Source: Bacteroides sp.
Lineage (GTDB): Bacteria; Bacteroidota; Bacteroidia; Bacteroidales; Muribaculaceae
Direction of reading: 5' to 3'
Assembly (NCBI GenBank): GCA_014802445.1
Contig: JAAVCF010000010.1
Span: 62,001-126,000, forward strand
DNA: 64,000 nt
A program made the translations under genes and the position numbers. Shown here piece by piece: positions 1-64,000 of this stretch. How positions within the stretch are numbered: the first letter of the stretch is position 1; the number at the start of each line of letters is the position of its first letter. The notes beneath the pieces are model-generated. The model made no database searches and was not told where the DNA came from. It saw only the letters and a list, made by a program, of their open reading frames with translations.

Positions 1-732
1 TTCGCCTTTGCGGGCGGCCACTATGCTGGTAGCGAGCTCGGGGAGCGAGGTGCCTGCGGCCACAATGGTGAGGCCTATCACGGCGTCACTCACGCCCATG
101 GCGCTGGCAAGGCCGGAGGCGCCGTCCACAAATTTGTCGCCGCCAAACACCAGTGCCGCCAGTCCGCCAACAATTCCGGCCGTTGCTTTCAGTGTGCCGC
201 CGCGGCTCTTCTCGGCTGCCTGGAGGGCTGCGGGGTCAGCTTCAGCGGCGGTGGGTTGCGGTGTCCGGGCGGTGGCAAACATGTAGCGCAGGAAGAGTCC
301 GAACATAATCAGGAGCAGTATGCCGTCCACGCGGGTCACGAGTCGCTCCGGAGCTCCGTCAAGGATGGTGCCGCACCCCATTGTCAGAAGCACAAGGGCG
401 CTCACCGTCACCAGCGGAATCTCGGTGGTCATGACGCTGCGGGTGATGACAATTGGTTTCAGCATAGCCACTATACCTATGATTACCAGAATGTTGAAGA
501 TGTTGCTGCCCACCACGTTGCCTATGGCCAACGGGGCGTTGCCGTCCACTGCTGAGATGATGCTGATGGCCAGCTCGGGCGCCGAGGTGCCCAGGGCCAC
601 AATAGTGAGGCCGATTATGAGGTCGCTCACTCCCAGGCGTCGTGCCACGGCCGAGGCGCCGTCGGTGAGCCAGTTGGCGCCGAAAAGAATCAGTGCCAGT
701 CCGCCAATGAGAAAAAGGATGTTGAGAATCAT
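1..732 (-). CDS. K+-dependent or independent Ca2+/Na+ antiporter (CaCA family, YrbG-like), C-terminus cut by window
   Basis: Translated from ATG at 732 down to the window edge (244 codons, no stop reached). The N-terminus is MILNILFLIGGLALILFGAN, followed by the first alpha-repeat with the signature GLTIVALGTSAPELA and GNVVGSNIFNILV. A second, inverted repeat begins near residue 200 with GLTIVAAGTSLPELATS. These paired GT(S)xPE motifs are the ion-binding elements of CaCA exchangers, inner-membrane proteins that export Ca2+ against Na+ or H+. The family is usually about 310-330 residues, so about 70-80 are missing. The upstream RseC-like gene ends 3 nt before this start, so both are probably one transcript. 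Confidence 0.9.
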   Translation of the reverse strand, partial: MILNILFLIGGLALILFGANWLTDGASAVARRLGVSDLIIGLTIVALGTSAPELAISIISAVDGNAPLAIGNVVGSNIFNILVIIGIVAMLKPIVITRSVMTTEIPLVTVSALVLLTMGCGTILDGAPERLVTRVDGILLLIMFGLFLRYMFATARTPQPTAAEADPAALQAAEKSRGGTLKATAGIVGGLAALVFGGDKFVDGASGLASAMGVSDAVIGLTIVAAGTSLPELATSIVAARKGE

Positions 733-735
733 AGG

Positions 736-1161
736 TCAGTCTGTTTGCCGGATGGTCCAGCGGATGCTGCGTGAACGGCTCGGGCCGAAGCGCCACAGCA
801 GCAGGTTATACACTCCGATGATGGCTATGGCGGCCATCACCACCACCCACCGCGGAAGCGATGAGCCGGCAAGTGGCAGGATGATGCCCAGGAAGATGCC
901 GAATGACATCAGTATCGCCAGGGCTGTGGCTCCTGCCTGATTGCGCTCTTGCGCTGTGGCGGTGACGTTTGCGCCCTCGCGGAGCCCGCGCACACTGTCA
1001 ACGCTCACGGTCAGCTCCGAGTCGGCCCCCGCCTTGGAGCATAGCCCGGTCATGGTGCATGTGTCACACCGTTTCGGCGTGGTGTCGCTGAGCCGAAGGG
1101 TCACATCGTGACCGTCAATGCGCCTGATGGTGCCTGTGTGGGTGATGACTGATGAATCCAT
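736..1161 (-). CDS. RseC/MucC-like membrane protein (SoxR-reducing system RseC family)
   Basis: About 141 residues from ATG 1161. I prefer this start over an upstream in-frame one at 1245, because the extension would run through the promoter. The N-terminal half has a cysteine cluster (CDTCTMTGLCSKAG) like the Cys-rich cytoplasmic domain of RseC. Two transmembrane segments follow (ALAILMSFGIFLGIILPLAG and WVVVMAAIAIIGVYNLLLW). In many bacteria, including Bacteroidales, this family sits beside the rnf electron-transport genes. Here its only operon partner is a Ca2+/Na+ antiporter. The true role in this organism is unknown, and the family name comes from SoxR reduction and sigma-E control in other phyla. 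Confidence 0.8.
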   Translation of the reverse strand: MDSSVITHTGTIRRIDGHDVTLRLSDTTPKRCDTCTMTGLCSKAGADSELTVSVDSVRGLREGANVTATAQERNQAGATALAILMSFGIFLGIILPLAGSSLPRWVVVMAAIAIIGVYNLLLWRFGPSRSRSIRWTIRQTD

Positions 1162-1184
1162 GCTAAGGGGGTGGAGATGTGTGG

Positions 1185-1192
1185 CAAAATTA
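1185..1192 (-). promoter_or_regulatory. putative -7 box for rseC-like/antiporter operon
   Basis: On the minus strand this reads TAATTTTG, matching the Bacteroidota -7 consensus TAnnTTTG, 23 nt upstream of the RseC-like start. I see no good -33 TTTG at the usual distance, so the call is moderate. Confidence 0.4.
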
Positions 1193-1335
1193 GTGAAAAT
1201 TATTGATTCCGGGCTACAGTCTTTATATAATAAATGTAGTGACATGCCCGGGCGGAAGGGCCTTCGTGACCGCGCCGGGCGGCATCTTAAACTTCAAAAG
1301 TGGCTGAAATCGTTTAATTTTGAATGTTTGCTTAG

Positions 1336-1364
1336 TTTGTTTCGGATAATATTTCTTATATTTG
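1336..1364 (+). promoter_or_regulatory. Bacteroidota promoter for secDF
   Basis: A TTTG at 1336-1339 and TATATTTG at 1357-1364 are separated by 17 nt, slightly short of the usual 19-21. The -7 box lies 56 nt before the secDF start. The stretch upstream (1243-1290) is a GC-rich patch with two CCGGGCGG copies. I assign no function to it. Confidence 0.6.
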
Positions 1365-1420
1365 CAAGCTGAAAAAATACCACGAAATTAATTTAACAAT
1401 CATTAAACATAAAAAACACA

Positions 1421-4318
1421 ATGCAAAGCAAAGGAACCTTGGGAAGCGTTGTAGCCGGCGTTATTGCCGTGTTCCTCGTGCTCATCTGCCTTTTCTACCT
1501 CTCGTTTACCTTCGTGGGTAACAAGTATGAGGATAAGGCCGAAGCGTATGCACAGGAGCAGGCTGCCAAACCCGGTGCGAATCCCGACACCTACCGTCTT
1601 GCCAAAAGCGAATATCTGAAGAATATCGCTAATGAAAAAGTTTGGCTCGGTTACACCTTTAATGAAGTACAGAAACTTGGAGTGGGTCTCGGCCTCGACC
1701 TCAAGGGTGGTATGAACGTCACCCTGCAGGTGTCAGTGCCTGACATTCTCCGCTCGATGGCTAACGCCGAGGGTAACCCCTATTTCGAGAAGGCTCTGGC
1801 CAACACTGACTCTGTGGCTCGTGCTAACCGCTCGGCCGACTATGTTGACCTCTTCCTGGAGCAGTACAAGGCGCTTGACCCCAACGGTGACCTCACCGTG
1901 CTCTTCAAGGACCAGGTGAACCGTGGCGACAGCTTTGACAAAGTGAAATCAGCTCTCCATCAGGAGGTGAAGGACCGCGTGAGCTCGTCAACCAATGTGC
2001 TCCGCGCCCGTATCGACCAGTTCGGCGTTGTTGCTCCTAACATTCAGGAGCTCGAAAAGGATGGTCAGATTCTCCTTGAACTCCCCGGTGTGAAGGAACA
2101 TGAGCGTGTGCGCGAGCTTCTGAAGTCATCAGCTAACCTTGAGTTCTATGAGACTATGCCTCTGTCGGAATTCCAGGGCGCTCTGGCTGAGCTTGACAAC
2201 ACTCTTCGCAATGACTCCACCGGCAATGGCCGCGGCCTCATGGGCTACTTCGTGCAGCTGGGCGACCCCCGCTACATCGTTGTAGGTATGGCAACTGAAA
2301 CAGCCCGCGACACCATCAACACCATCCTCGCTTCGCCCGCCGCCAAGCGCATCCTCCCCTCTAACCTCAAGCTCGCTTGGCAGGTTAAGCCTGAAACCGC
2401 TCAGGTGAAGGACTCGCTCGGCAATGCCAAGAATGTCCAGATTTACACTCTGATGGCTCTCCGCACCACCAACGGCAAGCCCGCGCTTGCTGGCGACGTG
2501 GTGACCAGCGCCACCAGTGACTATGACGCTCAGGGCGGTCAGGGCAACTATGTGTCAATGAACATGAAGCCCGATGCTGCCCGCCAGTGGGCCCGCATCA
2601 CCGGCGCCAACATCGGCAAGCCCGTGGCTATCGTGCTCGATGACCAGGTTTACTCTGCTCCCAACGTTAACTCGGCAATCGACGGCGGCCGCTCGCAGAT
2701 TACCGGTAACTTCACCACCGACGAGGCAAAGGACCTTGCCAACGTGCTCAAGTCAGGTAAGATGGCCGCTAAGGTGGACATTATCTCCGACACCGTTATC
2801 GGTCCGTCGCTCGGTGCCCAGGCCATCCATGACGGCTTCGTGTCATTCATCATCGCCCTCGTGCTCCTGATGATTTTCATGTGTGCCTTCTATGGTATCA
2901 TCCCCGGCCTCATCGCCAACCTCGGTCTGATTTTCAACATCTTCTTCACCTTCGGTATCCTCGCTTCGTTCCAGGCCGTGCTCACTCTGTCGGGTATCGC
3001 TGGTATCGTCCTCGCGCTGGGTATGGCGGTTGACGCCAACGTGCTCATCTTCGAGCGCGCCAAGGAGGAGCTCCGCGCAGGCAAGAACGCCCGTCAGGCC
3101 ATTGCCGACGGTTACTCTAACGCCTTCTCGGCAATCTTTGACTCTAACCTCACTTCGGTTATCACCGGTGTGATTCTGCTTATGTTCGGCACCGGCCCCA
3201 TCAAGGGCTTCGCCACCACCCTTATCATCGGTATTATCTGCTCATTCTTCACCGCCGTTTATCTCACCCGTCTGGTATTTATCCTCGGTGCAAAGAGCAA
3301 ACCCTTTGAACGTCTCACCTTCGACACTCCGCTGTCGCGCAAGATGTTCACCGACACTCACATCAACTTCCTCGGTGCCCGCAAGGTCAGCTTCATGATC
3401 TGCGCAGCCGCTGTGCTGGTGATTCTCGGTTCTTTCTTTGTGCGCGGCCTCAACCAGGGCATCGACTTCTCGGGTGGTCGCAACTATGTGGTTCAGTTCA
3501 GCCACCCCGTTCAGACTCATGAGCTCCAGGCTAAGCTGGCTCCCATGTTTGACGGTGCTCAGCTGAGCGTAATCACCATTGACGACAACACCAAGGTGCG
3601 TATCTCCACCAACTATAAGATTGACTCTGACGCTGCCGACGTGGACGACGAGATTTCGCAGATTCTCTACAAGGGTCTCGAAAACGAGCTCGAAGGCATG
3701 AGCTACGACGACTTCTCAACCACCAATGAGAATGTGGGCATGATGTCAAGCCAGAAGGTGGGCCCCACCGTGGCTAACGACATGAAGAAGGACGCTTACA
3801 TCGCCGTGATTCTCGCCCTTCTGGCCATGTTTGTCTACATCCTGGTGCGTTTCCGCAACATTGCCTTCTCTGTTGGCGCGCTCGCCGCTGTGGCGTTCAC
3901 CGCCTTCACCATCATCGGCTTCTACAGCCTCTTCTGGGGCGTGTTCCCCTTCGCTATGGAGGTTGACCAGTCATTCATCGCCGCCATCCTGACCGTTATC
4001 GGTTATCAGATCAATGACACCGTGGTGGTGTTTGACCGTGTGCGTGAAAACGTTGGTCTCTATCCCAAGCAGGACTTCGGTGTGACAATCAATAACTCCA
4101 TCAACTCCACTCTGGGCCGTACCATCATGACCTCTTGCTCGACTCTGCTCGTGCTCCTCTGCATCTTCATCCTCGGTGGCGACGCTATCCGCTCGTTCAC
4201 TTTCGCGATGATCTTCGGTGTGGTTATCGGTACTCTCGCCACCATCTACGTGGCTGCCCCCGTGGCTTACCTCACCGACGCCCGCCGCAACGCCAAAGCA
4301 GCCAAGGCTAAAGCATAA
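1421..4318 (+). CDS. secDF: Protein translocase subunit SecDF (fused SecD-SecF)
   Basis: A 965-residue fusion of SecD and SecF, the RND-type Sec accessory that uses the proton gradient to pull secreted proteins across the inner membrane. After an N-terminal transmembrane helix, the SecD half shows GLGLDLKGGMNVTLQV near residue 90, a large periplasmic domain, and VDANVLIFERAKEELRAGK near residue 537. The SecF half begins near residue 640 with GIDFSGGRNYVVQF near 680 and NDTVVVFDRVREN near 864. A single fused gene is normal for Bacteroidota. It has its own promoter and a strong terminator directly downstream, so it is monocistronic. Confidence 0.97.
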   Translation: MQSKGTLGSVVAGVIAVFLVLICLFYLSFTFVGNKYEDKAEAYAQEQAAKPGANPDTYRLAKSEYLKNIANEKVWLGYTFNEVQKLGVGLGLDLKGGMNVTLQVSVPDILRSMANAEGNPYFEKALANTDSVARANRSADYVDLFLEQYKALDPNGDLTVLFKDQVNRGDSFDKVKSALHQEVKDRVSSSTNVLRARIDQFGVVAPNIQELEKDGQILLELPGVKEHERVRELLKSSANLEFYETMPLSEFQGALAELDNTLRNDSTGNGRGLMGYFVQLGDPRYIVVGMATETARDTINTILASPAAKRILPSNLKLAWQVKPETAQVKDSLGNAKNVQIYTLMALRTTNGKPALAGDVVTSATSDYDAQGGQGNYVSMNMKPDAARQWARITGANIGKPVAIVLDDQVYSAPNVNSAIDGGRSQITGNFTTDEAKDLANVLKSGKMAAKVDIISDTVIGPSLGAQAIHDGFVSFIIALVLLMIFMCAFYGIIPGLIANLGLIFNIFFTFGILASFQAVLTLSGIAGIVLALGMAVDANVLIFERAKEELRAGKNARQAIADGYSNAFSAIFDSNLTSVITGVILLMFGTGPIKGFATTLIIGIICSFFTAVYLTRLVFILGAKSKPFERLTFDTPLSRKMFTDTHINFLGARKVSFMICAAAVLVILGSFFVRGLNQGIDFSGGRNYVVQFSHPVQTHELQAKLAPMFDGAQLSVITIDDNTKVRISTNYKIDSDAADVDDEISQILYKGLENELEGMSYDDFSTTNENVGMMSSQKVGPTVANDMKKDAYIAVILALLAMFVYILVRFRNIAFSVGALAAVAFTAFTIIGFYSLFWGVFPFAMEVDQSFIAAILTVIGYQINDTVVVFDRVRENVGLYPKQDFGVTINNSINSTLGRTIMTSCSTLLVLLCIFILGGDAIRSFTFAMIFGVVIGTLATIYVAAPVAYLTDARRNAKAAKAKA

Positions 4319-4342
4319 TCCTTAAGGATTCCGATAAGAATT

Positions 4343-4382
4343 TCCGGGCCGGCGCACTTTTTCGCCGGCCCGGACGTTTTTT
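4343..4382 (+). terminator. Rho-independent terminator after secDF
   Basis: A perfect 12-bp GC-rich stem (4343-4354 pairs with 4363-4374) with an 8-nt loop is followed by CGTTTTTT, 24 nt past the secDF stop. Confidence 0.93.
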
Positions 4383-4415
4383 AACAGGGGAGCTCCGTTT
4401 CCCCGAAAGTTTTCG

Positions 4416-4423
4416 TATTTTTG
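4416..4423 (+). promoter_or_regulatory. putative -7 box for DUF1573 gene pair
   Basis: TATTTTTG matches TAnnTTTG and lies 22 nt upstream of the first DUF1573 start. A clear -33 TTTG is not visible. Confidence 0.45.
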
Positions 4424-4445
4424 CATATCCACAAATCATTGAATC

Positions 4446-4838
4446 ATGAAACGCCTCCTGCTTCTGATCACTGCCGTGGTCGCTATGGCCTTTGCCGTGG
4501 TGGCCAAGGATGCTGCCTCCATTAAGTTTAACGAAACCAAGATTGACCTGGGCCGCATCGATGCCGCCAAAGGTAAGGTGACGTTCACTTACACGTTTGT
4601 TAACGTAGGAACCGAGCCGCTGATAGTGGTGTCGGTCACCAACGGCGGTTGCGGTTGCACCAAGCCTTCGTTTCCCAAGGAGCCCATCGCGCCGGGCAAA
4701 TCGGGCAAGGTGTCAATCACTTTCAACCCCGAGGGGCGCGCCGGCGAGCTTAACCGCGAGGTGACGGTACGCACCAACGGCAAGCCCAAGACGGTCAAGC
4801 TGCGTTTCTCCGGAGTGGTTATCCCTGAAAAGCGATGA
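4446..4838 (+). CDS. DUF1573 domain protein, short form, exported
   Basis: A 130-residue protein with a signal peptide (MKRLLLLITAVVAMAFAVVA) and a single DUF1573 domain, an immunoglobulin/ASH-like fold common in Bacteroidota. The family hallmark is visible as NGGCGCTKPSFP near residues 65-76, followed by PIAPGKSGKVSITFNPEGR. The conserved Cys pair may form a disulfide or bind metal, but the function of the family is not established. It overlaps the next DUF1573 gene by 4 nt (ATGA), which implies translational coupling. Confidence 0.85.
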   Translation: MKRLLLLITAVVAMAFAVVAKDAASIKFNETKIDLGRIDAAKGKVTFTYTFVNVGTEPLIVVSVTNGGCGCTKPSFPKEPIAPGKSGKVSITFNPEGRAGELNREVTVRTNGKPKTVKLRFSGVVIPEKR

Positions 4839-5905
4839 GAGCCGCCTCGCTGTTAGCCGCGGCCGCTGTGGCCGTTGCCGCCCATGCTGCCCCGCAGGTG
4901 GTGTGGACCGCCATGGAGCATGACTTCGGAGCTTTTGACGAGGCGCTGGGTGTGGTGACATGCACCTTTGCCGGAGTCAACACCGGCAATGAGCCGCTGG
5001 TGGTAATTGCCGCCCGCGCCAATTGCGGGTGCACCACGCCGCATTTCTCTGACCGTCCTGTGGCTCCGGGCGACACGGCCTTCATCACCGTGGGCTATGA
5101 TGCCAAGGGACGCCCGGGAAGGTTCTCCAAGAAGGTGGTGGTCACCACCAACACTGACCCCGCAAAGTCAACCCTCACCGTCTCAGGAACCGTCATAGGC
5201 ACCTCCAACACACTGCGAAGCCGCTATCCGGTGGATGCCGGGGCCATGAAGCTGCGCACCGAAGTGCTGGCCTATGGCGAGGTTAGCCGCAGCTCCACCG
5301 GAGGCCAGTATATCGAGGCTTACAATGCGTCGGCCGACACGCTTCGCCCGCGCGTGGTCAGCTCGCCTCCCTATGTGTCGGCCACCATCAGCCCGGCGGC
5401 TGTCCCCCCGGGCGAGAATTTCGTGATATCCACGGTGTTTGACCCCATGTGCAGCCAAACGTGGGACCTCGTGACTGACACTCTCGTGGTGGAGGCCGCA
5501 GGGCGCAGTGTGCCCATCTCCACCGTCGGCATCATCACCGAGGACTTTTCGCGTCTCACCCCCGCGCAGCATGACCGCGCGCCCGTGATTCGCCTCACCC
5601 CCGAGGTGCTCGACGCCGGGCGCCTGAGCCGCTCCTCGGCGCCGCTGACGTTTACCGTCGAGATTGCCAATCAGGGGCGCGAGGAGATGAAGCTGCGCCG
5701 TGTCTATTGCACTGACCCCGCCGTCAGCCTCACGCTCAAGAAGAGCACTGTGAAGCCCGGCAAGCGTCAGAAGCTCATCGTCACCGTTGACCCTGCGCGC
5801 ATCCCCGCCTCCGCTTCGATGCTCAATTCACGCATCATCATCATAGCAAATGACCCCGCCAATCCGCGCAATGTCATCCGCCTGGTTGGCGAACTCATAC
5901 CTTGA
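4835..5905 (+). CDS. DUF1573 domain protein, long form, exported
   Basis: A 356-residue protein whose first 120 residues closely parallel the preceding gene (DFGAFDEALGVVTCTF, then ANCGCTTPHFSDRPVAPGD). Further beta-rich regions follow, including a second DUF1573-like segment near residues 250-350 (VLDAGRLSRSSAPLTFTVEI). A short signal peptide (MRAASLLAAAAVAVAAHAA) directs export. The overlap with the upstream gene and the matching architecture suggest duplication followed by C-terminal growth. meaB follows after 15 nt. Function unknown; a structural or surface-associated role is a guess. Confidence 0.85.
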   Translation: MRAASLLAAAAVAVAAHAAPQVVWTAMEHDFGAFDEALGVVTCTFAGVNTGNEPLVVIAARANCGCTTPHFSDRPVAPGDTAFITVGYDAKGRPGRFSKKVVVTTNTDPAKSTLTVSGTVIGTSNTLRSRYPVDAGAMKLRTEVLAYGEVSRSSTGGQYIEAYNASADTLRPRVVSSPPYVSATISPAAVPPGENFVISTVFDPMCSQTWDLVTDTLVVEAAGRSVPISTVGIITEDFSRLTPAQHDRAPVIRLTPEVLDAGRLSRSSAPLTFTVEIANQGREEMKLRRVYCTDPAVSLTLKKSTVKPGKRQKLIVTVDPARIPASASMLNSRIIIIANDPANPRNVIRLVGELIP

Positions 5906-5920
5906 AATCTACCTTTGACC

Positions 5921-7018
5921 ATGCAACAACACATCGAAAACGACGACAAATACCTCGGACTCACCGTCAACTCGGGTGTGGTCCAGCCCCCGAGTGTCAA
6001 TCCCTATTTCAAGCCGCGCCGCCGCGCTCCGCTCCCTACGGCGGGTGAACTGGTGGAGGGCATCCTCAAGGGCGACATCACCCTCCTTTCGCGCGCTGTG
6101 ACGCTCGTGGAGAGTGTGCAGCCCGCCCACCGCGCTCTGGCCTCGGAGGTCATTGAAAAGTGTCTGCCTTACAGCGGCAATTCGCGCCGCATAGGCATCA
6201 CGGGTGTGCCCGGAGCGGGCAAGAGCACCTCAATTGATGTGTTTGGCCTCCATGTGCTCAAAGATGGCGGCAAGCTGGCCGTGCTGGCCATTGACCCCTC
6301 CAGCGAGCGCACACGCGGCAGTATCCTCGGCGACAAGACGCGCATGGAGAAGCTCTCCATGCACCCCGACGCGTTCATCCGCCCCAGCCCTTCGGCGGGC
6401 AGCCTCGGCGGTGTGGCGCGCAAAACGCGTGAAACCATCATCCTCTGTGAAGCCGCGGGCTTCAACAACATCTTCGTGGAGACCGTCGGGGTGGGGCAGA
6501 GCGAGACAGCTGTCCACTCCATGGTCGACTTCTTCCTGCTCATCCAGCTGGCTGGCACCGGCGACGAGCTGCAGGGCATCAAGCGCGGCATCATGGAGAT
6601 GGCCGACGGCATTGTCATCAACAAGGCCGACGGTGACAATGTGGGGCCCGCTCAGCTGGCGCAGGCGCAGTTCCGCAGCGCTCTCCATCTCTTCCCGCCC
6701 ACCGAGAGCGGCTGGATGCCGGAGGTGCTCACCTATTCGGGCTATTACGAGCTGGGCATCCCCGAGGTGTGGGAGATGATTGACCGCTATTTCCACTTCG
6801 TGAAGTCAAACGGCTACTTTGAGCTCAAGCGCAACCGCCAGTCGCGCTACTGGATGTATGAAACCATCAACGAGCGTCTGCGCAGCGATTTCTATGACAA
6901 TCCCGAGGTGGCCGCTCTCCTTGATGTCAACGAGCGTGCCGTGATGACCAACACCATGACCTCATTTGCCGCCGCTCAGAGCGCGCTTGACCTCTACTTC
7001 AGTCAACGCGGCCGCTGA
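5921..7018 (+). CDS. meaB: Methylmalonyl-CoA mutase-associated GTPase MeaB
   Basis: A 365-residue G3E-family GTPase that loads and protects adenosylcobalamin in methylmalonyl-CoA mutase, used by Bacteroidales to make propionate from succinate. The P-loop is GVPGAGKST at residues 95-103. Also visible are DPSSERTRGSILGDKTRM, the switch segment VETVGVGQSE and the nucleotide-base motif NKADGDN. The start is ATG 5921; a TTG two codons upstream is less likely. The mutase genes are not in this window. It probably shares the transcript of the DUF1573 genes, with no functional link apparent. Confidence 0.95.
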   Translation: MQQHIENDDKYLGLTVNSGVVQPPSVNPYFKPRRRAPLPTAGELVEGILKGDITLLSRAVTLVESVQPAHRALASEVIEKCLPYSGNSRRIGITGVPGAGKSTSIDVFGLHVLKDGGKLAVLAIDPSSERTRGSILGDKTRMEKLSMHPDAFIRPSPSAGSLGGVARKTRETIILCEAAGFNNIFVETVGVGQSETAVHSMVDFFLLIQLAGTGDELQGIKRGIMEMADGIVINKADGDNVGPAQLAQAQFRSALHLFPPTESGWMPEVLTYSGYYELGIPEVWEMIDRYFHFVKSNGYFELKRNRQSRYWMYETINERLRSDFYDNPEVAALLDVNERAVMTNTMTSFAAAQSALDLYFSQRGR

Positions 7019-7042
7019 CCGATAATGAACCCTCAGAGGGAG

Positions 7043-7076
7043 GAACGTGTTGTGAATGTATAATCATAACACGTTC
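7043..7076. promoter_or_regulatory. 12-bp imperfect dyad between meaB and the DUF2156 gene
   Basis: GAACGTGTTGTG (7043-7054) and CATAACACGTTC (7065-7076) are inverted repeats with one mismatch and a 10-nt AT-rich spacer, ending 6 nt before the chosen DUF2156 start. No U-tract follows, so it is more like a protein-binding operator or an mRNA hairpin than a terminator. Its position argues against the alternative ATG at 7056, which lies inside the dyad. Confidence 0.55.
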
Positions 7077-7082
7077 ATTCCG

Positions 7083-8054
7083 ATGAGACCCTTCCTAAGC
7101 TATAATACACCCGCGGCGGCATCCCGCCGCCACACGTCGCCCCGCCGTCAGGCACCTGACACTCTCGAGTTCAGTCAGGCCACGGTGGAGATGCTTCCTG
7201 CGTTGCTTCCGCTGCTGCGCCGCGCACCGTGGCGCACGTGTGATTTCACAGCCGGCGGCCTGCTCCTGTGGGCCGACTATTTCCACTACACATTCTGCAT
7301 CCGAGAGAACACGCTCTTCGTGATGGGCACCGATGAGGCTGACCCTTCGAGGATGGCTTTCCTGATGCCGGTGGGCGACATGGCTCCCGAGAGGGCCATC
7401 GCCATGGTGCGTGACTACTGCCGCCGCCGTGGCATGGAGGCGCGCTTCACCGCCGTCCCTGAGGAGGCTCTGGAGGCGTTCAAGGCTCTGTCGCCGCGCA
7501 GCATCACCGAGCTCCCTGACTGGGCCGACTATCTCTACGACGCGCAGGCTCTGGCCTCGCTCAGCGGCAAGAAACTCAACAAGAAGCGCAACCACGTGAA
7601 CCGCTTCACGGCCGACAATCCCGGCTTCACCTTCAGCCCCGTCACGGCGGCCAATATCGATGCTGTGCGTGACTTCTACAATGCCCTGGAGCTGGCTCCG
7701 GGCAAGGCTGAGATGGCCGCCTATGAGCGCTGCCAGGTGACGCGGGTGCTCGCCGACCCATCGGCGTGGCCTTTCACGGGCGCGGTGCTCAGTGTAGAAG
7801 GGCGCGGCCCGGTGGCATTCACCTTCGGCGAGGTGAAGGGCGACACTCTCCACGTCCACATCGAGAAGATGGACCACGAGGTGGCCGGCGCCGGCGAGAC
7901 CGTCAACAAGCTCTTCGCCGCCATGATGACCGAGCGCCATCCCGAGCTCCGCTTCATCAACCGCCAGGATGATGCGGGCGACCCCGGACTGCGCCGCGCC
8001 AAGGAGTCATACCACCCCCTTGAGCTCCTCCGCAAGTTTGATGTGGTGCTCTGA
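7083..8054 (+). CDS. DUF2156 (phosphatidylglycerol lysyltransferase C-terminal-like) protein
   Basis: A 323-residue soluble protein of the DUF2156/LPG synthase C-terminal family, with a double GNAT-like fold. Visible elements are APWRTCDFTAGGLLLWADYF near the start, the middle motif GKKLNKKRNHVNRF, and the C-terminal FINRQDDAGDPGLRRAKESY and HPLELLRKF that are typical of the family. These stand-alone proteins lack the membrane flippase half of MprF and may be aminoacyl- or acyl-transferases; the substrate is unknown. The start at 7083 follows the dyad. An ATG at 7056 is an alternative. Confidence 0.8.
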   Translation: MRPFLSYNTPAAASRRHTSPRRQAPDTLEFSQATVEMLPALLPLLRRAPWRTCDFTAGGLLLWADYFHYTFCIRENTLFVMGTDEADPSRMAFLMPVGDMAPERAIAMVRDYCRRRGMEARFTAVPEEALEAFKALSPRSITELPDWADYLYDAQALASLSGKKLNKKRNHVNRFTADNPGFTFSPVTAANIDAVRDFYNALELAPGKAEMAAYERCQVTRVLADPSAWPFTGAVLSVEGRGPVAFTFGEVKGDTLHVHIEKMDHEVAGAGETVNKLFAAMMTERHPELRFINRQDDAGDPGLRRAKESYHPLELLRKFDVVL

Positions 8055-8099
8055 CCCCCCCTCTTTGACTATAAAATGACAAGAAACGGGACGCAATGT

Positions 8100-8130
8100 T
8101 TTGTCGTTTGAAAGAAAATAGCTATTTTCG
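8100..8130 (+). promoter_or_regulatory. promoter for xerD-like/hpf operon
   Basis: TTTG at 8100-8103 and TATTTTCG at 8123-8130 (one mismatch to TAnnTTTG) are spaced by 19 nt and lie 30 nt before the recombinase start. Confidence 0.5.
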
Positions 8131-8160
8131 CTTTCCAACTAACCATTGTCATCACCCGCG

Positions 8161-9075
8161 ATGAACATAACCGTCAGTAATTTTCTCCGTTACCTTGAGG
8201 CTGAGCTCAATATGTCGGCCAACACCGTTGCGGCTTACCGCCGTGACCTGCGTGACTGGGAGCACTGGGCCACTGACGGCGGCGCGCGCCCTCTTGACCC
8301 CGTGGACATGACCGCGGGCGACCTCCGCGCATGGCTCGGCCATGAGACGCGCCGGGGCCTCACGGGTGCCACCATCAAGCGAAAGGCATCGGCCCTGCGC
8401 AGCTTCTACCGCTATCTGCTGGAGCGCGGCGAGGTGAAGGTCAACATCGCCGAGAGGCTCGTCACCCCCAAGCAGCCCAAGCCGCTGCCCGTGTTTGTGA
8501 ATCCCGGCGAGATGGAAGCCCTGCTCACTACCGATGACCCCGCGGCGACCACCCCGTTCCTCTCGGCGCGTAACAGCCTCATCGTTGACATTCTCTACTC
8601 GGCCGGACTCCGCTGTCAGGAACTTATTGACCTGCGCGACTCATGGGCCGATACCGCCGCAGGCACCCTCCGGGTGCTCGGCAAGCGACGTAAGGAGCGC
8701 ATAGTGCCCGTGGGCAGAGCGCTTTGCGAAAGAATTGAGGACTACCGCGCCCTGCGCGATGCCGACCCCCTGACGCGCAGCGCCGCCGATTCTCCGCTTT
8801 TGGTGCGCCCTGACGGCGAACCGTTGGCCCGCAAAGATGTTTATAATATTGTGCACAGAATGATGGAGAGCGCAGGGGTTCACGCCTCACGGCTCAGCCC
8901 TCACGTTTTGCGTCATTCATGCGCCACCGATTTGCTCAACTCGGGTGCCGGCCTGGATTCGGTGAGAGAGCTGTTAGGCCATAAAAGCCTCGCCACCACT
9001 CAGATTTACACCCATTTGACCTACCGGGAACTGCAACATAATTACCAACTGGCACACCCCCGTGCCGCAAAATGA
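8161..9075 (+). CDS. Tyrosine recombinase, XerC/XerD family
   Basis: A 304-residue site-specific recombinase with an N-terminal SAM-like core-binding domain (FLRYLEAELNMSANTVAAYR) and a C-terminal catalytic domain. The active-site residues are present: Arg in YSAGLRCQELIDL (about residue 151), His-Leu-Arg in HVLRHSC (about 247-253), His in LGHKSLATTQ (about 274) and the nucleophile Tyr in IYTHL (about 283). The length fits XerC/D, which resolves chromosome dimers with FtsK. In Bacteroidales this gene commonly sits next to hpf, as here, so it is a housekeeping gene rather than an integrase. ATG 8161 is chosen over a TTG at 8146. Confidence 0.92.
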   Translation: MNITVSNFLRYLEAELNMSANTVAAYRRDLRDWEHWATDGGARPLDPVDMTAGDLRAWLGHETRRGLTGATIKRKASALRSFYRYLLERGEVKVNIAERLVTPKQPKPLPVFVNPGEMEALLTTDDPAATTPFLSARNSLIVDILYSAGLRCQELIDLRDSWADTAAGTLRVLGKRRKERIVPVGRALCERIEDYRALRDADPLTRSAADSPLLVRPDGEPLARKDVYNIVHRMMESAGVHASRLSPHVLRHSCATDLLNSGAGLDSVRELLGHKSLATTQIYTHLTYRELQHNYQLAHPRAAK

Positions 9076-9082
9076 AAGGAGG
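9075..9082 (+). promoter_or_regulatory. Strong Shine-Dalgarno sequence before hpf
   Basis: AAAGGAGG lies 8 nt upstream of the hpf ATG and overlaps the end of the recombinase gene. It is close to a perfect anti-16S match at ideal spacing. Other starts in the window are preceded by A-rich or unremarkable sequence, as expected in Bacteroidota, so this site stands out. Confidence 0.8.
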
Positions 9083-9090
9083 ACCCCACT

Positions 9091-9381
9091 ATGGATCTCA
9101 GAATCAACGCCATCCATTTTGATGCATCAGAAAAACTCGTGGCTTTCATCAACAAGAAAACCGACAAGCTTGAACACCGCAATCCTTCGATTGCCACCAT
9201 TGACGTCACCCTCAAGGTGGTGAAGCCTGAAACCTCGCTCAATAAGCAGGCCATCGTGGAGGTGACCGTGCCGCAGCATCCCGCCTTCGTGGCCGACAAG
9301 ACTGCCGACACCTTCGAGGAGGCTATCGACCTGGCTCTCGAAGCGCTTGACCGTCAGCTCGAAAAGGTGAAAAACAGATAA
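9091..9381 (+). CDS. hpf: Ribosome hibernation-promoting factor, short HPF/RaiA type
   Basis: A 96-residue HPF/YfiA-family protein that binds the decoding centre of the 30S subunit and inactivates ribosomes in stationary phase. The sequence starts MDLRINAIHFDASEKLVAFI and shows the beta-alpha-beta-beta-beta-alpha fold, with a C-terminal helix EAIDLALEALDRQLEKVKNR. It lacks the C-terminal dimerization domain of long HPF. It is translated from an unusually good ribosome-binding site 15 nt after the xerD stop and is followed by a terminator. In many Bacteroidales the cluster continues with tRNA genes and tuf; here it does not. Confidence 0.93.
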   Translation: MDLRINAIHFDASEKLVAFINKKTDKLEHRNPSIATIDVTLKVVKPETSLNKQAIVEVTVPQHPAFVADKTADTFEEAIDLALEALDRQLEKVKNR

Positions 9382-9422
9382 CGGGGTGAGTCATCATTCT
9401 GACACATTACCATCATAACAGG

Positions 9423-9458
9423 GGCGAGGAGTCATGCTGACTCCCCGCCTCCTTGTTT
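9423..9458 (+). terminator. Rho-independent terminator after hpf
   Basis: GGCGAGGAGTCA (9423-9434) pairs with TGACTCCCCGCC (9438-9449) with one mismatch and a 3-nt loop, followed by a T-rich tract. Confidence 0.8.
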
Positions 9459-9491
9459 GATTTTCTTTAACTGCTTAGATCATTCATTATC

Positions 9492-10292
9492 ATGCAATTA
9501 AAATCGCCGGCGGAAATTTCCGCCGCCGCCACAGCCGCCGGTTCGCGCAAGGCCGGCATGCTGCGCGCGTCAGCCGCGCGGCTCTTAGTGTCGTCAGCCC
9601 TGGCCGGGGCTTTCATTGCTTTCGGAGGAGTGTTGTCGCTCATCATCGGGCGTGGCTTTCCCGGGCTCGCCGAGGCCAATCCGGCGCTGCCCCGACTGCT
9701 CTCCGGAGCCGTGTTTCCCGTGGGGCTGATTCTCGTGGTGGTGCTCGGTGTGGAGCTTTTCACGGGCAACAATGCCCTGCTCATACCCGGCTACATGAGT
9801 CGCCGCCACACATTGAAGGATGTGGTGCTCAACTGGACCGTGGTGTATCTGGGCAACTTCATAGGGGCCGTGCTCTTCACGTGGCTCATGGTGTATGCCT
9901 GCGGGCTGACAGCCGTTGAGCCGTGGCATTCGGCCATCATCTCCATAGCTGAAGCGAAGGTGTCAATGAGTTGGCTCACAGTGTTTCTGCGCGGTGTGGG
10001 CGCCAACTGGTGCGTCTGTCTGGCGGTGTGGCTCGCCCTGTCGGGCCACAATCTGGTGGAGAAGATGGCGGGCTGCTGGGTGCCGGTGATGATGTTTGTG
10101 GCGCTCGGATATGAGCACTGCGTGGCCAACATGTTCTTTATCCCTCTGGGGATGATGGAGGGGGCTGACGTGGGTGTGGCTCAGGCTCTGACCGCCAATT
10201 TTATTCCCGCCACGCTCGGCAACATTGCCGGAGGAGCGCTGCTTGTGGGCACCATCCACACATGGCTCCACCGTCCCCACACTCCACTTTAA
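9492..10292 (+). CDS. Formate/nitrite transporter (FNT) family channel
   Basis: A 266-residue integral membrane protein with six predicted helices and FNT signatures: AFIAFGGVLSLIIGRGFP in helix 1, GVELFTGNN in the family's conserved loop, GNFIGAVLFTWLM, and GANWCVCLAVWLAL. FNT channels are pentamers that move formate, nitrite, hydrosulfide or lactate. The sequence does not decide the substrate, but formate from mixed-acid fermentation is a reasonable guess for a gut anaerobe. No pyruvate formate-lyase or nitrite reductase gene is adjacent. It is monocistronic between the hpf terminator and the NfeD promoter. Confidence 0.9.
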   Translation: MQLKSPAEISAAATAAGSRKAGMLRASAARLLVSSALAGAFIAFGGVLSLIIGRGFPGLAEANPALPRLLSGAVFPVGLILVVVLGVELFTGNNALLIPGYMSRRHTLKDVVLNWTVVYLGNFIGAVLFTWLMVYACGLTAVEPWHSAIISIAEAKVSMSWLTVFLRGVGANWCVCLAVWLALSGHNLVEKMAGCWVPVMMFVALGYEHCVANMFFIPLGMMEGADVGVAQALTANFIPATLGNIAGGALLVGTIHTWLHRPHTPL

Positions 10293-10302
10293 GCGATTTC
10301 CC

Positions 10303-10333
10303 TTGCATTTTTGAAGCAAAAAAGCTATATTTG
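10303..10333 (+). promoter_or_regulatory. promoter for nfeD/SPFH operon
   Basis: TTG at 10303-10305 and a perfect -7 box TATATTTG at 10326-10333 are spaced by 20 nt, 26 nt before the NfeD start. Confidence 0.7.
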
Positions 10334-10359
10334 TAACAGTTACTTCAAAATCAAGCGAT

Positions 10360-10815
10360 ATGGAAATGTGGCTTTTCTGGTTAGTGTGTGCGGGAGTGCT
10401 CGTGCTTCTGGAGCTTATCACGCAAAGTGTGAGCACGCTTTGCTTCGCCGCCGGTGCGCTCGTGGCTATGGTGACGGCTCTGCTCGGAGCCCCCGTGGCA
10501 TGGCAGATTATATGGATGGCCGTTGCGGCGATGGTGGCGTTCCTGCTTATGCGCCCGGTGATTCGCCGGCATAATGAGAAGCGCATGCGCCATGATCCCG
10601 CCTCGCGGAGCAATATGGATGCCCTGATAGGGCGCCGCGCCGTGGTGACCCACACCGTGGAGACGCTCAAGCCGGGGCGAGTGAAGATTGACGGCGACAA
10701 CTGGCAGGCGCGTCTGGCCGACGGCACCCCCGAGGATGTGGCAGTGAAGCCCGGCGAATATGTCAGCGTCAAGGGCTACGACAGCATAGTGCTGATAGTG
10801 AAGAAGATAAACTGA
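10360..10815 (+). CDS. NfeD family membrane protein
   Basis: A 151-residue short NfeD (YbbK-partner type). The N-terminal half has two to three hydrophobic helices (FWLVCAGVLVLLELI, FAAGALVAMVTALLG, IIWMAVAAMVAFLLM). The C-terminal half forms the OB-fold domain with ALIGRRAVVTH and GYDSIVLIVKKIN. NfeD proteins are almost always paired with an SPFH/stomatin protein, as here (26 nt gap), and are thought to act in membrane microdomains or protein quality control. The protease-containing long form is not present. Confidence 0.9.
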   Translation: MEMWLFWLVCAGVLVLLELITQSVSTLCFAAGALVAMVTALLGAPVAWQIIWMAVAAMVAFLLMRPVIRRHNEKRMRHDPASRSNMDALIGRRAVVTHTVETLKPGRVKIDGDNWQARLADGTPEDVAVKPGEYVSVKGYDSIVLIVKKIN

Positions 10816-10841
10816 CATTAACCAATTAAATCACTGATATT

Positions 10842-11828
10842 ATGGAAGGAACTCTTATCGTTGCGGGCGTTATCCTGCTGCTGGCCGTGGTGGTGCTGAG
10901 CAAGAGCATCAAGGTTGTGCCGCAGTCAGAAACCCGTGTTGTGGAGCGCCTGGGGCGTTTCCACAGTGTACTCAGCCCGGGCCTTAACATCATTCTCCCC
11001 TTTATTGACAAGCCCAAAGAGATTTATTCACGCCGCGTGGAGACCTCCATCGGCGGCCGCACCGTGGTGAAGATGACCAACACCTCCGCCATTGACCTCC
11101 GCGAGCAGGTGTATGATTTCCCCTCACAGCAGGTGATTACCCGTGACAATGTGACCACAGAAATCAACGCACTCCTTTATTTTCAGATTGTTGACCCCAA
11201 GAAAGCTGTGTATGAGATTGACAATCTGCCCAATGCAATCGAGAAGCTCACCCAGACCTCGCTCCGTAACGTTATCGGCGAACTGGAGCTTGACGAAACC
11301 CTGACATCCCGCGACACCATCAACTCGCGCCTGCAGACCATCCTTGACGACGCCACCAATAAATGGGGCGTGAAGGTGAACCGCGTTGAGCTTCAGGACA
11401 TCACGCCTCCTGAAACCGTGCGTGTGGCTATGGAGAAGCAGATGCAGGCCGAACGTAACCGCCGCGCCGAGATTCTTAACGCCGAAGGCGAGAAGAAATC
11501 GCTGATACTCCGCTCTGAAGGTGAGAAGGAGTCCAAAATCAATCAGGCCGAGGCTGTGAAACAAGCCGAGATTCTGCGTGCCGAAGGTGAGAGCCAGGCC
11601 AAAGTGCTTCAGGCTCAGGCCGAAGCAGAAGCCATCCGCCGCATCACCGAGGCCATCGAAGCCTCCAAGACCGACCCCGCGGCTTATCTGCTCGCCACCA
11701 AATATATAGAAACCCTCCAGAGCATGGCAGGCAGTCCCGGCAACAAAACCGTCTACATGCCCTACGAAGCCACCGGCGTGCTCAGCTCCCTCGGCTCCAT
11801 CAAAGAAATCTTCAACGGCGCCAAGTAA
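10842..11828 (+). CDS. SPFH/Band 7 (stomatin/QmcA-like) protein
   Basis: A 328-residue membrane-anchored SPFH protein. One N-terminal transmembrane segment (LIVAGVILLLAVVVLSKSI) is followed by the band 7 domain from about residue 25 to 190 (VVPQSETRVVERLGRFH, then PGLNIILPFIDKP). A long Ala/Glu/Gln-rich coiled coil follows to about 275 (RRAEILNAEGEKKSLILRSE). Such proteins oligomerize into large ring or cage structures and often regulate FtsH-like proteases or organize membrane domains. It is the downstream partner of NfeD in a two-gene operon closed by a hairpin terminator. Confidence 0.93.
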   Translation: MEGTLIVAGVILLLAVVVLSKSIKVVPQSETRVVERLGRFHSVLSPGLNIILPFIDKPKEIYSRRVETSIGGRTVVKMTNTSAIDLREQVYDFPSQQVITRDNVTTEINALLYFQIVDPKKAVYEIDNLPNAIEKLTQTSLRNVIGELELDETLTSRDTINSRLQTILDDATNKWGVKVNRVELQDITPPETVRVAMEKQMQAERNRRAEILNAEGEKKSLILRSEGEKESKINQAEAVKQAEILRAEGESQAKVLQAQAEAEAIRRITEAIEASKTDPAAYLLATKYIETLQSMAGSPGNKTVYMPYEATGVLSSLGSIKEIFNGAK

Positions 11829-11856
11829 TCCCCCACATCACTTCGCAAAGCTAACC

Positions 11857-11896
11857 GACTGCCTGACACCCTCCTGTCAGGCAGTCGCAGTTTACG
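11857..11896 (+). terminator. hairpin terminator after the SPFH gene
   Basis: A perfect 12-bp stem (GACTGCCTGACA at 11857-11868, TGTCAGGCAGTC at 11875-11886) has a 6-nt loop. The following T-tract is weak (GCAGTTTACG). Confidence 0.7.
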
Positions 11897-11966
11897 CCCC
11901 ACCCATCGCCGCCCACCCTCCAGCAGTATCTTTTGGGTAATTGGTGGGAATACGGAGGAGTTTGAT

Positions 11967-11974
11967 TATATTTG
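11967..11974 (+). promoter_or_regulatory. -7 box for the AAA-ATPase/nuclease gene
   Basis: TATATTTG is a full match to TAnnTTTG, 17 nt before the gene start. The -33 element is unclear; TTG at 11941 gives a 23-nt spacer. Confidence 0.55.
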
Positions 11975-11991
11975 TGGAAAAATAGAGCAAG

Positions 11992-13563
11992 ATGACAAAC
12001 ATTCCCAAATATCCGGTGGACATTCAATCATTCTCTGTGATGAGAAATGAGGGGTATCTCTATGTTGATAAGACGGAACTGATTTATCATCTGGCCAATA
12101 ACCATTACTATGTGTTCCTGAGCCGTCCGCGCCGGTTTGGCAAAACGCTGCTTATGTCGACCCTTGAGGCTTATTTCAAGGGAGAGAAAGAACTCTTTGC
12201 GGGACTGGCTATGGAACATCTTGAAAAAGACTGGATTAGCTATCCGGTGCTTCGCTTTGACCTCAGCGCGGAGAATTTCAAGGACCTGTCAAGGGTCATA
12301 TCGCATTTAGAGTGGCTTCTTTCACGCATAGAGCGCCGATATGGCATGACGGGAAGCGGCACCATCTCCCAGCGCCTCAGCGATGTTATTGAACATGTGC
12401 ATGAGCAGACGGGGAGAAAGGTGGTGGTGCTTATCGATGAATATGACAAGCCGATGCTTGACACCCTGCATAACGATGAGATGCAAGAGGAGGTGAAGAA
12501 TGAGCTGCGCGCATTTTATTCCGTGCTTAAATCAAGCTATGAGCACGTGAGATTCGTGATGCTTACGGGCGTTACGAAGTTTGGCAAGGTGTCGATATTC
12601 AGCGGGTTGAATAATCTGACGGATATTTCCATGGTGAGGGAGTATGACAGCATCTGCGGCATCACTCAGGCGGAGTTTGACCGCTATTTCACCCACTCCG
12701 TTGAGCACTTTGCCGGGCATAACAATCTGACTGTGGATGAAGCTAAAGCGAAGTTCAAGGACTACTATGACGGCTATCATTTCGCCATCCCGGGAGCGGA
12801 GATTTACAATCCGTTCAGCGTGTTTTATGCGTTCAGGTTCAACAGTCTGGATCAATACTGGTTTGCCTCAGGGTCATCTACCTTTCTGGTGAAGCTGCTG
12901 ATGAGGCATCCCTATCGCCTTAACGAGCTTGATAGAGCGCAGCGTACCGGTGCGGAACTGAGCGACATCACGGAGCTTTCAGGCGACATTGTACCCCTGC
13001 TTTATCAGAGCGGCTATCTGACACTGAGAGACTATGATGCGGAAAGCGGCGAATACACTCTGGGCTTTCCCAATCAGGAGGTTTACAAAGCTTTCTGGTC
13101 ATCGCTGGCCAAGCATTTGTTTGCCTCCACGGAGAACGTGAACGGCTACGGACTTAAGGGTATGACCGAGGACCTGATGAAAGGCGATGCCGATGCCTTC
13201 CTGCTGAAAGTCAAGAGCCTGTTCGGGTCAGTGAGCTCAGAATATGAGGCGGTGAAAGAGGTTCATTTTCAGAACATGATGGCAGTGATTGCCCGCATGC
13301 TCGGCTTTACGGTCAGGACCGAGGTTCACAGTTCCGCCGGACGGTGTGATATGACCATTTTTACGCCCTCATATATCTATCTCTTTGAATATAAGGTGGA
13401 TAAAGCGCCCAAAACGGCCTTGGAGCAGATATATGACAAGGCGTATTATCTCCCTTATCTGGCCGACGGCCGCACAATGTTTGCCATAGGAGTGGAATTT
13501 TCCACCCGCACGCGCGCTATCTCCCGCTGGACTATCGAGGAGATATCCAAGGATAAGAGTTAG
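11992..13563 (+). CDS. AAA-ATPase-like protein with C-terminal PD-(D/E)XK nuclease domain
   Basis: A 523-residue member of the AAA-ATPase_like plus PDDEXK_9 family, which is multiplied in many gut Bacteroidota. Walker A is RPRRFGKTLLMST (about residues 44-56) and Walker B is VVVLIDEYDKPM (about 144-155). The middle region has the family's DYYDGYHF and YNPFSVFYAF motifs. The C-terminal nuclease core reads GRCDMTIF (about 450) and YLFEYKVD (about 463-470), giving the D-ExK triad. Function is not established. The gene is A/T-richer and less codon-biased than its neighbours, fitting recent acquisition. It ends 6 nt from the convergent methyltransferase gene. Confidence 0.88.
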   Translation: MTNIPKYPVDIQSFSVMRNEGYLYVDKTELIYHLANNHYYVFLSRPRRFGKTLLMSTLEAYFKGEKELFAGLAMEHLEKDWISYPVLRFDLSAENFKDLSRVISHLEWLLSRIERRYGMTGSGTISQRLSDVIEHVHEQTGRKVVVLIDEYDKPMLDTLHNDEMQEEVKNELRAFYSVLKSSYEHVRFVMLTGVTKFGKVSIFSGLNNLTDISMVREYDSICGITQAEFDRYFTHSVEHFAGHNNLTVDEAKAKFKDYYDGYHFAIPGAEIYNPFSVFYAFRFNSLDQYWFASGSSTFLVKLLMRHPYRLNELDRAQRTGAELSDITELSGDIVPLLYQSGYLTLRDYDAESGEYTLGFPNQEVYKAFWSSLAKHLFASTENVNGYGLKGMTEDLMKGDADAFLLKVKSLFGSVSSEYEAVKEVHFQNMMAVIARMLGFTVRTEVHSSAGRCDMTIFTPSYIYLFEYKVDKAPKTALEQIYDKAYYLPYLADGRTMFAIGVEFSTRTRAISRWTIEEISKDKS

Positions 13564-13569
13564 AGGGGG

Positions 13570-14928
13570 TTAGCGCATGAGGATGCGCCAGTCGCGGGGA
13601 TAGAGGGTGTTGGAGCGGTTGCCCAGATGCTTCACGAATCCCAGGGGGGCGCCGCGGTGGGTGAGCAGCACGTGGCCCCGGGGAGTGTCGGCGGGGAGGC
13701 TGACGGCATCGCATCGCAGATAGCTGAGGGCCGCGTCATGGTCAAGCTCCACACAGGGAAATGCTTCAGGGCGGAGTGCGGTGGAGAGGGCCAGCGAATG
13801 GTCAGGGATGACATCGCGCCCCTTTGTGCGCCCCAGCACTATGCCATGGTGAATAACGCTCATGCCCTTGAGAGCTGTAACGGCTTCAAGCATAGGGATG
13901 TGGATGGCAGGAAAGGCGTTGAGACGGTCGGCCGCGGCAGTGATGGCGAGGCCTGAGCCGTCGTTGCTGAGCCATGCGCGCTGCGGGCAGCGGTCAGGTT
14001 TGGCAGGGCGCGGACGCTGGAACGGACGGTGAATCCCCGGCTTGCGGATGAGGGCCATGAAAAGTCCCTCTCCCTCCACGCGGCCCGGCACAAAGCGGTA
14101 GCCCCCCTGCGATTCAGCGATGCCCCAGGCATGGTCAATACCCTCCACGGGAACCACCTCGCCGCCAAGCTCCGAGGCTATGAAGGCGAGCATATCCTCA
14201 TTTTCGGCACGATTGAAGGTGCAGGTGCTGTAGACCATGAATCCTCCCGGTTTCAGCGCCTCCCAGAGCGAAGTGACGATGGCGCGCTGACGCTCGGCGC
14301 AGCTCTCTATGAGCCCCGGGCTCCACTGAGCCACAGCGTCGGCATCCTTGCGCATCATCCCCTCGCCCGAGCAGGGCACGTCGGCCGCCACCACGTCAAA
14401 GGCTCCCTTCATGCGGCTGAACGCCGATGAGTCGCCCCGGGTGACGATGACTCCGGGATTGCCCCACTTTATGACATTCTCGCGGAGCGCAGCCGCGCGC
14501 TGCGGCACAAGCTCGTTGGCAACCACCAGAGAGTCAGGCGGCAGCGAGTCAATGACACACGTGGTTTTGCCCCCGGGAGCGGCGCAGGCATCGAGCCAGC
14601 GTAAGGCACCGCCACCGAGCGCGGCGGCAGCCTGACGCGCCACCATGCCGATGAACATTGACGAAGCGTCCTGCACATAATAGCGCCCCTGATGGAGCGC
14701 GGGGTCAAGCGTGAACACTGGGCGCTGCTCAAGATAACGTCCTGCGGCGCACCAAGGCACCGGGCGCCCCTCCATTTGAAGCCCCTTGGCTGCGTTGAGA
14801 CGCACAGCCACTGAGGGCGCGGAGAGCAGAGCGCTCTCAATGTTGCCGAACAGAGCGGGATTTTCAGCCTGCAGGCGCTCCACAAAGCCGCGCGGCAGGC
14901 CAGCGGGTGAGGGTGTGGGGTCAGTCAT
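13570..14928 (-). CDS. rRNA (cytosine-C5) methyltransferase, RsmF/NOL1-NOP2-Sun family
   Basis: About 452 residues. The SAM-binding motif LDACAAPGGKTT lies near residue 120. Motif IV, VVAADVPCSGEGMMRKD, and motif VI, YSTCTFNRAENE, carry the two cysteines used by m5C RNA methyltransferases. A C-terminal region (LNAFPAIHIPMLEAVTALKG onwards) resembles the RsmF extra domain that ends in a PUA-like fold. The most likely target is 16S rRNA, by family only. ATG 14928 is used, which overlaps the upstream CorC/HlyC-like stop by 8 nt; the longer frame from 14973 would lie inside that gene. Confidence 0.9.
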   Translation of the reverse strand: MTDPTPSPAGLPRGFVERLQAENPALFGNIESALLSAPSVAVRLNAAKGLQMEGRPVPWCAAGRYLEQRPVFTLDPALHQGRYYVQDASSMFIGMVARQAAAALGGGALRWLDACAAPGGKTTCVIDSLPPDSLVVANELVPQRAAALRENVIKWGNPGVIVTRGDSSAFSRMKGAFDVVAADVPCSGEGMMRKDADAVAQWSPGLIESCAERQRAIVTSLWEALKPGGFMVYSTCTFNRAENEDMLAFIASELGGEVVPVEGIDHAWGIAESQGGYRFVPGRVEGEGLFMALIRKPGIHRPFQRPRPAKPDRCPQRAWLSNDGSGLAITAAADRLNAFPAIHIPMLEAVTALKGMSVIHHGIVLGRTKGRDVIPDHSLALSTALRPEAFPCVELDHDAALSYLRCDAVSLPADTPRGHVLLTHRGAPLGFVKHLGNRSNTLYPRDWRILMR

Positions 14929-16216
14929 CAGCGTTAACCTCTTCAGGCGCCGGCTCCACACGGATAAGCTCAATGCGGGTGGCCGTGCGCTCCAGGATGG
15001 TGAATGAATAGCGGCCTATGACGAGAGTCTGCCCCTTTTCAGGGAGCGAGCCGATGTTATAAAGCAGATAACCCGCAAGGGTTTGATAATCATCATCTTC
15101 GGGGATGTCAAGGCGATAATTGTCGCGCAGGTCACGTACCTCAATGCGCCCCGAGAACTCATAGACGCCCGGCGCAATCTCGTTGGCTGTAAGGCCCTGA
15201 GTGTCATGCTCATCGCGGATGTCACCGAAAATCTCCTCCACGAGGTCCTCAAGAGTTACCAGGCCGGCAGTGCCGCCGAACTCATCGACCACCACGGCCA
15301 TTGAGCGCTTCTCGCTCAGGAGGCGGCGCATCATCTTGTTGGCCAGCAACGTCTCAGGAGCGAAGAGCACAGGCTTAATCAGAGCCGTCCAGTCAGTGTC
15401 AGGCACAAAGAGCTCCGACACGTGGATATAGCCCAGCACATTGTCAATGTCCTCACGATAGACGATGATTTTGCTGCGTCCGGAGGTGGTGAAGAGGTTG
15501 CTGAGCTGCGCCCGCGACGTGTTGTCAATGTCCACGGCCACAATCTCATTTCGCGGCAGCATGCAGTCACGCAGCTGCGTTTTGGAGAAGTCAAGAGCAT
15601 TGTGAAACATCTTCACCTCCGTTTCCACCTCAGTGGCCTCGGGATTGCTGACATTGTCAATGCGCTCCTCCAGATAAGAGTTGAGCTCGCCCACGGAGAG
15701 CACTCCGAGGCCCGACTGCGACTCACGCACACCGACGAGGCGCATCAGCATCCGCGAAAGCCATGAGGTGAACCAGGCCACGGGGTAAAGCACCACGTAG
15801 AACAGGAACATGGGGAGGGCAACGAATTTCAGCGAGCTGTTGGGGTTGATGCGGAAGGTGGTTTTGGGGAAGAACTCGCCCACAAAGAGGATTACCAGAG
15901 TGGAAATCAGGGTGGAGCAGAGGAGCACCAGACCCTCATTGCCGTGGAGCACATTGTTGAGCCACGGCTCGATGAGCCTTGCGGCGGCCATGCCGTAGAT
16001 TACGAGCATGACATTGTTGCCCACCAGGATGGTGGAGATAAAGAGGTCACGGTCAGAATAGAACCGCGAGATGGCCCGGCCCACCAGGCCACCCTTCTTG
16101 ATGTCAAGGCCGAGCATCACGCGCTCAGAGGTGATGAACGCAATCTCGACGCCCGAGAACAGGGCCGAAAAGAGCAGCGACACGGCTGCGACTACAAGCC
16201 AGGATAAGGGAGTCAT
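14921..16216 (-). CDS. CNNM/CBS/CorC_HlyC domain membrane protein (hemolysin family, GldE-like)
   Basis: A 431-residue protein with an N-terminal CNNM (DUF21) transmembrane domain of about 190 residues (SLLFSALFSGVEIAFITSER), two CBS repeats near 210-330, and a C-terminal CorC_HlyC domain with DEFGGTAGLVTLEDLVEEIF followed by GDIRDEHD. Family members bind nucleotides through CBS and are linked to Mg2+/Co2+ efflux. The Bacteroidota version next to lptC is related to gliding protein GldE, but nothing here shows gliding. The start overlaps the lptC stop by 4 nt. Confidence 0.88.
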   Translation of the reverse strand: MTPLSWLVVAAVSLLFSALFSGVEIAFITSERVMLGLDIKKGGLVGRAISRFYSDRDLFISTILVGNNVMLVIYGMAAARLIEPWLNNVLHGNEGLVLLCSTLISTLVILFVGEFFPKTTFRINPNSSLKFVALPMFLFYVVLYPVAWFTSWLSRMLMRLVGVRESQSGLGVLSVGELNSYLEERIDNVSNPEATEVETEVKMFHNALDFSKTQLRDCMLPRNEIVAVDIDNTSRAQLSNLFTTSGRSKIIVYREDIDNVLGYIHVSELFVPDTDWTALIKPVLFAPETLLANKMMRRLLSEKRSMAVVVDEFGGTAGLVTLEDLVEEIFGDIRDEHDTQGLTANEIAPGVYEFSGRIEVRDLRDNYRLDIPEDDDYQTLAGYLLYNIGSLPEKGQTLVIGRYSFTILERTATRIELIRVEPAPEEVNADD

Positions 16217-16818
16217 GGATTATTGGATGAAGCAGAGGGTGAAGCGGGCGCGGCGGGGTGCATGGAGCCCATGTCGGCGGGGAAGATGCCCGACACGCGA
16301 CGCACGCTGTAAGAGGTCATTCGCTCGTTGGCCGTGAAGCCGTAGCCCTCGAGGGTGCGGTCAGGCTTCTCGATGTGGATGAACGAGTCACTGTAAACTG
16401 TGTGGTTTCGCTGGTCCCAGAAAAGCTGAGTGGTGAGAAACTTCTCCTTTGCGGCGTTTTCAATGCGCACATTGCCGTCAAGCTGCCAGAGCTGACGATT
16501 CTTCCAGTAAGTGGCCGAATCACAGTCAACGGTGGCAATTTTGTGGAGAAAGTCGTCATACTTTTCAAGGTGGAGCGTCTTGGGGAATCGCCATCGCGGC
16601 TCGCTGGCCTCGTCAAAGATGAGCCAGAGCGGCGCCGTGATGCGATAACGCGTTATGCCTGAATCGCTTATCAGGGTTTCAACATCGCGCGTCATCATTG
16701 TGGGGGTTACCTCCGGATCAATGTTGCCGGTGATTCCGGGGCGCGCCGAGTCATCCCTGCATCCTTGAGCGAGCAGGAGAATCATTAAGGCCGGACCGAA
16801 AGCGTGGCGGAGTGACAT
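16213..16818 (-). CDS. lptC: LPS export periplasmic protein LptC
   Basis: A 201-residue LptC-family protein that relays lipopolysaccharide from the LptBFG inner-membrane complex to the periplasmic bridge. ATG 16818 gives a lipoprotein-like leader ending LLLAQGC, with Cys about residue 20; Bacteroidota LptC is often a lipoprotein. The beta-jellyroll segments are visible in SDSGITRYRITAPLWLIFD, DCDSATYWKNRQLWQLDGNV and TVYSDSFIHIEKPDRTLEGY. The C-terminal tail is Pro/Ala/Ser-rich. lptD lies 2.8 kb upstream in the same direction, with four other genes between. Confidence 0.88.
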   Translation of the reverse strand: MSLRHAFGPALMILLLAQGCRDDSARPGITGNIDPEVTPTMMTRDVETLISDSGITRYRITAPLWLIFDEASEPRWRFPKTLHLEKYDDFLHKIATVDCDSATYWKNRQLWQLDGNVRIENAAKEKFLTTQLFWDQRNHTVYSDSFIHIEKPDRTLEGYGFTANERMTSYSVRRVSGIFPADMGSMHPAAPASPSASSNNP

Positions 16819-16841
16819 GGGAGGGAACGCCGCGGGAGGGA

Positions 16842-18095
16842 TTATTTGAGCTGGCTCTTCATGAACCACGTCTGGTTAAAGTTGATGCCCAGACGGATGT
16901 TGAAGTAATTCTCAGCCACGACAGCCGACGACGAAGTGGCGCGGCGGAGCCATTCAAAGCCCAGATTGACAACGGTTTTTGACATAGGCGCGGGGAGTCC
17001 GAAGCCGCATGAAATGCCATAGTCATTGACATTATAGTCAGCTCCGGCGTGGTTCACCACCATATAGTCGCGCGTGAAATGGCCGCCGATGCGATAGGTG
17101 ACACGCTGGAAATAGCTGCCTCGCGCCTTGGGCTGCCAGCTCAGGCCGGCGGCAAACTTATAGCGGTCAGCAAAGCGGTTCTGCACAAAGGTTTCCTGAG
17201 CCATGAGCTTAGCCTTTGACCAGGGCTGATAAGTGAAGTCAACCTCAGCGGTGAGGGCCGAGTTCCACTCATAGGCCAGGCCGGCGCCCCAGGTTTCGGG
17301 GAGGGAGTAGTTGCCGCGCAGGCGGGTGTAGTTGAGAGTGTCAGGGGCCTCGTCAGTGTTGACAATATATTTCTGAATCCATGTGTGGCCCAGGAGGGTT
17401 TTGGCGGGAGAGTAGGTGAGGCCGGCGGTGAGACGGTTTTTGCGGCCAATGTTGACGGAATACTGCACGCCGAAATCAAGATGGAAGTCGCGCACCTGAG
17501 TAATCTGCTCAAACAGAGCGGGATTGCCCACTGACTGAGTGGCATAGACATCATGATAAGTGGTGCCGAAGAGATAGCTGATGTTGGCGCCGATGGCGAG
17601 GTTGCTGATGATGCGGCCACCGATGCCGAGATAGAGCTTGTTGAGGCCGCCGGTGCCCTCATGAGAGCTTGAGCCGTTTTCAATGGCCGAGCCGAAGGAG
17701 TAGCCCACGGAGGAGTAAGGGAGCAGGCCTATGCTCATGCCCATGCGCGAGCCCAGAGGGAACTGCATGGTGATATAGTCAACGCCGCCACCGGTGGAAT
17801 TGCGGCTAACGGAGCCTTCCGTGGAGTGGACAAAGGTGAGGTCCACGCCCATGTCAAAGAGGAAAGTCAGAGAGTCAGCCAGCGCATAGCTTGCGGGGTT
17901 CATGGCGTTAATCTGACGGCCTGAGCGCATGGCATAGCCCACGCCGCCCATCTGGCTCTGGGCCGAGGTGGCATTGTCGTTGAGGAGGCCGTAGCCGAAA
18001 CGCGAGTAAGGGCTTGTGGTGTCCTGAGCGGATGCTGCGAGGGAAGAGACGGCGAGCATCAGCAGAGCAATGAGAGAATGGAGATTATTTTTCAT
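16842..18095 (-). CDS. Putative outer-membrane beta-barrel protein of the coaX-lptC cluster
   Basis: A 417-residue protein with a clear signal peptide (MKNNLHSLIALLMLAVSSLA, then SAQ) and the motif TSPYSRFGYGLLNDNATSAQ just after it. Gly-rich regions (AMRSGRQINAMNPASYALAD, VGYSFGSAIENG) and alternating beta strands run to an aromatic-containing C-terminus. Homologues in this position in Bacteroidota have no settled function. The fold resembles OmpP1/FadL-type barrels, but I cannot confirm a lipid-transport role. It overlaps the end of coaX by 11 nt and precedes lptC by 23 nt, which fits envelope biogenesis. Confidence 0.75.
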   Translation of the reverse strand: MKNNLHSLIALLMLAVSSLAASAQDTTSPYSRFGYGLLNDNATSAQSQMGGVGYAMRSGRQINAMNPASYALADSLTFLFDMGVDLTFVHSTEGSVSRNSTGGGVDYITMQFPLGSRMGMSIGLLPYSSVGYSFGSAIENGSSSHEGTGGLNKLYLGIGGRIISNLAIGANISYLFGTTYHDVYATQSVGNPALFEQITQVRDFHLDFGVQYSVNIGRKNRLTAGLTYSPAKTLLGHTWIQKYIVNTDEAPDTLNYTRLRGNYSLPETWGAGLAYEWNSALTAEVDFTYQPWSKAKLMAQETFVQNRFADRYKFAAGLSWQPKARGSYFQRVTYRIGGHFTRDYMVVNHAGADYNVNDYGISCGFGLPAPMSKTVVNLGFEWLRRATSSSAVVAENYFNIRLGINFNQTWFMKSQLK

Positions 18096-18822
18096 TATAG
18101 AGTGATATGCAGTTTAGTCCGCGGCCAACGAGATGATCGTCAGTGACGCAGGGGAAGTCAATCAGCGGGGCCACCAGGCGTGCATCGCCGCCGGTGATGA
18201 CCGTCATTGTTTCGGGGCCTGATAGGGCACGATAGTAAGCGAGCTCGGCCACCACGCCGAGGACGGCTCCGTTGAGCATGGCCTCACGGGTGGAGCTGCC
18301 AAACATGTTGGCGGGGCGGAAAGGCGCCGGGGGAGTGTCGAGCTGCGGGAGCTGGGCGGTGCCGGAGGCGAGGGCGTCGAGGCGCATTCGGATGCCGGGG
18401 GCGATGTTGCCGCCCAGGAAGGTGCCGTCGGCGCTCACATGGTCATAAGTGGCTGCGGTGCCGAGGTCAGCCACCAGCAGGGGGCGCCCCGGGGCTATGG
18501 CCGCGGCTCCCACGGCGGCCGCCAGGCGGTCCATGCCGAGAGTGGCGGGGGTGGCGTAAGCGTTGGCAAGAGGCACGGGGGTGGATGCCGAGAGGACGGT
18601 GAGAGGCGCAATTCCGGAGTTGACAGCCTCCAGAAAGTCAGTGTTGACAGCCCTCACGGAGCAGAAGATGGCCGAAGCCACGGAGTAAGGAGCCGTGAAG
18701 GCCTTGAGGCGCACAATGTCAGTGGCGGGCATGACCTCGAAGGCCAGCAGGGAGCCTTGCTGCCAGAGGCCGGCTTTGATGGCCGAGTTGCCGGCGTCGA
18801 TTGTGAGCCTGACGGAGTTCAT
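18085..18822 (-). CDS. coaX: Type III pantothenate kinase
   Basis: A 245-residue CoaX that phosphorylates pantothenate, the first step of coenzyme A synthesis, without feedback inhibition by CoA. Motifs of the ASKHA fold are visible: LTIDAGNSAIKAGLW (phosphate 1), TLGMDRLAAAVGA, VADLGTAATYDHV (phosphate 2), and LGGNIAPGIRMRLDAL. A terminal ITGGDARLVAP is also present. It overlaps the upstream membrane-protein stop (ATGA) and the downstream barrel-protein start. Its placement beside lptC-linked genes is shared with other Bacteroidota. Confidence 0.93.
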   Translation of the reverse strand: MNSVRLTIDAGNSAIKAGLWQQGSLLAFEVMPATDIVRLKAFTAPYSVASAIFCSVRAVNTDFLEAVNSGIAPLTVLSASTPVPLANAYATPATLGMDRLAAAVGAAAIAPGRPLLVADLGTAATYDHVSADGTFLGGNIAPGIRMRLDALASGTAQLPQLDTPPAPFRPANMFGSSTREAMLNGAVLGVVAELAYYRALSGPETMTVITGGDARLVAPLIDFPCVTDDHLVGRGLNCISLYNEK

Positions 18823-19190
18823 GATTTGGACGAGATGCGTGGAACCATCAGAGAGGTGTAGACCGTCAGCGCTCCACCGGCAAGGGTGAAGGCAATCCAG
18901 TCAGTGCCACCCACATTGCGGAGAAACATGAACACGGCTGCGGCCACAAACATTATTGCGGCCCACACGTCGATGCGGCGCATGCGCTTGAGGCGCACAG
19001 GCTCATCGGCCGGGGCGGCCACGCGCTCCATGATGCGGCCCGCCAGAGCCAGGACGGCGCCGATGGAGAAGATGATGCGCGCGGTGGTGAACACCGAGGG
19101 TGAGAACAGGGGCATGGCCGTGGCCACCATCACCAGAATGAGGCCGGCAACGGCGAGGCGCGCTCCATATTTAAGGGTTGAGAGGCTCAT
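18819..19190 (-). CDS. Small four-helix membrane protein of unknown function
   Basis: A 123-residue protein with four hydrophobic segments (AGLILVMVATAMPLF, IIFSIGAVLALAGRIM, VWAAIMFVAAAVFMFL, TDWIAFTLAGGALTVYTSLM). A basic loop, RLKRMRRID, lies between helices 2 and 3. I do not recognise a named family. It lies between the DivIC-like gene (12 nt away) and coaX (4-nt overlap), so it is co-translated with them. Confidence 0.7.
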   Translation of the reverse strand: MSLSTLKYGARLAVAGLILVMVATAMPLFSPSVFTTARIIFSIGAVLALAGRIMERVAAPADEPVRLKRMRRIDVWAAIMFVAAAVFMFLRNVGGTDWIAFTLAGGALTVYTSLMVPRISSKS

Positions 19191-19202
19191 GGGTCAGAGA
19201 GA

Positions 19203-19505
19203 TTATTCAAAGAGGTAGACATCTTCGCCGGGGCGCTGCATGTGGTACTGCTCGCGGACAATTTTCTCCATTGTGCGGGCATCGGTTTCGAGGCGCGTGT
19301 TGAGCTGCTGATAGTAGACGAGGGTGTCACGATAGTCCTGAATCTCAGCCTGGAGGCGCTCGATTTCGCTTTCGAGCTCATAGGTGCGCATGACGGAGTT
19401 GTCGTTGAGAAACACAACGAACACCACCAGCGCGGCCACAGCCAGGAGGGTGAAGGATATGTAGCGGCGACACCATCGCCAAAGGTTGTTGAGATTGTTG
19501 CTCAT
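19203..19505 (-). CDS. FtsB/DivIC-like septum formation initiator
   Basis: A 100-residue bitopic membrane protein. A short basic cytoplasmic N-terminus (NLWRWCRRY) precedes one transmembrane helix (FTLLAVAALVVFVVFL) and a periplasmic coiled coil (YELESEIERLQAEIQDYRDT). The C-terminal MEKIVREQYHMQRPGEDVYLFE contains the family pattern REQYHM..GE. FtsB/DivIC works with FtsL and FtsQ/DivIB to activate septal peptidoglycan synthesis. It is the first gene of a seven-gene operon with a strong promoter just upstream. Confidence 0.88.
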   Translation of the reverse strand: MSNNLNNLWRWCRRYISFTLLAVAALVVFVVFLNDNSVMRTYELESEIERLQAEIQDYRDTLVYYQQLNTRLETDARTMEKIVREQYHMQRPGEDVYLFE

Positions 19506-19527
19506 TTCCCGGAGAGTAAATTAACTG

Positions 19528-19559
19528 CAAAGATAGCAAGATATCCCCGAAATGGCAAA
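19528..19559 (-). promoter_or_regulatory. promoter for the divIC-coaX-lptC-rsmF operon
   Basis: On the minus strand, TTTG (19559-19556) and TATCTTTG (19535-19528) are separated by exactly 20 nt, a textbook Bacteroidota promoter 23 nt before the DivIC-like start. Confidence 0.85.
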
Positions 19560-19575
19560 TAAGTTTCGGGGAGGG

Positions 19576-22425
19576 TCAATACCATGTGATGCCGTTGGCG
19601 GTGGAGGAGCGTTTGTCGTATTTGAGGTCGCTGAGGAGTGATGATTTGACGGCCACGTTGAATGAGTAGCTCTTGTAGGGTCCCACGGGGATGAAGCTTG
19701 CCTGCATGGCCCAGCAGTGCATATCGCGGGTGATGTTGCAGTTCATGTAGGCCAGTCGGCGGGTGTCGAAGTTGTAGCTTGCGGAGAAGGAGAAATTCCA
19801 GTTTTTGGTGGGGCGGATAGAGCCTGAGAATGAGAGGTTCTGGGTGATTCGGCCCTTGTATTCCATCTTGCGGGTGTCAAACTCGCCGTAGCCGTAACCG
19901 ATTGAGTAGTTGACAGAGAGGCTCCAGGGGACCTCCCATTTCATGTAGCCGTCAGAGTCAAACTCGGCATCGGAGTCGGCACTGCCGAAGTCGTCACCAT
20001 TGTGGCGCCCGGGGTAGTCGGAAGTGTCGTCGGCAAAGAGGTCGGCCTCGGTGGGCTTCTTTTTGGAGGATGACCCGTCTTTTTTCTTGCGGCGGAAGGT
20101 GTCGTTGTTAAACGTGTAGCTGAACGATGTGCCGGTGCTTGAGAGTCGACCCCATCCCTTTCCGACGGTCCAGCGGGGAACGTTGACTCTCACGGGGTTA
20201 CCGGCAGAGTTGAGCTGATATGTGTAGACGTCCCAGGTGGCCGAGAGGTTGAGGTTGAAGTTCTTGGTGAGGCGGAGGAGGATTGAGGTGTTGATGTTGC
20301 TCCAGTTGAGGGAGTCGGCGGCGAAGTTGTAGCTTTGGCCGATGGTAAAGTTCTCAATCAGAGAGATTTTCTTTTCGCCGATGGAGTCATTGTCAGAGCG
20401 CACCTTCATCTCAACGTTGTTGGCCAGCTGGACGCTGACGGTTCCGGTTTTGCCCTGCGAGGGGACGCCGAAGAGGGCGTTGGGGAAGTAGGAGTAAGAG
20501 CGTGACTGCATCTGTCCGTTGGCGTCGGCATACTGATAGTGACCGTAGTAGCCGAAGAATGACGAGCCGAAGTCAGGGGCGGCGCTGAATGAGATGGTGG
20601 GGGTGAGGACGTGGCGGATCATCTTGACCTTGTTGCCGAGGAAGGGGAGGGGCTGATAGAAGCCGTAGAGCTTGGTGTCGAGCGACACGGAGGCGTTGAA
20701 GTCCCAGACGTTGTAGAAGCTGTAGCTTGTGTCGCACACCTCGACGGATGCGTTGGGGTCCCACTGGCGGCGCACTTTGGAGGTGTACATGCGGTCAGTG
20801 AATTGCACCGAGGGGGTGAGGTTGAGATAATTGAACACGCTGAATGTGGCCGACACCGGGACATAGTGCTTAAAGCCGTTGCGCCAGTCCTTGATGAGGC
20901 TTTTCTTGAAAAACTCGCTTTGCTTGGAGGTCAGGGAGTTGTTGAACTGACCTGAATAGCTGAGTTTTATCTTTTCATACCATCGCTCGGCTCCCACGGC
21001 GCGCTTGCGCTTGAAGGGGGCAATCTGGCTCAGAGTGACGGTGATGTTGGGGAAGGAGACGGCGAGGGTGGAGTCCTGGGTGCGCTGGGTGATGTTGGCG
21101 GTGGTTGACACTGACCATTTTGAGCCCTGCGGACGCCAGGTCATGTTGACCGATGAGCTCTTGGTGTTTTCGGTGAAGGCGTTGCTATAGTAGGAGTTGA
21201 TGTCGTTGCGGGTGTAGCCGCTGGTGGCATAGTTTACGCTTGCCGAGAATGAGAGATTGGGGTTGGCCTTCTGGTCCTGAGTGTGGCTCCAGGTGACCTG
21301 GAAGTTCGTTTGCTTGGAATAGTCGGGCATTCCTTTGTCGCCGTAGATTGAGGTGATGTAGGAGAGATTGAATGCGCCGCTGAAGCGATAGCGCTTCACA
21401 TAGTTGCTGCGGGCGGCGAGGCCCCATGAGCCCTTGGTGTAGACCTCGCCGGTGAGGGCCAGGTCAATGTTGTTGTTGATGGCGAAATAGTAGCCGCCGT
21501 CGCGGATGTAGAAGCCTTTGCGATAGTCGTCGCCGAAGGTGGGGAAGATTATGCCTGAGGCGTATTTGTCGCTGAAGGGGAAGTAGCCGAAGGGCACTGC
21601 GAGGGGGAGCGGGAGGCCTTCGAGGACCATGTAGGCGGGGCCTGACACCACATCCTTGCCGGGGCGCACCTTGGCCTTGGTGAGCTGGAGCCAGAAGTGG
21701 GGATGGTCATGCTCGTCGCAGGTGGTGTAGCGGCCGTTCTGGACGTAGAAAGTGTTGTCGTCCACCTTCTTTGTCTCGCCTCCGGTGAGATAGCCCTCGC
21801 CCTGCTGGGTGACAACATTGGTGATGAAGCCCTTGCCGGTGCGGAAGTTGTAGCGCATGGTTTCTGACTCGTAATCGGTGCCGTTGTCGGTGAACACGGG
21901 GGCACCCTGCACCTCACCGGCCGAGTCAGGGACGCCCACGGCGTAGACCTCACTGGTGTTGGTGTTGAGCTGGATTTCATTGGCTGTGAGGCCGATGGAG
22001 CCGTAGGTTACCTGGCTGGGGCCATACATGCGGGCTTCGTTGGTGCCGTCGAGCACCATCGAGTCGGCTGATTTGAACTCCACGCGGGTGTCAAGGTCAC
22101 TCTTTACTCTCATGATTCGTCGCCCGGAAGCTGCGGCATCCTCGTCGGGGGAGATGCGGACGCGGCTTAGGCGGCGCGAGCGGGCGGGGAGAGTGTCTGA
22201 GGCCACGGAGTCGGCGCTCGCAGAGTCAGCCGGGGCTGCGAGCGCTGCGGGGGTGGCGGCGGGGAGGGAGAGAGCAGAGTCAACGGCGGGAGTGTCCACC
22301 ACCGATTCAGGCCCTGCTGCCTCCGGGAGGGAAAGCTGCGGGGTGACGGAGGTGAAAGTCGAAGCCATGGCCGACAGTACCATAAGGCACAGGGCCGCAA
22401 GTATATAGAGTTGAGAAGCTCTCAA
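19576..22425 (-). CDS. lptD: LPS assembly outer-membrane protein LptD
   Basis: A 949-residue LptD-like protein that inserts lipopolysaccharide into the outer leaflet of the outer membrane. After a signal peptide and a Ser/Ala/Pro-rich stretch, the OstA-like beta-jellyroll occupies about residues 110-270 (SQVTYGSIGLTANEIQLNTN, TMRYNFRTGKGFITNV). A large C-terminal beta-barrel follows, with an acidic insert near 795-830. The in-frame start is TTG 22425; the next ATG (residue 15) would destroy the signal peptide RASQLYILAALCLMVLSAMA. The TTG overlaps the stop of an 8-codon upstream ORF. Confidence 0.9.
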   Translation of the reverse strand: MRASQLYILAALCLMVLSAMASTFTSVTPQLSLPEAAGPESVVDTPAVDSALSLPAATPAALAAPADSASADSVASDTLPARSRRLSRVRISPDEDAAASGRRIMRVKSDLDTRVEFKSADSMVLDGTNEARMYGPSQVTYGSIGLTANEIQLNTNTSEVYAVGVPDSAGEVQGAPVFTDNGTDYESETMRYNFRTGKGFITNVVTQQGEGYLTGGETKKVDDNTFYVQNGRYTTCDEHDHPHFWLQLTKAKVRPGKDVVSGPAYMVLEGLPLPLAVPFGYFPFSDKYASGIIFPTFGDDYRKGFYIRDGGYYFAINNNIDLALTGEVYTKGSWGLAARSNYVKRYRFSGAFNLSYITSIYGDKGMPDYSKQTNFQVTWSHTQDQKANPNLSFSASVNYATSGYTRNDINSYYSNAFTENTKSSSVNMTWRPQGSKWSVSTTANITQRTQDSTLAVSFPNITVTLSQIAPFKRKRAVGAERWYEKIKLSYSGQFNNSLTSKQSEFFKKSLIKDWRNGFKHYVPVSATFSVFNYLNLTPSVQFTDRMYTSKVRRQWDPNASVEVCDTSYSFYNVWDFNASVSLDTKLYGFYQPLPFLGNKVKMIRHVLTPTISFSAAPDFGSSFFGYYGHYQYADANGQMQSRSYSYFPNALFGVPSQGKTGTVSVQLANNVEMKVRSDNDSIGEKKISLIENFTIGQSYNFAADSLNWSNINTSILLRLTKNFNLNLSATWDVYTYQLNSAGNPVRVNVPRWTVGKGWGRLSSTGTSFSYTFNNDTFRRKKKDGSSSKKKPTEADLFADDTSDYPGRHNGDDFGSADSDAEFDSDGYMKWEVPWSLSVNYSIGYGYGEFDTRKMEYKGRITQNLSFSGSIRPTKNWNFSFSASYNFDTRRLAYMNCNITRDMHCWAMQASFIPVGPYKSYSFNVAVKSSLLSDLKYDKRSSTANGITWY

Positions 22426-22448
22426 AGGGTCAACAAGTGGTTCACCAT
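22422..22448 (-). other. 8-codon upstream ORF overlapping the lptD TTG start
   Basis: ATG 22448 begins MVNHLLTL and stops at TGA 22424-22422, overlapping the lptD TTG by 2 nt. It could couple translation to the weak start. Alternatively, one missing T in the TTT at 22423-22425 would join the two frames into a normal ATG-started LptD (MVNHLLTLLRASQLY), indicating a base-call error or a slippery tract. Confidence 0.5.
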
Positions 22449-22521
22449 TTTAGTCCGGCAACTGGAGGGGTAGGCGCAGGATTTGGGCGCCGTGGGCTGC
22501 CGGAGCCTGTGAATCACTCTG

Positions 22522-22553
22522 CAAAGATAGTGAATAGCGGCGAAGTGAGCAAA
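22522..22553 (-). promoter_or_regulatory. promoter for lptD
   Basis: On the minus strand, TTTG (22553-22550) and TATCTTTG (22529-22522) are spaced by 20 nt, matching the consensus fully. The leader to the lptD start is about 90 nt. Confidence 0.85.
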
Positions 22554-22578
22554 TGAACTCAGAGGAGGGGGAAAAGGT

Positions 22579-22610
22579 GAGTCGGAGAAGCATCACTGCT
22601 TCCCCGACTC
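22579..22610 (-). terminator. hairpin, likely terminator of ilvC
   Basis: A 13-bp stem with one mismatch (22579-22591 with 22598-22610) has a 6-nt loop. On the minus strand it is followed by ACCTTTTCCCC, a weak T-tract. It lies 219 nt beyond the ilvC stop and just upstream of the lptD promoter. Confidence 0.55.
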
Positions 22611-22636
22611 CGAAAAATATTGACAGGATAGAAATA

Positions 22637-22693
22637 GATGTCAAATAAATAATCAGCGGATGTCAAATAACATTTACGATGCTTGATTTGACA
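22637..22693. repeat. cluster of three TGTCAAAT repeats (two direct, one inverted)
   Basis: GATGTCAAATAA occurs at 22637-22648 and again at 22659-22670, 22 bp apart (about two helical turns). The reverse form ATTTGACA occurs at 22686-22693. This looks like a multi-site protein-binding region in the AT-rich gap between ilvC and lptD. Confidence 0.5.
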
Positions 22694-22828
22694 AGCGAAG
22701 CAAATGAGCTTGACTCAGTTGTTATTACACAAAAACTTGATTTTTTTCACCAATGCTAATGAAATCGTTTCACTATTACCTTATTATCTATAATAAACCT
22801 ATGTGTCAGAATGTTAACGAGAGGGTGC
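22694..22828. other. AT-rich intergenic tail after ilvC, no gene
   Basis: The gap 22426-22828 holds the lptD leader and promoter, a hairpin and the TGTCAAAT repeats. This remaining 135 nt next to the ilvC stop is AT-rich with a run of T (TTGATTTTTTTC near 22738) and no convincing ORF or RNA gene. Confidence 0.6.
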
Positions 22829-23872
22829 TCAGGCATTTTCGGGCCGGAGCTTGCGTACGGTCTCGCCGGCGCGCCACATTTCGCTTTCGCGGAGGGCGGC
22901 GAGTTCCTTCTCGAGCTTTTCGCGATAGTCAGGCTGCGAGTTGGAGTCAATGGAGTGCTGGGCTTCGTTGCCACACTCCACGCTGGCGTAGAGCTTCTCC
23001 ATGACGGGCTTGATGGCGTCGTGGAAGGGGGTCATCCAGTCAAGAGCGCCGCGCTGTGCGGTGGTTGAGCAGTTGGCATACATCCAGTCCATGCCTTTCT
23101 GGGCAATCAGGGGCATGAGTGACTGGGTGAGCTCTTCGACGGTTTCGTTGAAGGCCTCGGAGGGAGTGTGTCCGTGAGAGCGAAGCACTTCATACTGAGC
23201 CAGGAAGAGGCCTTGGATGGCACCCATGAGGGCACCGCGCTCGCCGGTGAGGTCACTGACGGCCTCGCGGCGGAAGGTGGTTTCAAAGAGATAGCCGGAA
23301 CCGATGCCGATGCCGAGGGCTATGGTGCGGTCAAAGGCGCGGCCGGTGTAGTCCTGCTCGATGGCATAGGATGAGTTGAGGCCGCGTCCTTCAAGGAAGA
23401 GCGAGCGGAGCGATGAGCCGGAGCCTTTGGGGGCCACCATAATCACGTCGATGTCAGCAGGCGGGTTCACGCCTGTGCGGTCCTTCCAGTTGATGGCGAA
23501 GCCGTGGCTGAAATAGAGGGCTTTGCCTTCGGTGAGAGAGTCCTTGATGCGGGGCCACACGTCGAGAACGGCGGCGTCGCTGAGGAGGCACATCACGATT
23601 GTGGCGCGCGAGGCGGCTTCTTCCACGGAGAAGAGGGTCTGACCGGGCACCCATCCGTCGGCCACGGCCTTGTCATACGTCTTGCCCTGACGCTGACCAA
23701 CGATTACGTTGAAACCGTTGTCGCGCAGGTTAAGGCTCTGGCCGGGACCCTGAACACCATAGCCGAGCACGGCGATGGTTTCGTCCTTGAGGATTTCGCG
23801 AGCTTTTTCCAGAGGAAATTCCTCGCGGGTGATGACGGTTTCTTCTACTCCGCCGAAATTAAGTTGTGCCAT
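22829..23872 (-). CDS. ilvC: Ketol-acid reductoisomerase
   Basis: A 347-residue class I KARI that converts 2-acetolactate or 2-aceto-2-hydroxybutyrate to the dihydroxy acid in valine/isoleucine/leucine synthesis, using NAD(P)H and Mg2+. The Rossmann motif is GYGVQGPGQSLNLRDNG (about residues 37-53), followed by GQRQGKTYDKA, the loop that sets cofactor preference. Catalytic-domain motifs include MVAPKGSGSSLRSLF, YLFETTFRREAVSDLTGERG and EELTQSLMPLI. It has its own promoter, apart from the ilvD-B-N-thioesterase unit immediately upstream. Confidence 0.95.
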   Translation of the reverse strand: MAQLNFGGVEETVITREEFPLEKAREILKDETIAVLGYGVQGPGQSLNLRDNGFNVIVGQRQGKTYDKAVADGWVPGQTLFSVEEAASRATIVMCLLSDAAVLDVWPRIKDSLTEGKALYFSHGFAINWKDRTGVNPPADIDVIMVAPKGSGSSLRSLFLEGRGLNSSYAIEQDYTGRAFDRTIALGIGIGSGYLFETTFRREAVSDLTGERGALMGAIQGLFLAQYEVLRSHGHTPSEAFNETVEELTQSLMPLIAQKGMDWMYANCSTTAQRGALDWMTPFHDAIKPVMEKLYASVECGNEAQHSIDSNSQPDYREKLEKELAALRESEMWRAGETVRKLRPENA

Positions 23873-23893
23873 AGAGGTTAAATCTTATGTTTG

Positions 23894-23922
23894 CAAATAT
23901 ACAACTTGTTTTTGAAGTTCAA
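23894..23922 (-). promoter_or_regulatory. promoter for ilvC
   Basis: The minus-strand -7 box TATATTTG (23901-23894) is 21 nt before the ilvC start. TTG at 23922-23920 gives an 18-nt spacer and TTTG at 23929-23926 a 24-nt one. The preceding T-rich stretch with a weak AATCT/AGATT stem (23945-23970) may end the thioesterase transcript. Confidence 0.65.
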
Positions 23923-23995
23923 TAACAAATTGCAACAAAAATTAAAAAAAATCTTTTGATGTAGATTCTAAACGCTGAAAAAGAGGGGTGAAGGC

Positions 23996-24784
23996 TCAGA
24001 TTTTGGCCATGAATCCCGATGAAGGGCACGGCACAAAGCGAAGCAGGGCCCGGCAGTGGGTGACGGCAGGGGCTCCGGCGCTGTCAATGTCAACGCTGAA
24101 AGTCAGGGGGCTGTCAGGGAGGGGCGCTATCTTTACGAGGGCTTCCGAGTCATATGGGGCCTCGCGGAGGTAGGCAATGTCGATGCGCTGGAGGCGGTGG
24201 CCGTCGTGGAAGCTCAGTGGGAAGCAATTGTCAATGTGTTCGACGTAGCGCGCCGAGTTGACGTGGCGGTTGAAGTCGATGTCGCTGTAAGTGAAGCGGC
24301 AGGGGGCCACAATGGAGGGGGCCTCCACGGGGCGGAGGCGCGGTTGCGGCGCAATGGGGCAGGGGCGCGAGCTGACCATGGCGTCGGCCATGTTGATGGA
24401 GGCCGGGCGACGCGAGGCTATGTTGATGCAGGCCCAGAGGGAGCGGGCGTGGCCCATGGGGCGGCCTTCGGCGTCGATGATGGAGGCGTTGCGCTCGCTC
24501 AGATGGCGGTTGATGGTCTCAATCCAGGTGACGATGCGGAAGGTGTCGTGGATGCGGGGCATGCGCTCCATCTCGATTGACATGCGCGAGAGCACCCATG
24601 CGTTGCCGTCGGTGAGGAGTTCGTCGTAGCCCACGCCGAGATTGTCGGCATGCTCGGTGGCGGCCACTATTATGCGGCGCTCAAGGGCGGCCATGGTGAG
24701 TTCGCCGCGTGCGCCTGTTTCAGCGGCCGACAGCCGCTCGGGGCGGGTGAAATAGTCAGATACCGGAGTGTCAGGAATGCACAT
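23996..24784 (-). CDS. Acyl-ACP thioesterase (FatA/FatB-like)
   Basis: About 262 residues with two tandem hotdog domains. The first (ELTMAALERRIIVAATEHAD, NAWVLSRMSIEMERMP) and second (DIDFNRHVNSARYVEHIDNC) match bacterial acyl-[acyl-carrier-protein] thioesterases; the N-R-H-V-N catalytic motif is intact. It hydrolyses acyl-ACP to free fatty acids. The gene follows ilvN and lies ahead of ilvC, an arrangement also known in other Bacteroidales. ATG 24784 is chosen; a TTG at 24817 overlapping the ilvN stop (TTGA) would add 11 residues and allow coupling. Confidence 0.85.
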   Translation of the reverse strand: MCIPDTPVSDYFTRPERLSAAETGARGELTMAALERRIIVAATEHADNLGVGYDELLTDGNAWVLSRMSIEMERMPRIHDTFRIVTWIETINRHLSERNASIIDAEGRPMGHARSLWACINIASRRPASINMADAMVSSRPCPIAPQPRLRPVEAPSIVAPCRFTYSDIDFNRHVNSARYVEHIDNCFPLSFHDGHRLQRIDIAYLREAPYDSEALVKIAPLPDSPLTFSVDIDSAGAPAVTHCRALLRFVPCPSSGFMAKI

Positions 24785-24813
24785 TATATTATTATATAAG
24801 GTGACTGAAGGTT

Positions 24814-25371
24814 TCAAAGATTGCTTCGGCGCAGCTGCTCCTCAGCCAGGAAGCGGTCAACAAACTCTATTGGCGAGCGGGTGACGGCGATGCGGCCCGA
24901 GCGCACAAACTGGCGGATGTCGTACTCCTTGAGCTCGTCAAAGAGGGCTTCGGTTTCATATTCGTGGCCGGTTTTTTCGAGCACGGTGTACTCGGGGTTG
25001 ATGCTGAGGATGCGGGCGTTGTGGCGGCGGATGATTGTTTCCATGCGGTTCTGCGACAGCAGGGGCTGGGTGGGAACCTTGTAGAGCGCCACTTCCTGAT
25101 AGAGAATGTCAGCGTCAGTGAAGAGGAAGGCTCGAATCACGTCCACTCCCTTCTCAATCTGCTTGACCACCTTCTCCATTGAGCGGCGGTCACTATGGCA
25201 GGTGATGGTGAACTTGTGGATGCCGGGGATTGAGCTGGGGCTGCCCAGGAGGGTGTCGACGTTGATACACCGGCGGGTGAAGATGGCTGATATCTGGCTG
25301 ATCATGCCCACATGGTTTTCGGTGAAAACGGCTATGGTGAACAGCTGGTGGGGGCTTGTGGGCGAGGTCAT
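24814..25371 (-). CDS. ilvN: Acetolactate synthase small (regulatory) subunit
   Basis: A 185-residue protein with an N-terminal ACT domain (FTIAVFTENHVGMISQISAI, then FTRRCINVDTL), which binds the feedback inhibitor valine in this family. A C-terminal ALS_ss domain follows (EVALYKVPTQPLLSQ, NPEYTVLEKTGHE, FVRSGRIAVTR). It activates and regulates the IlvB catalytic subunit. Its start overlaps the ilvB stop by 4 nt, ensuring equal synthesis. Confidence 0.93.
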   Translation of the reverse strand: MTSPTSPHQLFTIAVFTENHVGMISQISAIFTRRCINVDTLLGSPSSIPGIHKFTITCHSDRRSMEKVVKQIEKGVDVIRAFLFTDADILYQEVALYKVPTQPLLSQNRMETIIRRHNARILSINPEYTVLEKTGHEYETEALFDELKEYDIRQFVRSGRIAVTRSPIEFVDRFLAEEQLRRSNL

Positions 25372-27080
25372 GGGCGATATTTTTCTGTGGGGTTAAGGAG
25401 GATGTCGTCAACCGAGCCGCCGGCAGGGGTCATGGGAAACACCATGTCGGTCTCGTCGATGTTGATGTTGAGGAGATAAGCGCCTTTGTGGGCTTTCATG
25501 CGTGAAATTGCGCCATCCAGCTGGTCGCGGCGCTCCACATTCTCGGCCTTGATGCCGTAAGCGCCGGCAATGGCCACGAAGTCAGGGTTGACCATCGGAG
25601 TCTGGCTGAAGCGGCCGCCGAAGAACAGGGCCTGCCACTGGCGCACGTTGCCGAGGAAATTATTGTTGAGGATAATGATTTTCACATCGGTGCCATACTG
25701 CATGATGGTGCCGAGTTCCTGCATGGTCATCTGGAATCCGCCGTCGCCGCCGAAATAGAACACTGTGCGCTCCGGCGCGCCCATCTTGGCGCCGATGGCA
25801 GCGGGAAATCCGAATCCCATGGTGCCGAGGCCGCCTGAGGTGATGATGGAGCGGGGACGGGTGAAAGAGAAGTAGCGTGCGCCCATCATCTGGTTCTGGC
25901 CCACGTCGGTGACCAGCACGGTGTTGTCGTCGAAGGCTTCGGCGAGCTTCACGGCCACCTCGCCCATGAGCATGGGCCCGGCGGGGTCAGTGGGGTGGAG
26001 CTCACGCTCCATCACCTGCTCGGCCTCCACACGGGCATGAGCGTCAAACGTGGCGAGCCATTCGGGGCGGCGCGTTTCGCGGACCAAGGGGAGGAGGGCG
26101 GAGAGCACCTTGCGGGCATCGCCGTGGATGGCTGCTGTGGCAGCTACGTTCTTGTTGAGCTCCGAGGGGTCGATGTCCACGTGAATCACCTTGGCCTGAC
26201 GGGCGTAGGTGTCGAGGTCGCCGGTCACGCGGTCATCGAAGCGCATGCCCAGAGCAATCAGGAGGTCGGCCTTGTTAGTGTTGACATTAGGGCCGAGATG
26301 TCCGTGCATGCCGAGCATGCCCTTGTTGAGCGGATGGTCAGTGGAGATGGCGGCGCGCCCAAGAAGGGTGCATGCTACGGGGATGTCGGCCTTATCGGCC
26401 AGGCGTCGCAGCTCATCCTCGGCGCCGGAGATGGTGATGCCCTGTCCGGCGAGAATCATCGGGGCCTTCGAGGCGTTGATGAGGTTGGCCACGTTGATGA
26501 GGTCGGCCTCGCTCACCTCGGGGTCTGGGTTATAGCTGCGGATGTAGCGGCAGGGGGTGTAAGGCACGTCGGTGAGCCCCTGCTGGGCATCCTTGGTGAT
26601 GTCGATAACCACCGGGCCCGGGCGCCCTGTGGAAGCGATGTAGAAGGCGCGTGCCAGAGCCGAGGGAATCTCGTCGGCGGTGCGCACCTGATAGGCCCAC
26701 TTTGTCAGAGGCTTGGCCACGCAGACAATGTCAGTCTCCTGAAAGGCGTCAGAGCCGAGCCAGTTGGCACCCACCTGGCCGGTGATGACCACGATGGGGG
26801 TGGAGTCCATGAGCGAATCGCCCAGGCCGGTGAGCACGTTGGTGGCTCCGGGGCCTGAGGTGACAATCACCACACCCGTGCGGCCTGACACGCGGGCATA
26901 GCCCTGAGCGGCGTGGATGGCCCCCTGCTCATGACGGACGAGCACGTGGGTTATACGGTCAGAGAAGTCATAGAGAGTGTCATAGACGGGCATGATGGTG
27001 CCGCCGGGATAGCCGAACACGCGGTCAACGCCTTCGGCGATGAGTCCGTGCATGAGGGCTTCTGAACCTTTTATCTTCAT
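25368..27080 (-). CDS. ilvB: Acetolactate synthase large (catalytic) subunit
   Basis: About 570 residues of a thiamine-diphosphate enzyme that condenses two pyruvates to acetolactate, or pyruvate with 2-oxobutyrate. The TPP-activating glutamate lies in VRHEQGAIHAAQGYAR near residue 50. The TPP/Mg2+ motif begins GDGGFQMTMQELGTIMQYG and ends with LNNNFLGNVRQWQ. The FAD-binding central domain is present (GMLGMHGHLGPNVNTNKADL). ATG 27080 (MKIKGSEALMHGL) is chosen; the longer frame from 27197 runs into ilvD. It lies 31 nt after ilvD. Confidence 0.95.
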   Translation of the reverse strand: MKIKGSEALMHGLIAEGVDRVFGYPGGTIMPVYDTLYDFSDRITHVLVRHEQGAIHAAQGYARVSGRTGVVIVTSGPGATNVLTGLGDSLMDSTPIVVITGQVGANWLGSDAFQETDIVCVAKPLTKWAYQVRTADEIPSALARAFYIASTGRPGPVVIDITKDAQQGLTDVPYTPCRYIRSYNPDPEVSEADLINVANLINASKAPMILAGQGITISGAEDELRRLADKADIPVACTLLGRAAISTDHPLNKGMLGMHGHLGPNVNTNKADLLIALGMRFDDRVTGDLDTYARQAKVIHVDIDPSELNKNVAATAAIHGDARKVLSALLPLVRETRRPEWLATFDAHARVEAEQVMERELHPTDPAGPMLMGEVAVKLAEAFDDNTVLVTDVGQNQMMGARYFSFTRPRSIITSGGLGTMGFGFPAAIGAKMGAPERTVFYFGGDGGFQMTMQELGTIMQYGTDVKIIILNNNFLGNVRQWQALFFGGRFSQTPMVNPDFVAIAGAYGIKAENVERRDQLDGAISRMKAHKGAYLLNINIDETDMVFPMTPAGGSVDDILLNPTEKYRP

Positions 27081-27111
27081 CGTGGGGGAGGATGGGTGAA
27101 GTGGTGAGGGA

Positions 27112-28941
27112 TTACTTGATTGATCTGACGGCGCCTTTATCGGCCGAGGTGACGAGCGATGCGTAGGCGCGGAGAGCGGCCGACACGTGGCGGTCACGGT
27201 CAGCGGGTGTGAAAGCGAGCGCTCCGCGGGCCTCTTCGGCGGCGCGGCGTGCTGCCAGCTCCTGAGGCGTCACCTCAAGGGTGATGGAGCGGGCGGGGAT
27301 GTCGATGGTGATTATGTCGCCGTCGCGCACCAGCCCGATGGGGCCTCCGGAAGCGGCTTCGGGCGACACGTGGCCGATGGAGAGGCCCGAGGTGCCTCCT
27401 GAGAAGCGGCCGTCAGTGATGAGGGCGCAAGCCTTGCCAAGATGTTTGCTCTTGAGGTATGAGGTGGGGTAGAGCATCTCCTGCATGCCGGGACCTCCCT
27501 TGGGGCCCTCGTGGGTGATGACCACCACGTCGCCGGGCTTGATTTCGTCGCGGAGAATAGCGTCGACGGTGGCTTCCTGCGAGGTGAACACGCGGGCGGG
27601 GCCGCTGAAGCGGAGGATTGACTCATCCACGCCGGCGGTTTTCACCACGCAGCCGTCAGGGGCGATGTTGCCGGTGAGCACGGCCAGGCCGCCGTCGGTG
27701 GAGTAGGCGTGGGCCACATCGCGGATGCAGCCGTTGGCGCGGTCAGTGTCAAGCTCGCCGTAGTAGGCCATGGATTCGCCGAGTTTTGTGGTTCGCTTCT
27801 CGCCGGGGGCGCTTCGCCAAAGCTCGTCGGCTTCGTCGGAAAAGTCCTTGCCGCCGATGGCCCAGCGGTCAATGGCCTGTGCCAGTGTGAGGCCGTCGGC
27901 GCGCCGTGCAGTGGTGTCAATGAGGTTTGCGTCGGCCAGAATCTTCATGATGGAGAGGATGCCTCCGGCGCGGTTCACGTCCTGGATATGATAGTGAGAG
28001 TTGGGGGCCACCTTGCAGAGCACGGGGGTGACGCGGCTCAGGCGGTCAATGTCGGCCATGGTGAAGTCCACACCGGCCTCGTTGGCCACAGCCAGGAGAT
28101 GGAGCACGGTGTTGGTGGAGCCGCCCATGGCAATGTCAAGCGTCATGGCGTTGAGGGCCGCGGCGCGGGTGAAGATGGAGCGGGGAAGCACCGAGGTGTC
28201 GCCACGGAAATAGTAAGCTTCGGTCATCTCCACGATGCGGCGGGCAGCCTTGCGGAACATCTCGCGGCGGTTAATATGCGTGGCCACCACCGTGCCGTTG
28301 CCTGGCAGGGCGAGGCCGATAGCCTCGTTGAGGGAGTTCATGGAGTTGGCGGTGAACATGCCCGAGCAGGAGCCGCACGTGGGGCATCCCTTTTGCTCCA
28401 GGAGGCTCACAGTGGCATCGTCCACGGTTTCGTCGGCCGCCTCCACCATGATGTCGATGAGGTCCACTTGGCGGTCACCGGCCACGCCGGCCTCCATCGG
28501 GCCGCCGCTGACGAAGATGGCGGGGATGTTGAGGCGCATAGCGGCAAGAAGCATGCCGGGGGTCACCTTGTCGCAGTTGGATATGCACACCATGGCGTCG
28601 GCCTTGTGGGCGTTGACCATATACTCCACGGAGTCAGCTATGAGGTCGCGCGAGGGGAGGGAGTAGAGCATGCCGTCGTGTCCCATGGCAATGCCGTCGT
28701 CAATGGCGATGGTGTTGAACTCGGCAGCGAAGCATCCGGCCTTTTCAATTTCGGCCTTCACCTGCTGGCCAATCTCGTGGAGATGGGTGTGGCCGGGCAC
28801 AAACTGGGTGAATGAATTGACCACGGCAATCACCGGACGGCCTATCTGGTTTTCTTTCATGCCGTTGGCTCGCCAGAGGGCACGGGCTGCGGCCATACGT
28901 CGGCCTGAAGTGGTGGCATCACTGCGCAGGGGGAAACTCAT
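27112..28941 (-). CDS. ilvD: Dihydroxy-acid dehydratase
   Basis: About 609 residues. It dehydrates 2,3-dihydroxy acids to the 2-oxo acids of valine and isoleucine using an Fe-S cluster. Cluster and active-site motifs are visible: [13 protein letters not shown] near residue 120 and [18 protein letters not shown] near 190. Further family segments are [27 protein letters not shown] and [23 protein letters not shown] 28941 ([13 protein letters not shown]) is chosen; an in-frame extension to 29061 would include the promoter. It is first in the ilvD-ilvB-ilvN-thioesterase operon. Confidence 0.95.
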
Positions 28942-29015
28942 ATTGTAATTATAGATGCGAAGTATAGACTGTAATGAATGCGACGCAAGAGCCTGCATAA
29001 GGCGTTTGCGGAGCG

Positions 29016-29047
29016 CAAAGTTATGGCAAATGGGTGTGAAAAACAAA
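29016..29047 (-). promoter_or_regulatory. promoter for the ilvD-B-N operon
   Basis: On the minus strand, TTTG (29047-29044) and TAACTTTG (29023-29016) are spaced by 20 nt. The leader of about 70 nt shows no run of branched-chain codons or attenuator hairpin. Confidence 0.8.
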
Positions 29048-29077
29048 CAATTGCACAACAATCTGCTTGCCGTGCAG

Positions 29078-29120
29078 GACGCAAAAGCAAGCGGGCGGCC
29101 CGAATGAAGGGGCCGCCCGC
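29078..29120 (-). terminator. terminator of the susC-susD-lipoprotein operon
   Basis: A perfect 10-bp GC stem (29091-29100 with 29111-29120) has a 10-nt loop and is followed on the minus strand by TTGCTTTTGC, 33 nt past the lipoprotein stop. Confidence 0.85.
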
Positions 29121-29152
29121 CGTGGGGGTGAAATTAATTCAGTGGAATGGGA

Positions 29153-30049
29153 TTATTCAGCTTCAGGCACACGCATCAGAGTGAACGAGTACATGATGTC
29201 AATCATACCGAGGTAAGAGGGGTCAAACACGCCGATACCGAACGAGGTGCTTGAGTCGCCGAAGGTGGCGGCAGTGTAAGTGGCGTTCCACTTACCGCGG
29301 ACGGGCTGGCCGTTTTCGCTGCCCTGACCGTTGATCCAGGTGATGCGGTCATAGCCGGCGTTGGGCATGGCGATGGTGCCGTAGTGGAACACGAGTTCGC
29401 CATACTTCTCTTCTTCGTCGTAATCGTAAACCATCTCCATCTGGAAGCTTCCGAGCACGCCGGTGAGCATAACAGTGCCACCGCCGTGGCCGTCAGAGCT
29501 GACGATTGACATGTTGACCTGCTCAATGAGGTCGGTGTCCTCACCGGTGTTCTGGTCAATGGTTTTGCCGGCGAGGATGTAAACGCCGGGGAGCTCGTTG
29601 AACAGGGGTGAAGAACCCTTGTCGAGGATGGTTACAGTGGTGGTCTTGTTGGCACCTACGGTTGCACCTTGAGCGCTGACGATGGTCACGTTGAAGGTAC
29701 GGTCGGGGTCAAGGCCACGGAAGTCGGCCGCACGGAATTCCACATCGGCGGTTGTAGCGCCGGCGGGGATGTTGATGCGGTCAGTGGTCAGGAAGAAGTG
29801 ACGGTTAGCGATAGCGGGATCGTTGCCGGTTTCGGTGCATTCAACGGTGATGGTGACATAACCGTTGCGGTTGCCGGTGATGGTGACGGGCACCTTGAAG
29901 AGACCAACGTTCTCCACCACCTCAACGGAGGCGTCTGCCATTTCTACAGTGGCTTCCGCGGTGTTGTATTCGAACTTGTCGTCATCATCTGAGCAAGCAG
30001 TGGCAAAGAGTGCCACGGCTGCCAGGGCAAGCATTTTGATTGATTTCAT
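29153..30049 (-). CDS. SusD-associated surface lipoprotein with Calx-beta-like domain
   Basis: A 298-residue lipoprotein: signal MKSIKMLALAAVALFATAC with the acylated Cys followed by SDDDDKFEY, an acidic stretch that resembles the Bacteroidota surface lipoprotein export signal. Residues about 35-145 look like a Calx-beta domain (VGLFKVPVTITGNRNGYVTI, DPDRTFNVTIVSAQGATVG). The remainder (YDRITWINGQGSENGQPVRG) is a beta-rich domain of unknown role. As third gene after susC-susD it probably binds the same nutrient at the cell surface. No glycoside hydrolase accompanies it. Confidence 0.75.
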   Translation of the reverse strand: MKSIKMLALAAVALFATACSDDDDKFEYNTAEATVEMADASVEVVENVGLFKVPVTITGNRNGYVTITVECTETGNDPAIANRHFFLTTDRINIPAGATTADVEFRAADFRGLDPDRTFNVTIVSAQGATVGANKTTTVTILDKGSSPLFNELPGVYILAGKTIDQNTGEDTDLIEQVNMSIVSSDGHGGGTVMLTGVLGSFQMEMVYDYDEEEKYGELVFHYGTIAMPNAGYDRITWINGQGSENGQPVRGKWNATYTAATFGDSSTSFGIGVFDPSYLGMIDIMYSFTLMRVPEAE

Positions 30050-30075
30050 ATTGTCAGGATTGTTGATTCGTTAGA

Positions 30076-31626
30076 TTAATAACCGGGGTTCTGCTGGCCG
30101 GCAATCTGAGGATTGACCTGAAGCTCTGCAGAGGGGATGGGCCAGGTGTAACGATAATCGTTGGGCTGGTAAACAACCTCGCGGCTTGCTGCCACAACAA
30201 CGGTTGCAGCCATGGGGTAAGAGAGGTAGTTCACATCGCTACGATTGAAGCCGAGGCCCCAGCGACGGAGGTCGCTCAGACGGAAGCCTTCGCCGAGGAG
30301 CTCGCGACGGCGTTCCTTGCGGATTTCGTCGCGCAGGGTGGTGCCGGTGTAGGGCGAGGGTTCGGTGAAGCGGCTGATGCGGTTCTTGCGAAGGGTCATC
30401 AGAAGGGTGAAGGCTTCTGACTCCATACCCAGCTCCTGAGCTGCCTCAGCGGCAATGAGATACTGCTCGCTCAGACGGAAGGGCTTGGCCATGTTCATGA
30501 GGTTGGGGGTAGAGGTCTGCATCAGAGTGGGGTTGCCGGGATACTTCACGAAGATGGGCACGAGGATGAGCTGACCATCGCTGAGGAGCTTGCGCTCGCT
30601 GAAGAAGGTGGTGTAGCGGATGTCGCGCTCGCTGTCGAAGAGGTCGCTCGGGCCAATCTGCACCAGTTCGGGCACGGGCATGTAGTCAGCCTGGAAGTCA
30701 GAAGCACCGATCCAAGCGCTACCGGTTGACGAGATGCCGAGCTCCGACTTGCTTGAAGCGGGACGGAAAATCAGCTCATTGTTGGTGTCAGTGGTCCACA
30801 TTGCGGCATAGTCGCTGCGGGTTGACAGGGTGTAGACGCCGCTGTTGATAACTTCGTTAGCGAGGTTATAGGCGGTGCGGAAGTCGCGCTGGAGCAGTGC
30901 GATGCGTGCCTGAAGAGACTTAACGGTCCAGGTGCAGAGGTAGTTTGACATGGGGCGGATGGCGCTCTTGTCAGTTTCCTCAACCTTCTGGAGGCCTTCG
31001 TAGGCGGCGTTGAGGTCAGCCTTGATGAAATTGTAGGTTTCCTCGAGGGTTGCGCGGCCTTTGTAAGTGGTCTTGTCGGCGCTGGGGGCATAGTGATCCA
31101 CCAGAGGCAGACCGAGGTTCTTGCCCTTGTTGTCGTCAGTGTAGTTGGGGCAATAGTGGTCAACGAGCCAGTAGTAGAAGAACGCGCGGCCGAAGCGGGC
31201 TTCAGCGATGTAGTGGTTAACGTCAGCTACGTCCTCAGCTTCGAGCTTGCCGCTCTCAACGAGCTCCTGAGCGTGGTTAAGGAAGAAGTTAACGTCGGCG
31301 ATGGCGCTGTAAAGGCCACCCCAGCATCCTTCCATGTCAGAGTCGGCTGAGGTGATGTTGCCGGTGTTGATGGGGCCAAGGCGGTTACCGTTGGTGATAA
31401 GGCCGAGGAATCCGTCCATCTGCATTTCGGGGTATGAGATGTAGCCGCCGGTTGAGAGGGCACGCAAGTTGCCGTAGATGCCGTTGCGGAACATGAAGCA
31501 GTCCTGAGCGCTTTCCACAGCCACATCATCAAGAATCACGCCTGTGGGCTCGAGGTCCATGCTGCACGAAGTGGCGAGCATAGCTCCGAGACCGAGAAGG
31601 CTATATGCGAATTTTTTCATTTTCAA
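30076..31626 (-). CDS. SusD/RagB family nutrient-binding outer-membrane lipoprotein
   Basis: A 516-residue lipoprotein (LLGLGAMLATSC, Cys about 21) of the SusD/RagB family. The helical TPR-like scaffold includes EARFGRAFFYYWLVDHYCPN, LCTWTVKSLQARIALLQRD, and the C-terminal LRDEIRKERRRELLGEGFRL with the DLRRWGLGF motif. SusD forms the lid of the SusC transporter. The adjacent susC starts 39 nt upstream. The ligand is unknown: there is no polysaccharide-degrading enzyme, sensor or sigma/anti-sigma pair beside this locus. Confidence 0.93.
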   Translation of the reverse strand: MKMKKFAYSLLGLGAMLATSCSMDLEPTGVILDDVAVESAQDCFMFRNGIYGNLRALSTGGYISYPEMQMDGFLGLITNGNRLGPINTGNITSADSDMEGCWGGLYSAIADVNFFLNHAQELVESGKLEAEDVADVNHYIAEARFGRAFFYYWLVDHYCPNYTDDNKGKNLGLPLVDHYAPSADKTTYKGRATLEETYNFIKADLNAAYEGLQKVEETDKSAIRPMSNYLCTWTVKSLQARIALLQRDFRTAYNLANEVINSGVYTLSTRSDYAAMWTTDTNNELIFRPASSKSELGISSTGSAWIGASDFQADYMPVPELVQIGPSDLFDSERDIRYTTFFSERKLLSDGQLILVPIFVKYPGNPTLMQTSTPNLMNMAKPFRLSEQYLIAAEAAQELGMESEAFTLLMTLRKNRISRFTEPSPYTGTTLRDEIRKERRRELLGEGFRLSDLRRWGLGFNRSDVNYLSYPMAATVVVAASREVVYQPNDYRYTWPIPSAELQVNPQIAGQQNPGY

Positions 31627-31665
31627 AATTTCTGTAATGTGAGTTGAATGAAGAGAGATGAATCT

Positions 31666-34600
31666 TTAGAATGTTACATCAAGACCGATTTCATACTGGC
31701 GGGTGTTGGGATAGTAGAACGCCACGATGTTGGTTTCGGGTTCGGGGTCGTAACCGGTGTAGTTGGTGAAGGTCAGGAGGTTGCGGCCGGTGAAGTGAAC
31801 ATTAAGACTCTGGAGATAGAGCTTGCTGAGCAGAGCTGCGGGGAAAGAGTACTGGATGGTGAGGTTCTTCAGACGAACGAATGAAGCGTTCTCAACCCAG
31901 CGGTCGTCAAACTGGAGAGCCTGACCGTAAGCGGGGATGTCAGTAACCTGGCCGGGTTCGGTCCAGACGTCGAGCATCTTGGTGGTCTGGTTGAAGTCAG
32001 TGGCGAAGTTAGAGTTCTGGCAGAAGTAGAGGTCATTGTTGAGCATATACTTCTTGGCGGCCCAGGTGAAGTCGGCCTTCAGGCTGATGCCCTTCCAGCG
32101 GAGGTCGGTGCCGAAGCCACCGCCCCAGGGAGCGTAGAGTGATTTGCCCAGAAGCACGGCGTCACGTTCCTGGTTGTACTCCTTGGTGAGGTTACCGTCG
32201 CAGTCAATCCACTGCTGCTGACCGTCACGGGGGTCAACGCCTGCATAGCGAACAGAGTAGAGAGCACCGGCGTCATGGCCAACCTTGTACTGCATGTTGG
32301 CGCCGGCCATGGTCAGCTCGTCCTGGTCGTTATAGAGGTGGGTGATTTCGTTGTGGTTGTAGTTGAAGTTGCCGCGAACAGCCCAATACCAGTCCTTGGT
32401 CTTGATAATGTCAGCGCGGATGTCGAAGTCGATACCGGTGTTGACCATGTCGCCGATGTTACCCCAAGCAGAGCCGAAGCCGGTGGTGTAGCTCCAGGGC
32501 ACTGCGAGGAGCATGTCGGTGGTCTTCTTCCAGTAGTAGTCAACCTCACCGGTGAAGATGTTGAGGAAGCCGAAGTTCACACCGAAGTCAAGTGAGTTGA
32601 CGGTTTCCCAAGAGAGGGTGGGGTTCTGGGGGTTGGAGATGCCGATGCCTGAGTTGCCCTGATAGGGGGTTCCGAAGGGAGCGACATAACCGAAGTACAT
32701 GTAGTTGCTGATTGAAGAGTTACCGGTGGTGCCGTAGCTCAGGTGGGCCTGGAGGTTGTCAAGCCAGGTGTAGGGGACGAGGAACTTCTCGTTCTTGAGG
32801 TTCCACATGGCGCCCACACTCCAGAAGTTGGCCCAGCGGTGACCGGGAGCGAACTTAGAAGAACCGTCGCGACGGTAGGTGGCTTCAACGAAGTAGCGGC
32901 TGTCGTAGTTATAAGAGGCGTTCAGGAAGATAGAGTTGAACGTCTGGCTTGAGATTGACTGTGAGAGGTCGCTGGGGGTGATGCTGGTGGCATTCGGGAG
33001 CAGCAGGGTACGGTTGTCCTGAATACCGCTTGCGAAGAGGCCGAAGCTTTCGCTCTTGGCTATGATTGATTCCTCGCCGAGGAGGGCGGTGATGGTGTGC
33101 TCTGAGTTGTTGCCGAATGAGATGTTGTATTCAGCGGTGTTGGTGTAGGTGAAGGCGTAGTAGCGGCCGAATGACTGCTGGTTGTAGCCCTCGGTGTTGC
33201 CCTGATAGTCAACGTAGTCACCCATGGGAGTGTAGTAAGGCTCACGCACGAAGCCGTAGTTGCTGATGCGCTGGTCATAGGCGTCAACGTTCTGCTGGGC
33301 GCGGATGGTGAGGCCCTTCACGGGGTTGAGCTGCTCTGAGAGAGTGGCGTTGATGGTCAGCTTGTTGCGCCAAACCGAACGTCCGGCTTCATTTGACTCG
33401 GGAGTGGGGATGCCTGAGAAGTGGAGCCACTCGGCACGGTCACCGAAGTGAGCCTGTCCGTCCTTAACAGTCCAGTAGTAGGGAGAGTCCATAGGGAGAG
33501 CCTTGCGGGCAAACACCATGGGGTTGGTCACATAGATGCCGCTGCCTGAGTAAACGGCGTTAGATTCGTTGTTGGTTTCATACTTGGTGTAACCGAGGTT
33601 AGTCTGGAGGCCAACGCGGAACCAGTCGTTAACGCGAGCGTTAAGGTTGAAGCGGAGTGATTCGCGGCGCATTGATGACTGAGCCACGATACCCTCGTTG
33701 GCGTAGTGGTTGAGCGAAACGTAGTAGCTGAGATTTTCGCCACCACCCTGCACGGTGCCGTCGATAGAGTAGGTGGGAGAGCTGCTGCTGTAAGTTTCCT
33801 TGAGCCAGTCAGTGTTGATGCCGTAAACTTCCCATGCGTTGCGCATGTCGTCAGATACGGGCAGACCAACTTTGTCGCGGAACTGGATATACTGCTCGGA
33901 GTTCATCATTTCCACACCGTCACGAGCCAGCTGTGACCAGCCCATGTTTGCGCGCACGGTCACCTTGGCCTTCTCGCCAAACTTACCCTTCTTAGAGGAG
34001 ATGACGATAACGCCGTTGGCAGCACGAGAACCGTAGATGGCCACTGAGGCAGCGTCCTTGAGCACGGTGATGCTCTCGATGTCAGAGGGGTTAAGGGTGG
34101 TGAACACTGATTCGCTCACGGGAGCACCGTCGAGGATGAACAGAGGGGTGGTGCCGGCGTTGATAGAGTTCACACCGCGCAGACGGATCTGATTGTCAGT
34201 GCTTGAGGGGTCGCCCGATGAAGAGTAGATTGAAAGACCCGACACCTGGCCCTGAAGAGCGTCCACGAAAGTGGCGGTGGGGATGTTTTCAAGAGCGTCC
34301 TCGCCCACAACTGACACGGCGCCTACGATAGAGCCGAGCTTCTTGGCAGAACCGTAACCGGTCACAATCACTTCCCCGAGTTTGTTGTCGTTGACAAGGC
34401 GGATGGTCATGTTAGGAGTGACCTTGACTTTCTGGGTGGCATAGCCCACATAAGAAACCTGGAGGTCCTTGACATTAGCGGGGAGCGAAAGGGAAAACTC
34501 ACCGTCGAGGTCGGTGGCTGTACCGGTTCCGCCGCCCAGGGGCATGACTGTTGCCCCGACCAGGGGCTCATCATTCTCTGAATCAACCACAACACCATGC

Positions 34601-34674
34601 ACAGTCATGTTCTGGGCATAGCCGCAGAGCGAGAGTGTCATGATTGCTGCGAGCAATAGAAACAGCTTTTTCAT
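31666..34674 (-). CDS. SusC/RagA family TonB-linked outer-membrane transporter
   Basis: A 1002-residue TonB-dependent transporter. Signal peptide (LFLLLAAIMTLSLCGYAQ), then a carboxypeptidase-regulatory-like domain (residues about 24-100, DSENDEPLVGATVMPLGGGT), the plug domain (about 110-230, GEVIVTGYGSAKKLGSIVGA, then ITVLKDAASVAIYGSRAANG), and the barrel to the terminal YEIGLDVTF. No STN (FecR-interacting) domain is present, so self-induction through an anti-sigma factor is unlikely. It pairs with the downstream SusD to import an unknown oligomer. Confidence 0.95.
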   Translation of the reverse strand: MKKLFLLLAAIMTLSLCGYAQNMTVHGVVVDSENDEPLVGATVMPLGGGTGTATDLDGEFSLSLPANVKDLQVSYVGYATQKVKVTPNMTIRLVNDNKLGEVIVTGYGSAKKLGSIVGAVSVVGEDALENIPTATFVDALQGQVSGLSIYSSSGDPSSTDNQIRLRGVNSINAGTTPLFILDGAPVSESVFTTLNPSDIESITVLKDAASVAIYGSRAANGVIVISSKKGKFGEKAKVTVRANMGWSQLARDGVEMMNSEQYIQFRDKVGLPVSDDMRNAWEVYGINTDWLKETYSSSSPTYSIDGTVQGGGENLSYYVSLNHYANEGIVAQSSMRRESLRFNLNARVNDWFRVGLQTNLGYTKYETNNESNAVYSGSGIYVTNPMVFARKALPMDSPYYWTVKDGQAHFGDRAEWLHFSGIPTPESNEAGRSVWRNKLTINATLSEQLNPVKGLTIRAQQNVDAYDQRISNYGFVREPYYTPMGDYVDYQGNTEGYNQQSFGRYYAFTYTNTAEYNISFGNNSEHTITALLGEESIIAKSESFGLFASGIQDNRTLLLPNATSITPSDLSQSISSQTFNSIFLNASYNYDSRYFVEATYRRDGSSKFAPGHRWANFWSVGAMWNLKNEKFLVPYTWLDNLQAHLSYGTTGNSSISNYMYFGYVAPFGTPYQGNSGIGISNPQNPTLSWETVNSLDFGVNFGFLNIFTGEVDYYWKKTTDMLLAVPWSYTTGFGSAWGNIGDMVNTGIDFDIRADIIKTKDWYWAVRGNFNYNHNEITHLYNDQDELTMAGANMQYKVGHDAGALYSVRYAGVDPRDGQQQWIDCDGNLTKEYNQERDAVLLGKSLYAPWGGGFGTDLRWKGISLKADFTWAAKKYMLNNDLYFCQNSNFATDFNQTTKMLDVWTEPGQVTDIPAYGQALQFDDRWVENASFVRLKNLTIQYSFPAALLSKLYLQSLNVHFTGRNLLTFTNYTGYDPEPETNIVAFYYPNTRQYEIGLDVTF

Positions 34675-34786
34675 ACAATAGAATTAAAAAACATATATGA
34701 TTAGTAAAACATTTCCTTGAAGGAATTCCTAAAAATTATTTAACTTTTGCCTGTCAATGTCGGGATTTGGGATTGGATAATCGATG

Positions 34787-34794
34787 CAAAGTTA
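34787..34794 (-). promoter_or_regulatory. putative -7 box for susC
   Basis: The minus strand reads TAACTTTG, a full -7 match, 113 nt before the susC start. No -33 TTTG is seen at about 20 nt. The leader carries two small palindromes, TTCCTTGAAGGAA (34713-34725) and AGGAATTCCT (34721-34730). Confidence 0.45.
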
Positions 34795-34949
34795 ATAAAT
34801 ATTGTTTAACTTAAAAACATCTTTATGCAAATGACGTTATTTTTCTGTTAAAATGTAATACTCAGGCGTATGTTTTAGAACATAAAAAGGAGGTTGAAAC
34901 AAGTTGAATCCAAAAAGAAGAATTTTGTAGCTTTTTGCGCTGTTTTTGC

Positions 34950-35103
34950 TGAAAAATCGCATCGCTGCGGAAGCTGCCCGACGGGCCCGGCGGTGAAAGT
35001 GTCGGCCGGAATGGCATCCGGCAGCCCGCGCTGTGAAGGACCTCCGGCAGGGCCCGGAAATGGCCCGACGGGAGCTCCTGCCGGCACGCTCCGGGCAAAG
35101 TTC
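34950..35103. other. structured GC-rich island in the susC/C10-protease divergent region
   Basis: Within a 617-nt AT-rich gap this block is very GC-rich and full of inverted repeats: GCCGGA/TCCGGC (35005-35022), CCGGCAGG/CCTGCCGG (35044-35084) enclosing GGGCC/GGCCC, and two direct copies each of GCCCGACGGG and GGGCCCGG. Read on the minus strand it would end in CGCA-GCGA-TGCG (a GNRA tetraloop stem) followed by ATTTTT. It may be a small RNA or a repeat element. ORFs through it look spurious. Confidence 0.45.
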
Positions 35104-35154
35104 TTAAAAAATCCAATGAAGTGCAATTTTATGGTTAAAAAACATATTAACCGA

Positions 35155-35185
35155 TTGGGAATGTGCAGGATTTTTAGTAACTTTG
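35155..35185 (+). promoter_or_regulatory. promoter for the C10 protease/fimbrillin operon
   Basis: TTG at 35155-35157 and TAACTTTG at 35178-35185 are spaced by 20 nt. The transcript would have a leader of about 100 nt. Confidence 0.7.
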
Positions 35186-35291
35186 TGATTGCTTCAAAAG
35201 AAGTGTGGTCAAAATGTGCGCCACCTTATTATATAGATTATATAGAGAATCAAAATTAGCACAGGTTTTTATCATTATCATATCTTCAAGT

Positions 35292-36923
35292 ATGAAAAAA
35301 ATCTTATTAACCGCAATAGCGGCATTATGCGTGGGCGGCGCTTGGGCAGCTCCCGTAAGCGCCGACAGGGCCAAAGCCACTGCCGTGGCATTCATCAAGG
35401 GCCAGACCGGGCGCGACGTCACCGTCAAGGAGGTGGTGACCCAGAATGACAGCTACTATATCCTCAACCTTGCCCAGGGCGGCTGGGTGATTGTGTCGGC
35501 CGACGACACCGCCACTCCCGTGCTCGGCTATAACACCCGCGGCTCGATGTCATGGCACACCGTGCCTGACAATATGCGCCACATCCTCAGTGACTACACT
35601 CGTGAGATGCGTGCCATCAAAGCCGCCGGCATCAAGACTCAGAACAGCGCATGGCGCTCTGTGGGCTCGCGAATGATGTCGCGCGCCGGAGCCAGCGTGG
35701 ACCCTCTGATTCAGGTTAACTGGAACCAGACGGCTCCCTTCAATGAATATTGCCCCGGCTCGGGCAACTCAAAGGCCATTGTGGGCTGTGTGGCTGTGGC
35801 GATGAGCCAGGCCATGAGTGTGCAGCGCTATCCCGCGCAGCCTCAGGGTACTCAGACCTACGGCTCGGCCAACTACGGTCAGATCACCATCAACTACGAC
35901 GCCGAGAAGGCTTATGACTGGGAGGCTATCCTCAAAGGCACCAACCGCTACAACGAGACCGCCCGTCTGCTCTATCACGCCGGTGTGAGTGTGGAGATGG
36001 ACTATGGCACCGAAGCCTCGGGCATCCCCAGTAACCGAATTGATCGCGTGACCACCGCGCTGGCCAACAACTTCGGCTACAACCGCGACGAACTGCGCTA
36101 CATCTGGCGCGCCAACTATGCCGGCGACTGGGAAAGCCTGGTGCTCAACGAGCTCAACGCCGGTCGCGCCGTGATTTACAACGCCGTTGACTCAAAGGGC
36201 AACTATGGCCACTCATTCAACGTGGACGGCTATGACGGCAACCATATGTATCACGTGAACTGGGGCTGGGGCGGCTACGGCGACGGTTTCTTCACCCTCG
36301 ACAACCTCTCTGACGCCTCTATGGGCATGAACTACGACTCAAGCCACGTGGTGGTTATCGGTATCGGCTCGCCCAACCAGGTGCTCCGCTCCATCGAGCT
36401 CTCTGACATTGTGATTGACGAGAAGCTCCCCGCCGGAACCGTGGTGGCTCAGGTGTCAGTGAACGGTAAGGAACCTGAAAGCACCTACAAGCTCGAACTG
36501 TTCGGTCCCTTCAACCAGATGACCAACAAATATGATGAAGTGCCCTTCAAGCTCCAGGGTGACCTGCTGGTGACCACCGAAGTGCTCGCCAAGCGCACCG
36601 AACCCTATGAAGTGAACATCCGTGTGGAGGACAGCGCCACCAACACCCGCCTGACCTCAAGCTTCGCCATCAGCGTGGTTGAGCTCCGCACCATCGCCCA
36701 GGCCACCTCAGTGGAGTTTGACCGCAACAGCGGCGACCTCCTCATCAAGACCCGCAACGGTGTGAACTACACCATCACCGGCAAGAACGGTGTGCAGCTC
36801 ATGAGCGGAACCCTCTCGCCCGTGCCTCACCTCACTGTCAACATGAACAAGCTTGACGAAGGCGAGAACATCCTGACTCTCAGCGCCGGCGGCGAAACCA
36901 AGACCCTGCGCATCAAAAAGTAA
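35292..36923 (+). CDS. C10 family cysteine protease (streptopain/SpeB-like), exported
   Basis: A 543-residue protein from ATG 35292, where a signal peptide starts (KKILLTAIAALCVGGAWAAP). The pro-domain covers about residues 22-115 (VSADRAKATAVAFIKGQTGR, GGWVIVSADDTATPVLGY). The catalytic domain has Cys166 in VGCVAVAMSQ, His307 in YGHSFNVDG and the Trp-rich loop HVNWGWGG, the same order and spacing as SpeB. Beta-rich C-terminal regions end in a short domain like a type IX sorting signal (LTVNMNKLDEGENILTLSAG). It is likely secreted or surface-attached. A fimbrillin gene follows after 42 nt. Confidence 0.92.
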   Translation: MKKILLTAIAALCVGGAWAAPVSADRAKATAVAFIKGQTGRDVTVKEVVTQNDSYYILNLAQGGWVIVSADDTATPVLGYNTRGSMSWHTVPDNMRHILSDYTREMRAIKAAGIKTQNSAWRSVGSRMMSRAGASVDPLIQVNWNQTAPFNEYCPGSGNSKAIVGCVAVAMSQAMSVQRYPAQPQGTQTYGSANYGQITINYDAEKAYDWEAILKGTNRYNETARLLYHAGVSVEMDYGTEASGIPSNRIDRVTTALANNFGYNRDELRYIWRANYAGDWESLVLNELNAGRAVIYNAVDSKGNYGHSFNVDGYDGNHMYHVNWGWGGYGDGFFTLDNLSDASMGMNYDSSHVVVIGIGSPNQVLRSIELSDIVIDEKLPAGTVVAQVSVNGKEPESTYKLELFGPFNQMTNKYDEVPFKLQGDLLVTTEVLAKRTEPYEVNIRVEDSATNTRLTSSFAISVVELRTIAQATSVEFDRNSGDLLIKTRNGVNYTITGKNGVQLMSGTLSPVPHLTVNMNKLDEGENILTLSAGGETKTLRIKK

Positions 36924-36965
36924 CAAAAAATTCCATCTCCGCATCCATCAGAACATCATAAAGTT

Positions 36966-38114
36966 ATGAAACTCAACAAATCATATATATGGAGCCTTGT
37001 GGCTCTGACCTCACTCTCGCTCGCCGCCTGCGGCGAAAAGGATGATCCCGCTCCCAACGGAGGCTCGGGCGAAGGAGTGGAAATCGGTATCAAGACCAAC
37101 GTGACCCTCAACACCCGCAGCGCCCTGATTGAGGAGCTTAAGGACGGACACGAGATGAACGTGTGGATTGACGTCACCTCCGAGCTGGGAGCTACCGTGC
37201 TCTCCACCCAGGTGCACGCAACCAACAATGCCGGCACATGGCAGTTTGACAAGAGTGTGAAGCTCGACAAGGGTCAGACGGCCGAAATCTATGCCGTGTA
37301 TCCCTACACCGAGGGTGCCACAAGCTATAAGGCTGTGCCCGTCGACATCACCAAGCAGGTTGATGTGCTTTACAGCGGCAGCGCCTCCTATGCTTCCTAC
37401 ACCTCAAACGTGGTGACCCTCAACATGAAGCACGCCCTGTCAATGCTCTCTGTCAACATCAAGAAAGAGGACAGCTACAGCGGCAACGGCGTGATCTCAA
37501 AGATGAAGGTGAGCAAGAGCCCTCTGGTGGCCACCAAGGGTACGCTCAACGCCGCCACCGGCAAAATTGAAGTTACCGAGACCGGCGATCTTGCCGGCGA
37601 CGTGAACGCTGCCATCGGTGCCAGCGGCATCCAGGGCGCTCTGCCCGCACTGTGGGTGGCTCCCTTCTCCTCGAAGGACCAGCCCGAGCTGATGATGACC
37701 CTCACCATCGACGGGAAGGACTACACTGTGGCCCTCCCCGAAGTGAGCATGAAAACCGGCTGGCAGTATATTTTCCACGCTGTGCTCTCAGGCAACGGCC
37801 TCGTGTTTGTGCCTGACGCAACCGAGGAGTATGCCCTCAACAAGGCCGACGATGAAATCGGCACTCTCACCGGCCACGGTGTGATTTCGTTCACCTTCAA
37901 GGGTGGCAAGTTCGTGTTCCCCGCCTTCGCCGGCGACAACGTGTTCGGCAACATCAAGGCTGCCGACGGCTCAGCGGCCAACTACACCATCGGTGGCTCG
38001 CTTGACCTCTCGTCAGCATCAAGCCAGGAAGTGGTGGTGGAAACCTGGAACTCCACCGGCTTCTCTCTCTCCAACATCGAGGGCGTGGAAGCTATTGACC
38101 TCAGCGCTTATTAA
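36966..38114 (+). CDS. Fimbrillin family (Mfa-like) lipoprotein
   Basis: A 382-residue lipoprotein (signal ending SLSLAAC, Cys about 22) with the fimbrillin pattern: an Arg-containing N-terminal segment (TNVTLNTRSALIEELKDG) that could be the protease processing site of prepilins, IYAVYPYTEGAT and VVTLNMKHALSMLSVNI. The last is the typical core strand of Mfa-like/FimA-like domains. The C-terminal half is a second beta domain. No anchoring or minor-pilin genes follow, so it may be an orphan pilin or surface adhesin. It shares a transcript with the C10 protease and ends at a hairpin. Confidence 0.82.
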   Translation: MKLNKSYIWSLVALTSLSLAACGEKDDPAPNGGSGEGVEIGIKTNVTLNTRSALIEELKDGHEMNVWIDVTSELGATVLSTQVHATNNAGTWQFDKSVKLDKGQTAEIYAVYPYTEGATSYKAVPVDITKQVDVLYSGSASYASYTSNVVTLNMKHALSMLSVNIKKEDSYSGNGVISKMKVSKSPLVATKGTLNAATGKIEVTETGDLAGDVNAAIGASGIQGALPALWVAPFSSKDQPELMMTLTIDGKDYTVALPEVSMKTGWQYIFHAVLSGNGLVFVPDATEEYALNKADDEIGTLTGHGVISFTFKGGKFVFPAFAGDNVFGNIKAADGSAANYTIGGSLDLSSASSQEVVVETWNSTGFSLSNIEGVEAIDLSAY

Positions 38115-38156
38115 TCCATTCGCTTCATTCTCATCACTGAATAATGAAACCGTAAA

Positions 38157-38201
38157 GCCGACCGGACTCTGCGTGACATCGCAGTCCGGTCGGCTCTTTT
38201 T
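38157..38201 (+). terminator. terminator between fimbrillin and btuB-like gene
   Basis: GCCGACCGGA (38157-38166) pairs with TCCGGTCGGC (38185-38194), with an inner CTGCG/CGCAG stem, followed by TCTTTTTG. It ends only 7 nt before the btuB-like start, so it may also control that gene. Confidence 0.85.
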
Positions 38202-38207
38202 GTGACG

Positions 38208-40256
38208 ATGAAACTCTGCAGGCTGCTCACAGCTATGGCCCTTGCGGCGACGGCTATTGCCGGCCGCGCCGACACCCCGGCTGCCGCCGTGCCTGACTCG
38301 GTGAGTCTGGGCGAGGTGACGGTCAGGGCGCGCCGTCCCTTCGAGCAGGTGATTCCGGCGCAGACCCTTGCCGGCGACAGGCTCGAAGCGCTGCGCTCAC
38401 AGAGTGTGGCCGACGCCCTGCGCTACTTCTCGGGAGTGCAGATCAAGGACTACGGCGGGGTGGGGGGCGTCAAGACCGTCGACATGCGCTCTATGGGCAC
38501 CAATCACATGGGAGTGTTCTACGACGGCATCCAGCTCGGCAACGCCCAGAACGGGCAGATTGACCTGGGCAAGTTCTCGCTTGACAATCTGGAGGCCATC
38601 GACATGTATAACGGACAGAAAAGCGACATCTTCCAGAGCGCAAAGGACTTCGGGTCGGCCGGTACGCTCTACCTCCAGTCGCGCCGCCCCGAGTTTGACG
38701 ATGGCGAACGCTGGAAAGGCAACGCCACCTTCCGCACCGGCTCCTTCGGCCTGGTGAACCCCTCGCTGAGGTTTGACTACAAGCTCTCGGAGCGCGTAAC
38801 CGCCACCGTCAGCGCCGAATACACCTATGCCACCGGGCGCTACAAGTTTCGTTACCGCCGCCTCTACACTGACCACACCGTGGCGTGGGACACCACCGCC
38901 GTGAGGAAAAACGGCGGTATCAACGCCCTCCGCGCCGAGGCGGGAGTGTATGGCACCCTGCCGCGCGGCTACTGGCAGGGCAAGTTCTACTATTACGACT
39001 CATCGCGCGGCATCCCCGGCGCTATTGTCAACAATGTGTGGAAAAACTCCCAAAAGCAGTGGGATAGGAACTTTTTTGTGCAAGGCCGATTCAGGAAGAC
39101 GCTTAGCAACCTCTATGCCCTGCAGGTCAATGCCAAGTATGCCCGCGACTACATGCGCTACCTCAACCCCGACACCACACTGATGTATATCGACAACGAG
39201 TTTTGGCAGCATGAAACCTACATCTCCGTGGCCAACCGCCTCTCGCCGCTGAAATGGCTTGACATCAACGCCTCGGCCGACTGGCAGTGGAACAAGCTCG
39301 ACGCCACGCTGGCCAACTTCTCCCGCCCCGTGCGCCACACCATCCTCGGCGCCCTCGCCGCGGCGGTGAACCAAGGTCCCTTCCGCGGCCAGGCAAGCAT
39401 GCTCTGGACCCATGTGACTGACCGCATCACCCTGGCCTCGGCCGAACACCCCGGCCGCACCTCGCGCTTCAGCCGCCTCACACCCGCCGTGTTTGTGTCA
39501 TGGCAGCCCTCACGCCCCTTGACTCTGCGCGCGTTCTACAAGCGCATTTTCCGCATGCCCACGTTTAACGACCTTTACTACACCGACATTGGTAACGCCG
39601 ACCTCAAGCCCGAATATGCCACGCAGTGGAACGTCGGCGCCGTGCTCCAGCGCGACTTCCCCTCGGTGTGGTTCAACTCCCTCAACCTCACCCTCGACGC
39701 CTATTATAATAAGGTGACCGACAAAATCATCGCCGTGCCCAAAGGCACGGGGCAGTATCGCTGGATGATGATGAACATAGGAAAGGTGAAGATTCTCGGC
39801 ACCGATCTCACCGCCAACCTCCGCTTCACCATTGCCGGACAAGTGTATCTGCTGGGACGCCTCACCTACACTTTCCAGCGTGCCATGGACTTTAGTGATC
39901 CCACCGACACCCGCCCCGGCGGCGCCGGCACCTACAAGGGCCAGATTGCCTACATACCCCGCCACAGCGGATCAGTGGCAGGCACCCTCCAATGGCGCCG
40001 CGCCGAGCTCAACTATAGCTTCATCTACGTTGGCGAGCGCTATCACAACTCCTCAAACATCCGCGAAAACTACGAGCCTTCATGGTACACCCATGACCTC
40101 TCCGCCTCCTATCGCCTCCCCATGCCCGGGCGCCGACCCTCGACCCTCAAGCTCGGCCTGGAGGTCAACAACCTCTTCAACCAGCAGTATGAGGTGATTC
40201 AAAACTATCCCATGCCAGGACGCAACTTCAAGATTATCCTCACCTACGACATATGA
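38208..40256 (+). CDS. btuB: TonB-dependent outer-membrane receptor, BtuB-like (vitamin B12)
   Basis: A 682-residue receptor with a signal peptide (LLTAMALAATAIAGRA), a TonB-box-like segment (SLGEVTVRARRPFEQVIP), the plug (QSVADALRYFSGVQIKDYGG, MRSMGTNHMGVFYDGIQLG) and a 22-strand barrel ending in FKIILTYDI. It lacks the SusC-type N-terminal domain. The overlapping downstream BtuG-like gene and nearby cobalamin riboswitch point to corrinoid import; B12-specific ligand residues cannot be judged by eye. ATG 38208 is chosen over GTG 38202. No ordinary promoter or riboswitch lies between the terminator hairpin and the start. Confidence 0.85.
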   Translation: MKLCRLLTAMALAATAIAGRADTPAAAVPDSVSLGEVTVRARRPFEQVIPAQTLAGDRLEALRSQSVADALRYFSGVQIKDYGGVGGVKTVDMRSMGTNHMGVFYDGIQLGNAQNGQIDLGKFSLDNLEAIDMYNGQKSDIFQSAKDFGSAGTLYLQSRRPEFDDGERWKGNATFRTGSFGLVNPSLRFDYKLSERVTATVSAEYTYATGRYKFRYRRLYTDHTVAWDTTAVRKNGGINALRAEAGVYGTLPRGYWQGKFYYYDSSRGIPGAIVNNVWKNSQKQWDRNFFVQGRFRKTLSNLYALQVNAKYARDYMRYLNPDTTLMYIDNEFWQHETYISVANRLSPLKWLDINASADWQWNKLDATLANFSRPVRHTILGALAAAVNQGPFRGQASMLWTHVTDRITLASAEHPGRTSRFSRLTPAVFVSWQPSRPLTLRAFYKRIFRMPTFNDLYYTDIGNADLKPEYATQWNVGAVLQRDFPSVWFNSLNLTLDAYYNKVTDKIIAVPKGTGQYRWMMMNIGKVKILGTDLTANLRFTIAGQVYLLGRLTYTFQRAMDFSDPTDTRPGGAGTYKGQIAYIPRHSGSVAGTLQWRRAELNYSFIYVGERYHNSSNIRENYEPSWYTHDLSASYRLPMPGRRPSTLKLGLEVNNLFNQQYEVIQNYPMPGRNFKIILTYDI

Positions 40257-41389
40257 CACTCTCCCGACTCACCGCCGTGCTCCTTGCGCTCCTTACGCTG
40301 GCCGCATGCCGCCAGGAGGAGCTGATTCCGCTGCCTGAAACCGAAATCACCCCCACTCCGACCATCAGCGGAGTGGACGGCTTTTATCTGCTCAACGAGG
40401 GCAACATGGGCTCCAACAAATCGACCCTCGACTACTGGGACGGCACCACGGGCGAGTATCGCCGCAACATCTTTGCCGCCGCAAACCCCACCGTGCCCAA
40501 GGAACTGGGCGATGTGGGCAATGACCTGGCCATCTACGGTTCGCGCCTCTACGCCGTCATCAACTGCTCCAACAAGGTGGAGATTATGGACGCCGCCACC
40601 ACCCGCAAGCTCGGCCAGGTGGACATACCCAACTGCCGCTGCATGGCCTTTGACGGCCCCTACATGTATGTGACCTCCTATGCCGGTCCGGTGAGAATAG
40701 ATCCCGACTATAAGCAGATTGGCTACGTGGCGAAGGTGGACACCGCCACGATGGCGGTTGTTGACACCGTCCATGTGGGCTATCAGCCTGACGGCATAGC
40801 CATTGTCAAAGGGAAGGCCTATGTGGCCAACTCCGGCGGCTATATGGTGCCCAACTATGAGAACACGGTGAGTGTGATTGACCTCGCCTCAATGCGCGTT
40901 GTTGACGCCATCGAGATTGCCATCAACCTCCATCATGTTGTGGCCGACAGGTCAGGCCGGCTCTGGATAAGCTCGCGTGGTGACTATTACGACACCGAAG
41001 CCCGCCTATTTTGCTACGACCCTGCGGCCGGCAGGGTGCTCGCCGAGATGGAGTTGTCGGTGGGGTCTATGTGGCTCGATGGCTCGCGGCTCTATGTAGT
41101 GGCCACACAGTGGAGCTACGTCAGCATGGACCGCGAGGCCTCCTATGCCGTCATTGACACTGACACACAGACCATCCTCACCCGCAATTTCATCACCGAC
41201 GGCTCCGAGGCGAAAATCCGCATCCCTTACGGCGTGGCCGTCAATCCGGTGACAAAGGACATCTATGTGACCGATGCTCTTAACTATGTGAACCCCGGCA
41301 ACCTCCACTGCTACACTCCCGACGGCAAGCTGCAGTGGACCGTGAGAACCGGCGACATCCCCGCCCATTTCGCCTTCCGCACCCGTTGA
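40253..41389 (+). CDS. btuG: BtuG-like surface beta-propeller B12-binding lipoprotein (YncE/DUF5074 family)
   Basis: A 378-residue lipoprotein (LLALLTLAAC, Cys about 19). Repeated propeller blades are visible as LAIYGSRLYAVINCSNKVEI, DGIAIVKGKAYVANSGGYMV and YGVAVNPVTKDIYVTDALNY. BtuG in Bacteroides is a seven-bladed propeller that captures B12 with extreme affinity and hands it to BtuB, and its gene neighbours btuB there as here. The 4-nt overlap with btuB (ATGA) suggests coupled synthesis of a receptor-lid complex. Confidence 0.85.
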   Translation: MTLSRLTAVLLALLTLAACRQEELIPLPETEITPTPTISGVDGFYLLNEGNMGSNKSTLDYWDGTTGEYRRNIFAAANPTVPKELGDVGNDLAIYGSRLYAVINCSNKVEIMDAATTRKLGQVDIPNCRCMAFDGPYMYVTSYAGPVRIDPDYKQIGYVAKVDTATMAVVDTVHVGYQPDGIAIVKGKAYVANSGGYMVPNYENTVSVIDLASMRVVDAIEIAINLHHVVADRSGRLWISSRGDYYDTEARLFCYDPAAGRVLAEMELSVGSMWLDGSRLYVVATQWSYVSMDREASYAVIDTDTQTILTRNFITDGSEAKIRIPYGVAVNPVTKDIYVTDALNYVNPGNLHCYTPDGKLQWTVRTGDIPAHFAFRTR

Positions 41390-41400
41390 GGCTTCGCTTT

Positions 41401-41431
41401 TTTGGCGAGTGAATAAGTTTTGCTATCTTTG
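41401..41431 (+). promoter_or_regulatory. promoter of the cobalamin riboswitch transcript
   Basis: TTTG (41401-41404) and TATCTTTG (41424-41431) are spaced by 19 nt. Transcription would begin just before the riboswitch. Confidence 0.8.
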
Positions 41432-41439
41432 CCCCCGTG

Positions 41440-41617
41440 AAGCTGCGAGGGAACGGGGTGAGAAGCCCCGACAGTCCCGCTGCTGTGAGTCTCTGTGAGG
41501 CACTGCGCTTTATGTCACTGGGAAAGCCCCCGGGAAGGCGCGCAAATGCCGAGACAAGTCAGAAAACCTGGCCGCTTCCACCTTATATAATATATAACGG
41601 CCCGCGAGGACGGGTAT
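41440..41617 (+). promoter_or_regulatory. Cobalamin (B12) riboswitch
   Basis: Canonical elements appear in order: AGGGAACGGGGTGAGAAGCC (41448 on), CCCGACAGTCCCGCTGCTGTGA, a variable stem, the B12-box-like GTCACTGGGAA (41514-41524), CCCGGGAAGGCG, and GACAAGTCAGAAAACCTGGCC (41552 on). A final hairpin, CCCG-CGAGGA-CGGG (41601-41614), sits just ahead of the ATG at 41626. It could be the distal kissing-loop stem that controls ribosome access. A short ORF through this element is not a gene. Confidence 0.92.
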
Positions 41618-41625
41618 AGTGATTT

Positions 41626-42675
41626 ATGAAAAAGCATCTTTTTTCAGTTGCGGCCATGATGATTGCTGCGAGTGCGGCTATGGCTGTCAACCCCTACGTG
41701 GCTAAAGTGTATGAGTTTTGCCCTGCGCCGGGCCAGTTTATCCACGATGTGCCTATTCTGACGGATGATATGACCCCCGAGGAGGTCATTGCCGAGGTGG
41801 AAAGCCAGCTTTGCGGCAACGACGATGACGGCGCCGCTCCAGGCATGGTATCGCTCGGCGCCTTCGGCGGCTATGTGGTATTCGGCTTTGACCATCCGCT
41901 GGTGAACGTCAAAGGGGAGTATGACTTGCGTATCTTCGGCAACTCATTCCGCGGCATGATTGACGACGAGGCCTACGGGTCAAGCGAACCCGGCATCGTG
42001 ATGGTGTCGGTTGACACCAACGGCAACGGCATCCCTGACGACGAATGGTTTGAATTGGCCGGTAGCGAATATCACTCAGAAGGGACATTCCACAACTTTG
42101 AGATTACTTACAAACGTCCTGCCGACAACACCACCGGCGTGAGCTGGACCTCAAATGATCCCGCGGCAGGGGAGGGGAGTGTGGAGCGCACACAGTTCCA
42201 CACCCAGAACTTCTGGCCCGGATGGTATGCCGGCGAGACCCTCACCTTCCGTGGAACCCGCTTGGCCCCCAACGCGCAGAACACCGCAGAGGAGGGGGAA
42301 AACTGGGTGCTCCACGCCTACGACTGGGGCTATGCCGACAATCTGCCCAACGACGAGGACCCCGGCCTGAAGCTCGACTGGGCCGTTGATGCCCAGGGCA
42401 ACCCAGTGGAACTTGAGCAGGTTCATTTCATCAAGGTCTACACCGCTCTGGCTCAGAATTGCGGCTGGATTGGCGAGACCTCCACTGAGGTGTGCGGCGC
42501 GCAGGACCTCCATCCCGAAGCCCTTGCGGGCATCGAAACCATCGCCTCAAGCCGTCCTGACGATGCTCCGGAGGTGTTCTTTGACCTGCGCGGCATTAGA
42601 GTGGACCGTCCCACGGCGCCGGGCATCTACCTGCGCAGTCAGGGTGGAAAAGTGACCAAAATCATAGTGCGATAA
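41626..42675 (+). CDS. B12-riboswitch-controlled secreted cell-surface protein
   Basis: A 349-residue exported protein (signal FSVAAMMIAASAAMA) of a family I recognise from Bacteroidota B12 loci. Motifs include GMVSLGAFGGYVVFGFDHPL, YGSSEPGIVMVSVDTNGNGI, PDDEWFELAGSEY and DNLPNDEDPGLKLDWAVDAQ. The C-terminus (VFFDLRGIRVDRPTAPGIYL, ending TKIIVR) is like a type IX sorting domain. It probably binds or handles corrinoids at the surface, but its activity is not established. It is the only gene directly behind the riboswitch and is followed by a terminator. Confidence 0.85.
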   Translation: MKKHLFSVAAMMIAASAAMAVNPYVAKVYEFCPAPGQFIHDVPILTDDMTPEEVIAEVESQLCGNDDDGAAPGMVSLGAFGGYVVFGFDHPLVNVKGEYDLRIFGNSFRGMIDDEAYGSSEPGIVMVSVDTNGNGIPDDEWFELAGSEYHSEGTFHNFEITYKRPADNTTGVSWTSNDPAAGEGSVERTQFHTQNFWPGWYAGETLTFRGTRLAPNAQNTAEEGENWVLHAYDWGYADNLPNDEDPGLKLDWAVDAQGNPVELEQVHFIKVYTALAQNCGWIGETSTEVCGAQDLHPEALAGIETIASSRPDDAPEVFFDLRGIRVDRPTAPGIYLRSQGGKVTKIIVR

Positions 42676-42690
42676 TCCATTTAGGAAATC

Positions 42691-42722
42691 AATCCCCGCT
42701 CCGGTTGAAGCGGGGATTTTTT
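42691..42722 (+). terminator. terminator after the riboswitch-controlled gene
   Basis: AATCCCCGCT (42691-42700) pairs with AGCGGGGATT (42709-42718) with an 8-nt loop and a run of T. Confidence 0.93.
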
Positions 42723-42775
42723 AGCTTATGGTGCGGGTGTATGTTCTGTAACATGGTGAATTGGAATTGTTAAAA

Positions 42776-42807
42776 TTTCGGTAATTAAGTAATTTTGTCT
42801 ATATTTG
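42776..42807 (+). promoter_or_regulatory. promoter of the nuo-atp supercluster
   Basis: TTTCG at 42776-42780 and a perfect TATATTTG at 42800-42807 are about 19-20 nt apart. No other TAnnTTTG box was found in the short gaps down to nuoN that I checked. Confidence 0.65.
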
Positions 42808-42814
42808 CAGAGAT

Positions 42815-42958
42815 TTTCGGCACTTAGGGGAGAATATCGCCTCCAACTTTAACACTAATGCCGTGATACCGTGAACAGTAACCTTTGCAGGAAGATACGG
42901 TGACGCGTCAAACGATTCGTTACCATAGACGAAAGTAAATAATTAGAACGAGAGATAT
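42815..42958 (+). other. long 5' leader of the nuo-atp transcript
   Basis: About 145 nt separate the probable transcription start from nuoA. The leader holds a possible ACCGT/ACGGT long-loop stem (42868-42902) but no ORF or riboswitch I recognise. Such a length leaves room for post-transcriptional control. Confidence 0.45.
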
Positions 42959-43327
42959 ATGTTGTCATTATCTATCCAGAATGTCACTCTTGCGGTGACG
43001 GCCGCCCTTACGGGTGTGTGCCTTGTTGCGCTTGCTCTGTGGCTTGCCGGGCTGATTTCGCCCCGCTCATTCAACGCCCAGAAGGGTGAGCCTTATGAGT
43101 GCGGTGTGCCCACCCGCGGCAACAGTATGGTGCAGTTTAAGGTAGGTTACTACCTGTTCGCTATCCTCTTTCTCATGTTTGATGTCGAAACTGTGTTCCT
43201 CTATCCCTGGGCGGTGCGTATGCGCGAGCTCGGTGTGCAGGGTCTGCTCAGTATCGGCGTGTTTTTTGCTATTATTGTGCTGGGTCTTGTTTACGCCTGG
43301 CGGAAAGGAGCTCTTGAATGGAAGTGA
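42959..43327 (+). CDS. nuoA: NADH-quinone oxidoreductase (complex I) subunit A
   Basis: A 122-residue membrane subunit with three helices (TAALTGVCLVALALWLAGLI, FKVGYYLFAILFLMFDVETV, IGVFFAIIVLGLVYAWRK). The conserved loop PYECGVPTRGN carries the Cys that is exposed in the deactive state of complex I. It lies at the junction of membrane and peripheral arms. It overlaps nuoB by 10 nt and opens the 18-gene unit. Confidence 0.95.
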   Translation: MLSLSIQNVTLAVTAALTGVCLVALALWLAGLISPRSFNAQKGEPYECGVPTRGNSMVQFKVGYYLFAILFLMFDVETVFLYPWAVRMRELGVQGLLSIGVFFAIIVLGLVYAWRKGALEWK

Positions 43328-43926
43328 CCACCAAAAGCATGCCCTACGAGGCGTGGAAGGACAATGAATATATCGAGAAGCTCGTTGATGAGCTTCGCGC
43401 CTCAGGCACCAACGTCATCGTTGGCTCGCTTGACAAGCTTATTAACTGGGGCCGTTCCAACTCGCTGTGGCCTCTCACCTTTGCCACAAGCTGTTGCGGC
43501 ATTGAATTCGTATCGCTCGGCGCCGCCCGTTATGATATGGCTCGCTTCGGATGGGAAGTGGCCCGTTCGTCGCCCCGTCAGGCCGACTTCATGATGGTGG
43601 CCGGAACCATCGTTCACCGCATGGTGCCCGTGTTCCGTCGCCTTTATGATCAGCTGGCCGAGCCCAAGTATGTGATTGCCTGCGGCAGCTGCGCCATCTC
43701 CGGCGGCCCCTTCCGCAAGAGCTACCATGTGGCCAAAGGCATTGAGGACATTGTGCCTGTCGACGTGTTTGTCCCCGGCTGTCCTCCCCGTCCCGAAGCT
43801 ATGATTTACGGCATCATGCAGCTGTCAAGAAAAATCAAGGTGGAGCGCTTCTTCGGCGGCGTCAACCGCCAGGAAAAGCAGCAGGAGTTTCTCAAGAACC
43901 ATCCCGTAGAGGGAGTGAATGACTGA
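43318..43926 (+). CDS. nuoB: Complex I subunit B (N2 Fe-S cluster)
   Basis: A 202-residue subunit that binds the terminal cluster N2, which reduces quinone. The ligands are visible as the tandem Cys pair in TSCCGIEF and Cys residues in ACGSCAISGGPF and VPGCPPRPEAMIYG. A 61-nt gap separates it from nuoCD. Confidence 0.96.
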   Translation: MEVTTKSMPYEAWKDNEYIEKLVDELRASGTNVIVGSLDKLINWGRSNSLWPLTFATSCCGIEFVSLGAARYDMARFGWEVARSSPRQADFMMVAGTIVHRMVPVFRRLYDQLAEPKYVIACGSCAISGGPFRKSYHVAKGIEDIVPVDVFVPGCPPRPEAMIYGIMQLSRKIKVERFFGGVNRQEKQQEFLKNHPVEGVND

Positions 43927-43987
43927 TTAGCTCCGTTTTATCACCAATCATATCACAAAATCCTTAATTTCCATCACCTTGACCATC

Positions 43988-45625
43988 ATGGCTGCAGAAA
44001 TCCAGGAAATTATATCCAAGATTGCTCCCGACGCCACCTTTGAAACCGGCGCGGACAACATACTCACCATCACCGTGCCTGATGCACGCTGGCATGAAGT
44101 GGCCCGCACACTCCGTGATGATTCGGCTCTTGACTTCGACTTCCTTGTCACCATCGTCGGTATGGACTGGAAAACGTCGCTCGGCTGTATCTACTATCTC
44201 ACCTCCACCCGCCGCAATGTGACCGTGGCCGTTAAGGTGGCCACTGACAATCGCGAGAATCCCATGCTCCACAGTGTCAGCGACCTCTGGGCTATCGCCG
44301 GAATCTTCGAGCGTGAGGTGTATGACTTCTTCGGAATCATCTTCATCAACAATCCTGATATGCGCCGTCTCTTCCTCAATATTGACTGGAAGGGATTCCC
44401 CCTGCGCAAGGACTATGACCCCTCGCCCGAAATCAACCCCATGACCACGGAGAGCGAGCGTCAGACTGACTTCACCCAGTCATGGGTGGAACTCCCCGAC
44501 GGCAAAATCGAGAAGCGCGAGCCGCGCGTGTTCGAGGCCGACGACTTTGTGGTCAACATCGGCCCGCAGCACCCCGCCACTCACGGTGTGCTTCGCTTCC
44601 GCACCGCCGTTAACGGTGAGGAAATCAAGAAGATTGACGTCTACATGGGTTACATCCACCGCGGTATCGAGAAAATCTGCGAGGGACTGACCTATCCCCA
44701 GACTCTCCATTTCATGGACCGAATGGACTATTTCTCGGCCCATCCTTATCACCACGGCCTCTGCCTCACCATCGAGGAGGCTATGGGACTCCAGATTTCG
44801 CGCCGCGCTCAGGTGATCCGCGTGCTCATGGACGAGCTTTCGCGCATTGCCAGCCACTGTCTCTTCGTGGGCACCTACTGTATGGACCTCGGTGCCACCA
44901 CGATGCTCTTCTACACCCTGCGCGTCCGCGAACAGATTCTCGACATCATGGAGCGCACCTGCGGCGCCCGCATGACATTCAACTATGAATGTATCGGCGG
45001 TGTGATGCAGGACCTCGATTCCAACTTCGTTAAGGATGTGAAGGAACTGCTTGCAGTGCTCCCCAAGAACATTCGCGAATACAACAAGATTTTCACCGGC
45101 AACGTCATCGCTCAGAACCGCCTCAAGAATGTGGGCGTGCTCTCGCGTGAAGATGCCATCTCTTGGGCTGTCACCGGTCCTTCCGGCCGCGGTTCGGGCT
45201 GGGCTTGCGACGTCCGCAAAACCAATCCTTACAGCATCTACTCAGAGCTTGAGTTTGACGAAATCGTCAAGCATGAAGGCGACTCTTTTGCACGCTTCCA
45301 GGTGCGCATGGAGGAGATGGAGCAGAGCGCCCGCATCATCGAGCAGCTCATCGACAATATTCCCGAAGGCGAATATTGCGTGAAGGTGCCCAAGGTCATC
45401 AAGCTCCCCGAGGGACACTGGTTCCGCCGCGTGGAAGGCTGCCGAGGCACTTTCGGAGTCTATCTGGAAAGCGACGGCACTGTCAATCCCTATCGTCTCA
45501 AGCTGGCGCCTCCCTGTCTGCCTCTGGCTGCTGTGGTTGACCACATCACCCGCGGGCAGAAGATTGCCGACCTCATCACCATCGGCGGCTCAATGGACTA
45601 CATTGTCCCCGACATGGACCGATAA
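43988..45625 (+). CDS. nuoCD: Complex I subunit C-D fusion
   Basis: A 545-residue fusion. The NuoC part covers about residues 1-150 (FDFLVTIVGMDWKTSLGCIY, DIDWKGFPLRKDYDPSPEIN near its end). The NuoD part follows from about 185 (VVNIGPQHPATHGVLRFRT, YIHRGIEKICEGLTYPQTLH, SRIASHCLFVGTYCMDLGA). NuoD forms the quinone pocket next to NuoB. The C-terminal YIVPDMDR resembles the usual D-subunit end. Fusion of C and D is common in Bacteroidota. ATG 43988 is preferred to an upstream TTG. Confidence 0.96.
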   Translation: MAAEIQEIISKIAPDATFETGADNILTITVPDARWHEVARTLRDDSALDFDFLVTIVGMDWKTSLGCIYYLTSTRRNVTVAVKVATDNRENPMLHSVSDLWAIAGIFEREVYDFFGIIFINNPDMRRLFLNIDWKGFPLRKDYDPSPEINPMTTESERQTDFTQSWVELPDGKIEKREPRVFEADDFVVNIGPQHPATHGVLRFRTAVNGEEIKKIDVYMGYIHRGIEKICEGLTYPQTLHFMDRMDYFSAHPYHHGLCLTIEEAMGLQISRRAQVIRVLMDELSRIASHCLFVGTYCMDLGATTMLFYTLRVREQILDIMERTCGARMTFNYECIGGVMQDLDSNFVKDVKELLAVLPKNIREYNKIFTGNVIAQNRLKNVGVLSREDAISWAVTGPSGRGSGWACDVRKTNPYSIYSELEFDEIVKHEGDSFARFQVRMEEMEQSARIIEQLIDNIPEGEYCVKVPKVIKLPEGHWFRRVEGCRGTFGVYLESDGTVNPYRLKLAPPCLPLAAVVDHITRGQKIADLITIGGSMDYIVPDMDR

Positions 45626-45687
45626 GCTCTCCCAAACCAAGATAAAAACCAATCCACTGTCAATTCTCTCTGACATCACATCACGTT

Positions 45688-46764
45688 ATGCAAGATTTTT
45701 CGATAGTCACCCAATGGATTCACGGCACACTGACAAATTACGTGCCTGAGTGGCTTGCCATCGTATTCGAGTGTCTCGGCATAGGCATCGCCCTGCTGCT
45801 GGCCTACGCTCTGCTGGCTCTGTTCTATATCTGGTACGAACGCAAGATTTGCGCCGCGTTCCAGTGTCGCCTCGGCCCCAACCGTGTGGGTCCCTTCGGT
45901 TTGCTCCAGAGCTTCGCCGATATGTTCAAGATTCTCATCAAGGAGCTCATCGAGCTGAAGAATATTGACAAATTCCTCTTCGCCCTCGCTCCTTATCTGG
46001 TCATCCTGGCCTCGATGCTCGCCTTTGCGGTGCTTCCCTGGGGCAACGGCATGCAGATTATCAACTTCAATGTGGGCATCTTCTTCCTGGTGGCTGTGTC
46101 ATCAATCGGTGTGCTCGGTATCCTGCTCGCCGGATGGTCATCAAACAATAAGTTCACCCTCATCGGTGCTCTCCGTTCAGGCGCGCAGATGGTCAGCTAT
46201 GAAATCTCTATCGGTCTGACCATCATCACCATGGTGGCCCTCGCAGGCACCATGAACGTGGCTGAAATCTGCCAGGAGCAGGAGCGCCTGTGGTTCATCT
46301 TCTCAGGCCACATCCCCGCCATCATCGCTTTCGTGATTTATCTCATCGCCGGCACAGCCGAGACTAACCGCGGCCCGTTTGACCTTCCCGAGGCCGAGAG
46401 TGAGCTCACCGCCGGTTACCACACCGAATATTCCGGTATCCACTTCGGCTTCTTCTATCTTGCCGAGTATCTCAACCTCTTTATCGTGGGCGGCGTTGCT
46501 TCGCTGCTTTTCCTCGGCGGCTGGATGCCCTTCCACATTCCCGGATGGGAAGGCTTCAATGCCATCATGGACTGGATTCCCGGCATTGTATGGTTCTTAG
46601 GCAAGGCTATCTTCCTGTCGTTCATCATCATCTGGTTCAAATGGACCTTCCCCCGTCTGCGTATTGACCAGATGCTTACCCTCGAATGGAAATATCTCAT
46701 GCCCATCTCACTGGTTAACCTCGTGCTGATGGTGCTCACCGTCACCTTCGGCTGGTATCTTTAA
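45688..46764 (+). CDS. nuoH: Complex I subunit H (quinone-site membrane subunit)
   Basis: A 358-residue membrane protein with eight or more helices. Family motifs are YIWYERKICAAFQCRLGPNR near residue 48, VGPFGLLQSFADMFKILIKE, and the loop GTAETNRGPFDLPEAESELT near 220, which lines the quinone tunnel. It is the last nuo gene before the ATP synthase block; atpD starts 43 nt downstream with no terminator or promoter between. Confidence 0.96.
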   Translation: MQDFSIVTQWIHGTLTNYVPEWLAIVFECLGIGIALLLAYALLALFYIWYERKICAAFQCRLGPNRVGPFGLLQSFADMFKILIKELIELKNIDKFLFALAPYLVILASMLAFAVLPWGNGMQIINFNVGIFFLVAVSSIGVLGILLAGWSSNNKFTLIGALRSGAQMVSYEISIGLTIITMVALAGTMNVAEICQEQERLWFIFSGHIPAIIAFVIYLIAGTAETNRGPFDLPEAESELTAGYHTEYSGIHFGFFYLAEYLNLFIVGGVASLLFLGGWMPFHIPGWEGFNAIMDWIPGIVWFLGKAIFLSFIIIWFKWTFPRLRIDQMLTLEWKYLMPISLVNLVLMVLTVTFGWYL

Positions 46765-46771
46765 TAACTGA

Positions 46772-48322
<1,551 letters not shown>

Positions 48323-48362
48323 CATTAATTAACGTAATAGATAACATCCCCGCATAATCCCG

Positions 48363-48599
48363 ATGACACTTAAAATAATCTCAGCTGAGGATATCCTTTT
48401 TGAAGGTGAGGTCAAGGCCGTTCACCTTCCGGGAGCCATGGGCGCTTTCACCGTCCTGCCCCATCATGCCTCGCTGGTGTCCACTCTCGTGGCCGGAAAG
48501 CTGCGCTATGAAGCAGCCGATGGTCAGTCACACACTGTGGACATTACCGGTGGAATCGCCGATGTGGATAATGACACCGTTGCCGTATGCGTCTACTGA
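48363..48599 (+). CDS. atpC: F-type ATP synthase subunit epsilon, short form
   Basis: A 78-residue epsilon subunit containing only the N-terminal beta-sandwich (LKIISAEDILFEGEVKAVHL, GAMGAFTVLPHHASLVSTLV). The C-terminal helical hairpin that inhibits ATP hydrolysis in E. coli and Bacillus is absent, as is common in Bacteroidota. It couples the gamma stalk to the c-ring. Confidence 0.92.
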   Translation: MTLKIISAEDILFEGEVKAVHLPGAMGAFTVLPHHASLVSTLVAGKLRYEAADGQSHTVDITGGIADVDNDTVAVCVY

Positions 48600-48601
48600 C
48601 A

Positions 48602-49756
48602 ATGAAATCAACCCCCGCGCTTCTGCGCCCTCTGATGGTCTGCCTGCTGGCGATGGTGTTTGCTGTCATGCCCGCCAAAGCTGCCGAGCATGCCGCTGAC
48701 AACGCTGATGGTGAGGAAGATGGTGTGCCCGTCAAGGAAATCATCTTCGAGCACCTTGGCGACGGTTACGGCTGGGAAGTGCCCTTCAATCACCATGTGC
48801 GCATCCCTCTGCCTGTGATTGTCAAAGGCTCCAAGGGCTGGCATGTGTTCTCATCGTCTCAGGTCACTCACGGCGACACTTACACTCACCCCGACGGTTC
48901 TCGTTTCCGCATTGCCGGCGAGGATAGCGAGCATAAAGGCAAGGTGGTGGAAGTGATGCCCGATGAATCGGAGGTGCGCCCCCTTGACTTCTCGATTACC
49001 AAGAATGTTGCCGCCATCATCATCACCGCTCTGCTGGTTATCTGGATGGTCCTTGGCCTGGCAGCCTTCCATCGCAACAACCGTTCCGGCAAAGCGCCCC
49101 GAGGTTTCCTCGGCGCTGTGGAGTCACTGGTGCTCTTCATCTATGATGGTGTCATCAAGCCCATCCTTGGTGATAAATCGCGCCGCTTTGCTCCTTATCT
49201 GCTCACGGTGTTCATGTTTATCTTCATCGCCAACCTCCTTGGTCTCTGCGTGATATTCCCCGGCGGCGCCAACCTCACCGGCAACATCGCCATTACTCTG
49301 GTGCTCGCCATCATCACCTTCCTCTACACCAACCTCTTCGCCACCAAGCATTATTGGAAAGAGATTTTCTGGCCTGAGGTGCCCCTGTTCCTCAAGTTCC
49401 CTCTGCCCATCATGCAGGTGATTGAGCTTTTCGGTGTGTTCACCAAGCCTGCGGCCCTCACAGTCCGTCTGTTTGCCAACATGATGGGCGGCCACATGAT
49501 TGTCCTGGTGCTCACCATGCTCATCTTCATCTTCGCCGCAGTGGCCGGTCAGGCCGTGGCAAGCGGTGCGGCAGTGGTGTCAATGCTCTTCTCGGTGTTC
49601 ATGCTTCTGATTGACGTGCTTGTGAGCTTCATTCAAGCCTACGTGTTCACCATGCTCTCCACAATCTTTATCGGTCTGGCTCAGGAAAGCGGCCATGGCG
49701 AAGGCCATGACGCCCACAAAGCCGACGCTCCTCACCCCGTAACAGAAAATAAATAA
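48602..49756 (+). CDS. atpB: F-type ATP synthase subunit a with exported N-terminal domain
   Basis: A 384-residue a subunit, longer than the usual 240-270. It starts with a signal-peptide-like segment (LMVCLLAMVFAVMPAKAA) and about 110 hydrophilic residues that should lie in the periplasm. The helices follow from about residue 133. The essential Arg lies in TVRLFANMMGGHMIVLVLTM, facing the c-ring carboxylate. The C-terminus is His/Glu-rich. ATG 48602 is 2 nt after the atpC stop. No atpI gene lies between atpC and atpB. Confidence 0.94.
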   Translation: MKSTPALLRPLMVCLLAMVFAVMPAKAAEHAADNADGEEDGVPVKEIIFEHLGDGYGWEVPFNHHVRIPLPVIVKGSKGWHVFSSSQVTHGDTYTHPDGSRFRIAGEDSEHKGKVVEVMPDESEVRPLDFSITKNVAAIIITALLVIWMVLGLAAFHRNNRSGKAPRGFLGAVESLVLFIYDGVIKPILGDKSRRFAPYLLTVFMFIFIANLLGLCVIFPGGANLTGNIAITLVLAIITFLYTNLFATKHYWKEIFWPEVPLFLKFPLPIMQVIELFGVFTKPAALTVRLFANMMGGHMIVLVLTMLIFIFAAVAGQAVASGAAVVSMLFSVFMLLIDVLVSFIQAYVFTMLSTIFIGLAQESGHGEGHDAHKADAPHPVTENK

Positions 49757-49763
49757 TTCATAA

Positions 49764-50039
<276 letters not shown>

Positions 50040-50065
50040 ATCTGACTTCCCAAATCCCTTAGTTC

Positions 50066-50563
50066 ATGGAACTGTTCACTCCTGACTTTGGCCTGGTTTT
50101 CTGGATGTTTGTCGCATTCGCCATCCTCTTCATTATCCTTTGGAAATGGGGATGGCCGGCAATCATGAAGGGAGTAAGTGAACGTGCTGACCTCATCGAC
50201 AAGGGCATTGAATATGCTCAGAGCGCCAAGCTCCAGCTTGACAATGCCCGCGATGAGGCTGCAAAGATTCTCGAAGAGGCCCGCCGCCAGCAGGCCGACT
50301 CCCTCCGCGAAGCCGACAAGATGAAGAACCAGATTATTGACGAGGCTCGCGACGCCGCCCATAACGAGGCTCGCAAAGTCATGGACGCCGCAAAGGTGTC
50401 AATTGAGCAGGAGCGCAAGCAGGCCGAACTCCAGTTCCGCAATGAGGTCTCCGCATTTGCCCTCGACATCGCCGGCAAGGTGGTGCGCGGCCAGATGCAG
50501 GACCGTAAAGCGCAGGCTAAACTTGTCGACTCTCTGCTCGACGAAATGGAAAAACAAAACTGA
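50066..50563 (+). CDS. atpF: F-type ATP synthase subunit b
   Basis: A 165-residue peripheral-stalk subunit: one N-terminal transmembrane helix (FGLVFWMFVAFAILFIILWK) and a long charged coiled coil (LQLDNARDEAAKILEEARRQ). It joins subunit a in the membrane to delta at the top of F1. It lies 26 nt after atpE. Confidence 0.95.
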   Translation: MELFTPDFGLVFWMFVAFAILFIILWKWGWPAIMKGVSERADLIDKGIEYAQSAKLQLDNARDEAAKILEEARRQQADSLREADKMKNQIIDEARDAAHNEARKVMDAAKVSIEQERKQAELQFRNEVSAFALDIAGKVVRGQMQDRKAQAKLVDSLLDEMEKQN

Positions 50564-50583
50564 CAACCCTTCCCACCACTGAT

Positions 50584-51132
50584 ATGAACGATGGCCTGAT
50601 TCCCCGCCGTTATGCCAAAGCGCTGTATAAGTACGCCCTTGAAAAAAAGGTCGACAAGCGCATCTACATGCTGACCGCTAATCTTGTCGACGCTTTCGCT
50701 TCGCAGCACGGACTGCTCACTGCCGTCGCAAACCCATTCGTGTCAGTGGCCGACAAGACGAAGCTGCTCATGGCCGCCGCCGGTGCCGACGAAAAGTCTG
50801 ACTCCGTCTTCACCGACTTCCTCACCCTCCTGGCTCAGAACGGCCGCATTGAGTTTATCCGTGACATCGCACTGGCCTATCGCGACATCTATCGCCAGGC
50901 CAACAATATCCGCCGTGTCACCGTGACCTCTGCCGAGCCTCTCGCCGCCCCGGAGGAGGAGCGTCTGAAATCGCTCATTGAAAAGCATCTCGACGGTGCC
51001 TCCATGGAATACGAGGCCCGCACTAACCCCGACCTCATTGGCGGATTCACCATCGAGATCAACAATGAGAAGCTCGACGCCTCAGTGGCCAACGAACTCA
51101 AACAACTTCGCCTTAAGCTCATCACTAACTAA
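50584..51132 (+). CDS. atpH: F-type ATP synthase subunit delta
   Basis: A 182-residue OSCP/delta subunit. The N-terminal helical bundle begins GLIPRRYAKALYKYALEKK. The C-terminal segment with VTVTSAEPLAAPEEERLKSL and PDLIGGFTIEINNEKLDASV is characteristic. It caps F1 and binds the b dimer. It starts 20 nt after atpF. Confidence 0.94.
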   Translation: MNDGLIPRRYAKALYKYALEKKVDKRIYMLTANLVDAFASQHGLLTAVANPFVSVADKTKLLMAAAGADEKSDSVFTDFLTLLAQNGRIEFIRDIALAYRDIYRQANNIRRVTVTSAEPLAAPEEERLKSLIEKHLDGASMEYEARTNPDLIGGFTIEINNEKLDASVANELKQLRLKLITN

Positions 51133-51177
51133 TCTCACCTTTCATTTCCTCCTTAACCGGGGGACCACATTCAAGCA

Positions 51178-52752
51178 ATGATTAATCCCAGCGAGATATC
51201 TGAAGTCTTAAAACAGCAACTCGAGAACGTCAATTCAAAGGTTTCTTTCGAAGAAACCGGCGTGGTGCTCGAAGTTGGCGACGGTGTAGCCCATGTCTAT
51301 GGTCTCGATAACGTTCGCGCCAACGAACTCGTCGAGTTCGCAAACGGCGTGACCGGCGTGGCCCTCAACCTTGAGGAAAGCAATGTAGGTGTGATCCTCT
51401 TTGACAATGTCGACAAAGTCACCGAGAACATGACCGTCAAGCGCACCGGCAAGATTGCCTCAATCCCCGTGGGCGAAGGCCTCATGGGGCGCGTTATCAA
51501 CGTCCTCGGTAACCCCATCGACGGCCGCGGCCCCATCGAGGGTGAGCTCCTCAACATGCCCCTGGAGCGCAAGGCCCCCGGCGTTATCTATCGCCAGCCC
51601 GTTAACCAGCCCCTCCAGACCGGTATCAAGGCTGTCGACTCAATGGTGCCCATTGGCCGCGGTCAGCGCGAGCTCATCATCGGCGACCGTCAGATTGGCA
51701 AGACCGCTATCGCCATTGACACCATCATCAACCAGCGCAAGAACTTCGAGGAAGGCAAGCCCGTCTACTGTATCTATGTGGCCATCGGCCAGAAAGCATC
51801 GTCAGTAGCTGCCATCGTCGAAACCCTCCGTCAGCACGGCGCCCTTGACTACACCGTCGTTGTGGCCGCCACCGCTTCTGACTCTGCCTCGATGCGTTAC
51901 TACGCTCCCTTTGCCGGTGTGGCCATCGGCGAATACCTCCGCGACACCGGCCGCGACGCCCTCATCGTTTATGATGACCTCTCCAAGCAGGCCGTGGCTT
52001 ACCGCGAAATCTCACTCATCCTCAAGCGCCCCTCAGGCCGCGAGGCTTATCCCGGTGATATCTTCTATCTCCACTCTCGTCTGCTTGAACGTGCAGCAAA
52101 GATTATCGACAATCAGGAAGTGGCTTCCAAGATGAACGACCTCCCCGACGTGCTCAAGGACCGCGTCAAAGGCGGCGGCTCGCTCACAGCCCTCCCCATC
52201 ATCGAAACCCAGGCCGGCGACGTGTCAGCCTACATCCCCACCAACGTCATCTCAATCACCGACGGTCAGATCTTCCTCGAAACCGCCCTGTTTAACCGCG
52301 GCATCCGCCCCGCTATCAATGTGGGTATCTCAGTGTCGCGTGTAGGTGGTAACGCCCAGATTAAGTCAATGAAGAAGGTGGCAGGTACCCTGAAAATTGA
52401 CCAGGCTCAGTTCCGCGAGCTCGAATCGTTCACCAAATTCGGTGGCGACATCGACCCCGTGACCGCCCGCGTTATCGACAAGGGTCGCAAGAATGAGGCC
52501 CTCCTCATCCAGCCCCAGTATCACCCCGTGGCTGTAGAGGACGAGGTGGCCGTGATTTTCTGCGGCACCAAGGGCCTGCTCGAAAAGGTGCCTCAGGACA
52601 AGGTGGCCGAATTTGAGCGCCTCTTCCTCCAGCTCCTCCACGCCAAGCATCAGAAAGATGTGCTTGACGTAATCAAAGCCGGTCAGATTACCGACGACGC
52701 TGCCGACAAGCTCAGCAAGGCAGCCGCCGAAATCGCCTCACGCTACAATTGA
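51178..52752 (+). CDS. atpA: F-type ATP synthase subunit alpha
   Basis: A 524-residue non-catalytic nucleotide-binding subunit. N-terminal beta-barrel ([20 protein letters not shown]), P-loop [18 protein letters not shown] near residue 169, the conserved [20 protein letters not shown] and the Arg-finger region [19 protein letters not shown] with [15 protein letters not shown]. Length and motifs are normal. Confidence 0.97.
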
Positions 52753-52796
52753 TCTTCACAATCATTCCCGTATTCCCAGCTATCATAATCCTATAA

Positions 52797-53675
52797 ATGG
52801 CAACACTCCGCGAACTTAAAGGCCGTATCGGCTCGGTGGCCTCATCCGAGAAAATCACCGGCGCCATGAAGATGATTTCGTCGGCTAAGATGCACAAGGC
52901 CGAGATGAGCCTCAAAAAGCTCCTCCCTTACCGCAATCTCATCGAAGGAATCATAGGCAACCTGATCGACTCGGACGCCGAGTTCACCTCGCCTCTGACT
53001 CAGGAGCGTGAAGTACGCCGCATCACCATCGTGGTGTTCGGCAGTGACGACGGCCTCTGCGGTGCCTATAATGTCAACGTTTATAAGGAACTGATAGTCC
53101 GCATGGCCGAGCTCCGCAAGCTTTACGGAGCCGATCTCCGCTTCACCCTCATGCCCGTGGGCGCAAAGATTGCCAAGGCAGTGAAGCGCCTCGCAGGCAA
53201 TGAGGTGGAGATCAAGCCATCAGGAGTCAACTCAAAGACCGCCGGCGACGATGTCCGCGCCTTCCTTGAAACGCTCCACAACGCTTACATAAGCGGCGAC
53301 ACTGACCGCATCGACGTGCTTTACATGCACTTCCACAGCGTCAGCCGCCAGCGCCCCGTTCAGGAGCAGCTTATCCCCGTGGTGGCCTCCACCTTCGCCT
53401 CTGAAGGTGTGGAGCGCTCATCGCGTCCCTTCCTCTTCGAGCCCTCTCCCGCAGCCATCTTCGTGTCGGTGATTCCGATGTTCCTCCTCGCAGTGATGCA
53501 GGAAGTGTTCACCGAAAACCGCGCCTCCGAACAGGCCGCCCGCGTAATGGCTATGCAGAGCGCCAACGATAACGCAAAGAAACTCCTCGAATCACTTCAA
53601 CTCGAATTCAACAAACTGCGCCAGCAGAGCATCACCACAGAGCTCCTCGACATTGTCGGCGGCCAGACAAGATAA
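52797..53675 (+). CDS. atpG: F-type ATP synthase subunit gamma
   Basis: A 292-residue central rotor shaft. Both terminal helices of the coiled coil are clear: ATLRELKGRIGSVASSEKIT with GAMKMISSAKMHKAE at the N-terminus and AMQSANDNAKKLLESLQLEF with NKLRQQSITTELLDIVGG at the C-terminus. It closes the atp block; nuoI follows after 36 nt. Confidence 0.96.
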   Translation: MATLRELKGRIGSVASSEKITGAMKMISSAKMHKAEMSLKKLLPYRNLIEGIIGNLIDSDAEFTSPLTQEREVRRITIVVFGSDDGLCGAYNVNVYKELIVRMAELRKLYGADLRFTLMPVGAKIAKAVKRLAGNEVEIKPSGVNSKTAGDDVRAFLETLHNAYISGDTDRIDVLYMHFHSVSRQRPVQEQLIPVVASTFASEGVERSSRPFLFEPSPAAIFVSVIPMFLLAVMQEVFTENRASEQAARVMAMQSANDNAKKLLESLQLEFNKLRQQSITTELLDIVGGQTR

Positions 53676-53711
53676 TAAATCAAACGACAGAATCACAATA
53701 TTCAAAGAACT

Positions 53712-54311
53712 ATGGGTAGTGTCAAAGATTATTTTTCATCATTGGGCCGTGGCATCTATAGCCTGATTCAGGGTATGGAAGTCACGGGTAAGGAATTCGT
53801 TACCCCCAAAATCACTGAAAAATATCCCGAAAACCGCGAAAACCCGCCGGTGGCTCCCCGCTTCCGTGCCACCCTCGAGATGATCTACGATGCCGAGGGC
53901 AACCACAAGTGCATTGCCTGCGGCAGCTGCGAGCGTGCGTGCCCCAACGGCACAATCAGCCTCACAACTGAAATGGTCGACACCTGGAAGGGTACTAAGA
54001 AAAAACGCCTCGTGGACTATAACTATGACCTCGGCAGCTGCACTTTCTGCCAGCTCTGCGTCACCAGCTGTCCCACCGCGGCCATCAACTTCAACAACGA
54101 CTTCGAGCAGGCTGTGTTCACCCGCGACAAGCTCGTCAAGAAGCTCAACTATCTTCCCGAAAAGCCCGAGCCCGAGCCCACTCCTGAAGAGCGAGCAAAA
54201 TACGAGGCCGAGAAAGCCGCCAAGATAGAGGCCGCCAAGAAGGCCGCAGCCGCCAAGAAGGCTGCCGCTGAAAAAGCTGCCCAGGCCCCCAAGGCTCCCG
54301 AAAAAGAATAA
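53712..54311 (+). CDS. nuoI: Complex I subunit I (ferredoxin-like) with Lys/Ala-rich tail
   Basis: A 199-residue subunit with two 4Fe-4S motifs, CIACGSCERACP (about residues 74-85) and CTFCQLCVTSCP (about 114-125), which carry electrons to NuoB. An unusual C-terminal extension of about 45 residues, rich in Glu, Lys, Ala and Pro (KAAKIEAAKKAAAAKKAAAE), follows the ferredoxin fold. NuoEFG are not encoded in this cluster, so NuoI and its tail may be near where the unknown electron donor docks. The tail resembles a flexible or helical linker and could also be a neutral low-complexity end. Confidence 0.93.
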   Translation: MGSVKDYFSSLGRGIYSLIQGMEVTGKEFVTPKITEKYPENRENPPVAPRFRATLEMIYDAEGNHKCIACGSCERACPNGTISLTTEMVDTWKGTKKKRLVDYNYDLGSCTFCQLCVTSCPTAAINFNNDFEQAVFTRDKLVKKLNYLPEKPEPEPTPEERAKYEAEKAAKIEAAKKAAAAKKAAAEKAAQAPKAPEKE

Positions 54312-54352
54312 TCAATCCACACTCCATCAACCACGCATCACATTTTTTGTAA

Positions 54353-54868
54353 ATGGAATCTTTAGGAAGTTCTATAGCTTACTGGATTATCGTCCTGTCG
54401 ATAGTCATATTCTCGGTGCTTACTGTCACCACCCGTAAGATTCTGCGCGCGGCCACCTTCCTGTTGTTCACCCTCTTCGCCACCGCTGCCGTTTATTTCA
54501 AGCTCGACTATGAGTTTCTCGGCACGGTTCAGATTGCGGTTTATGCCGGTGGCATCGTCGTGCTCTTTGTGTTCTCAATCCTGCTGACAACCCATCCGGG
54601 CGACAACTCCAAGAACCTCGCCGCACGCAAGCGCGGCCTCGGTCTGCTTGCCGCCATCCTGACCCTGATTGTCACCGGTTACGCCTTCGTGAGCCGCTGC
54701 TCCAACCTCTGCGCCGCGCTCCCCGAAGCTGAGAATCCCACAATGCACAAAATCGGCGAAACACTCATGGGAACCGGCCACGGTCAGTATCTCCTCCCCT
54801 TCGAGGCCATCAGTGTTCTTCTGCTCGCATGTATAATCGGCGGCGTCGTTGTCGCCCGCAAACGATAA
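54353..54868 (+). CDS. nuoJ: Complex I subunit J
   Basis: A 171-residue membrane subunit with five helices. Typical segments are LRAATFLLFTLFATAAVYFK, the conserved FLGTVQIAVYAGGIVVLFVF (with the pi-bulge helix) and LLPFEAISVLLLACIIGGVV. It sits between NuoH and NuoN-side modules. It starts 41 nt after nuoI. Confidence 0.95.
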   Translation: MESLGSSIAYWIIVLSIVIFSVLTVTTRKILRAATFLLFTLFATAAVYFKLDYEFLGTVQIAVYAGGIVVLFVFSILLTTHPGDNSKNLAARKRGLGLLAAILTLIVTGYAFVSRCSNLCAALPEAENPTMHKIGETLMGTGHGQYLLPFEAISVLLLACIIGGVVVARKR

Positions 54869-54877
54869 AACGCCATT

Positions 54878-55189
54878 ATGGGAAATACAATGATATGGTA
54901 CATCGTTCCCAGCCTGATTATGTTCTGCTGCGGAATTTACGGATTCATAACCCGTAAAAACATGATCGCTATGCTCATCTCGCTTGAGCTGATGCTTAAT
55001 GCGGTCGATATCAACTTTGTAGTGTTCAATCGATTCCTCTTCCCCGGCTCTATGGAAGGCATGATGTTCACCCTCTTCGCAATCGGCATCGCTGCGGCTG
55101 AAACAGCCCTCGCCATCGCGATTATCATCAACATCTACCGCGCCGCCACCAATATCGACGCTGAGGACATCACCCAAATGAAACATTAA
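54878..55189 (+). CDS. nuoK: Complex I subunit K
   Basis: A 103-residue, three-helix subunit (Mrp C-like). The family motif NMIAMLISLELMLNAVDINF contains the conserved Glu of helix 2, and AAAETALAIAIIINIYR holds the second membrane Glu. Both are part of the proton path. Confidence 0.95.
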   Translation: MGNTMIWYIVPSLIMFCCGIYGFITRKNMIAMLISLELMLNAVDINFVVFNRFLFPGSMEGMMFTLFAIGIAAAETALAIAIIINIYRAATNIDAEDITQMKH

Positions 55190-55197
55190 TCCACGCC

Positions 55198-57162
55198 ATG
55201 GCTATTACATTACCTCTGCTTATTCTGGTCATCCCCTTGGCGATGTTCCTCATTCTGGGCCTCTGCGGCTCTAAAATGAGTCCTCGTCTGGCGGGCACGC
55301 TCGGAACCCTCGGTATGGGCTCCGTGCTGGTGTTGAGCTATATCACCGCCTTCACCTACTATTTCAGCGGCAATCCTGACTTTGTCAACGGCACTGACCG
55401 CCTCCCCTTCACCGTGTTCAATGTAACATGGCTTGAATTCACTCAGAACCTTGTAATCAAGCTCGGTTTCTATCTCGACCCCATCTCGGCGATGATGCTT
55501 ATCGTCATCCCCACGGTGTCGTTCCTCGTCCACCTCTATTCGCTGGGTTATATGCACGGTGAGCGCGGTTTCCAGCGCTACTATGCGTTCCTGTCGCTCT
55601 TCAGCTTCTCGATGCTCGGCCTCGTGGTGGCAACCAACATCTTCCAGATGTATATCTTCTGGGAGCTCGTGGGCGTGTCATCTTACCTCCTTATCGGTTT
55701 CTATTACACCCGCCCCGCTGCCGTGTCAGCTTCCAAAAAGGCGTTTATCGTCACCCGCTTCGCTGACCTTGGCTTCCTCATCGGCATCCTCGTGCTGTCG
55801 TTCTACACTCAGACCTTCGACTTCCTTACCCTCACCTCTGACCCCCAGGCTGTGGTGAGCAGCTTCGGCGGCGCCACCTTCATGGGTGCCTCGGCCCTCA
55901 CCTGGGCGCTGGTGCTCATCTTCACCGGCGGTATGGGTAAGTCGGCCATGATGCCCCTCCACATCTGGCTCCCTGACGCAATGGAAGGTCCCACCCCCGT
56001 GTCGGCCCTCATCCATGCCGCAACAATGGTTGTGGCCGGTGTCTACCTCGTGGCCCGTCTCTTCCCCGTCTATCTGACCAGCGAGTCGGCTCTGATGATT
56101 ATCACCTGCGTGGGCGCCCTCACTGCAATGTATGCCGCAATCGTGGCCTGCGTGCAGATTGACATCAAGCGAGTGCTCGCATTCTCCACCATCTCTCAGA
56201 TTGCTTACATGATGGTGGGTCTCGGCGTGGCCGGTCTGGGCTACTTTGCCGGCGGCTGCGTGGCTGACAGCCATGAGTTCCATGAAGGCCTCGGCTATAT
56301 GGCCTCCATGTTCCACCTCTTCACTCACGCCATGTTCAAGGCCCTCCTCTTCATGGGCGCCGGCTGTGTGATCCACGCTGTCCACTCCAATGACTACACT
56401 GCCATGGGCGGCCTCCGCAAGTACATGCCCATCACCCACATCACATTCCTTGTGGCATGTCTCGCCATCGCAGGTATCCCCCCCTTCTCGGGCTTCTTCT
56501 CAAAGGACGAGATTCTCACCGCCTGCTATCTCAACCCCAACCCCGTTTGGTTCATTTGGATGCTCCTCGTGGCCGGCATGACCGCCTTCTACATGTTCCG
56601 CATCTACTTCCTCATCTTCTGGTGGGACAATCCTGACTACGGTCACCACAAGCCCCACGAAGCCCCCGTCACCATGACCATTCCTCTGGTGTTCCTCGCA
56701 TTGGTGAGCGTTGTTGCCGGTTTCATCCCCTTCGGCAAGTTCGTCACCTGGCAGGGCCATGAATATATTATCCACCTTAATCCCGTTGTGGCAAGCCTCT
56801 CGGTGGGCCTCGCGCTGGTGTCAATCCTCTTCGCATGGAAGCTCTATGCACGCAAGAACGACCTCCCCGCCCGCATGGCCGACAGCTGCCGCGGCCTCTG
56901 GACCGCTGCGCTCCACCGCTTCTACTTTGATGAGCTCTACATGTTCATCACTCACAAGATTATCTTCAACGGCATCTGCCGTCCCATCGCATGGTTTGAC
57001 CGTCACATCATCGACGGCACCATGGACTCTTTCGCCTTCGTCACCAACAAGGCTTCAGAGTCTATCAAGGGATTCCAGAGCGGCCGAGTGCAGATGTATG
57101 TATGGTGGTACCTTATCGGAGCTCTTCTCCTGGGTGCCGTCACAGCAATCTGCTGGATGTAA
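55198..57162 (+). CDS. nuoL: Complex I subunit L (antiporter-like proton pump)
   Basis: A 654-residue Mrp antiporter-like subunit. Core motifs are MYIFWELVGVSSYLLIGFYY with the conserved Glu, the helix 7 region MGKSAMMPLHIWLPDAMEGP with TPVSALIHAATMVVAGVYL, and KRVLAFSTISQIAYMMVGLG. The C-terminal part is the long lateral helix and last transmembrane segment (VQMYVWWYLIGALLLGAVTA). Confidence 0.96.
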   Translation: MAITLPLLILVIPLAMFLILGLCGSKMSPRLAGTLGTLGMGSVLVLSYITAFTYYFSGNPDFVNGTDRLPFTVFNVTWLEFTQNLVIKLGFYLDPISAMMLIVIPTVSFLVHLYSLGYMHGERGFQRYYAFLSLFSFSMLGLVVATNIFQMYIFWELVGVSSYLLIGFYYTRPAAVSASKKAFIVTRFADLGFLIGILVLSFYTQTFDFLTLTSDPQAVVSSFGGATFMGASALTWALVLIFTGGMGKSAMMPLHIWLPDAMEGPTPVSALIHAATMVVAGVYLVARLFPVYLTSESALMIITCVGALTAMYAAIVACVQIDIKRVLAFSTISQIAYMMVGLGVAGLGYFAGGCVADSHEFHEGLGYMASMFHLFTHAMFKALLFMGAGCVIHAVHSNDYTAMGGLRKYMPITHITFLVACLAIAGIPPFSGFFSKDEILTACYLNPNPVWFIWMLLVAGMTAFYMFRIYFLIFWWDNPDYGHHKPHEAPVTMTIPLVFLALVSVVAGFIPFGKFVTWQGHEYIIHLNPVVASLSVGLALVSILFAWKLYARKNDLPARMADSCRGLWTAALHRFYFDELYMFITHKIIFNGICRPIAWFDRHIIDGTMDSFAFVTNKASESIKGFQSGRVQMYVWWYLIGALLLGAVTAICWM

Positions 57163-57205
57163 TCCTCTCCACAACACAGTGCAACCTTGAAAAAACAGTA
57201 ATCAG

Positions 57206-58711
57206 ATGTTAGGAAATATATTGATATACTTCGTGGTGGTTCCCATCCTCATGATGCTGGGAATCTACCTGAGCCGCAACCGCGCTCAAATCAGGGCGGT
57301 GGCTGTCACCGGTTCGCTGGTGCTGCTCGGCATCTCCACATGGCTCGTCTGCGAGTACCTCCGCCTCCGTGCCGCCGGTTTTGACGCTCCCATGCTCTTC
57401 ACCGACACATGGTGCTGGTTCGCCCCGCTCAACATCAACCTCGCCGTGGGTGTCGACGGTGTGTCAGTGGCCATGCTCATGCTCTCGTCAATCATCGTCT
57501 TCGCCGGCAGCTTCGCCTCGTGGGAGATTCCCCAGCCCAAGGCCTTCTTCCTTTGGCTTATCCTCCTCTCCACTGGTGTGTTCGGCTTCTTTATCTCTAT
57601 TGACCTCTTCACGATGTTCATGTTCTATGAGGTCGCTCTTATCCCCATGTATCTTCTCATCGGTGTGTGGGGCAGCGGCAACAAGAACTATTCAGCCATG
57701 AAGCTCACCCTGATGCTTATGGGCGGCTCGGCATTCCTCATGCTCGGCCTCATCGGCATCTACTACAACTCGGTGGTGGACGGCGAACACACCTGGAACA
57801 TCGTTAAGATTGCCCAGTCACATTGCCTTGACAACACCGGCTGGCAATATCTCTTCTTCCCTCTGACCTTTGTGGGCTTCGGCGTGCTCGGCGCCATGTT
57901 CCCCTTCCACACCTGGAGCCCTGACGGTCACGCCTGCGCCCCCACGGCAGTGTCTATGCTCCACGCCGGCGTGCTCATGAAGCTGGGTGGTTACGGCTGC
58001 TTCCGTGTGGCCATCTACCTCATGCCTCAGGCTGCCAACGAACTCGCCTGGATTTTCCTTATCCTCACCGGTATCTCGGTTGTCTACGGTGCGTTCAGCG
58101 CTTGCGTCCAGACTGACCTCAAGTACATCAACGCTTACTCTTCAGTGAGCCACTGCGGCCTGGTGCTCTTCGCCATCCTCATGCTCAACACCACCGCAAT
58201 GACCGGTGCTATCATGCAGATGCTCAGCCACGGTTTGATGACGGCCCTCTTCTTCGCCCTCATCGGTATGATTTACGGCCGCACCCACACCCGCGACATC
58301 CGACTGATGGGCGGCCTGATGAAGATTATGCCCTTCCTCGCCGTGTGCTACGTTATCGCAGGTCTGGCTTCGCTCGGTCTCCCCGGCCTCAGCGGCTTCG
58401 TTTCGGAAATGACCATCTTTGTCGGCTCGTTTGAACACACTGACTTCTTCCACCGTGCGTTCACCATTGCCGCTTGCTCTTCAATCGTTATAACCGCGGT
58501 TTATATCCTCCGCGTGGTGGGCAAGCTGCTCTTCGGTCCCGTCTATGACGAGCATCATCTCTCTCTCACCGACGCCACTTGGTGGGAACGCCTCTCAACC
58601 GTCACCCTCATCATCTGTGTGGCTGCCATCGGCTGTTTCCCCAACTTCTTTGTCGACCTCATCAAGTTTACGTTCAGCAGCCGCATCTTTGCTGCTATCG
58701 GTCTCAACTAA
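57206..58711 (+). CDS. nuoM: Complex I subunit M (antiporter-like proton pump)
   Basis: A 501-residue antiporter-like subunit. Visible motifs: MFMFYEVALIPMYLLIGVWG (conserved Glu), the loop-helix segment GAMFPFHTWSPDGHACAPTA with VSMLHAGVLMKLGGYG, and LKYINAYSSVSHCGLVLFAI. It starts 43 nt after nuoL. Confidence 0.96.
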   Translation: MLGNILIYFVVVPILMMLGIYLSRNRAQIRAVAVTGSLVLLGISTWLVCEYLRLRAAGFDAPMLFTDTWCWFAPLNINLAVGVDGVSVAMLMLSSIIVFAGSFASWEIPQPKAFFLWLILLSTGVFGFFISIDLFTMFMFYEVALIPMYLLIGVWGSGNKNYSAMKLTLMLMGGSAFLMLGLIGIYYNSVVDGEHTWNIVKIAQSHCLDNTGWQYLFFPLTFVGFGVLGAMFPFHTWSPDGHACAPTAVSMLHAGVLMKLGGYGCFRVAIYLMPQAANELAWIFLILTGISVVYGAFSACVQTDLKYINAYSSVSHCGLVLFAILMLNTTAMTGAIMQMLSHGLMTALFFALIGMIYGRTHTRDIRLMGGLMKIMPFLAVCYVIAGLASLGLPGLSGFVSEMTIFVGSFEHTDFFHRAFTIAACSSIVITAVYILRVVGKLLFGPVYDEHHLSLTDATWWERLSTVTLIICVAAIGCFPNFFVDLIKFTFSSRIFAAIGLN

Positions 58712-58732
58712 TCAACGTATCACCACAGCGCA

Positions 58733-60229
58733 ATGGACTATTCTCAGTTTTTATCCATGTGGCAGGAAATAGGATTGCTGATCGTATTCCTGTTGACCTT
58801 CTTCTATGACACTTTCGCCCCCCGGAAGGCGCTCGGCGCCATCGGCGGCCTCACCTGTGTGCTCTTCGCAATCTTCACAGGCTTCGGCTTCACGGGCTGG
58901 TTCATGAACGGCTCTGACGCCTTTGAAGGCATGTATCAGGGCTCAATGGCCATCACCACCATCAAGAACATTCTCAACATCGGCACCCTCATTGTCCTCA
59001 TCCAGTCAATCAAGTGGGCCGACAGCGATTTCGTTCGCGTGCGTCGCGGCGAGTTCTACGAGCTGATTCTGCTCACCCTCTTCGGCATGTACCTGATGAT
59101 TTCCGCAGGCCACTTCCTGCTCTTCGTCATCGGTCTGGAAACGGCTTCGCTTCCTCTGGCTGCCCTGGTGGCCTTTGACAAGCACCGTTATGAAAGCCAT
59201 GAGGCCGCTGTCAAGTATGTGCTCACCGCCGTGTTCTCATCGGCTGTGTTCCTCTTCGGTCTGAGCTTCGTTTATGGCATCGCCGGCACTCTCTATTACG
59301 ACGGTATCGCCGCGCAGCTCATTGCCGGCGGCGCTTCCGGCACCATGCTTATCGTGGCTCTCGCCTTCGTGATTTCAGGCTTCGGCTTCAAGCTGTCGCT
59401 CGTGCCCTTCCACCTCTGGACCGCCGATGTGTATCAGGGTGCTCCCACCCCCGTCACCTCTTACCTGTCCGTAATCTCAAAGGGTTCCGCTGCTTTCGCA
59501 TTCCTCGTGGTGCTCTGGCAGGCTTTCGGCCCCGCTTATCCCCAGGTGTGGGAGTGGATGCTTTATGCCCTGATTATCCTCACCATCACTGTCGGTAACC
59601 TCTTCGCCATGCGTCAGCGCAACCTCAAGCGCTTCCTGGCTTTCTCGTCAGTGTCACAGGCCGGCTACATCATGCTCGGCGTGATTGGCGTCAACGAGCT
59701 GTCAATGACCGCCCTGATGTTCTACATCCTCGTCTACATCTTCTCTAACCTCGGAGCCTTCGGCGTTATCGGCGCTGTGGAGCGTGCCACCGGCAAGGTT
59801 GACATGAGCGCTTACAATGGCCTCAGCAAAACCAACCCCCGCCTGGCCTTCACCATGATGCTGGCAATGTTCTCTCTGGCCGGTATCCCTCCCTTCGCAG
59901 GTTTCTTCAGCAAGTTCTTCATCTTCACAGGTGCTCTCGAAGTGGGCACGGTGGCAATGTATGTCCTGGTCTTCGTGGCTCTGGTCAACACCATCATCTC
60001 ACTCTATTACTATCTGCTGGTGGTGAAGGCAATGTACATCTCTGAAGAGGAGCCTCAGGTGGCTGCGTTCACCTCCACGGCCTCTGAGCGTCTGGGCATG
60101 GCTGTTTGCCTCTGCGGCATCGTTGCCCTCGGCATCGCAAGCCCTGTCTACACCTACATCTACAATGCCGTCAACACTTCCATCTCAAACGACATTGTGG
60201 CTTCGCTCCTCACCGTCATCATTCCCTGA
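58733..60229 (+). CDS. nuoN: Complex I subunit N (antiporter-like proton pump)
   Basis: A 498-residue antiporter-like subunit. Core motifs include LLFVIGLETASLPLAALVAF, KLSLVPFHLWTADVYQGAPT with PVTSYLSVISKGSAAFAFL, and LKRFLAFSSVSQAGYIMLGV. It is the last gene of the supercluster; a 16-bp perfect hairpin follows 23 nt after the stop. Confidence 0.96.
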   Translation: MDYSQFLSMWQEIGLLIVFLLTFFYDTFAPRKALGAIGGLTCVLFAIFTGFGFTGWFMNGSDAFEGMYQGSMAITTIKNILNIGTLIVLIQSIKWADSDFVRVRRGEFYELILLTLFGMYLMISAGHFLLFVIGLETASLPLAALVAFDKHRYESHEAAVKYVLTAVFSSAVFLFGLSFVYGIAGTLYYDGIAAQLIAGGASGTMLIVALAFVISGFGFKLSLVPFHLWTADVYQGAPTPVTSYLSVISKGSAAFAFLVVLWQAFGPAYPQVWEWMLYALIILTITVGNLFAMRQRNLKRFLAFSSVSQAGYIMLGVIGVNELSMTALMFYILVYIFSNLGAFGVIGAVERATGKVDMSAYNGLSKTNPRLAFTMMLAMFSLAGIPPFAGFFSKFFIFTGALEVGTVAMYVLVFVALVNTIISLYYYLLVVKAMYISEEEPQVAAFTSTASERLGMAVCLCGIVALGIASPVYTYIYNAVNTSISNDIVASLLTVIIP

Positions 60230-60252
60230 CGTTTCAACCCCCTGATATAACA

Positions 60253-60289
60253 AGAGCGGGTGTGCCTCCATGTGAGGCACACCCGCTCT
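60253..60289. terminator. bidirectional terminator between nuoN and the dxs-like gene
   Basis: A perfect 16-bp stem (60253-60268 with 60274-60289) and 5-nt loop lies between two convergent genes. The flanks are GCTTTAGTTA on one side and, on the minus strand, TTGTTATATC on the other, so it can serve both directions. Confidence 0.9.
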
Positions 60290-60310
60290 GCTTTAGTTAT
60301 CTCCGTCAGC

Positions 60311-62068
60311 TCACTTCATGAGCGCTTCGGCATCCTCGGCAATGAGCTCGGGGGTCATGCGGCACTCCTTGAGGAGTTCGGCGGGGTCATATTTGTCAAG
60401 GAACTCCTTGCGCACGCCGCGACACACCACCTTCATGTTGCTGTCGCCATAGTAGCGGGCCACTTTCTCACCGTAGCCGCCGTCAAGCACTCCGTCCTCA
60501 AGCGTTATCACCGCACGGTGGTTGGCCTTGAGATTGTTGAGCTTCTCGGTGTCGATGCCGCTCAGGAACACGGGATTGATCACTGTCACCTGGCGTCCGT
60601 TGGAGCGCAGGATTTCGGCTGCCTGCAGGGCATTCTGCATCATCGAGCCGGCGGCAATGATGGCCACCTCGCTTCCGTGGCGCACGGTCTCGGCGTGGTT
60701 CAGCTTCGAATAGTCGCTCCTGAACTCGCGGCCGCTCTCCCACACGGGGCCGCTCGGCTGGCGCACGGCCACAGGGTGCGACGTCTGCTTCACAGCCCAG
60801 CGCAGCATGGCCTGATACTCCTCCTTGCATGTGGGTGCCAGGAAAACCCAGCCGGGAATGTTGCTCACCAGTACAATGTCAAACCATCCCAGGTGAGTGG
60901 TGTCGGTCATTGAGTTGATGCCTGTGGCGGCAATGTCGATAACCACAGGGGTGTTGTTGATAGCCACATCCTGCGACATCTGATCATACGCTCTCTGCAG
61001 GAACGAGCTGATAACGCCAAACACGGGCCTTGCGCCCCCCTTGGCCATGCCTGAGGCAAGCGCCACGGCCTGCTGCTCGGCGATGCCCACGTCAACAAAC
61101 TGCTTGCCGGCCTTGAGGCGGCGCTCGCGGTCAAAGCCTATGGCGGCAGGGGTGCCGGCGGTGATGACCGTCACGCGCTTGTCGGCCTCCATCATCGGGG
61201 CCATGGTGGAATAGAACAGCTCGGTCCATGTGGGCTTGGTGCTGATGTGCAGGGGGTCGCCGCTGGACAGGTCAAAGGGTCCGGTGTAATGGAAGTGCTC
61301 TCGGTCAGCTTCGGCGGCACGATAGCCCATACCTTTCTGGGTCACCACGTGGACCACCACGGGCACCTTGCTGTCCTTCACCTCCTCAAAGGCTTTGACG
61401 AGCGAGCGGATGTCGTTGCCGTATTTCACAAAGCGGTAGGCATAGCCCAGTGAGCGGAAATAGTTGGGCTGGCCCTCGCCGTTGGTGTTGCGCAGCAGGC
61501 GCAGGTCGGCATAGAGGCCGCCGTGGTTCTCGGCAATGCTCATGTCGTTGTCATTGACCACCACAATGAAGTTGCTGCCCAGGGTCGAGCCGAAGTCAAG
61601 GCCCTCGAAGGCCTCGCCGCCGCTGAGCGAGCCGTCGCCCACCACGGCAACCACGTTCTCAGTGCCGCCGGCAAGGTCACGCGCCTTGGCAAGGCCGGTG
61701 GCCAATGACACGCCGGTGGAGGTGTGGCCTATCTCAAAGAGGTCATACTCGCTCTCGCGGGGACAGGTGAAGCCCGTCACGTCATCGTAGTGTGCCGGGT
61801 CAGTAAATGCTTCCATGCGTCCGGTAAGCATTTTGTGAACATAGGTCTGGTGTGACACGTCAAACACCAGTTTATCCTTCGGTGCGTCAAACACATAGTG
61901 AAGCGCCACTGTGGCCTCGAGAAAGCCCAGGTTGGGGCCCACATGGCCGCCATGGGCCGCGAGCTTTGTCAACAGCGCCTTGCGCAGGTCGCCACAGAGC
62001 TCGCCGAGTTCATCCACCGTCATTTTCTTGATGTCGGCGGGTGATTTTATCTTTGATAGGTCAGTCAT
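60311..62068 (-). CDS. DXS-like transketolase-family thiamine diphosphate enzyme
   Basis: A 585-residue protein of the DXS/transketolase family, shorter than usual DXS (about 620-640). The TPP motif GDGSLSGGEAFEGLDFGST with NDNDMSIAEN and the pyrimidine-binding Glu in VDVGIAEQQAVALASGMAKG are intact. However, the N-terminal motif is GGHVGPNLGFLEAT and HQTYVHKMLTGR rather than DXS-like GGHLASxLG and HQAYPHKILTGR. The DRAG segment holding the substrate-phosphate Arg reads AATGINSMTDTTH instead. It could still make 1-deoxyxylulose 5-phosphate, but a different acceptor is plausible. It is convergent with nuoN. I see no clear promoter. Confidence 0.8.
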   Translation of the reverse strand: MTDLSKIKSPADIKKMTVDELGELCGDLRKALLTKLAAHGGHVGPNLGFLEATVALHYVFDAPKDKLVFDVSHQTYVHKMLTGRMEAFTDPAHYDDVTGFTCPRESEYDLFEIGHTSTGVSLATGLAKARDLAGGTENVVAVVGDGSLSGGEAFEGLDFGSTLGSNFIVVVNDNDMSIAENHGGLYADLRLLRNTNGEGQPNYFRSLGYAYRFVKYGNDIRSLVKAFEEVKDSKVPVVVHVVTQKGMGYRAAEADREHFHYTGPFDLSSGDPLHISTKPTWTELFYSTMAPMMEADKRVTVITAGTPAAIGFDRERRLKAGKQFVDVGIAEQQAVALASGMAKGGARPVFGVISSFLQRAYDQMSQDVAINNTPVVIDIAATGINSMTDTTHLGWFDIVLVSNIPGWVFLAPTCKEEYQAMLRWAVKQTSHPVAVRQPSGPVWESGREFRSDYSKLNHAETVRHGSEVAIIAAGSMMQNALQAAEILRSNGRQVTVINPVFLSGIDTEKLNNLKANHRAVITLEDGVLDGGYGEKVARYYGDSNMKVVCRGVRKEFLDKYDPAELLKECRMTPELIAEDAEALMK

Positions 62069-62144
62069 AAAGATGAGTGATTAATGTGTAAAATAGTCCG
62101 TAGTATAAACGTCAGAACGGCCCGAATGATTGCATGCGGGGCAT

Positions 62145-62179
62145 TAAAAATGCAGCCGGGCGCTTGGCTCGGCTGCATT
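62145..62179 (-). terminator. terminator of the alpha-amylase gene
   Basis: AATGCAGCC (62149-62157) pairs with GGCTGCATT (62171-62179). On the minus strand the stem runs into TTTTT. It lies just beyond the amylase stop. Confidence 0.85.
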
Positions 62180-62200
62180 GTGTCAGTGTCAGGATTGGGG

Positions 62201-64000
62201 TCAGAGCACCACCTTGGTGCGGTCAACGATGTAGAATCCACGGGCCAGGTCGGTGATGACGTTGCGGCCGGCGCCGATGATGCGGCGCTGCATGGCGCCG
62301 TCGGCGCGTGCAATGGTCACCACGGTGGGGATGGGGCTCTCAATGATGAGCGCGCCGCCTTCCACACTCACGCGCAGCGCCGGGCGAATCACCAGGTGGT
62401 CAATGGCGTTGCTGGCCATTGAGTAGACGGTGCCGTCCACGAGCGCATAGTCAGAGGTGTAGACCTTGTCGCCGTCGCTGAATATCACGGCGGCCCAGCT
62501 TGCTTTCACATTGTCAAGAGTGACGGTGAACACTGTCTTGCCGTCCTTCACAGTAGTGTCGGTGAGCTTCAGGCCGGGCCATGCGGGAGTGAAGGCGGTG
62601 CCGGTGGGCACATCCCAGGCGTAGCAGTACACGTCGCTCCAGCCGCTCTCGGTGTTGTCGAAGTAGACGGTGTAGCTCATGGCGTCCTTGTTGTCATCGC
62701 CGTTGTTGTCGTCGCCGCCGTTGTTGTCGTCGCCGCCGCCGTTATTGTCGGAGGTTTCGCCCCCTTCGGGATAGGGCTTGCCGTTGGAGGGAATGGTTTT
62801 CACGGGGCTGGTCACGCCGTTGGTGTAGTAGCCGCCGTTGACGAATTTCATGTCGGCCGTCTGGCTCGTTGAGCTGAAAATAATCTGAGTGTCCTCAGGG
62901 AGAGGTTCGTCGCCGGTGTAATGCCATTTCCAGATGTTGTTGCCCAGATAGAGGCAGCTTTCGCCGGGCCATGTGCCGCCGGTGTAGTTGGCGTTGGCGC
63001 TCCACACCCATGCCTTGATTGTGCCGCCCCAGTTGTCGGTGTTCTCAAAGAATGCGGCATACTCGTTGTCGTAGAGGGTGGGGGTGATGGGATTTTCGGG
63101 TTCGTTGCCTGAGTTGCCCGAGCCGTCATCGCGCACAGTCTCAGTGTCAAGCGGTTCGGTTTCGGAGGGATATGAACCTTGGTTAACCTTCACGGGCGCG
63201 GAGTCGTAGAGGTAAGCACCATCTTCGCCCACCTTGCCGGGAGCGGGGGTGAGGGCGGTGGAGAGCACATAGATACGCATGTTGGCTTCGCCGGAGCAGG
63301 TGGCTGAGAGCTTGCCGTCGGTCACATTGACGCTGGCGCCGGTGATGGCGTCGGTGTAGGTGCCGTTCTCCACACCTGTGAAGGTGGCGTTGCCGCCAAT
63401 GGTCACCAGCACATAGCTGTCGGTGGAAGAGTCGGTGTAGCGGCGCTTGAAGGCAATCTTGCCAGAGCAGCCCTCGGTGGAATATTGTCCCTTGCGCAGG
63501 GCCGGGATGGCGGCGCGGAGCTTGTTGAGGCGCTGGATGTGGAGCGACAGGGGGTGCTTGAGGCTCACGGCCATGTTGCCCGTGGCGCCGGTGTAGTCGG
63601 CAAAGTCGTTAACATTGACCGTTCCCTCGATGAAACCGCCGAAGTAGGCGCGACCGCTCTCGCGGAGTGCTATCTGCGCTCCCTGATCAATGGGGCAGCC
63701 TTTCTTGAACTCTATTTCTGAGCCATAGTAGATGCAGGGGATGCCGCGGAAGGTAAACATCAGGTCAAGGTTAGAGGCCCATGTGGTCTGAGAGCCGGCA
63801 AAGCGCTGGCTCTCGGGGGCGCCGTCGGGGGCATAGTCGTGTGAGTCCACATAGGTGACATTGTAGCTGGCATCGTTATACCATTCGTCGCCGTAGCGCA
63901 CTCCCCAGGCCTCGTTTGTGGAGCGGAAGTTCCAGTGCATCGGGAAGTCAATCACTGACAGTCCGCTATATTTTGAGTGGTCAGGGGTGTGATACTTATT
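62201..64000 (-). CDS. Secreted GH13 alpha-amylase with two starch-binding modules, N-terminus beyond window
   Basis: The frame stays open to the window edge (600 codons), so the apparent start at 63955 is not real. Near the visible N-terminus, TYVDSHDYAPDGAP is GH13 region IV with the catalytic-site His-Asp, followed by MFTFRGIPCIYYGSEIEFKK. The catalytic Asp and Glu lie upstream, outside the window. A C-terminal beta domain is followed by a CBM26-like module (FFENTDNWGGTIKAWVWSAN, NGGYYTNGVT), a Gly/Asn/Asp linker, and a second similar module (YTVYFDNTESGWSDVYCYAW). A final type IX sorting-like domain ends DLARGFYIVDRTKVVL. It degrades starch outside the cell. Confidence 0.9.
   Translation of the reverse strand, partial: NKYHTPDHSKYSGLSVIDFPMHWNFRSTNEAWGVRYGDEWYNDASYNVTYVDSHDYAPDGAPESQRFAGSQTTWASNLDLMFTFRGIPCIYYGSEIEFKKGCPIDQGAQIALRESGRAYFGGFIEGTVNVNDFADYTGATGNMAVSLKHPLSLHIQRLNKLRAAIPALRKGQYSTEGCSGKIAFKRRYTDSSTDSYVLVTIGGNATFTGVENGTYTDAITGASVNVTDGKLSATCSGEANMRIYVLSTALTPAPGKVGEDGAYLYDSAPVKVNQGSYPSETEPLDTETVRDDGSGNSGNEPENPITPTLYDNEYAAFFENTDNWGGTIKAWVWSANANYTGGTWPGESCLYLGNNIWKWHYTGDEPLPEDTQIIFSSTSQTADMKFVNGGYYTNGVTSPVKTIPSNGKPYPEGGETSDNNGGGDDNNGGDDNNGDDNKDAMSYTVYFDNTESGWSDVYCYAWDVPTGTAFTPAWPGLKLTDTTVKDGKTVFTVTLDNVKASWAAVIFSDGDKVYTSDYALVDGTVYSMASNAIDHLVIRPALRVSVEGGALIIESPIPTVVTIARADGAMQRRIIGAGRNVITDLARGFYIVDRTKVVL
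62688..62752. repeat. imperfect tandem repeat coding the amylase Asn/Asp/Gly linker
   Basis: Units built from GTTGTCGTCGCCGCC-like 12-15-mers repeat about four times and encode DNNGGDD-type sequence between the two starch-binding modules. Slippage here would change linker length in frame when the unit is a multiple of three. Confidence 0.75.

What the first reader, a model, noticed from the sequence alone, without database searches (positions are those of the whole stretch)
9060..9381. Near-perfect Shine-Dalgarno sequence only in front of hpf
AAAGGAGG at 8 nt spacing precedes hpf, while the other starts I looked at lack such a motif. Bacteroidota ribosomes normally hide the anti-SD, with proteins bS21, bS18 and bS6 involved, and rare genes with strong SDs (rpsU is the known case) are autoregulated through this. 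A strong SD on a ribosome hibernation factor suggests its translation senses ribosomes lacking bS21 or with free anti-SD, linking hibernation to ribosome assembly state.
Basis: partly seen in the sequence, partly recalled or inferred. Interest (0 to 1): 0.68.

Follow-up and report, generated by a model that had tools for sequence, protein, structure and literature searches.

The report
Hairpin-plus-SD start site for hibernation factor
In gut Bacteroidales, whose ribosomes normally ignore Shine-Dalgarno signals, the ribosome-hibernation gene hpf is preceded by a strong, conserved Shine-Dalgarno sequence and a small conserved RNA hairpin at the end of the neighbouring gene xerC; both are mostly lost where hpf has moved away from xerC, which suggests a dedicated way of starting its translation.

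Summary
The motif is real: GAAAGGAGG (9074-9082), 8 nt before the hpf ATG (9091), the strongest of 337 sampled starts in this genome. "Only hpf" holds locally; rplE and rplF in the same genome also carry SDs.

It is conserved in 57 of 68 other Bacteroidales, more often than in rpsR (17/29) or rpsU (8/30); xerC starts in the same loci have none (0/114).

(1) In Muribaculaceae the SD is present when hpf directly follows xerC (85/96) and absent when a gap separates them (0/14); 9 of those 14 have a promoter box before hpf, against 0/96. (2) A hairpin in the last xerC codons, about 20 nt before the hpf ATG, is kept by compensatory synonymous changes (87/87 Watson-Crick; shuffles at most 50) and mostly broken in gap genomes and outgroups. 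rpsU (bS21) usually lies just upstream of xerC.

Best reading: a hairpin+SD internal initiation site for hpf. Control by bS21-poor ribosomes is plausible but unproven.

The parts
8161..9075 (+). xerC (tyrosine recombinase), ends TGA at 9073-9075
   Evidence: TIGR02224 E 4e-86; ATG at 8161 read from the sequence
8123..8130 (+). weak candidate -7 promoter box TATTTTCG before xerC (one mismatch to TAnnTTTG)
   Evidence: pattern only; not tested
9051..9066 (+). hairpin GGCAC-ACCCCC-GUGCC in the last xerC codons; its core 4-bp stem (9052-9055 with 9062-9065) is the conserved one
   Evidence: covariation of the wobble pair in 87/87 linked Muribaculaceae loci and 145/157 Bacteroidia loci; also in the predicted fold
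9074..9082 (+). Shine-Dalgarno sequence GAAAGGAGG (octamer 9075-9082)
   Evidence: strongest of 337 starts; conserved in Bacteroidales
9091..9381 (+). hpf, short-type ribosome hibernation-promoting factor, 96 aa
   Evidence: PF02482 69 bits; TIGR00741 40.4 bits

Best explanation
The 3' end of xerC carries a composite translation-initiation module for hpf: a short hairpin ending about 20 nt (here 25 nt) before the AUG, an A-rich linker, and an SD of about 7-9 nt about 5 nt (here 8 nt) before the AUG. It lets 30S subunits start hpf inside an mRNA that begins upstream (probably at rpsU where rpsU is adjacent, probably at xerC in this window), independently of the SD-less start of xerC. Because replete Bacteroidia ribosomes hide the anti-SD, the module should work best with subunits whose 16S tail is free or can be pulled free, including subunits short of bS21; hpf output would then rise with that pool. 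Shown by sequence: the SD, its conservation, its tight spacing to the AUG, its specificity within the locus, the covarying hairpin, and loss of SD and decay of hairpin where hpf is separated from xerC. Inferred: that SD-anti-SD pairing occurs, that the hairpin aids initiation, and that bS21 status modulates it.
For: Strongest SD in the genome sample while SDs are generally depleted. Present in 85/96 linked Muribaculaceae and 57/68 other Bacteroidales; xerC starts 0/114, rpsU starts 6/65 in the same loci. Spacing to AUG sd 1.3 versus sd 11.7 to the xerC stop; several reading frames or after the stop. Absent in 0/14 gap loci, 9 of which have a TAnnTTTG box, against 0/96 linked. Hairpin wobble pair Watson-Crick 145/157 against shuffle mean 42, neighbouring control pairs at chance; full stem in only 3/13 gap loci, wobble pair in only 3/17 outgroup AHPR/K xerC genes. 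The AGGAGGU reporter, weaker than hpf by my calculation, responds to bS21 truncation (PMC9976891).
Against: No functional data. In Prevotella reporters SDs had little effect (PMC3155529). Extended SDs (< -13 kcal/mol) are said to be needed for bS21-dependent control; most hpf SDs are near -12. Some linked genomes (11/96 in the family, most class-level ones) keep xerC-hpf without an SD. The hairpin also occurs without the SD outside Bacteroidales, so the two need not act together. In 9/26 order-level linked loci a TAnnTTTG string lies at -64 to -80 inside xerC codons, so a local promoter cannot be excluded there.
Confidence: 0.5

Rival explanations
1. Translational coupling: ribosomes that finish xerC stay on the mRNA, and the SD holds the post-termination 30S near the hpf AUG for reinitiation. 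Terminating ribosomes may expose the anti-SD, as proposed for the prfB frameshift site.
For: The SD occurs only when the xerC stop and hpf start are close (85/96 versus 0/14). prfB SD-like frameshift sites are common in Bacteroidia (PMC8710568).
Against: Close junctions in this genome are not SD-enriched (5/138 versus mock 8/138) and Bacteroidetes as a group do not use SDs for reinitiation (PMC6728339). SD-to-stop distance is loose while SD-to-AUG is tight. Ribosomes ending xerC would melt the conserved hairpin.
Confidence: 0.27
2. One reading: the SD exists in order to sense ribosomes lacking bS21 or with a free anti-SD, tying hibernation to ribosome assembly.
For: SD strength is in a range that responded to bS21 truncation in F. 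johnsoniae; rpsU adjoins xerC-hpf in 24/28 order-level and 20/28 class-level loci.
Against: The SD is lost with a gap upstream of hpf, is kept when rpsU is elsewhere (42/49), and is shared with rplE, rplF and rpsR; published work ties bS21 control to extended SDs.
Confidence: 0.25
3. mRNA processing or stability: the hairpin marks or protects a 5' end made by cleavage of the longer mRNA upstream of hpf, and the SD serves the processed mRNA.
For: The hairpin is generic in sequence, fixed about 20 nt before the AUG and not needed when hpf has a gap upstream.
Against: No RNA-end data; a hairpin at this place is equally explained as a boundary of the initiation region.
Confidence: 0.13
4. Chance or protein-level constraint (the xerC tail KKGG).
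For: In most Muribaculaceae the SD is read in the xerC frame as KKGG (66 cases).
Against: The SD persists in other frames and after the xerC stop, in this window and in 13 order-level loci; synonymous covariation of the stem cannot come from protein constraint.
Confidence: 0.02

Closest known systems
rpsU extended SD and bS21 autoregulation in Flavobacterium johnsoniae (McNutt et al. 2023, PMC9976891)
   Same: A strong SD on one gene of the translation machinery in a bacterium that hides its anti-SD; in many Bacteroidia the same gene neighbourhood
   Different: Different gene (hpf), shorter SD (typically 8 bp, -12, against 9-13 bp), junction inside xerC, conserved hairpin upstream, and no shown dependence on bS21
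rpsR and other ribosomal-protein SDs in Bacteroidales (Jha et al. 2021 as cited in PMC9976891; rplE and rplF seen here)
   Same: Similar strength; promoter-distal genes of the translation machinery
   Different: hpf is not a ribosomal protein; its SD is more widely conserved than that of rpsR in my sample (57/68 versus 17/29); the covarying hairpin has only been examined at hpf
SD-assisted termination-reinitiation at overlapping genes (Huber et al. 2019, PMC6728339)
   Same: SD near the end of the upstream gene, start codon close to its stop
   Different: Bacteroidetes as a group do not use SDs there; here the SD position follows the AUG, not the stop, and a hairpin sits upstream

Membership tests
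SD-dependent translation start | Complementarity to the 16S tail at 4-11 nt from the start codon, beyond chance | tested here: met
   conserved spacing 4-11 nt, median 5. Own 16S 3' end not seen
SD-dependent translation start | Pairing is used in the cell (anti-SD covariation or mutation effect) | not testable with these tools
   No anti-SD variant among the genomes studied; needs an experiment
bS21 (rpsU-type) autoregulated mRNA | The gene encodes bS21 | tested here: not met
   The gene is hpf
bS21 (rpsU-type) autoregulated mRNA | Extended SD, below -13 kcal/mol | tested here: inconclusive
   Window -15.6, but most relatives about -12.2; my energies are not computed as in the paper
bS21 (rpsU-type) autoregulated mRNA | Translation rises when bS21 is depleted | not testable with these tools
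   Needs a depletion strain
Translational coupling by termination-reinitiation | Start of the downstream gene overlaps or lies close to the upstream stop | tested here: met
   15 nt in the window; -32 to +30 nt in most relatives
Translational coupling by termination-reinitiation | Downstream translation depends on upstream translation | not testable with these tools
   Needs an xerC early-stop construct
RNA family in Rfam | Match above gathering score | tested here: not met
   Only chance-level matches in 8700-9500

The most novel reading that the evidence does not exclude
Bacteroidales make hpf through a dedicated hairpin+SD entry site that selects ribosomes with an exposed anti-SD (bS21-poor or immature), so that shortage of bS21, encoded next door in most of the order, directly raises the hibernation factor.
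Probability: 0.25. Interest if true: 0.85.

Novelty: new variant of a known kind. Interest (0 to 1): 0.6.

Why it matters
Bacteroidia are the standard example of SD-less translation, with rpsU as the main studied exception. An order-wide SD on the hibernation factor, in the bS21 gene neighbourhood and combined with a compensated RNA hairpin hidden in the last codons of xerC, points to a second, testable use of the hidden anti-SD and a possible link between ribosome composition and hibernation in abundant gut bacteria.

Tried and rejected
Chance octamer: 3 in the window, 1.76 expected; the position carries the signal, not the word. General SD use at close gene junctions: not enriched in this genome. 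XerC KKGG tail as the cause: rejected, since frames vary and the SD also lies after the stop. Dependence on rpsU linkage: none seen (38/42 versus 42/49). XerD paralog as hairpin control: its tails mostly lack AHPRA, so gap loci and xerC genes from outside the class were used instead. Rfam: nothing meaningful. Thermodynamic folding of the region: not unusual (z 0.19), so the hairpin case rests on covariation. 16S 3' end in the own genome: not found. Jha et al. 2021 was not held; its content is taken from later papers. A reciprocal pattern between rpsU SD and hpf SD at class level: not exclusive. Promoter box as a marker outside Muribaculaceae: unreliable, because TAnnTTTG strings at -64 to -80 in 9/26 order-level linked loci look like xerC coding sequence.

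Full report
The observation. hpf starts at 9091 and is preceded by GAAAGGAGG at 9074-9082, with an 8 nt spacer. The word itself is expected about twice in the window by chance. To judge the position I called genes in the window and in 20 stretches of 20 kb from the same genome and computed pairing of the 22 nt before each ATG with the 16S tail GAUCACCUCCUUUCU. hpf is the strongest of 337 starts (-15.6 kcal/mol). SD-strength sites are otherwise rarer than in a mock window further upstream (8 versus 13 at <=-9; 18 versus 38 at <=-7). Two ribosomal protein genes outside the window, rplE and rplF, also have SDs, so 'only hpf' is a local statement. The anti-SD of this genome itself was not found.

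Conservation. The window belongs to Muribaculaceae by its nearest named relatives. Loci from the family, the order and the class were fetched. A strong SD (<=-9) stands before hpf in 85 of 110 Muribaculaceae loci (some are the same genome twice; 71 of 90 in the reduced set), in 23/28 and 34/40 other Bacteroidales loci, and in 10/28 class-level loci. In my order sample rpsR, the published Bacteroidales case, has it in 17/29 and rpsU in 8/30. In the linked family and order loci, xerC starts have it in 0/114 and rpsU starts in 6/65.

What the SD goes with. In Muribaculaceae the SD is present in 85/96 loci where the xerC stop lies within -60 to +30 nt of the hpf ATG, and in 0/14 where it does not (Fisher p 2e-11, not corrected for relatedness). 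Gap loci fall in at least three places on a XerC+HPF tree, one of them a clade of nine. A Bacteroidetes -7 box (TAnnTTTG) lies within 110 nt upstream of hpf in 9/14 gap loci and 0/96 linked loci of the family. In linked family and order loci the box is found before rpsU in 52/62 and before xerC in 15/114. At order level 9/26 linked loci have a box string before hpf, but at -64 to -80 inside xerC codons. So in Muribaculaceae the SD is found where hpf appears to be translated from an mRNA that starts further upstream. GGAGG-to-ATG spacing is tight (median 5, sd 1.3); GGAGG-to-xerC-stop is loose (sd 11.7). The SD is read in different xerC frames or lies after the stop, which excludes a peptide constraint, and it is kept whether or not rpsU is adjacent.

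A hairpin. The last xerC codons (Ala-His-Pro-Arg/Lys-Ala) form GCNC-loop-GNGC. Most of the pairing is given by the amino acids; the free pair, Ala third base with Arg third base, is Watson-Crick in 87/87 linked Muribaculaceae loci (shuffle mean 34, maximum 50) and in 145/157 Bacteroidia loci (mean 42, maximum 60), with A-U, C-G, U-A and G-C all common; Arg codons switch between CGN and AGR to keep it. Control pairs of neighbouring wobble sites are at chance, loop wobble sites vary, and the 3' end of the stem lies 15-28 nt (median 20) before the hpf ATG in nearly all. The full stem survives in only 3/13 gap loci, and the wobble pair is Watson-Crick in only 3/17 AHPR/K xerC genes outside the class. 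In this window it is GGCAC-ACCCCC-GUGCC at 9051-9066. Loci without an hpf SD mostly keep the hairpin (19/24 Watson-Crick).

Neighbourhood. rpsU (bS21) lies just upstream of xerC in 24/28 order-level and 20/28 class-level loci; in this genome it is on another contig. Adjacency does not prove co-transcription, and F. johnsoniae rpsU is reported to be transcribed alone (PMC9976891).

Mechanism. Published work: Bacteroidia hide the anti-SD in a bS21-bS18-bS6 pocket, bS21-deficient ribosomes favour strong SDs, a reporter with AGGAGGU rose more than 2-fold with truncated bS21, and extended SDs are said to be needed for rpsU autoregulation (PMC9976891). By one method the AGGAGGU reporter scores -10.7, typical hpf -12.2, the window -15.6 and an extended class-level rpsU SD -20.5. 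Modulation of hpf by bS21 status is therefore plausible. Reporter work in Prevotella found little SD effect and no inhibition by a hairpin at -21 (PMC3155529). My preferred reading is a hairpin+SD internal entry site for hpf. Coupling to xerC termination is the main rival; it is weakened by the lack of SD enrichment at close junctions here and in Bacteroidetes generally (PMC6728339), and by the loose SD-to-stop distance.

Limits. Everything functional is inferred. Energies depend on an assumed 16S tail and a 22 nt window. Gene starts in the background sample come from my own simple caller. Relatedness inflates counts. I found no report of an hpf SD or of this hairpin in the papers I could search, but most subscription papers and all preprints lie outside that library.

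Noticed in passing
L271 (G126:C7, rpsU): A Bacteroidales (by this collection's taxonomy) rpsU with an extended SD, AAAAGGAGGTGATTAGAC-ATG (-20.4), although published work reports that no Bacteroidales meets the strong-rpsU-SD criteria (PMC9976891).
   Followed up: no
L014, L030, L038, L042, L059 and others: Muribaculaceae loci that keep xerC directly before hpf, and the hairpin, but have lost the SD; a natural contrast for experiments.
   Followed up: partly
gap loci such as L048, L077, L103: Where hpf is separated from xerC, the XerC C-terminal tail is often longer and divergent.
   Followed up: partly
L310, 7923 and 9456 (G000:C15): rplE and rplF of this genome carry SDs (-13.8 and -11.1) in an otherwise SD-poor genome.
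   Followed up: partly
L032, L050, L061: Public contigs titled Staphylococcus, Paenibacillus and Pseudoflavonifractor carry Muribaculaceae-type xerC-hpf; probably mislabelled metagenome bins.
   Followed up: no
window 9492-10292: A formate/nitrite transporter gene (fnt family, TIGR00790) follows hpf here; no tRNA gene was found in the window.
   Followed up: no
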